Source: Candidatus Stoquefichus sp. (lineage in GTDB: Bacteria > Bacillota_I > Bacilli_A > Erysipelotrichales > Coprobacillaceae). From it: DNA of 64,000 bases. Under the pieces are notes generated by a model, which saw nothing but the letters and a program-made list of their open reading frames with translations, made no database searches and was not told the DNA's origin. A program made the translations under genes and the position numbers. Every line of letters begins with the position of its first letter. Within the stretch, counting starts at the first letter, position 1. The stretch spans positions 1 through 64,000 of the forward strand of contig JAETUM010000006.1 in NCBI GenBank assembly GCA_021768625.1, written 5' to 3'. Below are positions 1-64,000 of this stretch, one piece after another.

Positions 1-50
1 TTACATATTTCTATTTTTAATTCTTTTGAATATTGACTTTTTCTTCCCAA
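1..50 (-). CDS. 5' end of a probable insertion-sequence transposase (partial, runs off left edge)
   Basis: On the minus strand a TTG codon at 50-48 lies 8 bases after a GGGAGG ribosome binding site and opens a frame reading LGRKSQYSKELKIEIC before leaving the window. This basic helix-turn-helix opening is typical of the first ORF of IS3-like transposases or of similar transposase N-termini. Only 16 codons are visible, so the family cannot be fixed. The AT-rich stretch behind it (about 51-110) would contain the element's terminal repeat, but I could not confirm one. It could instead be an unrelated DNA-binding protein. Confidence 0.45.
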   Translation of the reverse strand, partial: MGRKSQYSKELKIEIC

Positions 51-193
51 TATAAAAACCTCCCGTATCAGTGTTTAATTATTTACACTGTCTACTAGGA
101 AGTTATCATATCATTAGTGCAGCATCTTTTTTTTATATATCTTAAAGCATAATTTGTGTTTAAAGTAGTATAATAATAATTAGAGGTAGAAAA

Positions 194-775
194 ATGGATG
201 AATTTCAAAGGTTAAAAGAAGACTTAATAAATTGTGATAGATGTAAGGATATTCTTGAATATCCACCACACCCAATATTTCAAGGACAAATCAATTCAGC
301 AATTATGCAAATTGGGCAAGCACCATCAAGAAAGGTTATGGAAACAGGAAAACCATTTAATGATATAAGTGGAAAGAAACTGCTTTGTGATTGGTATCAA
401 ATTACACGAGAACAGTTTGAAAACCCTCAAAATTTTTATATAACATCTATAGGGAGATGTTATCCAGGTAAAGCTAAAGTGACTGGAGATAATCCACCAT
501 GTTTAGAATGTGCAGATTTGTTTTTGAAACGAGAATTAGAAATTATTGAACCTCAAATATATATTATTATTGGTAGCTATGCAGCACAATATTTTTTTGG
601 AGATGAGCCATTAGAGAAACTTGTCTTTCATGATCATACATACAAAGGAAAACCTTTATATGTATTACCTCATCCATCGCCATTAAATAGAAAGTGGTTG
701 AAAGATCATCCGTTATTTGAAACATCAAGGATGATAGAAATAAGAAAAACTATTAAAGATATTCTACAAAAGTAA
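194..775 (+). CDS. uracil-DNA glycosylase family protein (family 4-like)
   Basis: Base-excision repair enzyme of 193 residues predicted to remove uracil or related deaminated bases from DNA. The first active-site motif is seen as GQAPSRKVMETGKPF (residues 41-55), with the G-PF signature of family 4/5 enzymes, and the second as HPSPLN near residue 160. Cys14 and Cys17 plus a Cys pair and a CxxC near residues 93-110 match the four-cysteine 4Fe-4S arrangement of family 4. The start is the ATG 9 bases after AGAGGT. It stands alone between the element edge and a converging PTS gene; the canonical family 1 enzyme is encoded separately at 40335-40988. Family assignment is firm, exact substrate is not. 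Confidence 0.8.
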   Translation: MDEFQRLKEDLINCDRCKDILEYPPHPIFQGQINSAIMQIGQAPSRKVMETGKPFNDISGKKLLCDWYQITREQFENPQNFYITSIGRCYPGKAKVTGDNPPCLECADLFLKRELEIIEPQIYIIIGSYAAQYFFGDEPLEKLVFHDHTYKGKPLYVLPHPSPLNRKWLKDHPLFETSRMIEIRKTIKDILQK

Positions 776-807
776 AAAGAGTTTTTCATGATATAAAAAC
801 TCTTTTT
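774..807. terminator. bidirectional terminator between converging genes
   Basis: A perfect 13-bp inverted repeat (774-786 and 795-807, AAAAAGAGTTTTT and its complement) with an 8-base loop. U-tracts form on both strands, so it can serve both the glycosylase gene and the PTS IIB gene. It overlaps the stop codon of the glycosylase gene. Confidence 0.85.
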
Positions 808-813
808 GCTTTA

Positions 814-1131
814 TTATTTGAAATCTTCAATTAATTTTAATGCTTGGTCTAAAGTTTTAGCTCCATCCATCATACCATAAGTACGCATATCAATAACATC
901 AACAGGTATAGCGTTTTTAACTTGTTCTTTGATAGAATTTAAACGGAATCTTACTTGAGGTCCTACTAAAATAACATCTGCAGGATCTGCAGCATATTCA
1001 CTTACTAATGCTGATTCACTTACTGCCCAAATTTTACATTCTAAACCTTTTTCTGCTGCTGCCTTCTCCATACGAGTAACAAGTAAACTTGTTGACATAC
1101 CAGCACTACATGCTAACATAATTTTAATCAT
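814..1131 (-). CDS. PTS lactose/cellobiose-type IIB component
   Basis: A 105-residue cytoplasmic phosphocarrier of the sugar phosphotransferase system. The N-terminus MIKIMLACSAGMSTSLL holds the phosphorylated cysteine (Cys8) in the CxxGMSTS loop of the lactose/cellobiose/chitobiose IIB family, and the length is normal. The ATG follows a GGAGGAG site. It is monocistronic with no IIA, IIC or hydrolase next to it, so the sugar cannot be read from context. It presumably works with a IIC permease encoded elsewhere. Confidence 0.9.
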   Translation of the reverse strand: MIKIMLACSAGMSTSLLVTRMEKAAAEKGLECKIWAVSESALVSEYAADPADVILVGPQVRFRLNSIKEQVKNAIPVDVIDMRTYGMMDGAKTLDQALKLIEDFK

Positions 1132-1251
1132 AACGTTCTCCTCCTTGTTATCATTATATACTTTATTTGTTTAATAGAAAAGGATTATTATAAGAAAAAA
1201 AGAGTTGACTTATTCTTGATACTTTAATAACATAAATCTAAGGTGATGAAA

Positions 1252-1911
1252 TTGGAGAAAATAAAATATATTTTCTTAATGATATTAGTAATGGCACTTG
1301 GAACGCAGATTGTATATGTTTTATCTGATGAATTGACATTCACAATATTACAAAAGATTCTTATTGTATTTGTACAAGTTATGTCAATTATTGGATTTAC
1401 TTTTTTTCATATATATAAAAAGAATCAAGAAAAACGAAAGCAAGGTATTTATTTAGCACATATCTTTATTTTTATGATATATATAATTAACTTGGGATAT
1501 GTTTTATTATTTGATCAAGATTTTGGTAGAAATGCTCAACATTTAGTGGGTTTTGATCTTGTTAATCTTGAATTTATGCGAACGATTCAATTGTTTATTC
1601 ATGGATATCAATTAGGAGTGTTAAGTTTAGAAAGCATTATAATGAATATATTAGGGAATGTAGTGATTTTTATGCCTATGGCATATTTTTTGCCTATATT
1701 TTTTAAAAAACAAAGAAAATGGTATGTATTTTTCATTACTATGAGCCTTTTAGTTGCAAATATAGAAATATTACAAATGATATTGCAAACTGGATCAGCA
1801 GATATTGATGATTGGTTTTTAAACGTCATTGGAGTTATGAGTTTATATGGTCTTTTTATGGTAACACCATTAAAAAAGTTATATAGTTTGTTAGAGAGGA
1901 AAGAAAAGTGA
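1252..1911 (+). CDS. VanZ-like membrane protein
   Basis: About 219 residues with several hydrophobic segments and the VanZ-family block NILGNVVIFMPMAYFLP followed by the second conserved part around the GSADIDDW sequence. VanZ-like proteins are integral membrane proteins linked in some species to teicoplanin or lipoglycopeptide tolerance; here the function is unknown. The start is uncertain. GTG 1243 and ATG 1246 both sit inside AGGTGAT (1241-1247), an excellent anti-16S match that would place translation at TTG 1252. The gene overlaps the next one by four bases, so the two are translationally coupled. Confidence 0.75.
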   Translation: MEKIKYIFLMILVMALGTQIVYVLSDELTFTILQKILIVFVQVMSIIGFTFFHIYKKNQEKRKQGIYLAHIFIFMIYIINLGYVLLFDQDFGRNAQHLVGFDLVNLEFMRTIQLFIHGYQLGVLSLESIIMNILGNVVIFMPMAYFLPIFFKKQRKWYVFFITMSLLVANIEILQMILQTGSADIDDWFLNVIGVMSLYGLFMVTPLKKLYSLLERKEK

Positions 1912-2261
1912 AAAAGAAAGATTTTATAGTTATTGCTGTGTTGTTAATATTAATAGGTGGTGGATATTTTATATTTCAATTGTTGCAGGGAGAGAAGGAT
2001 ATTGTAGAAATCTATTATCAAAATAAGGTTGTAGAAACAATTGATATTCATGTTAATAAGACATATACTTTACAGGGAAGTTATGGTTCTTTCTCATTAG
2101 AAGTAAAAGATGGGAAATATCGTGCAACTCATGTTGAATGTCCTAATCATGATTGTGAAAAAGTAGGATGGGTAGAGGCAGGTAGTACAAGGCAGATTGT
2201 TTGTGTTCCTAATGAAATCTATGTTATTCAATCAGGAGTAGAAGATAATATACAAAAATAA
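1908..2261 (+). CDS. NusG domain II-containing membrane-anchored protein
   Basis: A 117-residue protein with one N-terminal membrane segment (about residues 5-25) and a small extracellular beta domain. The domain carries the CPNHDC motif and the pattern of the NusG_II family, which shares only a fold with the transcription factor NusG. The start is GTG 1908, within GTGA that also forms the stop of the VanZ-like gene. Family members often lie in redox or isoprenoid clusters, but no such partner is present here. Function unknown; the membrane-anchored topology is visible. Confidence 0.75.
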   Translation: MKKKDFIVIAVLLILIGGGYFIFQLLQGEKDIVEIYYQNKVVETIDIHVNKTYTLQGSYGSFSLEVKDGKYRATHVECPNHDCEKVGWVEAGSTRQIVCVPNEIYVIQSGVEDNIQK

Positions 2262-2293
2262 TATTTATCTTAACTTTGTGTCAAGGAGAATAA

Positions 2294-2325
2294 GGGAATA
2301 GTTATTGAGATAGCTATTCCTTTTT
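2294..2325 (+). terminator. rho-independent terminator
   Basis: A GGAATAGTTA / TAGCTATTCC stem (one G-U pair) with a short loop followed by TTTTT, 33 bases after the NusG-II-domain gene. Confidence 0.85.
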
Positions 2326-2372
2326 CGTTATAAATTTAATTTATTCTAGAAAATGGAAAATCATATTTAATT

Positions 2373-2416
2373 ATGAAAAGGCTTTTCATTTTTTTGAAGA
2401 AATATGAAATGAAAAG
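2373..2416. promoter_or_regulatory. candidate operator: repeated ATGAAAAG boxes
   Basis: A near-palindrome ATGAAAAG-G-CTTTTCAT at 2373-2389 is followed by a third, direct ATGAAAAG at 2409-2416. All lie just upstream of the probable promoter of the surface glycosidase pseudogene. Three copies of one octamer in 44 bases suggest a regulator binding site. In this AT-rich genome chance cannot be excluded, and the palindrome plus T-run could also act as a weak terminator. Confidence 0.35.
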
Positions 2417-2447
2417 TGAAACGTTGTTGAAAACCCTTTCGTAGATA

Positions 2448-2475
2448 TTGTTTATCTTTTTTAAAATGATAATAT
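2448..2475 (+). promoter_or_regulatory. candidate promoter of the surface glycosidase pseudogene
   Basis: TTGTTT (2448-2453) with TAATAT (2470-2475) at 16-base spacing; GATAAT (2468-2473) is an alternative -10. It lies 25 bases before the start codon. Confidence 0.4.
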
Positions 2476-2499
2476 TAGTAATGTAAAGGAGGAAGAGGT

Positions 2500-5400
2500 A
2501 TGAAGAAATTTGGTAGAAAAATATTTGTATCTGCATTATCTTTATCTATGATGTTGGCAAGTGTTATGGGTTCAGTGAACTATGTCCATGCTAGTGATAA
2601 TGATGGTCGACAATATATATGGATACTGATCAAATCATTACTAAAAACTTTGAAGGATTTGGAGTTCAATGGGATCCAAGTGATTTGTTTGATTATGCAG
2701 ATGAACAATGGGATTCATTTTATGAGAAAGCTGGATTCTTAAGCCCTAATATTATGCGTGTGATGTTGCATGATGGGGATAGTTATGTAACAGGATTTGA
2801 TGAAAATAATAATCCAATTTATGATTGGAACTCTGTAATGATGAAAAGAGTGTGCAAAATTTTAGATTTTGCAGAAAAGAATAATATATCTATTATGTTA
2901 GGAGAATGGAGAAGTATTAGTGAAAGAGGACTTCTTTCTTATACTGATGTAGGTAAAACTGTTAAATGGGATAATCCAATTTGGCAAAGAATGATAATGG
3001 ATTGTCTAGAATACCTTATTGTTGAAAAAGGGTATACATGTATTAAATATTATAATATGGTTAATGAACCAAATTATTATGTAAGAGACAATGGTGGAAC
3101 TGATGAAGCATCTTATAATATGTGGAAAAAGGGTATTACTCAGTTAAGATAAATGATGGATGAGTCAGATGTTGAAGCTATTAGAAATATTAAAATTGTT
3201 GGACCTGATGTTTATGATAAGCAAGAGGCTTGGATTAAACAAGCGAAGAGTGATGAGCTAAAAGATAAAGTTGAATTAACTGAAATTCATAGATACTCAC
3301 CTAAGAGCGAAGTTGAATCAGGTTTAATTGAAACAAAATTAAAAAATTGGAAAGCTATTGCTGAAGAAATGGATCCTAATGTTAAAGAAGAAGGATTTGC
3401 AATAGGAGAAATGGGTCTTTCAGGAACTGGGTCTGATGATTCACAATTGAATGCAAGAAACTATGATTATGGTGTTGATATCTTTGACTATGCTTTACAA
3501 GCTACACGTGCAGGATTGAAATTTGGAAGCGTGTGGGGATTTGAAGATAGTATGCATGTTCAACATAATGATATCATTAATACATTTAAGGATAAGTATG
3601 GTCCTGCAGCTCAAACTGAAGAAGGAAGAGCTTATAAAGTTCACACTCCAACTGGAGACCCATCAATTGATAATGATATTAAAATTTGGGGATTCTGGAA
3701 TGAACTTGGAGAAGAAATGGCAGCCCAAAATGAAGCTGCTGGTGTAACAAATAGAGCAAATACTGTTAAAGCAAGTGATGAGAAATTAAAACCTTGGTAT
3801 TATACATGGTCAATGATTTGTCGTTATTTTCCAGCAGGAATGCAAATTTTAGAAACAACTGACAGTGGTGTTAATCAAGTAAGAGCAACTTCTGGTATTA
3901 TTCCTAAAGGAAATAACAAAGCTGACTTAAGTATTGCTGTTGTAAATACATCAAATAAGGAACAAAAAGTTACTTTAAATGTTCCAAATGCAAAAGGAGT
4001 AACAGATTTAAATCAATATTTCTATTTTGATGGTGATAGACCAATGAATGATAAAGGCCAATTAGAGACTTATGATACATTAAAAAATGTTGATTTAGCA
4101 AAAGGATTACAAGTGACTATGCCAGCTAATACATGTATGATTTTTACAACATTAGGATATAACCGTGAAAGTCATCCAATGACATTAACAACTGGGCAAT
4201 TACCTGATGTAACTGGTATAGAAATTGCAGAAAAGACAAATGCTCAAAAAATTGTTGTTGATGAAACATACCAAATGACAACTCAATTTACACCATCTAT
4301 TGCTAGTGCTGAAGTAGAATGGAGAATTGCTGATTACTTTGGAAATGATTCTGATATAGCAACTATAGATAGTGACGGAAAACTTGTTGCAAATAGAGCA
4401 GGTCAGTTCAAAGTCATTGGATCTGTTAAGGGTCATCCAGAAATAAGTGCTAGTATTGATATGACAGCAACAACAACAAAGAATTTAATAGATAATTTAG
4501 TTGATTTAGATGTTGGTACTTATGAAGGAATTGTAAGAGATGATAATTCAGCTAACTTTAATAATACAAAGACAATAAAGCGTAGTGATAGTAATGCTAA
4601 TGGAAATCCAGGAATTATTACATATACAGCAGATGGTATCTTTGACTTTGAATTGAAAGCATACTCTCTTAAATCTACATTACCTTCATCTGGAAATTTT
4701 GTAGTAGAAGTATCTAAGAATGGAAATGATTGGGAATCTGTTGAGTTAAATTTTGCATCTCAATCTCAATTAAGTTCAGGTTGGTATCCATTCATTGTTA
4801 CACCTCAATCATTAGATGCACTTCAAAATTATCAATATTTAAAAGTGACAATGAATAGTAAAAATGGATATAAGACATATGATCCTCAATATGGAGGAGG
4901 TACAATTTCTTATGGAAAACAATCTGCTTCTGAAATCAAGTTAGATAATCAAGAAAAATATGTTGTGTTAGATAAAACAGTACAATTTAATGCTTCAGTA
5001 TTACCTCTTACATTATCTCAAGATGTGACATATAAAGTTGTTGATCCAAATGGAAACCAACAACAAAAGCAGTTATTGATGAAAATGGTGTTTTAACTGG
5101 TAAAGAGTTAGGTGATGTTATTGTTATCGTAGAAACAAAGGATCAAGCTTTAGCAACATATTATCCTATTAAGGTTATTGGAGGATATTTTGTTGATGAA
5201 ATTAATAACTTTGATTTCATGTATGATTATAGTTCTTTCACTTATGAGGATAGCAAGAGTAAATTTGGAGAAGCGCCATTGATTAAAAGAACAAGTGATA
5301 CACCACAAAGTATAGTTTATGCTTACAATGGTATTCAAGAAGTTGCATTTGAAGCATTTAGTAACTCAACATTTGGTGAAGATCAAGTTAGTATCTATAT

Positions 5401-7711
5401 GTCTGAAAATGGAATTGATTATGACTTGATAGATGCAAAAATCACAAAAATAGGAATTGCACCTGGATCAAGTGATTTCTCTAAATATAGTATTACAGCA
5501 TCAGTTGATACTGATAAATATAATTTTGTAAAATTTGAAGTAAAAAATGATTCAAAGATTTTTAATCCAATGATAGCAAAAGCAGAGATTGCTTATAATT
5601 ATCCTTATGGTGAAGCTACAGATTTAAATGTTCTAGATAAGCGTATAAATGTTAATGTTGGAAAAGATATACAAATCAATACAAAATTAGCACCATTAGA
5701 TGCAACAAAACAATTGCAATATGAAAGTGCTAATCCTGAAATAGCAACTGTCAATCAAGACGGTGTGGTAACTGGTGTTAGTATTGGAACGACTGTTATA
5801 ACTGTTCGTCTTAATGATGAAAAGTACATAAAAGTTCCTGTGAATGTTTATACTGAAAATTATGCTTTAAATAAACCAGCAACAGCAACTTCTGTTAAAG
5901 CAGGACAACCTGAATTGGCTGTTGATGGAAATTATTCAACAAGATGGGGATCAAAAGAAGGAACAACTGTTACTGATTCTATAACTGTAGATATGGAAAA
6001 GGTTCAAACAATTGATACAATTAAGATCTTCTGGGAAAATGCACGAGCTTTAGATTATGATATTGAAGTCGCTGGTGAGGATCAAGAATTTAAGGTCATT
6101 AAAGAGATGAGAGGTATCAGTGGAACTTATAATGATGTTATTAACTTTGAGAGTACTCAAGCACGATATGTAAGAATAAGTGGTAAAAAACCAGTTTCAA
6201 AGTATGGATATTCTATTTATGAATTAGAAATTTATAACAATTCAAGTATTGTTGATGTTGCAAGTATTGACTTTGATGTTGATACAACAGAATTATATGT
6301 TGGACAAGAAGTTGATTTAGCTGTAAAAGTTAGTCCTGAAAATGCAACATACCCATTACCTGTTTATACAAGTTCAAATGAAGATATTATTAAAATAGTT
6401 AATGGTAAAATGATTGCACGTAAGGCAGGTAATGTTGTTATTACTGCAGAGGCTGATGGTCAAACAACAACAATGAATATTAAGGTTGTTGATGAAAATA
6501 AGTTTAAAATTGCTAATGAGTTAGATACACTTGTTATCAAGAATGGAAAAATTCAATTCCCTACATCTGATAGATATAAATTTATTATTGAATCTTCATC
6601 TCATGAAAAAGTAATAGGATTAGATGGAGTAGTACATACACCAATTAATGATACATCTGTTGATATTGTTGTGAGAGTAGAAGATAAAGAAAATGATGAT
6701 TCAAGAGTAGCTTTAACTAAACCAATTACATTAAATGTTAAAGGTGATGAAAAATTATTGACAGTATTGCTTCAAAAGATAGAAGAAGCTAAAAACCTAG
6801 ATAAAGATTTATATAAACCTTCAACATTAGAGAAAGTGACAAAGGCTTTGGATAAGGCTGAAAAGATTATAAAAGTGGATGATCTGTTAGTAAGTGAAGT
6901 TAATGAAGCTTTAACAAATCTTAATAAAGGTATTGAAGGTCTAGAATTAAAGGAAGATAGATCAATACTTAACAAGCAATTAGAAGTATTAAAGAATTTA
7001 GATAAAGAGTTATATACTCAATCTTCATATCAAAATATGCTTGATACAATTAGTGAAATTGAAAGAAATATTAATGATGATTCTTCTAAAAAGGATATTG
7101 AAGAAGCTATAGATCAACTTAATAAAGCTAATGCTATGTTAGTTAAACAAAGTGATTATGATTTATTATCACAAAAAGTAGAAGAATTGAAAGATATGGA
7201 TTTAAGTATGTACACAACTGCAAGTATAAAAGACTTAAAAGAAGCATTAGAAAAAGCAGAAACATACTTAAATGATGATTCTATAACAACTCAGGGATTA
7301 TATGATTATTATGTATTAGTTTTAGATGCATATAATCAATTAGAACTCAGAGGAGATAAAACTGCATTAGAAGCTTATATTGCTAAGATTGAAAAAGAAG
7401 ACTTATCATCTTATACATCAAAGAGTGTTAATGATTTGAATAAAGTGCTTAATGATATTAAGAAGAAAATAAAAAATAACTTAACTGATAAAGAATATAC
7501 AGCATTAATGCAACAATTACAAAAAGCTTACAATGCACTTGAAAAGAAAGAAACAGTAAAAATTACACAAGATGAGACAATTAACAGTAATGTTTTAGGT
7601 GATACAGTTGATAATGTAAAAACTGGTGATGCTACATTACTAATGCCATATGCTATCCTAGCATTATGTGCTGCTGGAGTATATGTTGTTATTAAAAAGA
7701 AACGTGTTTAA
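2500..7711 (+). pseudogene. broken cell-wall-anchored clan GH-A glycoside hydrolase with Ig-like, F5/8C and FIVAR domains
   Basis: One ancestral secreted enzyme of about 1,735 residues is split by three lesions. The first is a frameshift in an (AT)4 tract at 2613-2620; removing one AT restores Q-Y-M-D-T. The second is an in-frame TAA at 3150-3152. The third is a second frameshift near 5058-5066. The order is: signal peptide (2500-2592); TIM-barrel catalytic region with the acid/base in VNEPN (about 3059-3073) and a probable nucleophile in IGEMG (about 3400); a Big_2 domain (about 4200-4480); an uncharacterised region; Big_2 (about 5610-5850); F5/8 type C carbohydrate-binding domain (about 5853-6240); Big_2; four FIVAR-type helical repeats (6750-7550); and the tail NVLGDTVDNVKTGD, membrane helix and KKKRV. 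The start has an AAGGAGGAAGAGG site. A sequencing or assembly error is possible but would have to occur three times. Confidence 0.8.
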
Positions 7712-7723
7712 TAAGTAAAAGAA

Positions 7724-7762
7724 AACTCTAAGGTACTTCATGTATCTTAGAGTTATTTTTTT
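7724..7762. terminator. bidirectional terminator
   Basis: AACTCTAAGGTAC (7724-7736) pairs with GTATCTTAGAGTT (7742-7754), with one G-U pair, and is followed by T-runs. It sits between the pseudogene and the converging RpiR gene and overlaps the latter's stop codon. Confidence 0.85.
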
Positions 7763-8610
7763 AATCTGTGATCTATTAAAACATCAGTTTGGTGTTTTGT
7801 TTCAAAAGATTCTTCATAATGTCTAGAAAATATACCTGTATATAAAATATCAAAGACAAGATGAATGGAAATAGTAGAACCAAGTGTTGATATTTTATTA
7901 TATATTTGTTCTCTGCTATCAAGATTTAAAATATATTGACAGTATTGAGATAGCTGATTTTCTCCCAAAGAGGTAATACCAATCATTGGTGTTTTTTGAA
8001 TTTTAAGTATTTTAGCTGCATTAATAACTTCTTCGGTTTCTCCAGAATAAGAGACAAGAATTGCACAGTGTTTTTGATTAGATAGTGCTGCTTGGAATAG
8101 CTGTTCATTAACCATAGGAGCAATGTTAACCCTTTTACCAATTCTAAACATTTTGTATTGAAAGTCACTTGCCATTCTTAATGGACCAGATACACCATAT
8201 ATGTCAATAACATCAGCTTTATCTAATAATAAAATGCTTTTACGTAATTGCTCTTGATCCAAAATATGCATTGTTTCGTCTATACTTTCTTTATATAGCT
8301 TTACAATTGTATTACTAATATGAGAAATATTAATGTTTTTATCAAATGGGAAATTCGCATTAATATTTTCACGATGAGACAAAACATATTGTAAGTTTGT
8401 AGCTAAATCCATTTTAAAATCATTATATCCTTTATAGTTTAGTTTTTGGCATAAACGGACAATAGTAGCAGGAGAAGTATATGTCTTTTGAGCGAGTTTA
8501 ACTGTTGAAAGGTTGAGAACTTCTTCTGTGTTATTTAATATATATTGTGCAATGACTTTTTCGGATGCAGAAAAATGATTTCCAATTTCTAATTTTTTTA
8601 ATACACTCAT
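7753..8610 (-). CDS. RpiR/MurR-family transcriptional regulator
   Basis: A 285-residue sugar-phosphate-sensing regulator. Residues 1-75 form the HTH_6 DNA-binding domain (SASEKVIAQYILNN and the helix pair around SPATIVRLCQKLNYKGYNDFK). Residues about 125-260 form a SIS domain that binds phosphosugars (VSYSGETEEVINAAKILK). The start at ATG 8610 is preferred over the upstream in-frame GTG, which lies inside the AAGAGGTGATC ribosome binding site. Family members often control amino-sugar or MurNAc/sialic acid use. Its position facing the glycosidase pseudogene suggests, but does not prove, that it controlled that gene or other glycan genes. Confidence 0.9.
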   Translation of the reverse strand: MSVLKKLEIGNHFSASEKVIAQYILNNTEEVLNLSTVKLAQKTYTSPATIVRLCQKLNYKGYNDFKMDLATNLQYVLSHRENINANFPFDKNINISHISNTIVKLYKESIDETMHILDQEQLRKSILLLDKADVIDIYGVSGPLRMASDFQYKMFRIGKRVNIAPMVNEQLFQAALSNQKHCAILVSYSGETEEVINAAKILKIQKTPMIGITSLGENQLSQYCQYILNLDSREQIYNKISTLGSTISIHLVFDILYTGIFSRHYEESFETKHQTDVLIDHRLKK

Positions 8611-8630
8611 AATGATCACCTCTTAAGAAG

Positions 8631-8659
8631 TATATCATTAATTATTATAAAATGATATA
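8631..8659. promoter_or_regulatory. perfect dyad upstream of the RpiR regulator gene
   Basis: TATATCATT (8631-8639) and AATGATATA (8651-8659) form a perfect 9-bp inverted repeat with an 11-base spacer, 21 bases before the start codon. The spacer contains a minus-strand TATAAT. This is the expected layout of an autoregulatory operator straddling a -10 box. Confidence 0.45.
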
Positions 8660-8798
8660 TTTCTTTTGTTTAGATAAAGAATTTGACAATATTTTTTATT
8701 AAGTACTATAAGAAATTTTTTTGATTTTTTCACATATTCCTTTGATTATTTCAATAAGTTTATTGAATAAACTAAAGATGATAAGAGGAGGAGAATTT

Positions 8799-10241
8799 AT
8801 GATAAAAAATGCTTTTTTAAGTATTAAGAAAAATATTGGTAAAACAATAGTTTTGTTTATTTTGATGTGTGTTATAGCTAACCTTGTTATAGCGGGATTA
8901 TCGATTCAAAGTGCTACATCTAAGTCAATGGATCAAGTCAGAACATCGCTAGGAAATGAAGTGACATATTCTTATAATATGAAGAGTATGATGAGAGGGC
9001 GTGAAAAAGGTGAAGCATTAGATTCTGCAATTCAATCTATAACAGTAGAAATGGCAAATCAATTAAAAGAATTGCAATATGTGGATCATTATAACTATAC
9101 AGTTAATGTGAGTGTTTCAAGTGATGATATTGATCCAGTGAAAACAAGTGAGTCAGAAGATGACTCAACAACAAAAAGACAAATGCCACAAGGAAATCAA
9201 CCAAGAATGTTAGATCAAAATGATTTTACAGTTGTTGGGAACACAACAATGGCATACATTAGTGAGTTTACAAAAGGAAATTATGTTTTAAAGAGTGGAA
9301 GACTATTAACAGAGAAGGATGAAAAAACAAAGAACTGTATTATTGAAACAAATTTAGCAACTGATAATGATTTAAAAGTCGGTTCTACATTTAAGGTAAC
9401 AGCAACTCACGATGATGAAGAAATATCAGAAACATTAAAAGTTGTAGGGATATATGAGGTTGAAACGACAGACCAAATGGGAGGAATGATGAGTAATCGT
9501 CAAAATCCCATGAATCAAATATATACAAGTTTACAAACCGCTCAAAAGCTAAATAATAGTACAACAAATATTTCAAGTGCTATATATTATTTAGATGACC
9601 CAGAACATATTGAAAAATTTAAAGAGTTAGCAGAATCAAAAAATATTATTGATTTTGAAACATTTACTTTAGATGCTAATGATCAAATATATCAAAGAAG
9701 TATATCATCATTAGAAAATATGGAATCTTTTGCGACAATCTTTTTATGGGTTGTTATTATAACTGGAAGTTTTATTTTATGTTTGATTCTCATTTTAACA
9801 TTACGTAGTAGATTTTATGAGTTTGGTGTTTTTCTATCATTGGGAGAATCTAAGATTAAGATTATTTTTCAACAATTTATTGAAATAGGAATTATTTTTT
9901 CCTTAGCGTTTGCTTTATCATTAACAACTGGAAAAATGGTTTCTAATGTTATGAGTGCAATGTTAGAAAGTTCTCAAAATAATAAAGAAGAAATGGTAAT
10001 GGAAATAAAGGATGATGATCAAACAGGAATACAAGGAAATAAAAGATTTGATAAAAATGATATTTTTGATAAGGCTATGCAGGCTCCTACTAATGAAAAT
10101 TTAGATGTTTCTTTAACAACAGAAACAATTATACAACTTGCTGAAATTACAGGGTTAATTTGTATAGCTTCTATTATTTTGCCATCTATTTATGTTTTAA
10201 GACTTTCTCCAAGAGAAATATTGATTAAAAAGGAGGGATAG
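8799..10241 (+). CDS. ABC transporter permease, FtsX/MacB type
   Basis: A 480-residue membrane subunit. One N-terminal membrane segment (about 20-42) is followed by a large extracellular MacB-like domain and then an FtsX domain with three C-terminal membrane helices (about residues 315-470). The third loop carries an Asn/Asp/Lys-rich insert. The start is the ATG 5 bases after AGAGGAGGAG. It is followed two bases later by its ATPase. Such pairs export peptides, antibiotics or lipids, or act as mechanotransducing stress sensors. No sensor kinase pair lies next to it, so the cargo is unknown. Confidence 0.85.
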   Translation: MIKNAFLSIKKNIGKTIVLFILMCVIANLVIAGLSIQSATSKSMDQVRTSLGNEVTYSYNMKSMMRGREKGEALDSAIQSITVEMANQLKELQYVDHYNYTVNVSVSSDDIDPVKTSESEDDSTTKRQMPQGNQPRMLDQNDFTVVGNTTMAYISEFTKGNYVLKSGRLLTEKDEKTKNCIIETNLATDNDLKVGSTFKVTATHDDEEISETLKVVGIYEVETTDQMGGMMSNRQNPMNQIYTSLQTAQKLNNSTTNISSAIYYLDDPEHIEKFKELAESKNIIDFETFTLDANDQIYQRSISSLENMESFATIFLWVVIITGSFILCLILILTLRSRFYEFGVFLSLGESKIKIIFQQFIEIGIIFSLAFALSLTTGKMVSNVMSAMLESSQNNKEEMVMEIKDDDQTGIQGNKRFDKNDIFDKAMQAPTNENLDVSLTTETIIQLAEITGLICIASIILPSIYVLRLSPREILIKKEG

Positions 10242-10243
10242 AT

Positions 10244-10918
10244 ATGGATGAGAAAGTATTAAGTTTTAATAAAGTTTGTTATTATTATAAAGATGGATCT
10301 AGACAAGTAAATATTTTAAAGGATGCATCTTATGATTTTGAAAAAGGAAAAACATATGCTATTGTAGGAGCAAGTGGTAGTGGGAAAACAACATCACTTG
10401 TTTTGGCGGGAGGATTGGACAATCCTAAGAATGGAACTATTCTTTATAAAGGGAAAAATATTTCAGAGATTGGATTAACGAAGTATAGAAGAGATTATGT
10501 TTCTATAGTTTTTCAATCATATAATCTTATTACCTACATGAATGCTATACAAAATGTTGTCAGTGCTATGGATATATCACATATTAAGGTGTCCAATAAA
10601 AAAGCATATGCTATGGAAATACTTAAAGAACTAGGATTAAATGAAGATGAAAGTAAACGTGATATTCGTAAGTTATCTGGAGGACAACAACAAAGAGTTG
10701 CTATAGCGAGAGCTATGGCTAAAGATGTTGATTTAATCCTTTGCGATGAACCAACTGGCAATCTTGATGAAGAAACATCAAAAGGCATTATTCAAACTTT
10801 TGTTCAATTAGCACATGAAAAGAATAAATGTGTTATTGTTGTTACACATTCAAAAGAATTTGCTTCGTGCTTAGATGTTCAATTAAGAATTCATCAAGGA
10901 CAATTACAAAAAGTGTAA
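10244..10918 (+). CDS. ABC transporter ATP-binding protein (MacB/LolD-like)
   Basis: A 224-residue ATPase that energises the preceding FtsX-type permease. It has Walker [10 protein letters not shown] (residues 42-50), a Q-loop in VFQSYNL, the signature [14 protein letters not shown] (about 144-157), Walker [13 protein letters not shown] and the H-loop VVTHS. The ATG lies 7 bases after GGAGGG and two bases after the permease stop, so the genes form one operon. The length and the DEPTGNLD motif place it in the MacB/LolD/FtsE exporter clade rather than in a nutrient importer clade. Confidence 0.93.
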
Positions 10919-10984
10919 AATAATAAATTGTTCACAGAGAATTCATATGATAAAGTTAATATATAAGTGTCTTAAGAAAAGACA

Positions 10985-11069
10985 TATAATAAAAATATAG
11001 GCGACCCCTCTCCCTGAATATTCAATCGTCTATAAATGAAAAGAACGTTTCCCCACGTTCTTTTTTTTG
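10985..11069 (+). ncRNA. candidate small regulatory RNA with two C-rich hairpin loops
   Basis: A consensus -10 TATAAT (10985-10990) is followed at the expected distance by a short unit with no convincing ORF. Hairpin 1 pairs TATAGGCGA (10996-11004) with TCGTCTATA (11026-11034) and exposes a loop starting CCCCTCTCCC. Hairpin 2 pairs AAGAACG (11041-11047) with CGTTCTT (11056-11062), has loop TTTCCCCA, and ends in a T-tract, so it is a terminator. The predicted RNA is about 72 bases. C-rich loops able to pair with Shine-Dalgarno sequences are known in RsaE/RoxS-type RNAs of Bacillota; the analogy is inference. No good -35 was found. A GTCTT / AAGAC repeat (10969-10983) overlaps the promoter. Confidence 0.6.
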
Positions 11070-11071
11070 TA

Positions 11072-11121
11072 TTTTGTACAACTTTTCTGCGTTTTGTACA
11101 CGTTATATTTCTTTTTATAAC
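11072..11121. repeat. 20-bp-spaced TTTTGTACA direct repeat and a GTTATA dyad
   Basis: TTTTGTACA occurs at 11072-11080 and again at 11092-11100, exactly two helical turns apart, each containing the palindrome TGTACA. A GTTATA / TATAAC dyad (11102-11107 and 11116-11121) follows. They lie just upstream of the small gene at 11173 and may be operator sites for an unidentified regulator. Confidence 0.35.
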
Positions 11122-11172
11122 ATGATATGATAGTTCTTTATTATGAAGATATAAAAAAGGAGAGAAAATTAT

Positions 11173-11373
11173 ATGAATGAATATAATATGTTTAGAATTG
11201 AAATGGTTAATGAAATATTATTAGGTGTTGCAGAACTAAGGTATTATAAAGTAAATATAAATAACGATTATGGGAGACCATCTTATTTAAATCTATTATC
11301 AGATATGGATCTTGAAAGAATATACAATCAAATTTCTGATAAATTAAAAGAAGTAAAGGTTGCTTATAAATAA
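11173..11373 (+). CDS. small hypothetical protein, 66 residues
   Basis: I do not recognise a family. The protein has no membrane segment or signal peptide. The C-terminal half (LSDMDLERIYNQISDKLKEV) looks helical and amphipathic, while the middle is rich in Asn and Tyr. A good AAAAGGAGAG ribosome binding site 9 bases before the ATG argues that it is real. It is alone, downstream of the candidate small RNA terminator and of paired TTTTGTACA repeats, and is closed by a 13-bp inverted repeat. Confidence 0.6.
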   Translation: MNEYNMFRIEMVNEILLGVAELRYYKVNINNDYGRPSYLNLLSDMDLERIYNQISDKLKEVKVAYK

Positions 11374-11445
11374 GCCGTACATTTGTATTTATATGGGTCA
11401 AACATTAGATTTAGTATATAACAAAAAAATATATTTTAAGACATC

Positions 11446-11476
11446 AGTAAAAGCTACTTTATAAGTAGCTTTTACT
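11446..11476. terminator. hairpin between converging genes
   Basis: A perfect 13-bp inverted repeat AGTAAAAGCTACT (11446-11458) / AGTAGCTTTTACT (11464-11476) with a 5-base loop. It lacks a clean T-tract, so termination strength is uncertain. Confidence 0.6.
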
Positions 11477-11500
11477 ATCTAGATATATTTATTAAAACCT

Positions 11501-12289
11501 TTAAATGATATGAAAGTGTTTTAAAGCATGTTCAATACCATTGGCTTTTATATGTTTTGTACGATAAGTCACAAGATCAAAAAGAAGGGGATGACTATTT
11601 CCCATGGCTACAGATTCTTTTGTATAAGATAGCATAGGAAGATCATTTGTTGAGTCTCCAATACTTATTGTTTGTTCTAGGGGTATATGTAGATAATCTA
11701 TTAATGTTTGAATACCAGTAGCTTTAGAATATCCTTTAGGAACAACTTCAATAAAATTAACATCTCTTTGAATAATTTCAAAATAAGGTTCTAAGAAATC
11801 TTTAAAACGCTCAATATCAGCATTTTCATCATACCATGCAGCGAACTTATCAAACATAACAACGTCATGTTGATTATATATTCCTACGTTGAATCCCTCA
11901 TCAATATATCTTTGTTGAAATTGACAAATAAGTGGTTGATAATTATTTTCTAAGAAATAAACACCATTTTTTCCTTCTAAAACGGTTTCTATTTTACATT
12001 CAAAAGTCATTTGAATAACTTTTTTTCTTAAATCATAAGGTAATTCAGTATGAAAAATATTTTGATGATGATATTCAATATATGTTCCACATCCACAAAT
12101 ATATCCATCAAATTCAATATCTTTGACTTTTTGATCAATAGTTGAGATAGGTCTGCCTGTGTTAATCACACATATATGTCCATTTTTCCTGGCTTGAGAA
12201 ATAGCTTGTATAGTTGATTGAGGAACAGTTGCTGTTTCTTCATCAAGTAATGTTCCATCTATATCAAAAAATATAATTCGTTGATTCAT
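11501..12289 (-). CDS. Cof-type HAD-IIB phosphatase
   Basis: A 262-residue cytosolic haloacid-dehalogenase hydrolase. Motif I FFDIDGTLLD near the N-terminus supplies the nucleophile and acid Asp, motif II is the Thr in VINTGRP, and motifs III/IV are a Lys in KGYSKATGIQ and the Asp pair in ISIGDSTNDLPML. The cap is of the IIB type, as in sugar-phosphate or FMN phosphatases, but the substrate is unknown. The start at ATG 12289 follows AAAAGGAGAAG; the longer frame would start inside that site. The gene is monocistronic. Confidence 0.85.
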   Translation of the reverse strand: MNQRIIFFDIDGTLLDEETATVPQSTIQAISQARKNGHICVINTGRPISTIDQKVKDIEFDGYICGCGTYIEYHHQNIFHTELPYDLRKKVIQMTFECKIETVLEGKNGVYFLENNYQPLICQFQQRYIDEGFNVGIYNQHDVVMFDKFAAWYDENADIERFKDFLEPYFEIIQRDVNFIEVVPKGYSKATGIQTLIDYLHIPLEQTISIGDSTNDLPMLSYTKESVAMGNSHPLLFDLVTYRTKHIKANGIEHALKHFHII

Positions 12290-12402
12290 CTTTCTTCTCC
12301 TTTTTTCATTTATCATAACGATAATTGATTAATTGGTCAAGAAGAAGGCAGTGTTTTTTATTATAGTTGAACATATTGAAACAGAATTGCTTTATATGGA
12401 TA

Positions 12403-12431
12403 TTGTAAAAAAATTGTCACTATGATATAAT
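12403..12431 (+). promoter_or_regulatory. sigma-A-type promoter of nfnAB
   Basis: TTGTAA (12403-12408), a 17-base spacer and TATAAT (12426-12431). It leaves a leader of about 68 bases before the first gene. Confidence 0.6.
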
Positions 12432-12505
12432 TTTTTTGATTTCTTGTTAACATAAAGTTGATATGAAATAGTAGAATTGTCATAAGATGAAGGAGGGAAT
12501 CTGTT

Positions 12506-13354
12506 ATGTATAAAATTTTACGTAAAGAAGTATTGAATGATGTTGTAGAATTAATGGAAATTCATGCTCCTTATGTAGCTAGAAAGTGTGAACCAGGGCA
12601 ATTTATCATTCTTCGAGTTGGAGAAGATGGGGAGAGAATCCCATTAACAATTGCTGATTTTGATAGAGAAAAGGAAACAATTACAATTATTTATCAAATA
12701 GTTGGTTATTCTACAAAGGAATTAGCAAAGCTTAATGAAGGTGATGAATTAACTGACTTTGTTGGTCCTTTAGGAGCACCAACAGTTTTACATCAATCAA
12801 AACATGTTGTAGGAGTTGCTGGTGGGGTAGGAAGCGCGCCATTATATCCACAATTAAGAGCTTTAGCAGAAATGGGTGTTGAAGTTGATGTCATTATTGG
12901 TGGTAGAGAAGCACAATATGTTTTAATGGCAGATGATTTTAGAAAGTTCTGTAAAAATGTTTATATTACAACTGATGATGGGTCATTAGGAGAAAAAGGT
13001 TTTGTTACAAATAAATTGAGTCAATTAATAGAAAACGGTGAAGAAATTGATGAAGTTATTGCAATTGGACCAGTTCCTATGATGAAGGCAGTTGTTGGAG
13101 TAACTAAGCCATTAAATATAAAAACATCTGTATCATTAAACCCAATCATGATTGACGGAACAGGAATGTGTGGATGTTGTCGTGTGAGTGTAGATGGAAA
13201 GATTAAATTTGCGTGTGTAGATGGACCAGATTTTGATGGATTACAAGTTGATTTCGATGAATTAATTGCACGTCAAAAGATGTTTGTTGAAGAAGAACAT
13301 CATGTTAGTGAAAATGCTAACCGTATGTGTAATTTAATGGGAGGTGTGAAGTAA
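12506..13354 (+). CDS. nfnA: NfnA-like FAD/[2Fe-2S] subunit of ferredoxin-NADP oxidoreductase (sulfide dehydrogenase/GltA-associated)
   Basis: A 282-residue flavoprotein of the ferredoxin reductase superfamily, close to the small subunits of NfnAB and SudAB and to dihydroorotate dehydrogenase PyrK. Residues 1-95 form the FAD domain and about 95-210 the NAD-binding domain (VVGVAGGVGSAPLYPQL). Cys222, Cys224/225 and Cys237 in GTGMCGCCRVS...FAC form the [2Fe-2S] site. With the next gene, overlapping by one base, it would form a complex that exchanges electrons among NADH, NADPH and ferredoxin, possibly by flavin-based bifurcation. Whether the complex bifurcates cannot be told from sequence alone. 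Confidence 0.85.
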   Translation: MYKILRKEVLNDVVELMEIHAPYVARKCEPGQFIILRVGEDGERIPLTIADFDREKETITIIYQIVGYSTKELAKLNEGDELTDFVGPLGAPTVLHQSKHVVGVAGGVGSAPLYPQLRALAEMGVEVDVIIGGREAQYVLMADDFRKFCKNVYITTDDGSLGEKGFVTNKLSQLIENGEEIDEVIAIGPVPMMKAVVGVTKPLNIKTSVSLNPIMIDGTGMCGCCRVSVDGKIKFACVDGPDFDGLQVDFDELIARQKMFVEEEHHVSENANRMCNLMGGVK

Positions 13355-14742
13355 TGCCAAATATGTCATTAGAAAAGGTAAAAATGCCTGAACAAGATCC
13401 TAATGTTAGAAATAAAAATTTTGAAGAAGTATCTTTAGGATATACAAAAGAGCAAGCAATGGAAGAAGCAACACGTTGTTTGAATTGTAAACATAAGCCA
13501 TGTACTCAAGGGTGCCCTGTAGGAGTGCCTATACCAGCATTTATTTCAGAAGTGGCTAATGGAAACTTTGAAAAAGCATATGAAATAATTACAAGTGAAA
13601 ATGCTTTACCAGCAATATGCGGTCGTGTATGTCCACAAGAAAATCAATGTGAAGGAAAATGTGTTCGTGGAATTAAAGGAGAATCAGTAGGAATTGGGCG
13701 TTTAGAAAGATTTGTTGCTGATTATCATAGAGAACATGGAAAAAAGAAAGAAGTTAAAATTGAAAAAAATGGAAAGAAAGTAGCAATAGTAGGTAGTGGG
13801 CCTGCAGGTATTACTTGTGCAGGAGAGCTCGCTAAAAAAGGTTATGATGTTACAGTATTTGAAGCATTGCATAAAACAGGAGGAGTTTTATCATATGGTA
13901 TTCCAGAATTCCGTTTACCAAAATCACTTGTACAACAAGAAGTAGATGGAGTCGCTGAATTAGGAGTTGATTTTGAAACAAATGTTGTTGTAGGAAGATC
14001 GATAACAATTGATGAATTACAAGAACAAGGTTATGAAGCAATATTTGTAGGAAGTGGAGCAGGGTTACCACGTTTCCAAGGTATACCAGGTGAAAACTTA
14101 AATGGTGTTTATGCTGCGAATGAATTTTTAACTCGTGTGAATTTGATGAAAGGATATGAATTTCCAAATCATCCAACACCAGTAAAGATTACAGATACTG
14201 TATGTGTTATTGGAGCAGGAAATGTTGCTATGGATGCTGCAAGAACAGCTAAACGTTTAGGTGCAAAACAAGTTTATATTGTTTATCGTAGAGGTGCAGA
14301 AGAGGTTCCAGCTCGTGCAGAAGAGGTACATCATGCAAAAGAAGAAGGAATTATCTTTAAATTATTAACCAATCCAGTAAAAATAGAAGGTGAAAATGGA
14401 TGGGTTAAATCAATGGAATGTGTAGAAATGGAATTAGGAGAACCAGACGAAAGTGGTAGAAGAAGACCAGTTGTTAAAGAAGGTTCAAACTTTACTATTG
14501 AAACAGGTACAGTTATAGTTTCTATTGGTCAAAGTCCAAATCCATTAATTAGACAAACAACACCAGGGTTAGATACACAAAAATGGGGTGGAATCATTGT
14601 TGATGAAGAAACAATGAAAACATCAAAAGATGGTGTTTATGCTGGTGGAGATGTTGTTACAGGAGCAGCGACAGTTATTTTAGCAATGGGTGCTGGTAAA
14701 AAAGCGGCTCAAGCTATTGATGATGCATTAAAAAATAAATAA
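13354..14742 (+). CDS. nfnB: NfnB/GltA-like NADPH-dependent oxidoreductase (glutamate synthase small subunit family)
   Basis: A 462-residue protein. The N-terminal alpha-helical domain has Cys42, Cys45, Cys50, Cys54 and Cys89, Cys93, Cys99, Cys103, the ligand pattern for two [4Fe-4S] clusters. It is followed by a tandem Rossmann FAD/NADPH domain (VAIVGSGPAGITCAGELA, and VIGAGNVAMDAARTAKRLG). Length and motifs match the NfnB/SudA/GltA family. The ATG overlaps the nfnA stop by one base. Because no large glutamate synthase subunit is present and the PyrK-like partner is, the ferredoxin:NADP role is more likely than glutamate synthesis. Confidence 0.88.
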   Translation: MPNMSLEKVKMPEQDPNVRNKNFEEVSLGYTKEQAMEEATRCLNCKHKPCTQGCPVGVPIPAFISEVANGNFEKAYEIITSENALPAICGRVCPQENQCEGKCVRGIKGESVGIGRLERFVADYHREHGKKKEVKIEKNGKKVAIVGSGPAGITCAGELAKKGYDVTVFEALHKTGGVLSYGIPEFRLPKSLVQQEVDGVAELGVDFETNVVVGRSITIDELQEQGYEAIFVGSGAGLPRFQGIPGENLNGVYAANEFLTRVNLMKGYEFPNHPTPVKITDTVCVIGAGNVAMDAARTAKRLGAKQVYIVYRRGAEEVPARAEEVHHAKEEGIIFKLLTNPVKIEGENGWVKSMECVEMELGEPDESGRRRPVVKEGSNFTIETGTVIVSIGQSPNPLIRQTTPGLDTQKWGGIIVDEETMKTSKDGVYAGGDVVTGAATVILAMGAGKKAAQAIDDALKNK

Positions 14743-14749
14743 AAAAAAG

Positions 14750-14787
14750 AAGATTTAATTCTATAAAGATAGAGTTAAATCTTTTTT

Positions 14788-14789
<2 letters not shown>
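14750..14789. terminator. bidirectional terminator
   Basis: AAGATTTAATTCTAT (14750-14764) pairs with ATAGAGTTAAATCTT (14769-14783), flanked by A- and T-runs. It serves nfnB and the converging LacI-type gene. Confidence 0.9.
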
Positions 14790-15786
<997 letters not shown>

Positions 15787-15934
15787 CTATATTTTCTCCT
15801 ATATCTTATATGTACAATAAATAATACCATAAATTGCTACAAATTACTACATCTTAAAAATAAAAAGGAAGTAAAATAAATATATAAATAAGTAAAAAAT
15901 GAATAAAAAAATAAATATAATTTTACTAAGATTA

Positions 15935-15962
15935 TTGTTTTTTTAATAAAATTAAGTATAAT
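15935..15962 (+). promoter_or_regulatory. promoter of the esterase-sialidase-GH16 operon
   Basis: TTGTTT (15935-15940), a 16-base spacer and a consensus TATAAT (15957-15962), 38 bases before the first start codon. The divergent region (15787-15934) is nearly pure A/T with no obvious palindrome. Confidence 0.6.
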
Positions 15963-16000
15963 ATAGATTGAGATAACAAATAAATATACGGAGGTAAAAA

Positions 16001-19000
16001 ATGGGAAAACTAAAAAATATTATATTGGGGGCTTTAATAGGGACTATAGCTGTAGGAATGACACCTACATATGTTTATGCAAATGAAACAATTAATGCTA
16101 GAGTAGAAGCACGTTATAGCTCAAATCGTATTTCTTGGAATAAGGTTGGAGATTATGATAAGTACAATGTTTATAGGATGGGAGATGACGATACAAAGCT
16201 CTCTCTTATAGCGACAGTAGATGGCTTGGAATATATAGACAATGATTCAGGAACTAATACTCAAGAAAGATATATTATTAAATGTGCTAATGATGAAAGT
16301 ATTCAATCATCTATTGTTAAAGATTCATATAAAACAGGTATAGAAGCAGTACAGGGTCATGCGACTGCTGAAGTCAATAATTTTCATGTTTCTTTATTAG
16401 GTGGAAATGAGAAGTTTGATGGAACAAAAGTATTACAATTTTCTCAAAATATCAATCGTTTACAAGAAATAAAGCAAGGAACAGTTTTAATTTCTTTTAG
16501 ACCTGATAAAGAAAAGATAGTTAATAATAGAGAGATTTTATTAAATATCAAAGATAAAAGTGCTGTAACACCTACTGATAATTATATAACTGGATCGCCA
16601 AATCCGGCAAATTGTATTAGTTTTATGCAAGGGACAAGTGATTTATTAAGATATGATATTGGTAGTAATACTGTTCGTTATAATATAAGTAATGCAATTG
16701 ATGAAAATGGGTGGACAACTTATAGTTTAACAACATACACTAATGGAACAACTTCTTATTTTAAAAATAGAGTCAATGGGAAAAAAGAGGCTAACTATGA
16801 TCATCAAGGAAACTATCTTCATAACTTCTTAAATAATAGTGCTATTACAAATTTAAACTTTTTAACAATTGGTGGCACAATTAACAATGGAGTCAATAAA
16901 GCATGGTTTAAAGGTGAAATTGCTTATGTAACAATTACTGATGAAGTTATGTCTGAAAAGGAAGTAGAAGATTATACAGTTGCTGTAACAAATAAGTTAA
17001 ACAAGATGGATATTTCTTTAGGGTCACAAATTTCTCAAATGTTTACTGAAGATGTAGATAATACATGGCTATTTGTTGGTGGTGAGGAAGTCCAAGGAAG
17101 TTATGATTATGTTCAAGGAATGAGGAATTATGTAAGCCATTTTGAAGAATATATTAGATGGACACAAAGTGGTAATACTACTGCTGGAAAGCAACGTTTT
17201 GTTATGAATGTCGGTAAAAAGGGACAGACATTAAATGATATTATTAATCGTTTTGATTTATATAAGAATGAATTTAATCCTAAAGCAATGGCTTATATGG
17301 TAGGAAAGGAAGATTATAATCAAGATAATGTCAATCGTTTTAAAGAGGAATTAAGACAATTTATCACATTATCTTTATCGTTAAGAAATAATCAAGGGTT
17401 TGCTATTATTCAAAAGCCACATAATATTAATGATTCTCATACTGATAATATTATTACAAAATATTGTCAAGCTATTGATGAAGTTATAGAAGAGTTCACA
17501 AATGCAAATAATGATCAAAGAATAGTTGTTGTAGATCATAGTGTAACAAAAGAATCATTAAAAGATGGATTATTGAATCAAAAAGGACATTATGCTATTG
17601 GACAACAGTTAAGTGAGGCAACATTAAAGACAACAAGTCATTATCCTTGTACTGTTGGTGTGAATTTTAATCTTGAAAATATGAATACAGTAGAAACATA
17701 TGCAAAAGACATTAAACCAGTGGTGAAAAGTACTGATGATTCTTTAGAGATTGAGATACCAGCATATAAAGATATCCAAGAATGGAAATATGTCTTGACC
17801 TTAGAGGATAAAACAATAACTGATAAAGTTGAAAATAAATTTGTCATTTCTTCGTTAGAAAAGGGTTCTGAATATAGCCTAAAGATTCAATCAAATGATG
17901 GAAAAGTACAAATAAGAACAATGAGTGGTATAGTTGGTAAAGGTCAAAGTGCAAGTGTTAAAACACAATCATTAGATCGTTTACAAGAACAATTAAAAAA
18001 TAAGATGGATAATGATGATTCATTAGTCTGGATGTTCATGGGTGATTCTATTACACATGGTGCTGCTTATACATTGGGTCAAGATACAGTTGCTCAATCT
18101 TTTGAAAAGTATTTAAGAGATGACTTGAAAAGAACGAATGATATAGTTATTAATACAGCAGTTTCTGGTGCAACTATTGATATAACAGGAAGCTCAACAT
18201 TAGCAAGTATCAATGAAAGGTTAAATAATTATAATCCTGATATTGTTTCTATTATGCTAGGTACTAATGATTCAACAGTGCTATCAGCACAACAATATAG
18301 AAGTGAACTACAAACACTTGTTAATAAAGCAAAAGCAAAAACAGATATTGTTATTCTACGATCTCCATTGCCTACACAATGGGATAGAGATCCAATGTGT
18401 AAAGAATATACACAGGTTATGAAAGAAGTTGCTGATGAAATGGACTGTATTTTTATAGATCAATATACACCATTCCATGATATTGTTGATAAATATCCAT
18501 ATATGTATCAAGATCAATATTATATTTATGGAGATAATTGTGTGTTTGGGCAGGGTCGAGCTCTTCATCCAGGAGCAAATGGACATTTAATGATGACAAA
18601 ACAATTTATTGAAGGAATTGGTATTTTAGATGAAGATGCATTTATTCCAAACCTATTTATTAAAATGCCATTTAGTTCTATAGATGATAAAACAACAAAC
18701 TTGGTTTTTAATAAAACAATGGATTCAATATCGTTTGATACAGATCAATTAAGTGGAGTAAAAGATATTAAATTATCAGTTCAAGCAGGTACAAAGAAGT
18801 ATGAAGTGAGTGGAGATAGTGGTGTTTTGACTTTAGAACATTTACCGACTCATCAAGCATATCAAGTTTCTGTATCTGGATGTAGCACATCACAGGCTCA
18901 ATTGATTTCTTATGCACCACAGAATATAGAACTAGTTGATAAAACTGAATTAAATGAACTCATTCAAGAATGTGATGAAAAAGATTTAAGTATTTATACG

Positions 19001-19954
19001 ACAATTTCTAAAGATATATTTGAAGAGGTTTTAAGTACAGCTAAAGATGTATATGAAAAATTAGATTTAACTATAAAAGAAGTAGATGAAATTCTCGTTT
19101 CTTTAAATGAAGCTATTAAACAATTAGCAGTGGCTACTAAATTAGAATTAGAAATTGATGAGTGCTTATCTGTTGATGATATAGAACAACTTAAAACAAT
19201 GATTAATGAAGATAATGAAGTCCAAAAAATTGTCAAAGAAGCTTCAGAACAATGTCAAAAGATTTTATTGAAAGTATCTCTGATTGAGAAAGTGGAAGCA
19301 CTGAATACTGATTTGGGCTTATTAAAAGACAATGAGAAAGCTTTTGGTCTTTATGATTTACAAGCAATATTGATGATAGATGATGAACAAGTCTATAAAC
19401 TAAAAAAGGTTAATATGCCAATTAGTGTTGAAATAGATATTCCAGATGAATTATTAGACGATGAAGTTCAATCATTCTATTTGATTGGTGGTACAGATGA
19501 TGAATATCAAGAAATTGATTTTGAAAGAAATGAAAATAGTATTACCTTTAATGGATATATAGGAAATCAGTATACTTTTATATATGAGAAGAAAGCAAGT
19601 GAAGTTGAAAAACCATCTGAAGACCAAAATAAACCAAATGAGGATGATAAAAAGCCTGATAATCCAATTGATGATGATCAGAATTCTAATCCTGTTGTAG
19701 ATGATAACAAACCTAGTGAAAATGATAAAAAACCAAGTGTTTCAATTGATGATTCAAACTCTATTGATTCAGACGTTCTTGGAAGTGAAGTTGATACTGT
19801 TGGAAAGAATAAGAAAACAGAAAATACGAAATCAAATAATGAATTATTAAATAAAGTGCAAACTGGAGATGAATATCAACCATTATTATATGCTCTTATA
19901 CTTGCTACATCTTTAGCAGTACCATTTGTTTTAAAAAAGAAAAGAAAGGGATAA
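16001..19954 (+). CDS. cell-wall-anchored tandem SGNH/GDSL esterase (probable glycan or sialate O-acetylesterase)
   Basis: A 1,317-residue secreted protein. A signal peptide ends near residue 28. A LamG-like lectin fold (about 110-335) is followed by two SGNH-type domains. The second is intact: GDS with Ser683, GTND at 754-757, and His856 in LHPGANGH. The first (about 350-560) is related but lacks the catalytic residues: VGGEE at 359-363 replaces GDS and GKED replaces GTND. A FIVAR-type helical domain (about 975-1045), a uncharacterised module, a Pro/Asp/Lys-rich wall spacer and the tail SDVLGSEVDTV...VQTGD plus helix and KKKRKG follow. The sialidase gene starts four bases later, so removal of O-acetyl groups from sialic acid is the likely job; the substrate is inference. 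Confidence 0.8.
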   Translation: MGKLKNIILGALIGTIAVGMTPTYVYANETINARVEARYSSNRISWNKVGDYDKYNVYRMGDDDTKLSLIATVDGLEYIDNDSGTNTQERYIIKCANDESIQSSIVKDSYKTGIEAVQGHATAEVNNFHVSLLGGNEKFDGTKVLQFSQNINRLQEIKQGTVLISFRPDKEKIVNNREILLNIKDKSAVTPTDNYITGSPNPANCISFMQGTSDLLRYDIGSNTVRYNISNAIDENGWTTYSLTTYTNGTTSYFKNRVNGKKEANYDHQGNYLHNFLNNSAITNLNFLTIGGTINNGVNKAWFKGEIAYVTITDEVMSEKEVEDYTVAVTNKLNKMDISLGSQISQMFTEDVDNTWLFVGGEEVQGSYDYVQGMRNYVSHFEEYIRWTQSGNTTAGKQRFVMNVGKKGQTLNDIINRFDLYKNEFNPKAMAYMVGKEDYNQDNVNRFKEELRQFITLSLSLRNNQGFAIIQKPHNINDSHTDNIITKYCQAIDEVIEEFTNANNDQRIVVVDHSVTKESLKDGLLNQKGHYAIGQQLSEATLKTTSHYPCTVGVNFNLENMNTVETYAKDIKPVVKSTDDSLEIEIPAYKDIQEWKYVLTLEDKTITDKVENKFVISSLEKGSEYSLKIQSNDGKVQIRTMSGIVGKGQSASVKTQSLDRLQEQLKNKMDNDDSLVWMFMGDSITHGAAYTLGQDTVAQSFEKYLRDDLKRTNDIVINTAVSGATIDITGSSTLASINERLNNYNPDIVSIMLGTNDSTVLSAQQYRSELQTLVNKAKAKTDIVILRSPLPTQWDRDPMCKEYTQVMKEVADEMDCIFIDQYTPFHDIVDKYPYMYQDQYYIYGDNCVFGQGRALHPGANGHLMMTKQFIEGIGILDEDAFIPNLFIKMPFSSIDDKTTNLVFNKTMDSISFDTDQLSGVKDIKLSVQAGTKKYEVSGDSGVLTLEHLPTHQAYQVSVSGCSTSQAQLISYAPQNIELVDKTELNELIQECDEKDLSIYTTISKDIFEEVLSTAKDVYEKLDLTIKEVDEILVSLNEAIKQLAVATKLELEIDECLSVDDIEQLKTMINEDNEVQKIVKEASEQCQKILLKVSLIEKVEALNTDLGLLKDNEKAFGLYDLQAILMIDDEQVYKLKKVNMPISVEIDIPDELLDDEVQSFYLIGGTDDEYQEIDFERNENSITFNGYIGNQYTFIYEKKASEVEKPSEDQNKPNEDDKKPDNPIDDDQNSNPVVDDNKPSENDKKPSVSIDDSNSIDSDVLGSEVDTVGKNKKTENTKSNNELLNKVQTGDEYQPLLYALILATSLAVPFVLKKKRKG

Positions 19955-19957
19955 ACG

Positions 19958-22900
19958 ATGAAAAGGAACCGAATAGTTAAAATTTTATTGGTACTTATGT
20001 TATCACTATCAATCATGGCTGGAGGAACTAACTCTTATGCTGAAGAAGTGATGCTAGAACCAACAATTCAAGTAGAAAATAAAATATTAGATAAAACGCT
20101 TGCTACAGCAAGAAAAAATAGTGAAGAGTTAAATACATCAGAAAATTTAACAAAAGTAACAAATGCTATGAAGTCTGGAAGTATAACTTTTAGATTTAAA
20201 TTTAATGTTGTTGTTAACAGCGAGAATACAGCTCTTGCTAGAGTTGATGGACTATTAAGTACATCTAACAATACAACTGCAAATCAATATGCCGTTTTAT
20301 ATGTTGCCAGAAATATTAATGGTCAAGAAAATATTGGATTTGAAAAAAGATCGGCAGCAGGAAGTGCAGGTGTTCATACTTATAATGTTACATTGAAGCC
20401 TGGAACGCTTAATAATACAAATTGGCATACACTCACTTATACATTTAAAGAAATTGATGATTCAAAATCTAAAGCAACAGTTTATTTAGATGGTGATGTA
20501 GTAGATACAGCAGATGTCACTTACAACTTCTTTAATACAATTAAGAATAATCTTAATACTGTAACTTTAGGTGGTGTAGATATCGGAAATAATACATTAA
20601 AATATGATGTTGATGGATCAGTAGATATGGTTCAAATTCATAATGAAGTTCTTAATGAAAATCAAGTGAAAGATTTACACAAATCAACTGATGTTGTAGA
20701 ACTTCCAAAAATGATTAATTTATGGCAAAAAGGGACATTGATTAATTCTGGTGAAGAAGGAGATGATCCAAATGGTGTTGCTGTAAGTATGTACAGAATT
20801 CCTTCTATTGTGAAAACAGATAGTGGGAAACTTATTGCAGCAGCAGATGCAAGAAAATATCATTATAATGACTGGGGAGATATTGCAACAGTTGTTAAAA
20901 CAAGTGATGACAATGGAAAAACTTGGAGTGAAAATAATGTAGTTATAGATATGCCTACAAATAGTAATTTTGATAAAAGTAGAGATTTCATTGAAGATGG
21001 TTATTATCCAAATTCAAGACGTACTCAATCAGCTGTTGCTATAGATCCTGTTCTTCTACATGCAGATGGAACAACATATTTGTTTGTTGATGTTTGTCCA
21101 GAGTCAAATGGAGCTATAGATGCATCATCAACAAGTGCATATGAAAAAATTAAAGGAAAGTGGTATTTGAATCTTTATGATAATCAAAACAATCGATATA
21201 CAATTAAAGAAAATGGTATTGTTTATGATGGAAGAGGAAATAGAACTGACTATGTTGTAGAGGGATATAATGCAGAAACATTAACAAGTACAAGTAATGG
21301 TGAATTATTAAAGAAGGGTGTTAATGTTGGAAATATTTATTTAAATGGTTCTGGAAATAAGAGTGGAGAGTTACATGTTTTAAAAACTGGTTTTGTTTGG
21401 TTGTTTACAAGTACAGACGATGGTGAAACATGGGATCAACCAAGAGATTTAACACCATATATCAAAGAAGATTATATGAAGTTTGTAGGAACTGGGCCAG
21501 GTGCTGGTATTAAAGCTAAAAAAGCTGATGGATCAACTCGTTTGATTTTCCCAATTTATTATACAACAAATGGAGTAGGAACAAATTTAGGAAGTCAAAG
21601 TTCAGCAAATATCTATAGTGATGATGGTGGAAAGACATGGATAAGAGGAGAATCTCCTAATGATGGAAGAATTATTAATGAAGGAACAGATGAAGAAAGA
21701 ACAATTACTTCACAAACATTAAATAGTCAAAAAGGTGATTCAGCATATGAATTAACTGAAAGTCAAATTGTACAATTAGAAGATGGAAGACTAGTTCAAT
21801 TTATGAGAAATACTTCTTATATCGATCCAAAAAGAGATTATGGTGTTGTTCAATATGCTATTAGTGATGATTGTGGAGAAACATGGGGCCAAGTTTATGA
21901 TACAGATATTCGTGAACCATATTGTCAATTATCAGCAATTGCAATTAAGGCTGATTTAGATGGTAAAGGATTGAAGAAAGAATATATTGCTATTTCTAAT
22001 GCAAGTGGAGATGCTAATAGTACTAGAACATTAACGACTTCTAAGAAGGCAAGAAAAGTTGGACATATTAGATTATGTGAAATGAATGGTAATCAATTAA
22101 ATGTTAAACATGACAAAACTATTGATGATGGGGGATTTGCATATTCAAGTTTAGTTCAAATAGATGATAATCATATTGGTATTGTTTATGAAAAAGAAAA
22201 CTTTATCATGAGATATATGAACATTAATTTTGATTATCTTACTGATAAAAAGGTTAATGTATTCTCACCAAAAATTGAAAGTATAAAAATTGATAATGAA
22301 GATAAAGTTGTTCATACTGGTGATGAATTAAAAATCAAAGTAACTTTTGATCAAGCAGTATTTATGATTAATGGAACATCTCGTCAATTAAATTTAAGTA
22401 TTAGTGGTATTCCAACAACTGCTGAATATGTTTCAGGTTCTGGAACAAATGAATTGGTTTTTAAATATGTAGTGAAAGATACTGATCAAGGAGAAATTGC
22501 AGCATCTATTGAAAATGATGCAATTATTGATACAGTGTATGGTCAAACTTTTGATAAAGATAAAAATAATAATAAATTATATACTATTGCTAATATTGAT
22601 AATAATCCAGCAGATAAATCAAGAGATATTACTGTTGTTAATGCAGGGGGAAGTGCTGCGATAAGCTCAACAAAAGCTTTGAATGCTATAGATAATGATT
22701 CTTTGTCATATTGGACTTCAAATGCAAATGGTGCATATCTTATCGCAAATTTAAAGGGTGCATCAGAAGTAGATGGTATTAGATATTTACCAAGGCAAGG
22801 TAATTATGATGGTAGAATTACCAATTATACAATTTCTGTAAGTTCAGATAATAACACATATAAAAATGTTGCAACTGGAACTTGGATGGCATCTGATGGA

Positions 22901-25027
22901 TGGAAAACAGTTTCATTTGATCCTCAAGAAAATATCCAATATGTAAAAATAACAATTACTGGTACAGCAAAAGCACCAACAACATCAACAGCTTTAGCAA
23001 GCGTTGCAGAAGTACGTGTGACTGGTACATCTACAGCTACTAAAGATAATTTAGGTGCTGAGATTGTATCTCGTTATAATACAGTAAGATTAAGTTGGAA
23101 TGATGTTGCTTCAGCAAATCAATATGTCATTTCAGTAGCAGATAAAGAGGATGGAACATATGAAGTTATAAAAACAATTGCCGCTGTTGATAGTCATAAT
23201 GAATTTATTCATGAATGTGGATATGGTAAAGATAATTATTATAAAATTGTTGCTAAAAATGATGATGGAATTCTAGATGAACAAATTTTGCATGATAACC
23301 AAGCTTGTTTGGATACCTTAAAGGGTCATTCGATTATTAATAAGACATTTGAAGAAGGAAATCAAACATTTGATGGACAAAGAGTAGAAAGTCTCCAAGA
23401 TGCTGATATTAACTCTGCTAATAAATCACTTCAAGATTTAAAGACTATAAAGACAGGTTCAATTATTGTTAAATTTAAACGTTCTTCAACAGATAGTGGA
23501 GATAGTGCAATACTTGGTATTAATAATGCAACTTCTGATTTAAGAGGAAATGGAACATATGCTTCATTAGCTATTTTAAATAATAATGCTTTAAAAGTTG
23601 TTTATGCAAAAGCTGGTTCACAAGCTGGTTTTACAGATGCACCACTAAGTCGTGATGAATGGCATACACTTGTATTATCTAATGATATCAATCAATATCG
23701 TTTAACAATTGATGGACAAGAAGTTAAAGTATTGTCAAATACAGGTGCTTATGAAATATTCTCACAAATAACAACTTCAATTAATAGTGTTACAATTGGT
23801 GGACAATCTGGAATTAGTAATTTTAAAGGTGAAATTGAATATGTATTGGTTACTGATGAAATCTTAACAAGCCAAGAAGCTATTGATTTAACAGCTGGTT
23901 ATACATTAGCAGTGGATAAGAGTGAATTAGTAAAGGCAATTAGTAGTACTAAGAATATTAATCTTCAAGAATATACAATTTCATCTGTTAACAAATATGT
24001 AAAAGCTTTAGAAAAAGCAAATCAAATTAATGATAAAACAAGACCTTCTCAAGAAGAAGTGGATAAGGCAACAAATGATTTGATAAATGCTATTGATGGA
24101 TTAATTAGAATTGAACATGAAAATAATATAGTTTATGTGAGTCCAGTTACAATAGATGATCAAGTTAATAAAGTTGTTGTTGGTCTTGCAAATTTAGAAG
24201 AAGCTGAAAAAGTATTAAAGAAAGATGCATCTGCTTTAGATGTTGTTAGAAAATCATTGAATAAAGGTAAATATGTTGAAGTTGTAGTAGAATCATCACT
24301 TCTTCCATTATCAAATTTAAGTGATGAAATGAAAACAAAACTTAATAATTATCTTGTAGATATTGAAAAGGATAAAAATACAGAAATTAGTCAGTACTTT
24401 GATGTTAATATTGTTGTATATGAAAAAGATAGTCAAGATGCTTTAGAAAAGAAAGAACTTGCAAGAATTGAAGAAACATCATTGTTACTAGATTTCGAAA
24501 TGCTTTTAGATGAACAATTAAAAGATAAAGAGGTTTCTATTTATAGATTACATGACATTGATGGAGATGGATCAAAAGATATTGATGCTATTTATGTAAC
24601 AAAAGAAGATGGAAAGATTGTATTTGAAAATCATTTATTCTCAGAATTTGTAATGGTTATAGAGGAAAAGAAAGTCATTGATGATGATAAAAACACAGAG
24701 AATCCAACAAATCCAGATGACAACAAAAAACCAGAGAATCCTAATGATCCTAGCGATGTTGATAAACCAAATGATGATAAAAAACCAGATACTGATATAG
24801 ATAATCAAAAACCAAGTAATCCAAGTGATAAAACAGATGATATTTCTCCATCTGTACTAGGATCTCAAGTTGATACAACACAAAAGAATAATCAAACTAG
24901 CCCTTCAGTATTAGGAAATCAAGTGAGTACATCTGATAATACACGTTCTATTGAATTGTTAATAGGATGTATGGGAATTGCAGTCGTAGTTTACTTTATT
25001 GTTAGTAAAAAGAAAGAATCAAGATAG
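19958..25027 (+). CDS. cell-surface exo-alpha-sialidase, GH33
   Basis: A 1,689-residue secreted enzyme releasing terminal sialic acid. After a signal peptide (about 1-29) comes a LamG-like domain (about 55-245). The six-bladed sialidase propeller (about 262-770) has YRIP at 279-282 (Arg280 of the Arg triad) and four Asp-boxes starting at S316, S485, S554 and S636. The probable nucleophile is Tyr729 in FAYSS, next to the Glu in VYEK. An Ig-like region, an F5/8C carbohydrate-binding domain (about 885-1030), a fibronectin-like stretch, a second LamG domain (about 1115-1310), a FIVAR repeat and a Pro/Asp/Lys-rich spacer follow. The tail has two VLG.QV copies, but TSD stands where the sister proteins have TGD. 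It is the middle gene of the esterase-sialidase-GH16 operon. Confidence 0.92.
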   Translation: MKRNRIVKILLVLMLSLSIMAGGTNSYAEEVMLEPTIQVENKILDKTLATARKNSEELNTSENLTKVTNAMKSGSITFRFKFNVVVNSENTALARVDGLLSTSNNTTANQYAVLYVARNINGQENIGFEKRSAAGSAGVHTYNVTLKPGTLNNTNWHTLTYTFKEIDDSKSKATVYLDGDVVDTADVTYNFFNTIKNNLNTVTLGGVDIGNNTLKYDVDGSVDMVQIHNEVLNENQVKDLHKSTDVVELPKMINLWQKGTLINSGEEGDDPNGVAVSMYRIPSIVKTDSGKLIAAADARKYHYNDWGDIATVVKTSDDNGKTWSENNVVIDMPTNSNFDKSRDFIEDGYYPNSRRTQSAVAIDPVLLHADGTTYLFVDVCPESNGAIDASSTSAYEKIKGKWYLNLYDNQNNRYTIKENGIVYDGRGNRTDYVVEGYNAETLTSTSNGELLKKGVNVGNIYLNGSGNKSGELHVLKTGFVWLFTSTDDGETWDQPRDLTPYIKEDYMKFVGTGPGAGIKAKKADGSTRLIFPIYYTTNGVGTNLGSQSSANIYSDDGGKTWIRGESPNDGRIINEGTDEERTITSQTLNSQKGDSAYELTESQIVQLEDGRLVQFMRNTSYIDPKRDYGVVQYAISDDCGETWGQVYDTDIREPYCQLSAIAIKADLDGKGLKKEYIAISNASGDANSTRTLTTSKKARKVGHIRLCEMNGNQLNVKHDKTIDDGGFAYSSLVQIDDNHIGIVYEKENFIMRYMNINFDYLTDKKVNVFSPKIESIKIDNEDKVVHTGDELKIKVTFDQAVFMINGTSRQLNLSISGIPTTAEYVSGSGTNELVFKYVVKDTDQGEIAASIENDAIIDTVYGQTFDKDKNNNKLYTIANIDNNPADKSRDITVVNAGGSAAISSTKALNAIDNDSLSYWTSNANGAYLIANLKGASEVDGIRYLPRQGNYDGRITNYTISVSSDNNTYKNVATGTWMASDGWKTVSFDPQENIQYVKITITGTAKAPTTSTALASVAEVRVTGTSTATKDNLGAEIVSRYNTVRLSWNDVASANQYVISVADKEDGTYEVIKTIAAVDSHNEFIHECGYGKDNYYKIVAKNDDGILDEQILHDNQACLDTLKGHSIINKTFEEGNQTFDGQRVESLQDADINSANKSLQDLKTIKTGSIIVKFKRSSTDSGDSAILGINNATSDLRGNGTYASLAILNNNALKVVYAKAGSQAGFTDAPLSRDEWHTLVLSNDINQYRLTIDGQEVKVLSNTGAYEIFSQITTSINSVTIGGQSGISNFKGEIEYVLVTDEILTSQEAIDLTAGYTLAVDKSELVKAISSTKNINLQEYTISSVNKYVKALEKANQINDKTRPSQEEVDKATNDLINAIDGLIRIEHENNIVYVSPVTIDDQVNKVVVGLANLEEAEKVLKKDASALDVVRKSLNKGKYVEVVVESSLLPLSNLSDEMKTKLNNYLVDIEKDKNTEISQYFDVNIVVYEKDSQDALEKKELARIEETSLLLDFEMLLDEQLKDKEVSIYRLHDIDGDGSKDIDAIYVTKEDGKIVFENHLFSEFVMVIEEKKVIDDDKNTENPTNPDDNKKPENPNDPSDVDKPNDDKKPDTDIDNQKPSNPSDKTDDISPSVLGSQVDTTQKNNQTSPSVLGNQVSTSDNTRSIELLIGCMGIAVVVYFIVSKKKESR

Positions 25028-25040
25028 AAAGGAGTCATAT

Positions 25041-27284
25041 ATGAATAAGAATATAGTAAAAGCAGGAAAAACAACAGTTGCTGTAGCATTAGTGACAACT
25101 TTATTAACACAAGGTTATTCTATTATTGGAAATGTTACTGCTCAAACAAGTAAAATAGCAGATGAATTAACTCCATTAAGTTTGATTAGTAGTGGTGATT
25201 TTGAAAAGACCAATACAGTTTGGAGAACAAATAATGCTTCTATAGTTAATGAAAATGGAAATCGTTTAGGAAGAATAGGTCGAGGTGTATCTGATGGATC
25301 ACTTCTACAATATGCAAATGTTAAGCCAGGGAGAAAATATAGATTAACTGCTGATGTAAAAGTCAGCTATAATGGAGCAGGTGATACAAGTACATTAAAA
25401 GGAGCTTTTCTTACTATCAAAAATTCATCATATAGTTATAATAAAGAAGTAGAGGTCAATCATGGACAAATTGTTGAAAAAGCACTTCAATATACAAATG
25501 GAGAGTGGCAAAAAGAAACGATAGAGTTTACAGCTGGAGATCAATATGATGTTGCTGTTGGTATTGTTAAATGGACTGATGGAAATGTTGTTGGTAGAGA
25601 TGCAGTTGTAGATATTGATAATGTTACATTAGTTCAAATTGATGAAGGTGCTAAGTATAATTATGTATGGGAAGATGATTTTAATGGTCAAGAATTGGAA
25701 CAAGATACTTGGGGATATGAATTAGGTAGAGTTCGTGGAAATGAACAACAACATTATACAGATAGTAAAAATAATGTATTTCTTAGAGATGGAAATCTTG
25801 TTTTAAAAGTAACAGATAGAAATCTTGAAGATCAGTATTTAAATCCTGTTGGATCTGCTGCAAGAAAAGTAAAGTATGATTCTGGAAGTGTTAGAACTGC
25901 AGGAAAGAAAGAATTCTTATATGGACGTATTGAAATGAAAGCTAAATTACCAAAAGGTAAAGGTGCATTCCCTGCTTTTTGGACATTAGGTGCTAATTTC
26001 AATTTAGATGGTGATATCTCAAGCCGTCAAGGATATGGTTGGCCTGCTTGTGGCGAAATTGATATTATGGAAATGATTGGTGGAACAATTAGAAGTGATG
26101 AATCAAATGAAGGAAATCAAAGTAATAAAGTTGTTTATGCAACACCACATTTCTATTATATAAACGGAGATGCTGATAAAGATGGAAGTTATTCACCATA
26201 CGAATTAGGACGTTCTATTGGTATGGATGATGATTTTAATGATGATTATCATATATTTGGAATTAATTGGTCAGAAGATAGAATAGAATGGTACTTAGAT
26301 GGAGAAATTTATAGTACAATAGAATATGATCAAAGTGATGCAAGAATTAGAGCTTTACAAGCATGTTTCAATCAACCACAATATATTCAAATGAATTTAG
26401 CAACAGGTGGAAACTGGGCAAAAAACGCAGGTAATCATTTAGCTGAAGATAACACTGAATTTGTTATTGACTGGGTACGTTATTATCAAAATAGTGAACA
26501 AAAAGAATCTTATGATGAATATTATAACGATAGTCCTGTTATGAATGGAATAAAGAATGTTTCTATGATAGAGGGTGAAACTCCTGATTTAGTAGAAGGA
26601 ATTACTGTTACAAATACAGGTAATAAAGAATATGTTGTAGATTATTCAATAGAAGATGAATTTATGTTTAATAATTCTGGTGATTATAAAACATCAGGAG
26701 CCTTCTTAAGATGTGAAGGTGTTAATGATGTAGATAGTTTAAAATCGTTAGAGCCTGGAGTATATAACATCTATTACACTGCATATCCAAAAAATGCAGA
26801 GTTTAGTGGGAAAGTAACTCCAACTCATAAACTTCAAAGACAAGTTGCTACATTAACAGTATTAGATAAAAATGATTTAAGTGCTATAAATTTATATGGT
26901 AGACAAGGAGTTACAGCTTTTGAAAATCATCAATTAAGTGAGGTTGAACTTCCAGAAGGATACAGTTGGACAGATCCATCATTGAAAGTTGACGGACAAA
27001 AAACATATTCAGCAAAATATACTAAAGAGAGTGGTAGAAATGTTGTGAATATTGCAATAAATCTTGAGGAAATTTTAATTGATTCTCAAATTATTCCAAG
27101 ATTAGAAGAAGCAAAAGCTTTAGTTAGTCAAACAGATGTTTATACAGATAAATCAATAGCTAGATTAAATCAAGCAATTATAGATGCAGAGGCTATATTA
27201 GATATAAAATATCCAACACAATCTGAGATTAATAAAGCAACACAACTTATTAATTCAGCTATTATGAATTTAAAAAAGAATTAA
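25041..27284 (+). CDS. secreted GH16 endo-glycosidase (laminarinase/endo-beta-galactosidase type)
   Basis: A 747-residue secreted enzyme that cuts inside beta-linked glycans. A signal sequence (about 1-36) is followed by a CBM4/9-like jelly-roll domain (about 45-205). The GH16 catalytic domain (about 212-490) has the signature GEIDIMEM, giving Glu339 as nucleophile, Asp341 and Glu344 as acid/base. An Ig-like stretch and one FIVAR-type helical repeat close the protein. Unlike its two operon partners it has no wall-anchor tail, so it may be released. The start is ATG 25041 after AAAGGAG. GH16 covers laminarin, agar, porphyran and mucin-type O-glycan endo-enzymes; next to a sialidase and galactose genes, an O-glycan or keratan-type target is my inference. 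Confidence 0.85.
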   Translation: MNKNIVKAGKTTVAVALVTTLLTQGYSIIGNVTAQTSKIADELTPLSLISSGDFEKTNTVWRTNNASIVNENGNRLGRIGRGVSDGSLLQYANVKPGRKYRLTADVKVSYNGAGDTSTLKGAFLTIKNSSYSYNKEVEVNHGQIVEKALQYTNGEWQKETIEFTAGDQYDVAVGIVKWTDGNVVGRDAVVDIDNVTLVQIDEGAKYNYVWEDDFNGQELEQDTWGYELGRVRGNEQQHYTDSKNNVFLRDGNLVLKVTDRNLEDQYLNPVGSAARKVKYDSGSVRTAGKKEFLYGRIEMKAKLPKGKGAFPAFWTLGANFNLDGDISSRQGYGWPACGEIDIMEMIGGTIRSDESNEGNQSNKVVYATPHFYYINGDADKDGSYSPYELGRSIGMDDDFNDDYHIFGINWSEDRIEWYLDGEIYSTIEYDQSDARIRALQACFNQPQYIQMNLATGGNWAKNAGNHLAEDNTEFVIDWVRYYQNSEQKESYDEYYNDSPVMNGIKNVSMIEGETPDLVEGITVTNTGNKEYVVDYSIEDEFMFNNSGDYKTSGAFLRCEGVNDVDSLKSLEPGVYNIYYTAYPKNAEFSGKVTPTHKLQRQVATLTVLDKNDLSAINLYGRQGVTAFENHQLSEVELPEGYSWTDPSLKVDGQKTYSAKYTKESGRNVVNIAINLEEILIDSQIIPRLEEAKALVSQTDVYTDKSIARLNQAIIDAEAILDIKYPTQSEINKATQLINSAIMNLKKN

Positions 27285-27312
27285 ACAAAATACTTTCCTA
27301 AGTTTGTGGGAA

Positions 27313-27341
27313 AGAGCATAACGAAATGTTATGTTCTTTTT
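27313..27341 (+). terminator. rho-independent terminator before galT
   Basis: AGAGCATAAC (27313-27322) pairs with GTTATGTTCT (27328-27337), followed by T-residues. No strong promoter is visible between it and galT, so partial read-through into the gal genes is possible. Confidence 0.8.
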
Positions 27342-27382
27342 CACATAAAAAGATAGATATAAGTTAAATGGAGGTAAATATT

Positions 27383-28882
27383 ATGGATTACGAAATAAGT
27401 AGGCTCATATGCTTTGCATTAGAACGCCACATGATAGAAGATGAGGATATTGATTATTCGGTCAATTTATTGTTGGATTTACTGCAATTAGATCATATTC
27501 ATTTAGAAAAAATAGATGAACATATTCTAGAGTGTACGTCTATATTGGAGAATATGTTAGATTATGCGGTATCAAAGAATATTATTGAAGCTCAAATAAC
27601 TGCAAGAGATCTCTTTGATACACGCATTATGAATTGTATTATGCCTAGACCTAGTGAGGTTTGTCATAAGTTTAGAGAAAAGTATAAAATATCACCACAA
27701 GCTGCTACTGATTATTATTATCATCTTTCAATAGCATCACAGTATATTCGTAAAAGTAGAACAGATAAAAATATCCGCTTCCAACAATATTATAAATATG
27801 GATTGATGGAAATAACAATTAATCTTTCTAAGCCAGAGAAAGATCCAAAAGAAATTGCAAAAGCAAAATCGATAAAAGCAAGTGGATATCCTCAATGTTT
27901 ATTATGTAAAGAGAATGTTGGATTTAGTGGTGATTGGCAACGTGCAGCTAGACAAACACATAGAATTATACCAGTAACTTTAGAGGGCAATCAATATTAC
28001 TTACAATATTCTCCATATGTTTACTATAATGAGCATTGCATTGTTTTTAATGAAAAACATACACCTATGGTTATTAATCATCAGACATTTACACATCTAT
28101 TAGCATTTATTGATCAATTTCCACACTATATGCTTGGTTCAAATGCTGATTTACCTATTGTTGGGGGCTCTATTTTAACACATGATCACTATCAGGGAGG
28201 AAGCTATACATTCCCTATAGAAGGTGCTAAAGTTTTAAAAGAAATTTCATTAAAAACATTTCCACATTTAAAAATAGAACTTATTAAATGGCCTTTATCA
28301 ACAATTCGTGTAACATCTTCCAATAAGGAAGAAGTGATTCGTTTTGCAGACTTAGTTTTAGAGAAATGGAAACAATATACTCATACAGCATTAAACATTA
28401 TTCCATTTACAGGAAATATACCACACAATACTGTGACTCCAATTGCAAGAATGAAAAATAATAAATATCAGTTAGATATTGTTTTAAGAAATAATCGAAC
28501 AAGTGAAGAACATCCTGATGGAATTTTTCATCCACATCAAAATCTTCATCATATAAAAAAAGAAAATATTGGCTTGATTGAAGTTATGGGATTGGCTGTT
28601 TTACCAGCACGTCTTAAACAAGAATTAGAATTATTAAGAGATTGTTTGCTTGATAAAAAGAATTTTAATGATTATGAGGTTTTAAAAAAGCATAGAGCAT
28701 GGTATGATGAACTAAGAGAGAATAAAGCAAATGCTGATAATGTAGATCAGTTATTAAAATTGGCTCTTACGAAGAAATTTGTAGAAGTTTTAGAAGATGC
28801 AGGTGTTTTTAAAATGAACAGTGAGGGTATAGATGCGTTTATTCATTTTGTAGAAAATATTGAAGGAGGAGAGAAAGAATGA
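27383..28882 (+). CDS. galT: UDP-glucose--hexose-1-phosphate uridylyltransferase, class II
   Basis: A 499-residue enzyme of the Leloir pathway that exchanges UMP between UDP-glucose and galactose-1-phosphate. The sequence is of the Gram-positive class II GalT type, about 500 residues and distinct from the 350-residue E. coli type, with conserved stretches such as GGSILTHDHYQGG and a His-rich FHPHQNLHH region. The start is ATG 27383, 8 bases after GGAGGT; the upstream in-frame ATG is inside that site. Its stop overlaps the galM start (ATGA). It is the first gene of galT-galM-galK; galE is not in the window. Confidence 0.93.
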   Translation: MDYEISRLICFALERHMIEDEDIDYSVNLLLDLLQLDHIHLEKIDEHILECTSILENMLDYAVSKNIIEAQITARDLFDTRIMNCIMPRPSEVCHKFREKYKISPQAATDYYYHLSIASQYIRKSRTDKNIRFQQYYKYGLMEITINLSKPEKDPKEIAKAKSIKASGYPQCLLCKENVGFSGDWQRAARQTHRIIPVTLEGNQYYLQYSPYVYYNEHCIVFNEKHTPMVINHQTFTHLLAFIDQFPHYMLGSNADLPIVGGSILTHDHYQGGSYTFPIEGAKVLKEISLKTFPHLKIELIKWPLSTIRVTSSNKEEVIRFADLVLEKWKQYTHTALNIIPFTGNIPHNTVTPIARMKNNKYQLDIVLRNNRTSEEHPDGIFHPHQNLHHIKKENIGLIEVMGLAVLPARLKQELELLRDCLLDKKNFNDYEVLKKHRAWYDELRENKANADNVDQLLKLALTKKFVEVLEDAGVFKMNSEGIDAFIHFVENIEGGEKE

Positions 28883-29892
28883 TTGAAGTGATTGAAAAGC
28901 TTGATGATGGTATTGATCTTATTTCTATGAAAAATGAGAACTTAGAAGTTGTTGTTTCTAATTTTGGATGTACAATAGTTAAAGTTTTGATGGAAGATAA
29001 AAATGGGAATGTAGATGATGTTGTATTAGGTTATGATAATTTCGAATATTATAAAACATTAGATGCTTATTTAGGGGCTTTGGTTGGTAGAATTGCAAAT
29101 CGTATTAAAGAAGGAAAATTTTCATTGAATGGAGAGGATTATACATTAGCTGTTAATAATGGTCCTAATCATTTACATGGTGGTATCAAAGGATTTAGTT
29201 ATCAAATATTTGATTATGAAATCATTGATGATACAACAATTGAATTCCATTATTTATCTAAAGATAAAGAAGAGGGATATCCTGGCAATCTTGATTTTAA
29301 AGCCATTTATCAATTACAGGATGACACACTTCATGTTCACTATCTAGCAACAACTGATAAAGACACGATTATTAATATTACAAACCATTCATATTTTAAT
29401 TTATCAGGAAAGAAAGAAAATATTTATCATCATTTATTAAAAATTAATGCAGATCGTTTTGCATGTATAGATGCAAATGGATTGCCTACTGGAGTAATAA
29501 AAGATGTAAAGGATACACCGTTTGATTTTAATAGTCCAGCATATATTGGGGATAGAGTTGAATGTGATGATGAACAATTAAAGTTAGGTTGTGGTTTTGA
29601 TCACCCATTTATTTTTTCAACAAAAAACAATCAAGTGATTTTAACACATGAAGAAACAGGAAGATGCTTGGTTGTTTCAACAACATTACCAGGTGCACAA
29701 ATTTATACTGCTAATTATTTAGATGGACGTTTAGGAAAATATGGGAAACATTATTATGCAAGAGATGCTATTTGTATAGAAACACAAAATTTACCTGATG
29801 CTATTCATTTAGAGGAAAGTCCAACAACAATATTAAAGAAAGGTGAAGTATATGATGAGAGAACATCATATCAATTTAAGGTGATAAAGTAA
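28879..29892 (+). CDS. galM: aldose 1-epimerase (galactose mutarotase)
   Basis: A 337-residue cytosolic enzyme that interconverts beta- and alpha-D-galactose so that galactokinase receives the alpha form. Visible family motifs are GRIANRIKEGKFSLNGEDY, NNGPNHLHGG (His near residue 96), ITNHSYFNLSG with the catalytic His, and the late Glu in CIETQNLPDA. The start overlaps galT by four bases and the stop overlaps galK by one, so all three are translationally coupled. Confidence 0.95.
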   Translation: MIEVIEKLDDGIDLISMKNENLEVVVSNFGCTIVKVLMEDKNGNVDDVVLGYDNFEYYKTLDAYLGALVGRIANRIKEGKFSLNGEDYTLAVNNGPNHLHGGIKGFSYQIFDYEIIDDTTIEFHYLSKDKEEGYPGNLDFKAIYQLQDDTLHVHYLATTDKDTIINITNHSYFNLSGKKENIYHHLLKINADRFACIDANGLPTGVIKDVKDTPFDFNSPAYIGDRVECDDEQLKLGCGFDHPFIFSTKNNQVILTHEETGRCLVVSTTLPGAQIYTANYLDGRLGKYGKHYYARDAICIETQNLPDAIHLEESPTTILKKGEVYDERTSYQFKVIK

Positions 29893-31169
29893 TGAAAAAA
29901 GCAAGCTTAGTTATAAAAGATATTCAAGATAATAAGTATAATGAGTTGTTGAATGAAGTATATGTTGATTCTACATTAATTCCATATCAAAGAGAAAGAT
30001 ATGTAAAAGCTATTGAGAAGTTTATATCTTTATATGGTGATAAAGAAGTGGAAATTTATAGTACTCCAGGACGTAGTGAAGTATGTGGGAATCATACAGA
30101 TCATCAACATGGAGAAGTCTTGGCAGCGGCTATTAATTTAGACATTATTGCAGTCGTTGCATATCATGATTCACATATCAAGATTTTATCAGATGACTAT
30201 GATATTCAAGCAATTCAAATGAATGATTTAGAAAAAAGAAATGATGAATTAGGAACTTCTGAGGGGTTAATTCGAGGTGTATGTGCAAGATATTTGGATT
30301 TAGGATTTAAAGTAGGTGGATTTGAAGCATATATGACAAGTGATGTATTACAAGGATCAGGTTTATCATCATCAGCAGCTTTTGAAGTTGTTATAGGGAC
30401 TGTTTTATCAGGACTTTATAATCAAATGAGTATTGATCCTGTGACTATTGCACAGGTTGGCCAATATAGTGAAAATGTTTATTTTGGTAAACCTTGTGGA
30501 CTAATGGATCAATGTGCGTGTTCTGTTGGAAGCTTGATTCATATTGATTTTAAAGATAATGAACATCCAGTTGTAGAAAAAGTTGACGTAGATTTTTCAC
30601 AATTTGAACATAGTTTATGTATTGTTGATGTTCATGCCTCACATGCTGATTTGACAGATGATTATGCATCTATTCCATATGAAATGAAAGAAGTTGCTAA
30701 ATTCTTTGGAAAAGAATTTTTAAGAGAGGTTGAGGAAGAAGACTTTTACAATCAATTACCTGAAGTCAGAAAAGCAACAAATGATCGAGCTGTATTAAGA
30801 ACTATTCATTTATTTGAAGAAAACAAACGTGTTCAAAAGGCTGTCAAAGCTTTAAATGATGCTCAATTTGAAACATTCAAAAACGTGATTCAAGCATCTG
30901 GACAAAGTTCATATAAATATTTACAAAATATTTACTCTAATCATGATGTTGAGAATCAGGCTGTTTCTATTGCTATTGCGTTATCTGAAGAAATTTTAAA
31001 AGATCAAGGTATATGTCGTGTTCATGGTGGTGGATTTGCAGGAACAATTCAAGCTTTTGTGAAAGATGAATTTGTAGAAGTGTATAAAGAAGAAATTGAA
31101 AAATATTTTGGTAAAGGATCATGTCATATATTAAAAGTGCGTAAATATGGTGGAATGAAAATTCTATAA
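29892..31169 (+). CDS. galK: galactokinase
   Basis: A 425-residue GHMP-family kinase that phosphorylates galactose at C1. The galactokinase signature is seen as GRSEVCGNHTDHQHG (about 57-71), the GHMP ATP-binding loop as LQGSGLSSSAAFE (about 153-165) and the C-terminal motif as CRVHGGGFAGTIQAF. The protein is slightly longer than E. coli GalK (382 residues), as in other Bacillota that carry class II GalT. It is the last gene of the operon and is closed by a terminator starting at its stop. Confidence 0.95.
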   Translation: MKKASLVIKDIQDNKYNELLNEVYVDSTLIPYQRERYVKAIEKFISLYGDKEVEIYSTPGRSEVCGNHTDHQHGEVLAAAINLDIIAVVAYHDSHIKILSDDYDIQAIQMNDLEKRNDELGTSEGLIRGVCARYLDLGFKVGGFEAYMTSDVLQGSGLSSSAAFEVVIGTVLSGLYNQMSIDPVTIAQVGQYSENVYFGKPCGLMDQCACSVGSLIHIDFKDNEHPVVEKVDVDFSQFEHSLCIVDVHASHADLTDDYASIPYEMKEVAKFFGKEFLREVEEEDFYNQLPEVRKATNDRAVLRTIHLFEENKRVQKAVKALNDAQFETFKNVIQASGQSSYKYLQNIYSNHDVENQAVSIAIALSEEILKDQGICRVHGGGFAGTIQAFVKDEFVEVYKEEIEKYFGKGSCHILKVRKYGGMKIL

Positions 31170-31195
31170 AAAGTTGCCTCAAAAGGCAGCTTTTT
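31169..31195 (+). terminator. terminator of the gal operon
   Basis: AAAAGTTGCCT (31169-31179) / AGGCAGCTTTT (31184-31194) hairpin running into T-residues, directly after the galK stop. Confidence 0.85.
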
Positions 31196-31265
31196 AAATA
31201 CCTTTATAAAATTGGTATACTTATTTTTAAATTTTGTGTAAAATAATGGTAAGGAGGTGCTATTT

Positions 31266-31667
31266 ATGTATTGTCACCAATGTGGAAAAGAGGTTGGAGA
31301 TGCTAAGTTCTGCCCTTATTGTGGGGCACAGTTGAATGGGCAACCATCTCAGGGGGATTATCAACCTTTATATAATCAACAAACATATTATTCTCATCCA
31401 GATGATGAACCAAGTTTTGGATATGCTTTATTATCCTTCTTTATTCCTATTGTTGGAATTATTTTGTTTATAGTTTGGAATAAGGAATTTCCATTAAGAG
31501 CAAAATCATGCCTTAAAGGTTTTGTAGCAGGATTGGTTATTGGAGTAATTGGAGTATGTTGTTTAGCAGCAGCAATTGGTAATTCCTATTCGCAAGAAAG
31601 AAACTATTATGATTATGACTTTGATATGTTTACAAATGCTATTGTAGAAACTGTTTCATATGAGTAA
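31266..31667 (+). CDS. zinc-ribbon membrane protein
   Basis: A 133-residue protein. An N-terminal zinc ribbon with two CxxC pairs (YCHQC and FCPYC) is followed by a Gln/Tyr-rich linker and two membrane segments (about 56-77 and 88-108). The ATG at 31266 is preferred over the in-frame GTG 31257 because the AAGGAGGTG ribosome binding site covers the latter. Proteins of this shape are common and mostly uncharacterised in Bacillota. Its end overlaps the DUF2085 gene by eight bases. Confidence 0.8.
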   Translation: MYCHQCGKEVGDAKFCPYCGAQLNGQPSQGDYQPLYNQQTYYSHPDDEPSFGYALLSFFIPIVGIILFIVWNKEFPLRAKSCLKGFVAGLVIGVIGVCCLAAAIGNSYSQERNYYDYDFDMFTNAIVETVSYE

Positions 31668-32025
31668 AATATTTGAGATAATTTGGGAACGATTAACACA
31701 TTTAGGAAGTGTCCCATTATGTAATGGTATTCCATCAAGAGCACCACATTTCTTGGGAATATGTTTCCCACTATGTTATAGATGTACTTTTATTTTACTT
31801 TTTTTCTTTTTAACTATCGTATATTGTTTTTATTCTCATAAAAAGATTAATCGATACTTTTTGATAGGGTGCTTATTTCCTATGATTATAGATGGATGTT
31901 TGCAAACTTTCTTTGGAATAGAAAGTACAAATTTGAAAAGAGCTATAACTGGAGCTGTTTTTGGTGTTGGGATAGGTGGAATGATTTCATATTTGTATGC
32001 ATGGATAGATTCGAGAAGTTTTTAA
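31660..32025 (+). CDS. DUF2085 family membrane protein
   Basis: A 121-residue protein with three hydrophobic segments. The DUF2085 cysteine pattern is visible: Cys21 followed by IPSRAPHF, then Cys35, Cys39 and Cys42 in CFPLCYRC. This resembles a metal-binding site at the membrane. It overlaps the zinc-ribbon gene by eight bases and has no clear ribosome binding site of its own, so coupled translation is likely. Biochemical function is unknown. Confidence 0.8.
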   Translation: MSKIFEIIWERLTHLGSVPLCNGIPSRAPHFLGICFPLCYRCTFILLFFFLTIVYCFYSHKKINRYFLIGCLFPMIIDGCLQTFFGIESTNLKRAITGAVFGVGIGGMISYLYAWIDSRSF

Positions 32026-32039
32026 GAACTTCTTTTTTT
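32014..32039 (+). terminator. terminator overlapping the DUF2085 stop codon
   Basis: AGAAGTT (32014-32020) / AACTTCT (32027-32033) hairpin plus T7. The loop contains the TAA stop. Confidence 0.8.
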
Positions 32040-32126
32040 AAAAATTATTATTTCTTATCATGATAAAAAAAGACTATGAGATTTTATTAAAATAGTGTAT
32101 AATATGGAAAGGAGGAGATTTATAGT

Positions 32127-32786
32127 ATGTATAAATTATTGGAACCATATGGAAAAATGGTAGAGTTTTTAGGAGAAGCATTAGGTGAAAATGTAGAAAT
32201 TGCATTACATGATTTAACATCTGAAGAGCAAGAAGTCGTTGCTTTAGCAAATAGTCATATTTCTGGTAGAGAGGTTGGAGCAAAGTTATCCAATTTATCT
32301 ATTCATTATTTAGAAACAAAACAATATGAAAATCATGATTTTGTTATGAATTATAAAACGGCAGGACCAGATGGTAAATTATTACGTTCTGCTACATATT
32401 TTATTAAAGAAGAAGGTAGAAAGTTGCCTATTGGAATGTTGTGTATTAATGTCAATATTTCTGATTATGAATATTTAGAAACAACATTAAAAAGAATATT
32501 AGGAATTAAAGAAAGTAAAGATGTAGAGTTCCAATTAGATAATCCAATTGAAATATTATCATCACCATTAGATGAAATGATTGATCTCTATATTAAAGAA
32601 TGTTTAGAACAAATGGGATTCCCTAGTTATTTCTTAGTAGAAAGATTAAATGTTGAGGAAAAAATTAAAGTTGTTAAATATTTACAAGATAAGGGAACAT
32701 TTAAAGTTAAAGGAGCTATTGCATTAGTAGCAGAAAAATTAGCTGTAAGTGAACCAACTATTTATCGTTATTTGAAAAAAATGTGA
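32127..32786 (+). CDS. YheO-like PAS-domain transcriptional regulator
   Basis: A 219-residue regulator. The N-terminal two thirds match the YheO-like PAS domain (GENVEIALHDLTS, LPIGMLCINVNISDYEYLE), and the C-terminus is a short helix-turn-helix (VAEKLAVSEPTIYRYLKK). Ligand and targets are unknown. The ATG follows AAAGGAGGAG, and a TATAAT lies at 32098-32103 without a convincing -35. It ends 18 bases before the pyrophosphatase gene, so the two are probably co-transcribed. Confidence 0.85.
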   Translation: MYKLLEPYGKMVEFLGEALGENVEIALHDLTSEEQEVVALANSHISGREVGAKLSNLSIHYLETKQYENHDFVMNYKTAGPDGKLLRSATYFIKEEGRKLPIGMLCINVNISDYEYLETTLKRILGIKESKDVEFQLDNPIEILSSPLDEMIDLYIKECLEQMGFPSYFLVERLNVEEKIKVVKYLQDKGTFKVKGAIALVAEKLAVSEPTIYRYLKKM

Positions 32787-32804
32787 TAAGAAAGGAGGGA
32801 GACC

Positions 32805-34445
32805 ATGAAGGATATTGTTTTTGTAAGTGGACATAAAAATCCTGACAGTGATTCTATTTGTAGTGCAGTTGCCTATGCAGATTATTTATTTAAAATTGGG
32901 CGTTATAATGCTGTACCTGTACGTTTAGGAGAAATTAATAAGGAAACTGAATATATTTTAAAGAGATTCAATGTTGAAATTCCTGTCTTACTAAAGACAG
33001 TAAAACAAACAGTAGAGGATCTTGATTATGATAAGATTACAGTTTTCTCTAAAGAGTTAACTTTAAAAACAGCATGGTCTTTAATGAAAGAACAAAATTT
33101 GAAAAGTGCTCCTGTTTCTGATGATCATAATCAACTTTTAGGACTCCTTTCTACATCTAATATCATAGAGGGGTATATGGATGAATGGGATAGTAAAATC
33201 CTAAAACAAGCTAATACTCCCATTGAAAACGTTATTGATACATTAGATGCAAATATTTTGCATTTAGATAAGAGTTTAAAAACTGTTAAAGGAGAAATCC
33301 ATATTGCAGCTATGACAGCAGAAGAAGCTATGAAAAGAATCAATCCAACAGATGTTGTTATTGTTGGTGGTGATAGAGAAGAAGCCATCCAACATCTTAT
33401 TGATGGAAAAGTGTCATTGATTATTTTATCTGGTTCAATGACAATAGGTGAAGATTTGTTGAAAAAATGTGTAGAAGCACATGTAAGTGTTATTTCTACA
33501 CCATTTAATACATTTATGGCATCACAACAAATTATTCAATCAATTCCTGTAGAATATGTTATGCAAAAAGGTGGATTGACAACATTTTCTACAGATGATA
33601 CTGTTGATTATGTAAAAGAAGTAATGAGTGAAACACGATATAGAAGTTATCCAGTTTTAGATTTTATGGGAAGAGTTGTTGGATCAATTTCGCGTTTCCA
33701 AGTTTTAAATGGGATGAAGAAAAAGGTTGTTCAGGTTGATCATAACGAAAGAAGTCAATCTATTGATGGTATTGAAGAAGCAGAAATTTTGGAAATTATT
33801 GATCATCATAGAGTTGCTGATATTCAAACAATTGGACCAGTTATGTTTAGAGCTGAACCAGTTGGATGTACTGCCACAATTGTTGCAAAATGCTATAAAG
33901 AAGCAGGGATAGAGATTCCACAGGATATGGCTGGATTAATGTTAGGAGCTATTATCAGTGATACACTTTTATTTAAGTCTCCAACTTGTACACCAGTTGA
34001 TACAAAAATGGCAAAAGAACTAGCAGCTATTGCTGGGGTTGATATTGTGGAATTTGGTATGGAAATGTTTAAAGCTGGAACTTCTTTGGCAGGTAAGACT
34101 GTTGAAGAAATCTTTAATCAAGATTATAAAAAGTTCAGTTTTGGAGATTTATCTGTTGGTGTAGCACAAGTTAATACAATGGATATTGAAGGTTTTGCTG
34201 AGTATAAGGCAGATATGTTGCGTTATATGGAAGAAGTAGCAAGAGATAATCACATGGAGTTTACAATGTTACTTTTGACAGATGTTATTAATGCGACAAG
34301 TGAAGTTTTTGTTGCTGGACCTCGCCCAGACTATGTAGCTACAGCATTTAAAGTAGAACTTGTTGATAAACAAGCAAGTTTACCAGGAATTATTTCAAGA
34401 AAGAAGCAAGTTGTTCCTGTTATTACGGAAGCATTAACAGCTTAA
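32805..34445 (+). CDS. ppaC: manganese-dependent inorganic pyrophosphatase with regulatory CBS and DRTGG domains
   Basis: A 546-residue family II pyrophosphatase that hydrolyses PPi to drive biosynthesis. The DHH catalytic half is split by an insert. The N-terminal motif GHKNPDSDS starts near residue 9. Then come a CBS, a DRTGG and a second CBS domain (about 70-300), the DHH motif IIDHHR near residue 332, and the DHHA2 domain. CBS-type family II enzymes are typically regulated by adenine nucleotides bound to the CBS pair and, with DRTGG, by diadenosine polyphosphates. The length matches this subclass (about 550) rather than the 310-residue constitutive form. Confidence 0.92.
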   Translation: MKDIVFVSGHKNPDSDSICSAVAYADYLFKIGRYNAVPVRLGEINKETEYILKRFNVEIPVLLKTVKQTVEDLDYDKITVFSKELTLKTAWSLMKEQNLKSAPVSDDHNQLLGLLSTSNIIEGYMDEWDSKILKQANTPIENVIDTLDANILHLDKSLKTVKGEIHIAAMTAEEAMKRINPTDVVIVGGDREEAIQHLIDGKVSLIILSGSMTIGEDLLKKCVEAHVSVISTPFNTFMASQQIIQSIPVEYVMQKGGLTTFSTDDTVDYVKEVMSETRYRSYPVLDFMGRVVGSISRFQVLNGMKKKVVQVDHNERSQSIDGIEEAEILEIIDHHRVADIQTIGPVMFRAEPVGCTATIVAKCYKEAGIEIPQDMAGLMLGAIISDTLLFKSPTCTPVDTKMAKELAAIAGVDIVEFGMEMFKAGTSLAGKTVEEIFNQDYKKFSFGDLSVGVAQVNTMDIEGFAEYKADMLRYMEEVARDNHMEFTMLLLTDVINATSEVFVAGPRPDYVATAFKVELVDKQASLPGIISRKKQVVPVITEALTA

Positions 34446-34452
34446 CATACTT

Positions 34453-34508
34453 AAAAAGAGATATTAACGAAGTCGCTTTATGAAAGATGTTTCGTTATAT
34501 CTCTTTTC
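34453..34508. terminator. bidirectional terminator
   Basis: AAAAAGAGATATTAACGAA near 34453 pairs with TTCGTTATATCTCTTTT ending near 34507. It separates the pyrophosphatase gene from a converging HAD gene. Confidence 0.8.
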
Positions 34509-34509
34509 T

Positions 34510-35289
34510 TTATATTACTTGAAAATGTTTTAAGGCATGATAAATTCCATCATCATCAATATCATAAGTTACATAATTAGCTTTATTTTTTACCTCTTGA
34601 CTAGCATTCCCCATTGCAACACCAATTTGACAAAATTCAAACATATCTATGTCATTCATTCCATCTCCAAAAGCCATGATTTCATCTTGGTTAATATGAT
34701 AATCATCTAAAATATGCTGTATACCATTTTGTTTCCCGCCATCTTTAGAAATAATATCTATTGCGAGAGAATGCCATCTTGTTCTTTTACAATGAGGCAT
34801 AAGTTTTATAATTTCATCTTCCTTTTCTTCAGTTATTCCATAAGGAATGACTTGATAAATAGGATGTGTTAACCCACGATTTAAATCACCAATATCAGGC
34901 AAAGGGGTAGAAATAGCATCTTGAACAGTTTGAACAGCTTCATTGCAGTAGTTGATATACATATTTTTTTCTTCTACAAAGATGCATGGAAATGGATTTT
35001 GATTGATTTCATGAATGATATTTTCTATATCACTTTTATGAATTGGCGAATCATAGATAACACCTTTATCATTATAACAATATTGCCCATTAAGAGTAAT
35101 AAAACCATCAAATTTCAAATCATGAATAGGAAGATCCTTCATTTCACTTATATGTCTTCCAGTAGCAATAAAAGTATAAATACCCTTCTTATTTAAAAGC
35201 TTTAAGGCTTGCTTTGTTGAATCAGGGACTCTTTTTGTCTTATGTGAAAGAAGAGTTCCATCTATATCAAAAAATACAGCTTTAATCAT
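34510..35289 (-). CDS. Cof-type HAD-IIB phosphatase
   Basis: A 259-residue hydrolase with motif I FFDIDGTLLS, motif II FIATGRH, and motif IV IMAFGDGMNDIDMFE, the standard Cof/YkrA-like set. It is related to the HAD at 11501-12289; both end in a HALKHF(Q/H).I tail. The start at ATG 35289 follows TTTGGAGGT; an upstream in-frame TTG lies inside that site. Substrate unknown. It diverges from the phosphodiesterase gene. Confidence 0.85.
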   Translation of the reverse strand: MIKAVFFDIDGTLLSHKTKRVPDSTKQALKLLNKKGIYTFIATGRHISEMKDLPIHDLKFDGFITLNGQYCYNDKGVIYDSPIHKSDIENIIHEINQNPFPCIFVEEKNMYINYCNEAVQTVQDAISTPLPDIGDLNRGLTHPIYQVIPYGITEEKEDEIIKLMPHCKRTRWHSLAIDIISKDGGKQNGIQHILDDYHINQDEIMAFGDGMNDIDMFEFCQIGVAMGNASQEVKNKANYVTYDIDDDGIYHALKHFQVI

Positions 35290-35345
35290 TTTGATTACCT
35301 CCAAAATATAGTATAATTATTATAACATAAAAAAAGGATGATTAT

Positions 35346-36032
35346 ATGATAAAATTAGGACATAGAGGATATAGTGCAAAGTATCCAGAGAATACAATGG
35401 AAGCTTTTATAAAAGCATATGAAGTAGGATTTGATGGAATTGAAACTGATGTTCAAATGAGTAAAGATGGTGAATTGGTTTTAATTCATGATGAGAAGAT
35501 CAATCGTACAAGTCATGGTAAAGGATATGTGAAGGATTATACTTTCAAAGAATTACGTGAGTTTAACTTTTGTTATAAAGCAGAAGGGTTTTATTCAATA
35601 CCAACATTAGAAGAATTATTGTTGTTTATAAAAGGAAAAAAATTTTTTGTTAATTTAGAAATCAAAACAGATCATATTCAATATCTTGATATTGAAAAGA
35701 AAGTTGTAGAAATGGTTCATAGAATAGGTGTTGAAAAACAGATTCTGTATTCTTCTTTTTATTTGAATAGTGTTATCAAATTAAAGCAACTTGATCCTCA
35801 AGCATATGTGGGTTACTTAATAGAAAAGCAATATGATGTTAAAAGAGCGTTATTAAATGAATATCATATCACTGCATTTCATCCAAAATATAGTTATTTA
35901 ACGTTAAAAAGAGTGCAAGAATTAAAACAAAGTAAAATAAAGATAGCAACATGGACAGTACCAAATTTAAAAGAATATAAAAGATTAAAAGAATGGGGAG
36001 TGGATATAATAATATCAAATGATATATTTTAA
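35346..36032 (+). CDS. glycerophosphodiester phosphodiesterase
   Basis: A 228-residue cytosolic enzyme of the GDPD family that splits glycerophosphodiesters into glycerol-3-phosphate and an alcohol. It shows HRGYSAKYPENT (His6, Arg7, Glu16) and the metal site GIETDVQMSKDGELVLIHDE, with no signal peptide, like UgpQ and YqiK. The ATG follows AAAGGATG. It is followed 13 bases later by the spoVT-like gene, so it may share that transcript. Confidence 0.9.
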   Translation: MIKLGHRGYSAKYPENTMEAFIKAYEVGFDGIETDVQMSKDGELVLIHDEKINRTSHGKGYVKDYTFKELREFNFCYKAEGFYSIPTLEELLLFIKGKKFFVNLEIKTDHIQYLDIEKKVVEMVHRIGVEKQILYSSFYLNSVIKLKQLDPQAYVGYLIEKQYDVKRALLNEYHITAFHPKYSYLTLKRVQELKQSKIKIATWTVPNLKEYKRLKEWGVDIIISNDIF

Positions 36033-36045
36033 GTGAGGTACGATT

Positions 36046-36564
36046 ATGAAAACAACTGGAATGGTAAGAAGAATTGATGAATTAGGAAGAATTGTTATTC
36101 CAAAAGAAATAAGAAAACAATTAATGATGAAAGAGGGAGAAAGTATTTCTTTTTACTTAGAAGAAGATAAAATAGTCTTGACTAAATTTTCAATGTTGAA
36201 TAAACTAAGTCCTGTCATTGATAGTTTGTTAGAAGGACTTTATCAAAAATATCACAATACATTTTTAGTGTGTGATTTAAAGCAAATTCTTATGTGCTCA
36301 TCAAATGCTCTAGCTAAATATCAAAGAAAAAAGTTACCAGAAGATTTTGTTTTTTCTATTCAACAAAATAAGGAATATACTGAAGAAATGATATCATTTG
36401 TATATGATGTACAAAAAATAACTGCTTTTCCTTTATTAAAAGAAATGCAATGTATAGGAGCATTGATTATGATAAGTGAAGAAACATCTTATTATAAGAT
36501 TGATCAAGGTTTATTAGAGTTTGTGAAGAATATTATAGAACGGGAGGTTGAATCATGCGTTTAG
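36046..36564 (+). CDS. spoVT: SpoVT-like AbrB-family sporulation regulator
   Basis: A 172-residue transcription factor. Residues 1-50 are the AbrB swapped-hairpin DNA-binding domain (TGMVRRIDELGRIVIPKEIRKQL), and the rest is a GAF-like domain, as in Bacillus SpoVT (178 residues), which tunes sigma-G-dependent genes in the forespore. Gene order with rqcP, yabP, yabQ and divIC downstream matches the Bacillus spoVT-yab region without yabM and yabN, which strengthens the assignment. It overlaps rqcP by ten bases. Confidence 0.88.
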   Translation: MKTTGMVRRIDELGRIVIPKEIRKQLMMKEGESISFYLEEDKIVLTKFSMLNKLSPVIDSLLEGLYQKYHNTFLVCDLKQILMCSSNALAKYQRKKLPEDFVFSIQQNKEYTEEMISFVYDVQKITAFPLLKEMQCIGALIMISEETSYYKIDQGLLEFVKNIIEREVESCV

Positions 36565-36824
36565 ATAAGTTTTTAAAAGTATCACGTATTATTAAAAGAA
36601 GAACGCTATCAAAAGAAATGAGTGAATCTTCACGAGTAAAAGTGAATGGTAAAATAGCCAAACCTTCTACTCAATTAAAAGTAGGGGATGAAATAGAGAT
36701 TGAGTTTGGACGTAGTGTTTTGACAGTTCGAGTTAAAGAATTGAAAGAACATGTTTTAAAAAATGATAGTGGAATGTTATATGAAATTATTGATGAAAAG
36801 AGAAAGGATTTTGTTGAGTATTAA
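36555..36824 (+). CDS. rqcP: S4-domain RNA-binding protein RqcP (YabO)
   Basis: An 89-residue protein that is almost all S4 RNA-binding fold: MRLDKFLKVSRIIKRRTLSKEM, then VKVNGKIAKPSTQLKVGDEIEI. In Bacillus this protein (RqcP) acts with RqcH on stalled 50S subunits to add alanine tails to nascent chains. The gene starts inside the end of spoVT, with a CGGGAGG site nearby. Position between spoVT and yabP matches Bacillus yabO. Confidence 0.88.
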   Translation: MRLDKFLKVSRIIKRRTLSKEMSESSRVKVNGKIAKPSTQLKVGDEIEIEFGRSVLTVRVKELKEHVLKNDSGMLYEIIDEKRKDFVEY

Positions 36825-36851
36825 ATGCATTTGAAAAGAGTGCGTTTTTTC
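36823..36851 (+). terminator. weak hairpin after rqcP
   Basis: AAATGCA (36823-36829) / TGCGTTT (36841-36847) with one G-U pair, then T-residues. It may lower read-through from spoVT-rqcP into the spore genes yabPQ. Confidence 0.45.
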
Positions 36852-36907
36852 ATTTTTATACATAAATGAGGAAAATGAACATATATTGATGAAGAGGAGG
36901 TATGGCA

Positions 36908-37201
36908 ATGGATAATAGTTTACACTTTGAACAAACACCTTATCATCATGTATGTTTAAAGGATAGAAAAAGTCTCGAATTAACAGGTGTAAAAAAGATT
37001 GAAAGCTTTGATTCTTATGAATTTCTTATTGAAACGTCTTTAGGTTATCTTAATATCACAGGGAGTGAATTAACGTTAGTAAGATTAGATCAGGATCAAA
37101 ACGAAGTGAGTATTAAAGGTAATATTGATGGTATGACATATATTGCTGATAAGAAAAAAACACATCAAAAGGAAAAAGGATTTAGTAAGTTGTTAAAATA
37201 A
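36908..37201 (+). CDS. yabP: sporulation protein YabP
   Basis: A 97-residue YabP/YqfC-family protein (HHVCLKDRKSLELTGVKKIESFD, FLIETSLGYLNITGSEL). In Bacillus it is made in the mother cell and is needed for normal spore development. The ATG at 36908 is 7 bases after AAGAGGAGG; the earlier in-frame ATG at 36902 lies too close to that site. It overlaps yabQ by one base. Confidence 0.88.
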   Translation: MDNSLHFEQTPYHHVCLKDRKSLELTGVKKIESFDSYEFLIETSLGYLNITGSELTLVRLDQDQNEVSIKGNIDGMTYIADKKKTHQKEKGFSKLLK

Positions 37202-37623
37202 TGGATTTATTAGTACAATTTCAATGTTTATTTTATTCTTTTGTATATGGTTTTATTATGAGTGGAATTTATCATATATTGAATCGTTTTTTATATAAAG
37301 TTCCATGTATTTTAAGATATATGTTTCAAATCATTATTGGAATGAGTTTTGGTGTTTTGTATTTTTATGGGCTTGTTATTATTAATGATGGTATTTTGCG
37401 TTTGTATTTCTTTTTGATGATATTTATTGGTTATTTATTTTATCAGAAATATTATGCTTATCATTTATTGTATTATTTGGAAAAAGTAGTTTTTTTTATC
37501 AAAAAAATTATCTCACCTTTTATCTTCTTTTTTCATAGAATTAGTGTTATAATACAAAAAAGGATGAGGAAGGTGAAAGAAAAATGGCAAAAAGACAAGG
37601 ACGACCAAAATATAGAAAATTAA
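37201..37623 (+). CDS. yabQ: spore cortex membrane protein YabQ
   Basis: A 140-residue integral membrane protein with about four hydrophobic segments, starting MDLLVQFQCLFYSFVYGFIM and ending in a basic tail. Family and gene order (yabP-yabQ-divIC) match Bacillus YabQ, which is needed for spore cortex formation. Its 3' end overlaps the divIC-like gene by 40 bases. The sequence is weakly conserved; context carries much of the call. Confidence 0.82.
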   Translation: MDLLVQFQCLFYSFVYGFIMSGIYHILNRFLYKVPCILRYMFQIIIGMSFGVLYFYGLVIINDGILRLYFFLMIFIGYLFYQKYYAYHLLYYLEKVVFFIKKIISPFIFFFHRISVIIQKRMRKVKEKWQKDKDDQNIEN

Positions 37624-37874
37624 TTGGCTTTCTTTATATTGGTATAGCAGCTATTTTGATTTATGCCTTAAGTATGAATGTATTAAGAGTATTTGAACAA
37701 AGAAATGAATATAAGACATTGGTTGAAAAGAGAGATACTTTAGCTAAAGAGAAAAAAAGTCTTTCTAAAGAAATAGAATTATTAAGTGATGATGATTATG
37801 TCACTCGTTATGCAAGAGATAATTATATATTCTCCAAAGATGGAGAGGAAGTTGTGAAATTACCAGAGAAATAA
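37584..37874 (+). CDS. divIC: DivIC/FtsB-like septum formation initiator
   Basis: A 96-residue bitopic division protein: a basic N-terminus, one membrane helix (about 13-31) and a coiled coil (about 38-72) ending in the family motif DDDYVTRYARDNYIFSKDGEEVVKLPE. It belongs to the FtsL-DivIB-DivIC complex that activates septal wall synthesis. The ATG follows AAGGTGAAAG inside yabQ. It closes the spoVT-to-divIC cluster and is followed by a terminator. Confidence 0.9.
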   Translation: MAKRQGRPKYRKLIGFLYIGIAAILIYALSMNVLRVFEQRNEYKTLVEKRDTLAKEKKSLSKEIELLSDDDYVTRYARDNYIFSKDGEEVVKLPEK

Positions 37875-37892
37875 GCCTATGCTTATTTTTTT
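37870..37892 (+). terminator. terminator after divIC
   Basis: AATAAGC (37870-37876) / GCTTATT (37881-37887) with a 4-base loop and a T-tract. Confidence 0.8.
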
Positions 37893-37910
37893 GTGTTAGG
37901 AGGAAATTGT

Positions 37911-38690
37911 ATGTTAGTGTCAACTTGTTTCCCTATGAGGAAGTTGAATCGTAGCCGTCATATAACAATCTATTTGCCAGATGATTATTATTATTCAGAT
38001 AAACATTATCCCGTTTTATATATTAATGATGGACAAAATGCTTTTTTTGATCGATTATCTTACTGTGGAGTGAGTTGGGGATTTTTAGATTATGTTCAAG
38101 ATATGCAATTAGATATCATAATGGTTGCTATTCCCTGTAACTTTGAAGGTTTTAAACGTATGGATGAATATGGTCCATGGAAAATAAATGAAGAGTTGTC
38201 TTTTCAAGAAACGCAAATAGAAGATATGATTATTGGAGGAGAGGGACAGCTTTATATAGATTGGCTTATTGATGAGCTAAAACCTTATATTGATCAACAT
38301 TATTTCACTAATCCTAATGATTGTGGAATAGTAGGAAGTTCTATGGGTGGAGTTATAAGTGCTTATGCTTCTTTATCAAGACCTGATGTTTTTAAAAAAT
38401 GTGCGGCTTTATCTACTGCTTTTTGGTTTTATATGGACGAATTTAAAGAACTGATTGAACGAATGGATTATCAAGAATTAGAAAAATTCTATTTTGATTT
38501 GGGAGAATTCGAGGGTTGTGGTAGTGAAATGATTGATGAATGGTATATTGAAAGTAATGATGAAATTTATGAGTTGTTGAAAGATAAGATTGATAATATA
38601 GAGTATCATTATTTTGAAGGTGCTATTCATAATGAAGCTGAGTGGAGAGAAAGAGTGCCCTTATTTATGAGATTTTTATATGGAGAGTGA
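37911..38690 (+). CDS. alpha/beta-hydrolase esterase (esterase D/YbbA-like)
   Basis: A 259-residue cytosolic hydrolase with the nucleophile elbow GSSMGG (about 143-148), the N-terminal block ITIYLPDDYYYSDKHYPVLYINDGQN, and a late His in the GAIHNEAEWRERVP motif. This matches the esterase D/enterochelin-esterase fold (PF00756). The ATG at 37911 follows TTAGGAGG. It is followed four bases later by two HAD genes. Substrate unknown. Confidence 0.85.
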   Translation: MLVSTCFPMRKLNRSRHITIYLPDDYYYSDKHYPVLYINDGQNAFFDRLSYCGVSWGFLDYVQDMQLDIIMVAIPCNFEGFKRMDEYGPWKINEELSFQETQIEDMIIGGEGQLYIDWLIDELKPYIDQHYFTNPNDCGIVGSSMGGVISAYASLSRPDVFKKCAALSTAFWFYMDEFKELIERMDYQELEKFYFDLGEFEGCGSEMIDEWYIESNDEIYELLKDKIDNIEYHYFEGAIHNEAEWRERVPLFMRFLYGE

Positions 38691-38694
38691 TAAA

Positions 38695-39525
38695 ATGTAT
38701 AAAATGATATTATCAGATTTGGATGAAACATTATTAGTGAACCATCATGTTCCAAAATGTAATCAAGATGCGATTATGAAAGCAAGACAAAAAGGAATAA
38801 AGTTTGTTCCAGCAACTGGAAGAGCTTATAACATGATTCAAGAAATTCTTAAAGAAATTGGTACATATCAACAAGAAAATGAATATTCTATTTGTTTTAA
38901 TGGTGGTTTGATTGTTGAAAATAAGAATGATCGTATTCTTCATTTTCAAGGACTATCTTTTGAACAAACAAAGGAATTATTTGAATTAGGTAAAAATTAT
39001 GATGTTTGTGTTATGATTTTTACTTTAGATTGTTGCTATATTTTTAAAGCAGATCCTGATGAGGTGCAAAGAAAGATTGATCAAAAGGCAAAATTTGAAG
39101 TTATTGATGAATATAATATGGATTTTTTAAAGGATGAAAAGATTGCTAAGATCTTATTTGAAAAAAGAGATATGGATTATTTACAAAGTATCAAAGAAGA
39201 AATCTATCCATATATTGATGGAAAGATTTGTGCAAGTTTTTCTTCATATCGTTATTTAGAATTGAATGCATTGGGTGTTGATAAGGGATATGGATTAAGA
39301 TGGTTAGCTTCATATTTAGGAATGAAAAGTGAAGAAGTCATAGCTATTGGTGATAATTATAATGATGTGGATATGATAAAAGAGGCAGGTTTGGGCGTTT
39401 GTGTTGCTGGTGGTAGTGATGAAATTAAAGAAATGTCTAATTATATAACAACAGTTGACTATGATGAAGGGGCTGTTAAAGAAGTTATTGAGAAATTTGT
39501 GGAGGGAACTGAAAATGGGATATAA
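38695..39525 (+). CDS. Cof-type HAD-IIB phosphatase (tandem paralogue 1)
   Basis: A 276-residue hydrolase with ILSDLDETLL, FVPATGRAY and VIAIGDNYNDVDMIKEAG. It is closely similar along its whole length to the next gene (shared blocks KFVPATGR, SFNGG or CFNGG, GLSFE.TKE, DFLKDE.IAKIL, GDNYND), so the pair arose by tandem duplication. The start at ATG 38695 follows GGAGAGTGAT. The gene is embedded in an esterase-HAD-HAD-ung-folC run with minimal spacing. Substrate unknown. Confidence 0.87.
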   Translation: MYKMILSDLDETLLVNHHVPKCNQDAIMKARQKGIKFVPATGRAYNMIQEILKEIGTYQQENEYSICFNGGLIVENKNDRILHFQGLSFEQTKELFELGKNYDVCVMIFTLDCCYIFKADPDEVQRKIDQKAKFEVIDEYNMDFLKDEKIAKILFEKRDMDYLQSIKEEIYPYIDGKICASFSSYRYLELNALGVDKGYGLRWLASYLGMKSEEVIAIGDNYNDVDMIKEAGLGVCVAGGSDEIKEMSNYITTVDYDEGAVKEVIEKFVEGTENGI

Positions 39526-40333
39526 GCTTATTGCTAGTGATATGGATGAAACCTTATTGAATGATCAACATGAAATATGTCAAAGAAATATTGATTTGAT
39601 TATGAAAGCAAAAGAAAAAGGTGTGAAATTTGTTCCTGCTACAGGAAGAGGTTTTATGTCTATTCAAAGAGATTTAAAGACTTTGGGATTATATGATGAG
39701 ATAGGAGAATATGTTATTTCTTTTAATGGTGGGGCATTAACTGAGAATAAAGAGAATCGACTATTGGCTTTTGGAGGATTATCTTTTGAAAAGACAAAGG
39801 AAATTTTTGAATTTGGTTTAAATTGTGATGTTTGTCAACATATTTATACAAAAGATAAAGTTTATGTTTTTAATTTATCAGATTCTGAAGCTGAAAGAAT
39901 TAAAAATCAAAAAGTTGAATGCACTATTTTAGAGGAAAATAATATTGATTTTTTAAAGGACGAACCTATTGCTAAAATACTTTATCAAAATACGGATGTT
40001 CCTTATTTAATGAGTCTAGAACCAAAGATGAAAAGTATTTGGGAAGGGGAGTGTGCTGTTAGTTATTCCTCTAATAGATACATGGAGTTTAATAAAATAG
40101 GTATTGATAAAGGAAAAGGACTAAAACAACTTGCTGAAAAGCTTGGTATAGATATTGCTGACACAATTGCAGTGGGTGATAATTATAATGATATGCCTAT
40201 GTTAAAGGTTGCTGGTCTTTCTGTTGCTGCTCAAAATGCTGTTCAAGATGTAAAGGGTGCTTGCGATATAACAACTCAGGCAGATAATAACGAAGGGGTT
40301 ATTGCTGAAATTATAGAAAGGTTTATTTTGTAA
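39515..40333 (+). CDS. Cof-type HAD-IIB phosphatase (tandem paralogue 2)
   Basis: A 272-residue paralogue of the preceding gene: LIASDMDETLLND, FVPATGRGF, TIAVGDNYNDMPML. The ATG at 39515 lies inside the end of paralogue 1 (11-base overlap) after GGAGGG, so translation is coupled. The nucleophile Asp and all four HAD motifs are intact in both copies. Differences are concentrated in the cap domain, which suggests different substrates. Confidence 0.87.
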   Translation: MGYKLIASDMDETLLNDQHEICQRNIDLIMKAKEKGVKFVPATGRGFMSIQRDLKTLGLYDEIGEYVISFNGGALTENKENRLLAFGGLSFEKTKEIFEFGLNCDVCQHIYTKDKVYVFNLSDSEAERIKNQKVECTILEENNIDFLKDEPIAKILYQNTDVPYLMSLEPKMKSIWEGECAVSYSSNRYMEFNKIGIDKGKGLKQLAEKLGIDIADTIAVGDNYNDMPMLKVAGLSVAAQNAVQDVKGACDITTQADNNEGVIAEIIERFIL

Positions 40334-40334
40334 G

Positions 40335-40988
40335 ATGGACTTTAGAACAATTATTGATGCAGAAAGACAAAAACCATATTATAAAGAATTAGAAGCATTT
40401 GTGAATCAAGAATATAAAACCAAAACAATTTATCCACCAAGGAATAGAGTATTTCATTGTTTTAATTTCAAGGATTATAATGATATAAAGGTTGTTATTA
40501 TAGGACAAGATCCTTATCATGAAGAACATCAAGCTAATGGATTGGCTTTTAGTGTTGAAAGAGGTGTTCAAATTCCTCCGAGTCTTGTTAATATTTATAA
40601 AGAGGCACATGATGATGTTGGTATTGAAATACCTCAACATGGAGATTTATCATCATGGGCTAATCAAGGAGTTCTGCTTCTTAATACTGTTTTAACAGTG
40701 CAAGCACATCGTGCAAATTCACATAAATTAAGAGGTTGGGAAACTTTTACAAATCATATTATTGAGGCTATGAATAAAAGAGAAAAACCTTTAGTTTTTA
40801 TTCTTTGGGGAAAGCAAGCAATTGATAAAGAGAAGATGATTGATACATCTAGACATTGTGTAATTAAAAGTGTGCATCCATCACCTTTATCTGCATATCG
40901 AGGTTTTTTTGGCTCAAAACCTTTTTCTAAGACAAATCAATTTCTTGTTCAAAATGGAATGGAACCAATTGATTGGGGGATTCAATAA
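40335..40988 (+). CDS. ung: uracil-DNA glycosylase, family 1
   Basis: A 217-residue repair enzyme that removes uracil from DNA. It has GQDPYH (57-62, catalytic Asp59), PPSLVNIYKE, the LLLNTVLTV block and the second motif HPSPLSAYRGFFG. It is the canonical Ung, alongside the family 4-like enzyme at 194-775. It starts one base after the HAD stop and overlaps folC by one base. Confidence 0.96.
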   Translation: MDFRTIIDAERQKPYYKELEAFVNQEYKTKTIYPPRNRVFHCFNFKDYNDIKVVIIGQDPYHEEHQANGLAFSVERGVQIPPSLVNIYKEAHDDVGIEIPQHGDLSSWANQGVLLLNTVLTVQAHRANSHKLRGWETFTNHIIEAMNKREKPLVFILWGKQAIDKEKMIDTSRHCVIKSVHPSPLSAYRGFFGSKPFSKTNQFLVQNGMEPIDWGIQ

Positions 40989-42190
40989 TGTTTGATAATA
41001 TTGAAGATGCTATTCAATATGTAGAATCAAAACGAAATAAAAGAAGTGTTGATGATTTTAGAAAAACGTTAAATGAGTGTCATATTCATATGAAACAGAA
41101 AAATATGATACATATTGCAGGCACAAATGGAAAGGGATCAACTGTAAATTATCTAAGAAGTATTTTAAATGCACATGGATATAAAGTTGGTACATTTACA
41201 TCACCTTATTTAATTCGACATAATGATCGTATTCGTATTGATGATGAACCAATTAGTGATGAAGATTTTTTGAAATATGTCAATCGTTATTATTCTATTA
41301 TTGAAAATGATGGACTTTCTATGTTTGAAATAGATGTATTGATTATGTTAGCACACTTTCAATCCTTAGACTTAGATTACCGTATTATCGAAACGGGAAT
41401 TGGTGGACTTCATGATAAAACGAATGTGATAGATCCAATAGTAAGTGCAATTACTAATATAGGTATGGATCATCAAGAACAATTGGGAGATAGTATTTAT
41501 GATATTATTAATGAAAAAATGGGTATTATTAAACCTCACCAATTGTTTATAACAAGTGAAACTAAAGGAACAATTCTTGCAAGATTACAAGAACAATGTG
41601 ATGTTCAAGGTGCTATTATGCATGTTGTACCTGAATACCAGGTGTCAAGATATCCATTTCATTTTAGATATCGAGATATGGCATTTACTTTAGAAAATCA
41701 AGGAATTTATCAAGTATCAAATGCAAGATTGGCATTAACTATTGCTTCTAAATTGATACGTTTGGATTCTGAAGTCACAACAACTGCTATTGAGAAAGCT
41801 ACATGGAAAGGACGTTATGAAACTTTAACATATAAAGATAAATATATTGATATTGATGGAGCCCATAATGTGCCAGGAATTAAGGCACTGATTCAGACTT
41901 TAAGAATTAAGAAAGAAAATAATGTTGCTATTATATTTTCATCACTTAGAGAGAAGGATATGGAACAAATGCTGGATTTGTTGTTAAATGAAGGATATGT
42001 TGTTTATTTGACAACATTTAATGATGAAAGGGCTATTGATTTATCAAAGTATCATTCAAAAGATCATTTGATTGTTGTTGATAGTTTCCAAGAGGCTTTA
42101 AATACAGCATATATTAAAGGATATCATACGGTTATTACTGGTTCTTTACATTTTATTTCTAAAGTTAGAAAATATTTGACAGAAAAATAA
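40988..42190 (+). CDS. folC: bifunctional folylpolyglutamate/dihydrofolate synthase
   Basis: A 400-residue Mur-ligase-type enzyme that adds glutamate to folates. The P-loop is AGTNGKGST (44-52), followed by the FolC motif SPYLIRHNDRIRID, the omega-loop region and a C-terminal domain (DIDGAHNVPGIKAL). The start is ATG 40988, overlapping the ung stop by one base after GGGGGA. Length is slightly short (420-430 is usual). Whether both activities are present cannot be seen. Confidence 0.92.
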   Translation: MFDNIEDAIQYVESKRNKRSVDDFRKTLNECHIHMKQKNMIHIAGTNGKGSTVNYLRSILNAHGYKVGTFTSPYLIRHNDRIRIDDEPISDEDFLKYVNRYYSIIENDGLSMFEIDVLIMLAHFQSLDLDYRIIETGIGGLHDKTNVIDPIVSAITNIGMDHQEQLGDSIYDIINEKMGIIKPHQLFITSETKGTILARLQEQCDVQGAIMHVVPEYQVSRYPFHFRYRDMAFTLENQGIYQVSNARLALTIASKLIRLDSEVTTTAIEKATWKGRYETLTYKDKYIDIDGAHNVPGIKALIQTLRIKKENNVAIIFSSLREKDMEQMLDLLLNEGYVVYLTTFNDERAIDLSKYHSKDHLIVVDSFQEALNTAYIKGYHTVITGSLHFISKVRKYLTEK

Positions 42191-42214
42191 GAGTTGTCAT
42201 TTGGCAACTCTTTT
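42190..42214. terminator. terminator between folC and gerQ (converging)
   Basis: AGAGTTGTCA / TGGCAACTCT hairpin with TTTT at the 3' side; it touches the stop codons of both genes. Confidence 0.8.
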
Positions 42215-42506
42215 AACGTGTGTTGAATTGAAGAGGTTCATCAAATTCAGCCCAATCAAAATAAACAAATTGAAATAAATAATGCTTTTTATTTTTTGGA
42301 TCACTGATAATAAAATGATCACGTCCAACTTGTTCTATAACACCTTTATAAGCACGATCTCTCCAATCGTTACTTCCGGTGTATGTGAAGTAAAAAGTAC
42401 CTAACTTACCAATGTTTAATCTTAAAATATTTTCAAGATATGTTTGTTCAGAGATTGATAATGAGGGATTTTGATTTCCCTGTAAAATAGAATTATTTGT
42501 ATCCAT
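42213..42506 (-). CDS. gerQ: spore coat protein GerQ
   Basis: A 97-residue protein with the GerQ core: EQTYLENILRLNIGKLGTFY, then YKGVIEQVGRDHFIISDPKNKK. In Bacillus GerQ is a coat protein cross-linked by transglutaminase and needed to position the cortex-lytic enzyme CwlJ. Here it is directly downstream of the cwlJ-like gene, eight bases away, so the functional pair is one operon. Confidence 0.88.
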   Translation of the reverse strand: MDTNNSILQGNQNPSLSISEQTYLENILRLNIGKLGTFYFTYTGSNDWRDRAYKGVIEQVGRDHFIISDPKNKKHYLFQFVYFDWAEFDEPLQFNTR

Positions 42507-42514
42507 AGACCCTC

Positions 42515-42937
42515 CTATAAGTCACAGTTTAGTTTTGCTCCTGGAGCATAAAAGCAATGATTTTTGTACCGACCTGTTAATGAGCCATAAAACGTTTCAG
42601 GACATGATGTGTTTGAACCAGGATTTTTAAACCATAAAGCATTGGTTGCAGGTTCTACACGATATCCGTCAATATTTTTTAAAGCGAGTTCTCTCTCTTT
42701 AGCATTAACGGGCTGATTAAACAATGGTTGATTTACACCGGCAAAGGCATTTTTTTGATAAACGACTTCTGAAATAGTACGTGTGTTTTTAAAAACATCA
42801 CAATTAGCGACAACACGATTGACAATGACATTACCAACCATTAGCATACCCTCTTCTCCTTCGCCAAGAGCTTCAGCTTTCATAATACGTGCTAACAATT
42901 CAACGTCTGAATCATTGTGAATAATACGTGGAGACAT
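42515..42937 (-). CDS. cwlJ: spore cortex-lytic enzyme CwlJ-like cell wall hydrolase
   Basis: A 140-residue SleB/CwlJ-family (Hydrolase_2) enzyme that degrades cortex peptidoglycan during germination. It has the catalytic Glu22 in ARIMKAEALGEG, then VGNVIVNRV and the family tail ALWFKNP...GRYKNHCFYAP. It has no signal peptide, as expected for CwlJ, which is placed in the coat from the mother cell. The ATG at 42937 follows AAAGGGGTGATG; longer starts lie inside that site. Confidence 0.88.
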   Translation of the reverse strand: MSPRIIHNDSDVELLARIMKAEALGEGEEGMLMVGNVIVNRVVANCDVFKNTRTISEVVYQKNAFAGVNQPLFNQPVNAKERELALKNIDGYRVEPATNALWFKNPGSNTSCPETFYGSLTGRYKNHCFYAPGAKLNCDL

Positions 42938-42954
42938 GAACATCACCCCTTTTT

Positions 42955-42982
42955 AATATATGCACAGTTTATCAAAATAGAC
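42955..42982 (-). promoter_or_regulatory. candidate mother-cell (sigma-E/K-type) promoter of cwlJ-gerQ
   Basis: On the minus strand GTCTATTT (42982-42975) is followed 12 bases later by CATATATT (42962-42955), close to the sigma-E -10 consensus CATAnnnT. Spacing to the start codon is short, so it is tentative. Confidence 0.35.
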
Positions 42983-43122
42983 ACAAATTTGTTATAGGTT
43001 GTTTTATATAAGATAAAAATATTTTATAAAAATGACATGATTATAGTGTTTTTTCCAAGGAAGTTGTGTTAAAATAAAAATATAGGTAAGCACTTTCAAT
43101 TCAAAGTTTAGGAGGAGAAATT

Positions 43123-44250
43123 ATGAGTAAAGAAATTGTTGCAATGATCCTAGCAGGAGGACGTGGAACTCGTCTTGAAGCATTGACTGCTAAGGTCGCA
43201 AAACCTGCTGTTTATTTTGGGGGAAAATATCGTATTATTGATTTTCCTTTAAGTAACTGTGCAAACTCAGGAATTGATGTTGTAGGAGTATTGACACAGT
43301 ATGAATCAGTGCTATTAGGAACATATGTAGGTGCTGGGTCTAAATGGGGGCTAGATGGAAATAATTCACTAGCAGCTATCTTACCAGCTCGTGAGAGAGG
43401 AGAAGTTGGAGCAACTTGGTATGCTGGAACTGCTGATGCAATTTATCAAAACATTAGTTTCTTAGATCAATATGATCCTGAATATGTATTGATTTTATCA
43501 GGAGACCATATTTATAAGATGGATTATGCAGATATGTTAGCTGCTCATAAAGCTAAGGGAGCAGATTTAACAGTTGCTGTATTGAATGTTTCATTAAAAG
43601 AAGCAAGTCGTTTTGGTATCATGAATACAAATAAAGATGGTACTATTTACGAATTTGAAGAAAAACCTGAAAAACCAAAATCTACTTTGGCATCTATGGG
43701 TATTTATATTTTCACTTATAAAGAATTGAGAAAATATTTAATTGAAGATGCTAAAGATGAAAATAGTAAACATGATTTTGGTATGAATATCATTCCAGCT
43801 ATGTTAAATGATGATAAGAAGTTGTATGCTTATGAGTTTGCTGGATATTGGAAAGATGTTGGAACTGTTGAAAGTTTATGGCAAGCAAATATGGACTTGT
43901 TAGCTGATAAGGAATTAGATCTTTATAATATTAAGAAAGATTGGAAAATTTATACAGAGGACACATTGAGTAAACCACAAATTATTGGAGAAGAAGCTTC
44001 AGTAAAAAATGCTTTGATTACTCAAGGATGTATTGTCAATGGTGAAGTTGAGGGTTCTGTGCTGTTCAATAATGTTTATATTGGAGAAGGAGCTAAGGTT
44101 GTTGATTCAGTATTGATGCCTGGTGTACTTGTTGAAGAAGGTGCAGAAGTTTATAAGGCTATCGTTGATGAAGGTGTTGTTATAAAAAGTAAGGAAGTTG
44201 TCAACAAGGAAGCTAAGACAGTGGAACTTGTTAGTGACAATGCTAGATAG
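43123..44250 (+). CDS. glgC: glucose-1-phosphate adenylyltransferase, catalytic subunit
   Basis: A 375-residue enzyme that makes ADP-glucose for glycogen. It has the nucleotide-binding GGRGTRL (12-18), [20 protein letters not shown], the catalytic Asp in [13 protein letters not shown], the glucose-1-phosphate site around [10 protein letters not shown], and a left-handed beta-helix C-terminus. The ATG follows AGGAGGAG. It heads the glgC-glgD-glgA operon. No branching enzyme or phosphorylase gene follows in the window. Confidence 0.96.
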
Positions 44251-44262
44251 GAGGGTTATTCA

Positions 44263-45375
44263 ATGTCAAAAGTTGTAGGAATAGTAAACTTACATTCAAA
44301 TGTTTCTTATAAAGGATTAACTGAAAAAAGACCTGTTGCTTCTGTAAGTTTCTTAGGTCGTTATGGAATTATTGATTTTGTTTTATCTAATATGTCTAAT
44401 TCAAATGTTGATACAGTCGGTGTTTTAATTAAAGAAAAACCAAGATCATTATTTAAACATTTAGGAAATGGAAATTCATGGAATTTCAATTCTAAATCAG
44501 GGGGTGTTTCATTATTATATAATGAAAAATATGCAAATAACCCTATGTATAACCATGATATTAATAATTTGGTTGAAAATATTGCATTTTTAGAAAAATC
44601 TAAAGCTGATTATGTTGTTGTTGCACCAGCACATATTATTACAACTATGAATTATGCTGAAGTTGTTGAAGCTCATCAAAAATCAGGTGCTGAAATTACT
44701 GTTGTTTATCAAAAAATTGGTAATGCAAATACTACATTTGTTGGTTCTGATTATTTAAGAATTAAAGGTAAACAAGTTGTTGAAATTAAACAAAATAAAG
44801 GAAATCGTAAAGAACGTAATATTTCTTTGGAAACATATGTTTTTAATACAAAAGTATTATTATCATTGATGAATTATGCTAAAAAAGTAAGTTCTTTCTT
44901 TGATTTAAAAGATACATTAGCATATATTTGTGATGAAAGAAAGATTATGGCATATGAGTATAAAGGTTTTGCAAGATGTATTGATTCTTATGAAGCTTAT
45001 TATAAGACAAGTCTTGAATTCTTAGACATGGATGTTAATACACAAGTATTTAAGAGTACTTGGCCAATTTTCACAAATACAAATGATACACCACCAACAA
45101 AATATAAGAAGAATGCAAAAGTGAAGAAATCATTTGTTGCTAATGGTGTAATTGTTGATGGTGAAGTTGAAGGAAGTATTTTATCACGTAATGTTGTGAT
45201 TGGTAAAAATGCGGTTGTTAAAAATTGTATCATTTTAAATGGTTCTTATGTATGTCCAAATGCTCATTTGGAAAATGTTATCATTGATAAAGATGCAAGA
45301 ATTGAAAAGATGAAAGAATTAGTAAGTGAAAATGATGATGAACCATTATACGTTAAAGAAGGAGATGTTGTATAA
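44263..45375 (+). CDS. glgD: glucose-1-phosphate adenylyltransferase regulatory subunit GlgD
   Basis: A 370-residue GlgC paralogue in which the GGRGTRL loop and the GDH catalytic motif are missing (the equivalent sites read LHSNVSYKGL and VVAPAHIITTM). It is therefore probably inactive alone and acts as the partner of GlgC, as in other Bacillota. It follows glgC by 12 bases and overlaps glgA by one base. Confidence 0.93.
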   Translation: MSKVVGIVNLHSNVSYKGLTEKRPVASVSFLGRYGIIDFVLSNMSNSNVDTVGVLIKEKPRSLFKHLGNGNSWNFNSKSGGVSLLYNEKYANNPMYNHDINNLVENIAFLEKSKADYVVVAPAHIITTMNYAEVVEAHQKSGAEITVVYQKIGNANTTFVGSDYLRIKGKQVVEIKQNKGNRKERNISLETYVFNTKVLLSLMNYAKKVSSFFDLKDTLAYICDERKIMAYEYKGFARCIDSYEAYYKTSLEFLDMDVNTQVFKSTWPIFTNTNDTPPTKYKKNAKVKKSFVANGVIVDGEVEGSILSRNVVIGKNAVVKNCIILNGSYVCPNAHLENVIIDKDARIEKMKELVSENDDEPLYVKEGDVV

Positions 45376-46802
45376 TGAGAATTGTTTTTGCAACAAGTGA
45401 GGCGAACCCTTACATTAAGTCTGGGGGACTTGCAGATGTGCTTGGATCTTTACCTAAAACATTAGTAAAGAAAGGGCATGAATGTATAGTTGTTTTGCCA
45501 AAATATCAAGATATGAAACTTGCTGATACAATTGAATATGTAACAAGTTATGATATTTGGGTAGGATGGAGAAAATGTTATTGTGGTGTGTTTAAAGCTG
45601 AATATGATGGTGTAACATACTACTTTGTTGATAATGAACAATATTTTAGAAGACCTGGTTTATATGGGTATGATGATGATAACGAAAGATTTGCATTCTA
45701 TGATTTTGCTGTTCTTGAATTATTGTCACATATAGATATTAAGCCTGATATTTTATCATTGCACGATTGGCAATCTGCCATGATTGCTCCATTATATAAA
45801 GAAAGATATGCTTATTATGAGTATTATCAAGGTATTAAAATAACTTTTACAATTCATAATATTGCATATCAAGGAAAATGTGATCCAGCATTATTGAGTG
45901 ATCATTTTGGATTAGATAATTATTTATACTATAATGGTAATTGCCGTAATGATGGATGCTTTAATATGATGAAGGCGGCAATCTTCTATAGTGATGTGAT
46001 TACAACTGTTTCACCAACATATGCTCAAGAAATCTTGACTGACAGTTTTGGTGAAGGTTTACAAGGTATTTTACAAATGCGTAGACATGATTTATATGGA
46101 ATCTTAAATGGTGTTGATTATGATACAATTAATCCATCAACTGATCCAGAAATTGTTGAGCATTTTGATATTACAACTGTACAAGATAAGAAAGTTATTA
46201 ACAAGACTGCATTACAAAAAGAGTGTGGTTTACCTGTTAACCCAGATGTTCCTTTGATTGGAATTGTTACTCGTTTAACATGGCAAAAAGGATTGGATCT
46301 TATCATTAATCGTATGGATGAATTAATGAAACGTGATGTTCAAGTTGTTGTATTAGGTGCTGGTGATTTGAAATATGAAGAACCATTAAAAGCTATTGCA
46401 GCATACCATAATCAAAAGTTGTCATTAAATCTAAAATATGATTTCGGATTATCTTGTCGTATTTATGCAGGATGTGACATGTTCTTAATGCCTTCGTTGT
46501 TTGAACCATGTGGACTTTCACAGATGATGTCACTTCGTTATGGAACGATTCCTATTGTTCGTGAGACAGGTGGTTTGAAAGATAGTGTAGAAGCTTACAA
46601 TGAATATGAAAATACAGGAACAGGATTTAGTTTTAAAAATTATAATGCACATGAAATGATGAATATCATTGATTATGCTTTAGAGGTATATCAAGATAAA
46701 GAAAAATGGCAAGGCTTAGTTCAACGAGCAATGAGTGCTAAACTTGATTGGGACAAAAGTGCTGATGCCTATTTAAGGGTTTTCAATTCATTGCTTGATT
46801 AA
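45375..46802 (+). CDS. glgA: glycogen synthase (ADP-glucose type, GT5)
   Basis: A 475-residue glycosyltransferase that extends alpha-1,4-glucan chains from ADP-glucose. The ADP-glucose site KSGGLADV is at 15-22, the linker region shows LTWQKGLDL, and the C-terminal GT-B motif with the catalytic Glu is seen in PSLFEPCGLSQMMSLRYG. The start overlaps the glgD stop. The operon ends here at a terminator. Confidence 0.96.
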   Translation: MRIVFATSEANPYIKSGGLADVLGSLPKTLVKKGHECIVVLPKYQDMKLADTIEYVTSYDIWVGWRKCYCGVFKAEYDGVTYYFVDNEQYFRRPGLYGYDDDNERFAFYDFAVLELLSHIDIKPDILSLHDWQSAMIAPLYKERYAYYEYYQGIKITFTIHNIAYQGKCDPALLSDHFGLDNYLYYNGNCRNDGCFNMMKAAIFYSDVITTVSPTYAQEILTDSFGEGLQGILQMRRHDLYGILNGVDYDTINPSTDPEIVEHFDITTVQDKKVINKTALQKECGLPVNPDVPLIGIVTRLTWQKGLDLIINRMDELMKRDVQVVVLGAGDLKYEEPLKAIAAYHNQKLSLNLKYDFGLSCRIYAGCDMFLMPSLFEPCGLSQMMSLRYGTIPIVRETGGLKDSVEAYNEYENTGTGFSFKNYNAHEMMNIIDYALEVYQDKEKWQGLVQRAMSAKLDWDKSADAYLRVFNSLLD

Positions 46803-46808
46803 GGAGGG

Positions 46809-46837
46809 AGAGATAGTTAAACTATCTCTTTTCTTTT
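46809..46837 (+). terminator. terminator of the glg operon
   Basis: AGAGATAGTT / AACTATCTCT hairpin (46809-46829), then a T-rich run. Confidence 0.85.
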
Positions 46838-46902
46838 TTAAATAATTTTATTTGTCTTATGTGTATTTGTTTGGTAGAATAGAGATGGCAAGGAGGGATG
46901 TT

Positions 46903-47439
46903 ATGAAATATGTAAAAAGAATTTTAATAAATCTCTTTATTGTTTGTTTTATTGTGTCTTGTGGTCAAAAATCGCAAAATGTATTTTTAGAAAAAGATGG
47001 TCAATTGTATGAAGTAGCTGATCAAGTATCATTTTATTATCCAAAAGATTTTGTAATTGATCAAAATAATGATAATAAAGAGAATTTACAGTTTGTAAGA
47101 GATCAAGAGATTTTAAATTATTCAACATTAAAAGATGATACTGATAATAAAGTAGAGGATATGCCACAGTTATATGCAGGGCAATTGGAAGAGGATGGAG
47201 CTCAAGATGTTTTTTATTTTAGCACTCAATTAGATAGTGGTATAGAATGTTATGAATTTACTGGCTTATATACAGCTACTGGATTAAAGTTTAAACATAT
47301 GATATATTTTACAGCTGAAGCAGAATATATTTATATATATCAAGCACCTCAAGATGTTTATGATGAAAATATTGCAATTATGAGCCAATATTTGAGTTCG
47401 TTAACTGTGCATCATCAAATCTCATCTTCGCTTGATTAA
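46903..47439 (+). CDS. putative lipoprotein of unknown function
   Basis: A 178-residue secreted protein. A short basic start and hydrophobic stretch (7-19) end in the lipobox IVSC, giving lipidation at Cys20. The mature part is soluble and rich in Asp, Gln and Tyr, with a possible beta-rich fold (EVADQVSFYYPKDFVID, IECYEFTGLYTATGLKFKH). I recognise no family with confidence. The ATG at 46903 follows AAGGAGGG. It is monocistronic upstream of the cysS leader. Confidence 0.75.
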   Translation: MKYVKRILINLFIVCFIVSCGQKSQNVFLEKDGQLYEVADQVSFYYPKDFVIDQNNDNKENLQFVRDQEILNYSTLKDDTDNKVEDMPQLYAGQLEEDGAQDVFYFSTQLDSGIECYEFTGLYTATGLKFKHMIYFTAEAEYIYIYQAPQDVYDENIAIMSQYLSSLTVHHQISSSLD

Positions 47440-47459
47440 GTGAATGAATTTTGTTATAG

Positions 47460-47657
47460 TATAATAAATTATAAGCAAGAATGATAAAATTGTGAAACTA
47501 ATAGAGAGAGTCTGATAGCTGGAAATGACTTAGTGGATGATTTTTGATGCCCTTGTTTGAGTCTTTTGAAAAGAAAGAACGTAAGCTTGCGTTAAAAGTG
47601 GAATTAGAGCATATGATAAAGTGGAAGAACACATTGTGTCTTTATCATTTGCTTTTT
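47460..47657 (+). promoter_or_regulatory. T-box riboswitch leader of cysS (tRNA-Cys type) with its TATAAT box
   Basis: A TATAAT at 47460-47465 precedes a leader with T-box landmarks in order: GAGAGAG (about 47503-47510), GCTGGAAA (47518-47525), a specifier-loop candidate GA-TGC-CC (TGC, a Cys codon, 47548-47550), GAGTC, and the small hairpin AACGTAAGCTTGCGTT (about 47578-47593). Two UGGA sequences (47600-47603 and 47622-47625) could pair with a UCCA acceptor end. The final hairpin pairs ATGATAAAG (47613-47621) with CTTTATCAT (47640-47648), has inner ACAC/GTGT and a 7-base bulge TGGAAGA, and ends in a T-tract. The usual ACC after UGG is not conserved. Uncharged tRNA-Cys would allow cysS expression. 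Confidence 0.75.
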
Positions 47658-47677
47658 TATTTATAAAGGAGGATAAC

Positions 47678-49015
47678 ATGAAAGTATTTAATACATTGAC
47701 AAATAAGAAAGAAGAGTTTGTACCAATTAGAGAAGGAGAAGTAAGTATTTATGTATGTGGACCTACAGTTTATAATCATGCACATATAGGTAATACAAGA
47801 CCACTTATAGTTTTTGATGTGTTACGTAGGACTTTTGAATATTTGAATTATAAAGTGACTTTTGTATCTAATTTTACAGATGTTGATGATAAGATTATTA
47901 AGGCAGCTAAAGAAGAAGGAATTACAGAAAGAGAATTAACTGATAAATATATTCAGGCATATAATGATGTAAGAAGTGGATTGAATTTGTTATTTCCAAC
48001 ATATTCTCCACGTGTTACTGAGACTATGGGACCTATTATTCAATTTATTAAAGATTTGGTTGATGCAGGATATGCTTATGAGGTAGATGGAGATGTTTAT
48101 TTTAGAGTTACAAAAATTAAGGAATATGGTATGCTTTCAGGAATTAGAATTGAGGATTTAATAGCTGGAGCGAGTGAACGTGTAGATGATAATGATAAAA
48201 AAGAAAGTACAACAGATTTTGCATTATGGAAGAAAACAGATGAAGGAATTCAGTTTGATAGCCCTTGGTCAAAAGGAAGACCAGGATGGCATACTGAATG
48301 TGTTGTTATGATTAATGATATTTTTAATGAAGGTCGTATTGATATTCATGGTGGTGGACAAGATTTAAAGTTCCCACATCATGAAAATGAGATTGCTCAA
48401 TCTATGGCATATCATCATCACCCAATAGCTGGGATTTGGATGCATAATCAAATGATTAATATTAATAATGAGAAAATGTCTAAATCTTTAGGGAATGTTT
48501 TATGGGCAAAAGATTTGTTGAAGGAATTAGGATGTAACGTTTATAAATGGTTGATGTTATCAACACACTATAGAAATCCTTTGAATTTTACAGATGAAGT
48601 TTTAGAAAATGTAAAGAAAGAAGTTGCAAAAGTAGAAAATATTTTAAAACAAGCATCCTTATATTTACAAGTGAATCATTGTTTAGAAAATGAATTTTGC
48701 AAGGAATCTGTTGATGAAATGGTTGATGCTTTGGCTGATGATTTAAATACATCATTAGCATTATCAATGATTTTGGGTCAAGTTAAAGTTTTAAATCAGT
48801 TAATGAGAGTTAGAGAAAAAGATAATCAACAAATTTCTATAGGATATCAAACATTGATTTGTATGTTAGATGTGATGGGATTTGTTCATCCTACAAAAGA
48901 ATTAACAAATGATGAAATTGACTTATATAATTTGTGGATGGCAGAAAAGGCACAAAAGAATTTTGAAAAAGCAGATCAATTAAGAAGTGAACTTCAAGAA
49001 AAAGGAATTATATAA
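47678..49015 (+). CDS. cysS: cysteinyl-tRNA synthetase
   Basis: A 445-residue class I synthetase that charges tRNA-Cys. It has the zinc ligand Cys27 and HIGH-type HAHIGN (34-39), the zinc site with IHGGGQDLKFPHHENE, and KMSKSLGN (about 265-272). The ATG at 47678 follows AAAGGAGG. An in-frame upstream extension would run through the leader terminator hairpin and is rejected. It heads the cysS-mrnC-rlmB-sigH unit. Confidence 0.97.
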   Translation: MKVFNTLTNKKEEFVPIREGEVSIYVCGPTVYNHAHIGNTRPLIVFDVLRRTFEYLNYKVTFVSNFTDVDDKIIKAAKEEGITERELTDKYIQAYNDVRSGLNLLFPTYSPRVTETMGPIIQFIKDLVDAGYAYEVDGDVYFRVTKIKEYGMLSGIRIEDLIAGASERVDDNDKKESTTDFALWKKTDEGIQFDSPWSKGRPGWHTECVVMINDIFNEGRIDIHGGGQDLKFPHHENEIAQSMAYHHHPIAGIWMHNQMININNEKMSKSLGNVLWAKDLLKELGCNVYKWLMLSTHYRNPLNFTDEVLENVKKEVAKVENILKQASLYLQVNHCLENEFCKESVDEMVDALADDLNTSLALSMILGQVKVLNQLMRVREKDNQQISIGYQTLICMLDVMGFVHPTKELTNDEIDLYNLWMAEKAQKNFEKADQLRSELQEKGII

Positions 49016-49016
49016 A

Positions 49017-49409
49017 ATGAGACCAGAGTTAATAAATCCACTTGCTTTAGCATATTTAGGGGATGGAGTTTTCGAGGTTTATGTAAGAGAATATCTTATT
49101 ATAGAAAAGAATGTTACAAAACCAGATTTATTACAAAAAGAGGCTATTAAGTTTGTAAGTGCTAAAGCTCAGGCTCAATTTATGAAAGAAGCGATTTGTC
49201 AACAATGGGTAAGCGAAGAGGAAATAAGTATTTATAAAAGAGGAAGAAATGCTAAGAATACAAGAACAATGAAAAATACAAGTGTAATTATTCATAATCA
49301 GTCTTCTGGTTTTGAAGCATTAATTGGACATTTGTATTTGTTGCATAATGATGAAAGAATTAGTGAGATTTTTGAATTGTATAAAGAGTTTGTAATGAGA
49401 AATTCATGA
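49017..49409 (+). CDS. mrnC: mini-ribonuclease III
   Basis: A 130-residue protein consisting only of an RNase III catalytic domain without a dsRNA-binding domain: NPLALAYLGDGVFEVYVREYL and the later GFEALIGHLYL with the metal-binding acidic residues. In Bacillus, Mini-III matures 23S rRNA ends. The start is ATG 49017, one base after the cysS stop, in the same neighbourhood as in Bacillus. Confidence 0.93.
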   Translation: MRPELINPLALAYLGDGVFEVYVREYLIIEKNVTKPDLLQKEAIKFVSAKAQAQFMKEAICQQWVSEEEISIYKRGRNAKNTRTMKNTSVIIHNQSSGFEALIGHLYLLHNDERISEIFELYKEFVMRNS

Positions 49410-49451
49410 AACAAAATTGAAATAAATATGAGACATTTTAAGGAGTAAAGT

Positions 49452-50183
49452 ATGAGACAATATATATATGGAAGAAATACAGTTTTAGAAGCTTTAAAAG
49501 GAGATAAGCCAGTTTATCAGGTTTATTTGATGAAGAATGTAAAAGATAATCGAATGATTGAACTTGCTGAAGATAAGCATGCAAAAGTCAATATTGTCAC
49601 TCAAAAAAATGTCTTAAGTAAGCTTGTTGGAAATGTTGTTCACCAAGGAATTGTTGCCCAAGTGGAAGGTTATGATTACTATTCGATAGATGAAATCTTG
49701 CAAAGTATTCCTAAAAATAAGCAACCATTATTATTGATGTTAGATGGACTAGAAGATCCACATAATTTGGGTGCTATTTTAAGAACTTGTGATGCTGTTG
49801 AAGTTGATGGTGTGATTATTGGTAAAAATAGAAGTGTTGCACTCACTCCAACGGTTGCTAAAGTTTCAACAGGAGCAATAGATTATGTGAAGGTTGCACA
49901 AGTGACAAATCTTTCAAGAACATTGGATGATTTAAAGAAAGAAGGCTTTTGGGTCGTGGGCTGTGATTTGGATAATTCACAAGATTATCGCTCAATTGAT
50001 TACAATATGCCAGTTGTCATTGTTATTGGATCTGAAGGCTTTGGGATTTCCCGATTAGTGAAGAAACATTGTGATATGAATGTTGTGTTGCCTATGAATG
50101 GGCATGTAACTTCTTTGAATGCTTCAGTAGCAACAGCAGTTATTCTATATCAAGTTTATAATTCTCGTCATCCTTTTAAGTAG
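49452..50183 (+). CDS. rlmB: 23S rRNA 2'-O-ribose methyltransferase (RlmB/TrmH family)
   Basis: A 243-residue SPOUT methyltransferase. It has an N-terminal substrate-binding domain (YGRNTVLEALKG), then the knotted SAM site: LDGLEDPHNLGAILRTCDA, VIVIGSEGFGISRLV and SLNASVATAVILY. RlmB in E. coli methylates G2251 of 23S rRNA; the Bacillus neighbour YacO is the equivalent. The ATG follows AAGGAGTAAAG. Confidence 0.92.
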   Translation: MRQYIYGRNTVLEALKGDKPVYQVYLMKNVKDNRMIELAEDKHAKVNIVTQKNVLSKLVGNVVHQGIVAQVEGYDYYSIDEILQSIPKNKQPLLLMLDGLEDPHNLGAILRTCDAVEVDGVIIGKNRSVALTPTVAKVSTGAIDYVKVAQVTNLSRTLDDLKKEGFWVVGCDLDNSQDYRSIDYNMPVVIVIGSEGFGISRLVKKHCDMNVVLPMNGHVTSLNASVATAVILYQVYNSRHPFK

Positions 50184-50195
50184 AAAGGAGGTAAC

Positions 50196-50792
50196 GTGGA
50201 TCGTTACAATGATGAGGAACTCTTATATTTAACACAATGTCATAATGATGACGCTAAGAAATGTTTGTTTGAAATTTATCGTTGGCGTATTATACAATGG
50301 ATGAAACCTTTTGCAAAGTATCAATACTTGGGTATTGAGATGGAAGATTTTGTTCAAGTGGCTATGATAAATTTTTGGAATGCAATATTAAGCTATAGAA
50401 GTGACTTAGAGGCATCTTTAAGCACATATGTTAAAACGGTTGTTTTAAGAAGAACATATAGTGAAATTGCAATGAAAAAGGAAAAAAGATTATTAAGTGG
50501 AAAAAAGCTTATTTCTCTTGATGAGTTTGTTGGTGATGAGGATGGATATGTATATGGAGAGGTTATTGAAGATCCAACAATCGATTTTCATCCACAAAAG
50601 ATTTTCGAAATAAGAGAGACAACTTCTCAATACTTAACACGTTTTGATAAAAAAGCAACGGCAATTGAAAAAGATGTGATGTCTTATAAACTTTTGGGTT
50701 ATGATGAAAAAGAGATTGCTAAAAAGTTGAATATTCCTCTCAAAAGTGTTTATAATGCAACATATCGTGGACATAAAAAAGTCACCCATTGA
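50196..50792 (+). CDS. sigH: RNA polymerase sigma factor, SigH-like
   Basis: A 198-residue sigma-70 family protein. Region 2 is visible (GIEMEDFVQVAMINFWNAILSYRSD, then SLSTYVKTVVLRRTYSEI) and so is region 4 (YDEKEIAKKLNIPLKSVYNATYRGHKKV). Position between rlmB and rpmG-secE-nusG is that of Bacillus sigH, the early sporulation and stationary-phase sigma factor. The start is GTG at 50196, five bases after AAAGGAGG. Divergence from Bacillus SigH is large, so the promoter specificity is not certain. The yacP gene usually present before sigH is absent. Confidence 0.85.
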   Translation: MDRYNDEELLYLTQCHNDDAKKCLFEIYRWRIIQWMKPFAKYQYLGIEMEDFVQVAMINFWNAILSYRSDLEASLSTYVKTVVLRRTYSEIAMKKEKRLLSGKKLISLDEFVGDEDGYVYGEVIEDPTIDFHPQKIFEIRETTSQYLTRFDKKATAIEKDVMSYKLLGYDEKEIAKKLNIPLKSVYNATYRGHKKVTH

Positions 50793-50842
50793 CGAGAGAA
50801 AATAAATATGTTACATTATAAGAACGATAAGGAGTGATTGGC

Positions 50843-50992
50843 ATGAAACAAAAGGTTATTTTAGTGTGTACAGAATGCTTATCACGAAATTATTCTATTA
50901 CAAAGAACAAACGTGTGAATGTTGAAAGACTAGAATTAAACAAATATTGTAAAAAGTGTGGAAAACACACATTGCATAAAGAAACAAAATAG
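50843..50992 (+). CDS. rpmG: 50S ribosomal protein L33 (zinc-binding type)
   Basis: A 49-residue ribosomal protein starting [17 protein letters not shown], with two CxxC pairs (Cys9/Cys12 and Cys36/Cys39) that bind zinc. The ATG follows AAGGAGTG. It is in the conserved rpmG-secE-nusG order; the stop is ten bases before secE. Confidence 0.95.
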
Positions 50993-51001
50993 GAGGAAAT
51001 T

Positions 51002-51190
51002 ATGAAGATCAAAGAATGGTTTACAATTAAAGGTATTCGCTCTGAAATTAAGAATATTCATTGGTTATCAAAAAAAGAATTAGTGTATAATTCAGGTGTT
51101 GTACTATTGTTTTGCTTTTTATTCGGAGTATATTTTTACGCAAGTGATGCAATTATTGCATTAATTTTAAAAGCATTGGGGATGAATTAA
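51002..51190 (+). CDS. secE: preprotein translocase subunit SecE
   Basis: A 62-residue single-span membrane protein. It has an amphipathic basic N-terminus (EIKNIHWLSKKELVYNS, matching the SecE signature) and one membrane helix (about 34-57). It clamps the SecY channel. The start follows AGGAGG directly after rpmG. Confidence 0.93.
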   Translation: MKIKEWFTIKGIRSEIKNIHWLSKKELVYNSGVVLLFCFLFGVYFYASDAIIALILKALGMN

Positions 51191-51191
51191 T

Positions 51192-51749
51192 ATGCCAGGA
51201 ATGAATGAAGAAGGAAGACGTTGGTATGTAGTTAATACATATTCAGGCCATGAAAACAAGGTTAAAGAAAATTTGGAGAAACGTGTTGAATCTATGGGAT
51301 TACAAGATTGTTTATTTAATATTGTTATTCCTGAACATGTTGAAACAGAGATTAAAGATGGTAAGAAAATTAATAAGGTTAAAAATATGTTTCCTGGGTA
51401 TGTTTTAGTTGAAATGATTATGACTGATGAAGCATGGTATATTGTGCGTAATACATCAGGTGTTACAGGATTCATTGGATCTTCAGGTGGTGGAGCTAAA
51501 CCTTTCCCATTACAAAAGCATGAAATTGATCCTATTTTAAAAAAGATGGGTATTAAAACTTCACAAATTGAAATTAATTATGAAGTTGGAGATGATGTAA
51601 AGGTTTTATCTGGGCCGTTTGCAGGTAGAGAAGGTAAGGTTGATTCTATTGATCAAGAAAAGGAAACAGCAATTGTATTGGTTGATTTCTTAGGAAACTT
51701 AACTCCTATGGAAGTAGAATTAATTCAATTAGAAAAAGTTGAACTTTAA
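51192..51749 (+). CDS. nusG: transcription termination/antitermination protein NusG
   Basis: A 185-residue factor with the NGN domain (RRWYVVNTYSGHENKVKENL, KNMFPGYVLVEM) and a C-terminal KOW domain (DDVKVLSGPFAGREGKVDSID). It binds RNA polymerase and links it to ribosomes or Rho. It starts one base after the secE stop and is followed by a terminator. Confidence 0.96.
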   Translation: MPGMNEEGRRWYVVNTYSGHENKVKENLEKRVESMGLQDCLFNIVIPEHVETEIKDGKKINKVKNMFPGYVLVEMIMTDEAWYIVRNTSGVTGFIGSSGGGAKPFPLQKHEIDPILKKMGIKTSQIEINYEVGDDVKVLSGPFAGREGKVDSIDQEKETAIVLVDFLGNLTPMEVELIQLEKVEL

Positions 51750-51775
51750 GGAATACTAGAAAGTATTCCTTTTCT
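51748..51775 (+). terminator. terminator after nusG
   Basis: AAGGAATAC (51748-51756) / GTATTCCTT (51763-51771) with TTTTC after it; it includes the end of the nusG stop codon. Confidence 0.85.
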
Positions 51776-51808
51776 TGTAAAAAAGTTAAGTAAATTTATG
51801 AAAAAGTA

Positions 51809-51836
51809 TTGCATTATTCATTGAATTATGTATAAT
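51809..51836 (+). promoter_or_regulatory. promoter of rplK-rplA
   Basis: TTGCAT (51809-51814), a 16-base spacer, TATAAT (51831-51836). Confidence 0.7.
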
Positions 51837-51842
51837 AATAAA

Positions 51843-51927
51843 TCGACGCAATATGTGTTACTATGCGTGGAAGGATTGACATCCAATTGACCACAGCACG
51901 GACAAATTTAATTAGGAGGTGTGTCGC
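51843..51927 (+). promoter_or_regulatory. structured rplK leader, likely site of ribosomal-protein autoregulation
   Basis: ACGCA (51846-51850) pairs with TGCGT (51864-51868). The overlapping CGACGCA (51844-51850) can instead pair with TGTGTCG (51920-51926), which lies between the ribosome binding site GGAGG and the GTG start. The two pairings exclude each other. L1 is the known repressor of rplK-rplA in many bacteria; binding here is inference. Confidence 0.45.
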
Positions 51928-52347
51928 GTGAGTAAGAAAGTCGTAAGAATTATGAAAATTCAATTCCCAGCTGGTGGGGCTAAACCAGGTCCTGCTTTAG
52001 CAGGTGCAGGTATTCAAATGCCTAAATTCTGTACAGCTTTCAATGATCAAACAAAGGAACGTATGGGTGAAACTGTACCAGTAGTTTTAACAGTTTATGA
52101 AGACAAGAGTTTTGACTTCGTATTAAAAACTGCTCCTACTGCAGAAATGATCAAGAAAGCATGTGGAATTAAAAAGGCTGCAGCTGATTCAAAACAAACA
52201 GTTGCTACATTATCAGCAGATAAATTAAAAGAAATTGCTGAATACAAAATGCCAGATTTGAATGCTAATGATATTGAAGGTGCAATGAAAATCGTTGCAG
52301 GTACTGCTAGAAACATGGGTGTAAAAGTTGAAGGCTTAGATGCCTAA
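51928..52347 (+). CDS. rplK: 50S ribosomal protein L11
   Basis: A 139-residue ribosomal protein: VVRIMKIQFPAGGAKPGPALAGAGI and the C-terminal GTARNMGV(K)VEG block. The start is GTG 51928 (SKKVVR follows), 8 bases after AGGAGG; the earlier in-frame GTG is inside that site. It forms the thiostrepton-binding GTPase centre and is co-transcribed with rplA. Confidence 0.96.
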   Translation: MSKKVVRIMKIQFPAGGAKPGPALAGAGIQMPKFCTAFNDQTKERMGETVPVVLTVYEDKSFDFVLKTAPTAEMIKKACGIKKAAADSKQTVATLSADKLKEIAEYKMPDLNANDIEGAMKIVAGTARNMGVKVEGLDA

Positions 52348-52370
52348 TTTAATGAAGAGGAGAAAAGAAA

Positions 52371-53057
52371 ATGGCTAAAAAAGGTAAAAAATATCAAGAA
52401 GCCGCTGCTCTTATTGAAAAAGGTAAAGCTTACCCAATTGATGAAGCAGTTGCTTTAGTAAAGAAAACAAGTAATGTTAAATTTGATGCAAGTGTTGATG
52501 TTGCATTTAAGTTAGGATTAGATACTAGACATGCAGATCAACAATTACGTGGTGCTATTGTTTTACCACATGGTACTGGAAAAACTAAAAAGGTTTTAGT
52601 TGTAACTCAAGGAGCTAAAGTTGAAGAAGCTAAGGCTGCTGGAGCTGATGTAGTTGGTGGAAAAGAAATCTTAGAAGACATTAAAAAAGGTTGGTTAGAT
52701 TTCGAAGTTATGATAGCTACACCAGATATGATGGCTGAATTAGGAAAGTTAGGACGTATTTTAGGACCTAAAGGTTTAATGCCTAACCCTAAGACTGGAA
52801 CAGTAACTATGGATGTTGCTAAGGCTGTTCAAGAAACAAAAGCTGGTAAAGTAACTTATAGAACTGATAAAGATGGTAATGTTCATTTGCCAATCGGTAG
52901 AGTTTCATTTACAGATGAACAATTGATTGAAAACTTTAAAACAATTAATGAATTGTTAGTAAAATCAAAACCTTCTTCTGCTAAAGGAACTTATATGAAA
53001 AACGTTGTGATCTCAACAACAATGGGACCAAGCGTAAAAGTACAAGCTTCAATGTAA
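52371..53057 (+). CDS. rplA: 50S ribosomal protein L1
   Basis: A 228-residue ribosomal protein with the L1 signature region [19 protein letters not shown] and the N-terminal KKGKKYQEA start. It builds the L1 stalk and often represses its own operon. The ATG follows AAGAGGAG, 23 bases after rplK. Confidence 0.97.
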
Positions 53058-53067
53058 TTGAAGTAAT

Positions 53068-53183
53068 AGAAAGTCGCAATCAATATACCGTAGACAGCAA
53101 CGGGGTTACCTTAATTATGTTGCCGAGGTGATATTGTCAAATTACTTATTGACAACTCCCTCGTATATGTGTGGGAGTTTTTT
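53068..53183 (+). ncRNA. L10 ribosomal protein leader with attenuator
   Basis: The region carries the conserved L10-leader landmarks: ACCGTAGACAGCA, then TTAAT and TGCCGAGGTGA. It is followed by a terminator hairpin AACTCCC (53154-53160) / GGGAGTT (53173-53179) with a T-tract. Binding of L10(L12)4 to the RNA would stabilise termination and lower rplJ-rplL expression. The match is by recognition of the family landmarks and position. Confidence 0.85.
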
Positions 53184-53227
53184 AACGGATATATTGTTGC
53201 ATATAAAATTTAATAGGAGGTGTAACG

Positions 53228-53743
53228 ATGTCTAAAGAAATTATTGAAGCTAAAAAGCAAGTGGTTAGTGAAATTGCTCAACAATTAAAAGATGCTCAAT
53301 CTACAGTTGTTGTTGAATATCGTGGATTAACAGTTGCTGAAATGACTGAGCTACGTAGAACTTTAAGAGCAGAAAATGTTGGATTTAAAGTTTACAAAAA
53401 CAAGCTAGTACAAAGAGCTACTGAGCAAGAAGGAATGACTGAATTAAATGAATATTTAGTCGGACCAAATGCAATCGCTTTTGGACATGAAGATGCAGTC
53501 GCTCCTGCAAGATTATTAGCAGGATTTGCGAAAGAACATGAAGCTTTAGTTATTAAAGCTGGTTATGTTGAAGGTAAGTTCTTACCTCAAGAAGAAGTTA
53601 TGGCAGTAGCTAAGTTACCTAACCGTGAAGGCATGTACTCTATGTTGCTTGCTATGATGAAAGAACCTGTTGCTAAAGTTGCAAGAGTTATTCAAGCTGT
53701 TGCAGATGCAAAAGATGGAGAAGCAGCACCTGCTGCTGAATAG
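53228..53743 (+). CDS. rplJ: 50S ribosomal protein L10
   Basis: A 171-residue ribosomal protein: STVVVEYRGLTVAEMTELRRTLR, VYKNKLVQRA, and the C-terminal helix that holds L7/L12 dimers. It forms the base of the L12 stalk and regulates its own leader. The ATG follows TAGGAGGTG. Confidence 0.97.
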   Translation: MSKEIIEAKKQVVSEIAQQLKDAQSTVVVEYRGLTVAEMTELRRTLRAENVGFKVYKNKLVQRATEQEGMTELNEYLVGPNAIAFGHEDAVAPARLLAGFAKEHEALVIKAGYVEGKFLPQEEVMAVAKLPNREGMYSMLLAMMKEPVAKVARVIQAVADAKDGEAAPAAE

Positions 53744-53772
53744 TTAAAAAATATTAAATGGAGGAAATAAAA

Positions 53773-54144
53773 ATGGCAAAATTAACACATGAAGATATCT
53801 TAGCTTATTTAGAAGAAGCTACAATTTTAGAATTAAATGATTTAGTAAAAGCAATTGAAGAAAAATTTGATGTAACTGCTGCTGCACCTGTAGCTGTAGC
53901 TGCTGCTGCAGATGCTGAAGAAGCTGGACCAGCTGCTAATGTAACAGTTACTTTAACTGATGTTGGAGCAACTAAAGTTGCAGTTATTAAAGCTGTAAGA
54001 GAAATTACAGGTTTAGGATTAGTTGATGCTAAAGGTTTAGTTGATAAAGTACCTTCTGAAATCAAGAAAGATGTTCCTGCTGAAGAAGGAGCTAAGATTA
54101 AAGAACAATTAGAAGCTGCTGGAGCTACTGTAGAAGTTAAATAA
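53773..54144 (+). CDS. rplL: 50S ribosomal protein L7/L12
   Basis: A 123-residue acidic stalk protein: N-terminal dimer domain, Ala-rich hinge (about 37-52) and the C-terminal domain that contacts elongation factors ([24 protein letters not shown]). The start at ATG 53773 follows GGAGG; a longer start in the track of the same frame lies in the ribosome binding site. Codon use is strongly biased, as for highly expressed genes. Confidence 0.97.
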
Positions 54145-54158
54145 TTGTTTGATAAAAT

Positions 54159-54185
54159 AAGTCCTTTTAAATAAGGACTTTTTTG
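54159..54185 (+). terminator. terminator after rplL
   Basis: AAGTCCTTT / AAGGACTT hairpin followed by TTTTTT. Confidence 0.85.
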
Positions 54186-54240
54186 TTTACTTTCAAAATG
54201 AGTTATGACATAATATTGGCGTTGAAAGGAAAAAGAGGAA

Positions 54241-54837
54241 ATGGCACACTATTATACAAATAATATAGATTTAAAATCAGAAGAAACACATATCCACTTT
54301 CAATATAGAAGTCATGATATTGTTTTTGTGAGTGATTATGGCGTTTTTTCTAAAGATAAGATTGATTATGGAACAAGAACTTTATTGGATGTTATGGATA
54401 TAAGTGATCAAAAGAAAAGATTGTTGGATGTTGGATGTGGATATGGAACGATTGGAATTGCATTAAAGAAAATATATCCTTATCTTGAGGTAGAAATGGT
54501 TGATGTCAATGAACGAGCTATTCATTTGGCTAATGAATCAATAAAATACAATAATTTACAGGATATCGTAGCTTATAAAAGTTGTGTATATGAAAATGTA
54601 AAAGGGAGTTTCGATATTATTGTTTCTAATCCTCCAATTAGGGCAGGGAAGAAAGTTGTTTTTGAAATTCTTGAGGGTGCATATCACTTTTTGAATAAAA
54701 GTGGAGAACTTATTATTGTTATTCAAAAGAAGCAAGGTGCTCCTTCAGCAAAGAAGAAAATGGAGGAAGTTTTCGGAAATTGTGAAATAATAAAAAGAGA
54801 TAAAGGGTATTTTGTTTTGAAATCTGTTATGAAATAA
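54241..54837 (+). CDS. class I SAM methyltransferase, YbxB/RsmC-like
   Basis: A 198-residue methyltransferase with the SAM-binding motif LLDVGCGYGTIGIAL and the catalytic NPPIR motif, typical of guanine-N2 RNA methyltransferases (RsmC/RlmG small-domain type). Gene position between rplL and rpoB matches Bacillus ybxB. The start has AAGAGGAA. The target RNA is unknown. Confidence 0.9.
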   Translation: MAHYYTNNIDLKSEETHIHFQYRSHDIVFVSDYGVFSKDKIDYGTRTLLDVMDISDQKKRLLDVGCGYGTIGIALKKIYPYLEVEMVDVNERAIHLANESIKYNNLQDIVAYKSCVYENVKGSFDIIVSNPPIRAGKKVVFEILEGAYHFLNKSGELIIVIQKKQGAPSAKKKMEEVFGNCEIIKRDKGYFVLKSVMK

Positions 54838-54864
54838 TGCTGATCTAAAAAAATAATTTTTGTG

Positions 54865-54896
54865 TTGACTAAAGGGAAACACTATGCTAGTATAAT
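54865..54896 (+). promoter_or_regulatory. candidate promoter of rpoBC
   Basis: TTGACT (54865-54870) and TATAAT (54891-54896), but with 20-base spacing, longer than ideal. The leader before rpoB is about 80 bases. Confidence 0.5.
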
Positions 54897-54981
54897 AAAA
54901 TGCCTACTCATATATAAAAGCAGTATTTTTTGCTGTGTTTAAAAATAGAGATAGAGATAATCAATAAGGAGTGAAGCGGAC

Positions 54982-57900
54982 TTGGAAAAGAATGTAACTC
55001 GAGCAAAAAGTCGTATTAATCGTCGTAATTATTCAAGAATTAGTGGCTCTTTAGAGTTGCCTAATTTAGTTGAAATTCAAACAGATTCTTATGAATGGTT
55101 TAAGACTGAAGGGATTAAAGAAGTTTTTAACGATGTTTATCCAATCAGTAATTTTAATGAAACATTAACATTAGAATTTGTTGATTGTCGTTTTGATGAA
55201 CCGAAGTACTCAGTAGATGAAGCGAAGGATAGAGATGCAAACTATTCTGCGCCAATTCGTGCTACTCTTCGTTTAGTCAATAATGGAACAGGAGAAATTA
55301 AAGAAAATGAAGTATTTATGGGTGATTTTCCGCTCATGACAGACTCTGGAACTTTTATCATTAATGGAGCAGAACGTGTTATTGTATCACAATTAGTACG
55401 TTCTCCAGGAGCATATTTTGCTGATGCTATGGATAAAAGTGGAAAGACTGTTTTTACTGGAAGTGTTATACCTTCTAGAGGAACTTGGTTAGAATTTGAA
55501 AATGATGCAAAAGATATTTTAAATGTGCGTATTGACCGTACACGTAAGATTCCTGGAACTATTCTTTTGCGTGCTTTAGGTTTAAGTAGTGATGAAGATA
55601 TTATTAATGTATTAGGAGACCATGAGTTTATAAGAAATACTTTAGCTAAGGATCCTACTCATAACACAAATGAAGCATTAATTGAGATTTACAATAAGTT
55701 AAGACCAGGAGAACCAGCAACATTAGATGGTGCAAATAACTTATTATATGCTAAATTTTTTGATCCTAAGAGATATGATCTTGCTAAAGCAGGACGTTTT
55801 AAACTTGGGAAGAAATTAAGCTTATTAGACAGAATTACAAATCGTGTATTAGCTCAAGATATCATAGATGTTGATGGTAATGTTGTTATGAGTGAAGGGA
55901 CTTTATTAACAAAAGATAAAGTTGATCAATTAAAACCTGTATTTGAAGCAGGAGCACATACAATTGAAGTAAAAACAAATGAATTTATGCACTCTAATGG
56001 TGTTATTCAAACTATTGAAGTTTATGTAGATGAATCTAATTCTAAAAAGATGAAGGTAGTTGGCACTGATTTATCATTAGATTGTAAATATGTTACGATT
56101 TCTGATATGTTAGCTGCTTATTCGTATATGTTAAATTTAGTAGATATTTTTGATTCATTAGATTTAGCATCTGACGATAGAGTGAATTTAATGAGTCGAA
56201 TTGGTTTATTAGATGATATTGATCATTTAGGAAATAGACGTGTACGTTCTGTTGGTGAATTGATTCAAAATCAATTCAGAATTGGTTTATCAAGAATGGA
56301 AAGGGTTGTTAAGGAGAGAATGTCATTATCAGAAGTTGATAGTGTAACTCCACAATCATTAACAAATATTCGTCCATTAACTGCTGCGATGAAAGAATTT
56401 TTCTCATCATCACAATTATCACAGTTCATGGATCAAATCAATCCGCTTGCTGAATTAACAAATAAACGTCGTTTGTCAGCATTAGGTCCTGGTGGTTTAT
56501 CTAGGGATAGAGCTGGATATGAAGTTCGTGATGTCCATCCATCTCATTATGGACGTATTTGTCCAATTGAAACACCTGAAGGTCCAAATATCGGTTTAAT
56601 TTCAACATTGGCTTCATATGCTAAAATTAATAGATATGGTTTTATTGAAACACCATATCGTAAAGTTAATAATAGTATTATTGATGAAAGTGATGTACGA
56701 TATTTAACTGCTGATGAAGAAAAAAATTATATTATTGCTCAAGCAAAAGTACAACTTGATGAAAATGGGAAAATTTTAGATGAACAAGTTATTGCTCGTC
56801 ATTTTGGTGAAAATATTATGGCTAAGCCAGAAGAAGTTGATTTTATAGATATTTCTCCAAAACAAATTGTTTCTGTTGCAACTTCATGTATTCCATTCTT
56901 GGAAAATGATGATGCGACTCGTGCTTTGATGGGTGCCAACATGCAACGTCAAGCTGTACCATTATTAAATCCACATACACCATTAGTAGGAACAGGTATG
57001 GAATATCAAGCTGCAAGAGATTCTGGTGCTGCTATTGTTGCTAAAGAAGATGGTGTGGTTACTTATGTTGATGCAAAGAGAATTACTGTAGAAGAAAATA
57101 ATGGTCCACATAATTATCGTTTAACAAAATTTTCGATTTCTAATGCAGGAACATGTATTAATCATAAGCCAATTGTTAAAGTTGGAGATAAAGTTGTTAA
57201 AGGTGAAGTTTTGGCTGATGGTCCATCTATGGAACAAGGAGAATTAGCTTTAGGTCAAAATGTATTAGTTGGATTCATGACATGGAATGGGTATAACTAT
57301 GAAGATGCTGTTATCATGTCTGAAAGATTAGTTAAAGAGGATGTATATACATCTATTCATATTGAAGAATATAGTATTGAATGTCGTGATACAAAGTTAG
57401 GTCCTGAAGAAATTACGAGAGATATTCCAAATGTTGGTGAGGATGCTCGTAAGAACTTAAATAGTGAAGGTATCATTATGATAGGTGCTGAAGTAAAAGA
57501 AGGAGATATTTTAGTTGGTAAAGTAACTCCAAAGGGACAAGCAGAGTTATCAGCAGAAGAAAAATTGTTGTTAGCTATCTTTGGTGAAAAATCAAGAGAA
57601 GTTAAGGACAATTCATTAAGAGTTCCTCATGGTGGAGCTGGTATCGTTCATGATATTAAAGTATTCTCAAGAAAAAATGGTGATGAATTACAACCTGGTG
57701 TTAATAAAGTTATCAAAGTTTATATTGTTCAGAAACGTAAGATTTCTGAAGGCGATAAAATGGCAGGGCGCCATGGTAATAAGGGTGTCATTTCAAAGAT
57801 TTTACCAATTGAAGATATGCCACATTTAGAAGATGGAACTGTTTTGGATATTATGTTAAATCCATTAGGGGTGCCTTCTCGTATGAACATCGGGCAAGTT

Positions 57901-58644
57901 CTTGAGTTGCATTTAGGATATGCAGCAAGAGAGTTAGGTATGTATTTTGCAACACCAGCATTTGATGGTATTAATTCAAAAGATCTTGAAAATATTATGA
58001 AACAAGCAAATATGAGTGTTGATGGAAAACAACCAGTTATTTCTGGACGTACTGGTGAATATTTTGATTCTAATATTTCTGTTGGTGTTATGTACATGAT
58101 TAAATTGGCTCATATGGTTGATGACAAATTACATGCAAGATCAGTTGGACCTTATTCTGTTGTCACACAACAACCTCTTGGTGGTAAAGCACAGAATGGT
58201 GGTCAAAGATTTGGAGAAATGGAAGTTTGGGCACTTGAAGCTTATGGTGCTGCATATACATTAAGAGAAATTTTAACTGTTAAGTCAGATGATGTTGTTG
58301 GTCGCGTTAAAACATATGAAGCTATTGTAAAAGGACAAAAATTACCTGAACCTGGATTGCCAGAGTCATTTAGAGTATTGAATAAAGAGTTACAAGCTTT
58401 AGCATTAGATATACGTATGTTAAATGATGAAGGTGATGAAGTTGGTGAAAGAAAAATTGAAGATGAGGAACGTCGTTTCCCAATATCAATTGATACTGAA
58501 GAAAAACCAACTGGAGTAACTGAAGAAGTTGTTGAAGAAGAGGTAGAGGGAGAATTTAATCAAGATGAGGAATCATTTGATGATTTAGATTCTATTATTG
58601 GTGATATTTTCTCAGATAATGAAGAAGAAAGTGACGAAGAATAG
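54982..58644 (+). CDS. rpoB: RNA polymerase subunit beta
   Basis: A 1,220-residue core enzyme subunit. The rifampicin region is seen in [31 protein letters not shown], and the conserved [15 protein letters not shown] block lies near the C-terminal third. The start is TTG 54982, with AAGGAGTG eight bases upstream, and no better ATG precedes it. The C-terminus ends in a long acidic Glu/Asp tail. The rifampicin cluster looks wild type (DQ, HK-equivalent K and S positions present). Confidence 0.97.
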
Positions 58645-58656
58645 GAGGGACAATGA

Positions 58657-61600
58657 ATGGCAGATGTAAATAATTTTTCAGCAATTCAAATTGGATTAGC
58701 TTCTCCAGAAAAAATTCGTGAATGGTCTTTTGGTGAAGTAAAGAGACCTGAAACAATTAATTATCGTTCTCAAAAACCTGAAAAAGATGGTTTGTTTTGT
58801 GAAAAAATCTTTGGACCATCTAAAGATTGGGAATGTAGTTGTGGAAAATATAAGAAAGTAAGATATAAAGGTGTTGTCTGTGATCGTTGTGGTGTAGAAG
58901 TTACAAAGTCATCAGTACGTCGTGAACGTATGGGACATATTGAATTAGCGACTCCTGTAGCACATATTTGGTATTTAAAAGGTATTCCATCAAGAATGGG
59001 ACTTATTCTAGATATGTCACCAAAACAATTAGAGGAAATCATTTATTTTGTGTCTTATGTTGTTACTGATAAGGGAAATACTCCTTTAGAATATAAACAA
59101 GTTTTATCTGAAAGAGATTATCGTAATTGTTATGATAAATTTGGAAATCAATTTGAAGCAAAGACTGGTGCAGAAGCTATCAAAATATTGCTTCAAAAAG
59201 TAGATTTGGATGAAGAATTTGAAATCGTAACAAAAGAGTTGAAAGAAGCCCAAGGGCAAAGACGTTCTAAATTAATTAAGAGATTAGAAGCAATTGAAGC
59301 GTTTAGATCATCTCAAAATCAACCAGAATGGATGATTCTTGATGCTCTTCCTGTTATACCACCTGATTTAAGACCAATGTTACAATTGGATGGTGGACGT
59401 TTTGCAACAAGTGATTTAAATGATTTATATAGACGTGTTATTACACGTAATAATCGTTTGAAGAAATTATTAGAGTTGGGAACACCATCTATCATTGTAC
59501 AAAATGAAAAACGTATGTTACAAGAAGCAGTTGATGCTTTAATTGATAACGGTCGTCGTTCTAAGCCTATTACTGGTGCTGGTGGTAGACCATTAAAATC
59601 TCTAAGTCATACGCTTAAAGGAAAACAAGGACGTTTCCGTCAAAACTTACTTGGAAAACGTGTGGATTATTCTGGACGTTCAGTTATCGCTGTTGGTCCT
59701 GATTTAAAAATGTATCAATGCGGTATCCCACGTGAAATGGCATTAAATTTATTCAAACCATTTGTTATTAGTGGGTTAGTAAGAGAACAAATCGCAACAA
59801 ATATTAAAGCTGCAGAAAGATTAATTGATAAGATGGATGATAGCATTTGGCCTATTGTGGAAGATGTTATTAAACAACATCCAGTCTTATTAAATCGTGC
59901 TCCTACACTTCATAGATTAGGTATACAAGCATTTGAACCTAAGTTAGTTGAAGGGCGTGCTATTCGTCTACATCCATTAGTTTGTCCTGCATTTAATGCG
60001 GATTTTGATGGGGACCAAATGGCTGTACATGTTCCTTTAGGAGAAGAAGCTATTCAAGAGGCAAGACAGTTGATGTTAGGATCAAAAAATATCTTAGGTC
60101 CAAAAGATGGGAAACCAATCGTTACACCTTCACAGGATATGGTATTGGGTAACTATTATTTGACTCTTGAAGATGCTGGTAAAATTGGAGAAGGAACTGT
60201 ATTTGCTGATGTTAATGAAGTTTTAATGGCATATGATGCAAAGACTGTTCATCTACACACAAGAGTTGCTATTAGAGGTAAATCTTTAAATAATAAGACA
60301 TTTACAGAGGAACAAAATAATAGTTACTTGATTACAAGTGTTGGTAAGATTATATTTAACCAAATTTTTGATGGTAAATTCCCATTTATTAATGATTCTA
60401 GTAAAGAGAATTTAGTGGCTACGCCTCAAAAATACTTTGTACCATTAGGTACAGACATTAAAGCACATATTGCTGCACAACCAATTATTAAACCATTAGG
60501 TAAGAAAGCTTTAGGAAATATTATTAATGAAGTGTTTACACCTGATGAAACAACAGATACAACAGCTATGTTAGATAGATTAAAAGACCAAGGGTTCTAT
60601 TATTCTACTATTGCAGGTATTACTGTTTCAGTATACGACATTCAAGTTCCACAAAGTAAATATGTTTTATTTGATCAAGCTGACGAGAAACTTGAAGTTA
60701 TTAAAAAATTATATCGTAAGGGTAAAATTACTGATGAAGAAAGACATAACATTGTTATTAAGTTATGGGAAAGTGTTAAAGATGAGGTTCAAGGTGTTGT
60801 TAAAGAAGAGTTTGAATCTGATACAAGAAATCCAATCTTTATCATGTCTGATTCTGGAGCACGTGGTAATATTTCTAACTTTACTCAGTTAGTTGGTATG
60901 CGTGGATTGATGTCTAACCCTAAAGGTGAGACTATCGAACTTCCAATCAAATCTTCATTTAGAGAAGGCTTGACTGCATCAGAATTCTTTATTTCTACAC
61001 ATGGTGCGCGTAAAGGTTCTACTGATACGGCCTTAAAAACAGCTGACTCTGGTTATTTAACAAGACGTTTAGTAGACGTTGCTCAAGAAGTTATTATTAC
61101 TGAAGATGATTGTGGAACAGACAAAGGATTTAAAGTAACTGAACTATATAATACTTCTGATAATTCTGTTATTGTACCATTATATGATAGATTAGTAGGT
61201 CGTCATACATTAAAGGATATTGTTCATCCTGAAACTGGTGAAGTGATTGTTAAAGCTGGTGAAATGATGAATGAAGCAATAGCTAAAGCAATTACAGATG
61301 CTGGAATTAAAGAAGTAGAAATTCGTTCTGTCTTTGGATGTAGAGCTAAAGGTGGAATTTGTAGAAAATGTTATGGTCGTAATTTAGCAACTGGAGAACA
61401 AGTTCTTATTGGTGAAACAATAGGAATTATGGCAGCTCAATCAATTGGTGAACCAGGTACACAGTTAACAATGCGTACATTCCATATGGGTGGAGTTGCT
61501 GGTGGCGCTGATATCACTCAAGGTTTACCTCGTATTCAAGAGTTGTTTGAAGCTAGAAATCCAAAAGCTAAGTCTATCATTTCTGAAATAGATGGAACTG

Positions 61601-62358
61601 TTTCTAATATTATTGATAACAATGGACGTGCAGAAGTTGTTGTGACTAATGAATTAGAATCTAAAAGTTATTTGGCTCCATATGGTGCTAAGTTAAGAGT
61701 GTCTGTTGGAGATGAAATTGAAATTGGTTCTAAAATTACTGAAGGATCAATTGACCCTAAAGAATTATTATCTGTTGCTGATGTTGAAGCAGTAGAAAAT
61801 TATATTCTTAAAGAAGTTCAAAAAGTATATCGTTTACAAGGTATTGAAATTTCAGATAAGCATATCGAAGTTATTGTACATCAGATGCTTAAGAAGATGA
61901 GAATTGTTGAAGGTGGAGATACAGGAGCATTACCTGGAACTCATGTTAATGTAGAAAGATTTACTGAGTTAAATAAAAAAGCTTTAAAAGAAGGAAAACA
62001 TCCTGCAGTTGGTAGACCTATTTTATTAGGTATTACAAAGGCTTCACTAGAAACTGAGTCATTCTTGTCAGCTGCTTCTTTCCAAGAAACTACAAAGATT
62101 TTAACAGATGCTGCTATTAAGGGTAAGGTTGATCATTTGACTGGTTTAAAAGAAAATGTCATTATTGGTAAATTATTACCAGCTGGTACTGGATTGAGAG
62201 GTCCGTTAAAGTCAGCAGAGACAATTGCTTTTGAGTTAGAAGAAGAAAGAAAAATGAGAGAACTTGAAGAAGCCGCAACTTTAGAAGCAGAAACTTTATC
62301 TGAACATTTATTAGATGAAGGCTCTGATGAAGAATTTCATAACATAGAAGAATTATAA
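58657..62358 (+). CDS. rpoC: RNA polymerase subunit beta prime
   Basis: A 1,233-residue subunit. The N-terminal zinc ribbon uses Cys60, Cys62, Cys75 and Cys78. The catalytic magnesium loop NADFDGDQ has Asp449, Asp451 and Asp453. The second zinc site ([17 protein letters not shown]) and the trigger-loop region ([24 protein letters not shown]) are present. The start follows AGGAGGG and is 12 bases after rpoB. Confidence 0.98.
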
Positions 62359-62363
62359 ATAAT

Positions 62364-62390
62364 AAGCTTCCTAATGATTAGGGAGCTTTT
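62364..62390 (+). terminator. terminator after rpoC
   Basis: AAGCTTCCTA / TAGGGAGCTT hairpin (one G-U pair) followed by TTTT. Confidence 0.8.
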
Positions 62391-62440
62391 GTTATATTTT
62401 GAAAATTGAGTAAATGGAAAGTAAAATTTAAAAAAATATG

Positions 62441-62469
62441 TTGACTTTCAAAAAATATTCGCTTATAAT
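62441..62469 (+). promoter_or_regulatory. strong sigma-A promoter of rpsL-rpsG-fusA
   Basis: TTGACT (62441-62446), a 17-base spacer and TATAAT (62464-62469). The roughly 85-base leader has an ACTCAT / ATGAGT hairpin (about 62480-62496) and an AACACxx / xxGTGTGTT hairpin (about 62518-62538) that may be part of str-operon autoregulation. Confidence 0.8.
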
Positions 62470-62559
62470 CAACTACGGTACTCATTTGATGAGTGCATTT
62501 ATTCTAACAAAAAATGAAACACCCGGAATTGTGTGTTACTTAAAGAAAGGAGAAAGAAC

Positions 62560-62973
62560 ATGCCTACAATTAATCAATTAGTCAGAAAAGGACGTAGTGA
62601 AAAAACAAGTAAATCAAAATCACCTGCGTTAAATAGAGGTTACAATTCTTTATTAAAGAAACCAACTAATATTAGTTCACCTCAAAAACGTGGGGTTTGT
62701 ACACGTGTTGCTACTATGACACCTAAGAAACCTAACTCGGCTTTAAGAAAATATGCCCGTGTTCGTTTATCAAATGGTATGGAAGTTACAGCATATATCC
62801 CAGGAATTGGACATAACTTACAAGAACATAGTGTTGTTTTAATTCGTGGTGGTCGTGTTAAAGACTTACCAGGGGTTCGTTATCACATTATTCGTGGTAC
62901 TATGGACTGTGCTGGTGTAAAAGATCGTATGCAAGGACGCTCTCGTTATGGAGCTAAAAGACCAAAAAAATAG
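62560..62973 (+). CDS. rpsL: 30S ribosomal protein S12
   Basis: A 137-residue decoding-centre protein with [20 protein letters not shown] and the [18 protein letters not shown] block. The lysine residues tied to streptomycin resistance in other species are in their wild-type form. The ATG at 62560 follows AAAGGAGAAAG. The ybxF (L7Ae-like) gene usually found between rpoC and rpsL is absent. Confidence 0.97.
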
Positions 62974-62992
62974 AAGATAGGAGGAATTACTG

Positions 62993-63463
62993 ATGTCAAG
63001 AAGAGGACGTGTAGCAAAAAGAGATGTATTACCTGATCCAATTTATAATTCTAAGGTAGTTACTAAATTAATCAACAACATCATGCTTGATGGTAAAAAA
63101 GGTGTTGCTCAAAACATCTTATATGAAGCATTTCAAAAAGTTGAAGCAAAAACTGGAAATCCAGCAATGGAAGTATTTGATCAAGCAATCAACAATATAA
63201 TGCCTGTACTTGAATTAAAAGTAAGACGTATTGGTGGAGCTAACTATCAAGTACCTGTTGAAGTATCTCCAGAAAGAAGAATGACATTAGGATTAAGATG
63301 GTTAGTCAATTATTCTCGTTTAAGAAATGAAAAGAATATGGTTGATCGTCTAGCTAATGAAATTATTGATGCATCTAATGGGACTGGGGCTTCTGTTAAA
63401 AAGAAAGAAGATACTCATAAAATGGCTGAAGCTAATAAAGCATTCGCACATTTCCGTTGGTAA
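62993..63463 (+). CDS. rpsG: 30S ribosomal protein S7
   Basis: A 156-residue ribosomal protein beginning [20 protein letters not shown] and ending in [15 protein letters not shown], the classic S7 ends. It nucleates assembly of the 30S head and is the usual autoregulator of the str operon. The ATG follows ATAGGAGG. Confidence 0.97.
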
Positions 63464-63493
63464 TATAAAGATATTGTTTGAAAGGAGAAAAAT

Positions 63494-64000
63494 ATGGCTC
63501 GTGAATTTTCGTTAGAAAAAACTCGTAATATTGGAATTATGGCTCATATTGATGCTGGTAAAACAACAACAACTGAACGTGTTCTATATTACACAGGTAA
63601 AATTCATAAAATTGGTGAAACACATGATGGTGCTTCACAAATGGACTGGATGGAGCAAGAACAAGAGCGTGGTATCACAATTACATCTGCAGCAACAACT
63701 GCACAATGGAATGGGTATCGTGTTAACATTATTGACACTCCAGGCCATGTAGACTTCACTGTCGAAGTTGAACGTTCTTTACGTGTGCTTGATGGTGCTG
63801 TTACTGTATTGGACTCTAAAGCTGGTGTAGAACCTCAAACTGAAACAGTTTGGCGTCAAGCAACAACTTATGGAGTACCTAGAATTGTTTTCTGTAATAA
63901 AATGGATGCAACTGGTGCTGATTTTATTATGTCAGTTGAATCTATTGGAAAAAGATTAGATGCTAATGCTGTAGCTATTCAATTACCAATTGGTGCAGAA
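63494..64000 (+). CDS. fusA: elongation factor G (5' part, truncated by window end)
   Basis: The first 169 residues of the translocase GTPase: P-loop [10 protein letters not shown] (17-26), switch I with [16 protein letters not shown] and the NKMDATGAD guanine-specificity motif. The ATG at 63494 follows AAAGGAGAAA. It continues beyond base 64000. Confidence 0.97.

Follow-up and report, generated by a model that had tools for sequence, protein, structure and literature searches.

The window, the whole stretch of 64,000 nucleotides that was analysed, carries between an ABC transporter operon and a HAD phosphatase gene what is, on comparative evidence, a real small-RNA (sRNA) gene of an undescribed family of the Coprobacillaceae. 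Members of the Coprobacillaceae and of their order Erysipelotrichales are common gut bacteria. The whole set of observations is quite probably best explained by a two-component system that drives the synthesis of redundant sRNAs directed against Shine-Dalgarno sequences. An OmpR/PhoB-type regulator would bind the direct repeat TTCACA-N5-TTCATA beside a weak promoter and so activate a three-hairpin RNA about 100 nt long. H1, the hairpin at the 5' end, probably protects that end, H2 would display CCCCUCUCCC and the terminator loop UUCCCC, and both loops would pair with G-rich Shine-Dalgarno sequences of the AGGGAGAG type, so that ribosome binding is blocked. The same regulator, presumably responding to an envelope-stress signal, would induce not only several RNAs of this kind but also cell-envelope genes.

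A structured RNA conserved in the Coprobacillaceae

The features of the locus and its neighbors are given in Table 1. Folding of positions 10960-11080 yielded -25.8 kcal/mol, as compared with -12.3 kcal/mol for shuffled sequences (z = -4.83), with none of 200 shuffles as low, and H3 was the sole intrinsic terminator detected in 3 kb (1 versus 0.4 expected). These results bear out the two hairpins proposed in the initial annotation, the second of them a full terminator, and the C-rich loops described there are found in H2 and H3. No conserved open reading frame was found in the sRNA among its copies: the longest in-frame peptides vary in length, start and frame, and a coding function was discarded for this inconsistency, in agreement with the lack of coding potential already noted. 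Thus, the locus has the sequence features of an intrinsically terminated, trans-acting sRNA, namely its own promoter, structure, a terminator and no reading frame.

Table 1. Elements of the small-RNA locus and adjacent genes (window positions)
Feature	Positions	Strand	Remarks
Direct repeat TTCACA-GAGAA-TTCATA (TTCACA-N5-TTCATA)	10931-10947	+	Probable response-regulator binding box
Probable -10 element TAATAT	10957-10962	+	9 nt downstream of box
Small-RNA gene, ~100 nt	10967-11068	+	Putative start 5-7 nt past -10; end at terminator T-run
H1, 5' hairpin GTGTCTT-AAGAA-AAGACAT	10967-10985	+	7 pairs, 5 changed on both sides
TATAAT (-10 of the initial annotation)	10985-10990	+	Inside RNA, in A/T linker between H1 and H2
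H2, hairpin TATAGGCGA/TCGTCTATA, 21-nt loop CCCCTCTCCCTGAATATTCAA	10996-11034	+	9 pairs, 6 changed on both sides
Putative anti-Shine-Dalgarno loop CCCCTCTCCC	11005-11014	+	CTCTCCC core invariant
H3, intrinsic terminator	11038-11065	+	11 pairs, 9 changed on both sides
H3 loop TTCCCC	11049-11054	+	Terminator loop
FtsX-type ABC permease	8751-10241	+	Neighbor outside RNA; Pfam FtsX
ABC ATPase	10244-10918	+	Neighbor; Pfam ABC_tran; LolD/MacB-like; stop 12 nt before box
Cof-type HAD phosphatase	11501-12292	-	Neighbor; HAD gene directly flanks RNA in Massilimicrobiota

Nothing near an Rfam gathering score was obtained at the sRNA locus, and a known Rfam RNA was therefore rejected; for a second sRNA of the same genome the FsrA model reached 19.3 bits against a gathering score of 80. 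Our searches of open-access titles and abstracts turned up no description of an sRNA from Erysipelotrichales, Coprobacillaceae or Clostridium ramosum, and a literature search on C-rich loops returned nothing. Across the whole window, Rfam recognized a single element, a ribosomal protein L10 leader (RF00557, 64.9 bits) at 53070-53192. Just 3' of the sRNA lies a 66-codon reading frame (11173-11373, start region GGAGAGAAAA) without Pfam match.

By DNA search the element is present in 17 of 60 relatives belonging to eight genera, frequently as a tandem of two or three copies. When named genomes, the only source of the taxon names used here, were scanned, it was located in Massilimicrobiota, Longibaculum muris (Longibaculum being a member of Coprobacillaceae) and Candidatus Stoquefichus; a Streptomyces match from the genome scan was dismissed as a GC-rich chance match. 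A covariance model trained on 23 copies, including that of the window, matched 30 of 43 Coprobacillaceae genomes in 10 genera and none of the 153 other sampled genomes of the order, some of the search counts being samples. The window locus itself was matched at 10963-11065 with 104.3 bits (E 1e-17), a score to be read with its copy being in the training set. The model also recovered genus g4, which was absent from that set: there, the first copies have GACCCCTCTCCC or GCCCCCTCTCCC within a stem of different sequence and the second copies have CACCCCCTTCTTCCCC.

The covariation check that the initial annotation had suggested revealed compensatory changes in all three helices. Base pairs altered on both sides numbered 20 of 27 (158 cells) and 93.9% of the pair cells were standard, these counts being taken on a model-fitted alignment in which some copies had been found via the promoter box. 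Shuffled controls gave 13.7 pairs and 46.5 cells, and with slid partners the maximum was 9 pairs and 25 cells. All 23 aligned copies and all 36 strong model matches have the loop core CUCUCCC unchanged, while the H2 stem that displays it and the terminator stem vary freely. An invariant loop carried on variable stems is the pattern expected of a displayed pairing site.

Promoter and size of the RNA

All 36 strong model matches are preceded at fixed spacing by TTCAYA-N5-TTCAYA, in full or degenerate form, and in all homologues a -10 element (TANNWT) lies exactly 9 nt after the repeat. The copies inspected among those found by DNA homology, a search made without the promoter motif, present the same or a degenerate repeat and TANNWT 9 nt on. 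The promoter scan detected no consensus forward promoter across 10931-10990, which fits a promoter that depends on an activator. As the -10 TAATAT is fixed 9 nt past the box, transcription would start near 10967, at the beginning of H1, and the predicted RNA would therefore comprise about 100 nt (from ~10967 to ~11068).

Two variations on this promoter were observed. An identical 32-nt copy of the sRNA promoter, devoid of the RNA body, is found at L021:2601, about 2.2 kb upstream of an sRNA pair. In genus g4 (L274, L277-L285), the first tandem copy of the sRNA has a TTGACA-type promoter and no box, and could thus be constitutive; in the second copy the box is retained.

The box marks a regulon that includes other small RNAs

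The box followed at 9 nt by TANNWT occurred 121 times in 60 genomes against 10 times with the reversed control, and inside the Coprobacillaceae the sums were 114 and 5, respectively. In the genome of the window, TANNWT stands at exactly 9 nt in four of 14 unselected boxes. A degenerate search with two mismatches was at background level (149 versus 138) and was abandoned, so the regulon sites discussed here are exact or have one mismatch. Judged by these counts, the box plus the -10 element marks a regulon. The genes downstream of the box encode the candidate response regulator itself, an Mbl/MreB-type protein, a Zn_peptidase_2 protein and a P-type ATPase; sites with one mismatch precede genes for a MoxR ATPase, a protein with a RelA/SpoT domain and a membrane sulfatase. 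In front of dltABD of the same genome (dlt named from translated sequences, not by family search) a run of hexamers ends 9 nt before TAAAAT.

Moreover, the box lies upstream of further short, C-rich, terminator-ended RNAs that are unlike the window RNA except in design. RNAs with ACUCCCUU stand behind it in five genera (g1, g6, g14, g15 and g17). The genome of the window has at least two more sRNA candidates, arranged in tandem on contig C19: that at L069:3061-3195, whose degenerate box was recognized by eye, combines a GTGTCGAAAGACA 5' hairpin with the terminator loop TTTCCCC, and that at L069:3216-3340 carries ACTCCCTT.

Candidate regulator

The candidate regulator is an OmpR-type response regulator encoded at L069:8456-9118, with the gene for a 667-amino acid histidine kinase following it. 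It reached no NCBIfam equivalog cut-off, the best model being PhoB, far below its cut-off. Orthologues with at least 76% identity exist in 13 genomes of six genera, and all 13 genomes have strong sRNA matches. Upstream of the regulator gene itself, the box (up to two mismatches, exact spacing) is present in 10 of the 13 orthologues. Among the remaining ones, G034 has a box variant one base shorter, and for G060 and G032 the true regulator promoter was not found in the fetched stretch (the G032 match is not counted; its locus begins inside the gene). Paralogues with 54-60% identity mostly have TACACA-like repeats upstream and a slightly different recognition helix, nearly the same as that of the candidate (IVDTYVKKLRKKL). 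In genera g4 and g11 the RNA is accompanied only by more distant regulators. Thus, it is likely that the regulator of L069:8456-9118 controls the sRNA, which would probably be switched on by a stress-sensing two-component system. Given the near-identical recognition helices and the want of a close orthologue in g4 and g11, the regulator may instead be a paralogue.

Putative targets

GGGAGAG, the complement of CUCUCCC, is a strong form of the Shine-Dalgarno sequence. The complementarity of the C-rich loops to ribosome binding sites put forward earlier is therefore upheld by the loop sequence and its invariant core, and the conserved loop probably masks the sites at which ribosomes would bind in other genes. 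GGGAGAG-N3..11-ATG was found 104 times in six genomes as opposed to 37 times for the reversed control. Among 64 translated candidates, the motif is common to cross-genus orthologues of folD (G000 and G034) and potA (G000 and G011), both named from translated sequences and not by family search. A 408-amino acid membrane protein also has the motif in G000 and G034, and its homologous 408-amino acid protein in g11 has AGGGAGAGG. Pairing of the candidates with the own sRNA loop was calculated by RNAduplex at -15 to -23 kcal/mol. These are three clear ortholog pairs against 0.6 expected by chance, a rough estimate in which shared descent may inflate the three. Since the difference is of this size and Shine-Dalgarno sequences are G-rich anyway, the target evidence is weak, and folD, potA and the 408-amino acid membrane protein can be taken as leads only.

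Two other approaches to targets were dropped. In two genomes of Massilimicrobiota the start site of a sugar transferase gene carries AGGGAGAG, which other genera do not conserve, and a screen of the genome of the window for the 7-mer GGAGAGG returned mostly chance matches within genes.

Comparison with known small RNAs

In Streptococcus, the csRNAs of the CiaRH system are transcribed from a box NTTAAG-N5-TTTAAG with the -10 element 10 nt downstream and have an unpaired stretch complementary to the Shine-Dalgarno sequence and AUG, and CiaH homologues were found only in streptococci (PMC3091779). In Listeria, LhrC1-5 are multicopy sRNAs under the envelope-stress two-component system LisRK and block translation initiation of their targets (PMC4132741). 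The best reading of our comparison is that the window RNA would work like csRNA and LhrC, from which it differs in its box, its regulator and the RNA itself. As with the csRNAs, there are several short terminator-ended RNAs per genome, a putative OmpR-type regulator, direct hexamers N5 apart, an unpaired sequence complementary to the Shine-Dalgarno and many RNA types under one promoter rule; a box, a spaced -10 element and a terminator occur within 250 nt at several genes per genome, although the spacing is 9 and not 10. However, the box here is TTCAYA-N5-TTCAYA in 36 copies, exact or degenerate, and not NTTAAG/TTTAAG; the recognition helix of CiaR is VVEVYVSKVRKKL, different from that of the candidate regulator; and the C-rich motif is placed in a hairpin loop and in the terminator loop, with an additional 5' hairpin, in a host of the order Erysipelotrichales. 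The redundant CU-rich UCCC sites in loops (CUCUCCC in H2 and UUCCCC in H3) recall LhrC, whose sites also occupy single-stranded stretches, but the sequence and promoter differ and envelope-stress control would be a presumed feature here. Since the box and the helix differ from those of CiaR and no Rfam family matches, the window RNA is not a member of csRNA or LhrC.

The RsaE/RoxS RNAs to which the RNA was initially compared share with it, as does FsrA, C-rich single-stranded motifs masking ribosome-binding sites. This general mode holds, whereas membership in the RsaE/RoxS family does not, as no Rfam family is matched. The csRNAs and LhrC are closer, being multicopy and controlled by two-component systems.

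On balance we lean slightly towards a wider proposal, a Coprobacillaceae-wide, undescribed layer of regulation in which an autoregulated two-component system controls several sequence-unrelated anti-Shine-Dalgarno sRNAs per genome as well as envelope genes. The design of CiaR-csRNA and LisR-LhrC would then have arisen independently a third time. Taken together, box, covariance model and regulator define a testable regulon. If true, the repeated independent evolution of redundant C-rich RNAs driven by two-component systems would argue for a general solution of Firmicutes to shut down translation of chosen genes during envelope stress.

Alternative explanations

The initial annotation had taken TATAAT for the promoter of a 72-nt RNA starting near 10997, with the GTCTT/AAGAC repeat (10969-10983) regulating it as a DNA operator. 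Such an arrangement would account for the perfect hexamer, for the ATAAT kept in the linker and for the overlapping palindrome, but at the -35 distance there is only TATAAG, the hexamer differs among relatives (CATAAT, AATAAT or TTAAT) and every copy has the box-spaced -10 upstream. The palindrome corresponds to the third RNA hairpin, H1, whose outer pair is of the types G-U, U-G, U-A, A-U and G-C; since retained G-U pairs and compensatory changes are expected of an RNA, the operator was rejected. That promoter is thus probably wrong and the shorter RNA unlikely, the predicted size being about 100 nt, and ~10997 may be a second, weaker start. Far more improbable is that the element only serves the ABC operon, as its terminator or part of its 3' untranslated region, or that it is an attenuator. 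Its position right behind the ATPase stop, with several relatives laid out similarly, would suit this idea, but copies with the same promoter occur in tandem and also next to different genes, among them a HAD gene, pyrG and prfA. Such copies at other loci speak against mere transcription through from the ABC genes and for an independent RNA.

It is also conceivable, with the same low probability as the 72-nt RNA, that the RNA does not pair with mRNAs and binds a protein, as a decoy for a C-rich-binding or RNA-chaperone-binding protein. The short invariant loop motif, the multicopy design and the failure to find a strongly conserved target would agree with this, but the words of the sister RNAs differ (CUCUCCC, ACUCCCUU and UUUCCCC), so that what they have in common is complementarity to the Shine-Dalgarno and not a single protein site. 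Slightly less probable still is that the RNA is real and directed against Shine-Dalgarno sequences, but has the Pho system (PhoP/PhoB) as its regulator. The OmpR-type hexamer repeats with their 11-bp period had first suggested phosphate-starvation control, and PhoB is the best model for the candidate regulator; this idea was set aside because the pstS box in the same genomes is different, TTTACATAATCTTAACA-like with TTTACA/TTAACA-type repeats, and the regulator does not attain the PhoB cut-off. Control of redundant anti-Shine-Dalgarno RNAs by a separate two-component system is thus the explanation we prefer.

H1-like hairpins at other loci

The leader region of pstS (L053, L055 and L057) contains a hairpin much like H1, with GTGTCTTGAAAGACA in L053, and such hairpins may be shared as a 5' end element within the Coprobacillaceae. 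In genus g11 (L014:1501-1700 and L016), an H1-like sequence precedes a gene for a small membrane peptide (MEKLSNKG.. or MEKLSNRG..-like), which has a sigma-70-like promoter, TTGACG-17-TATATT in L014.
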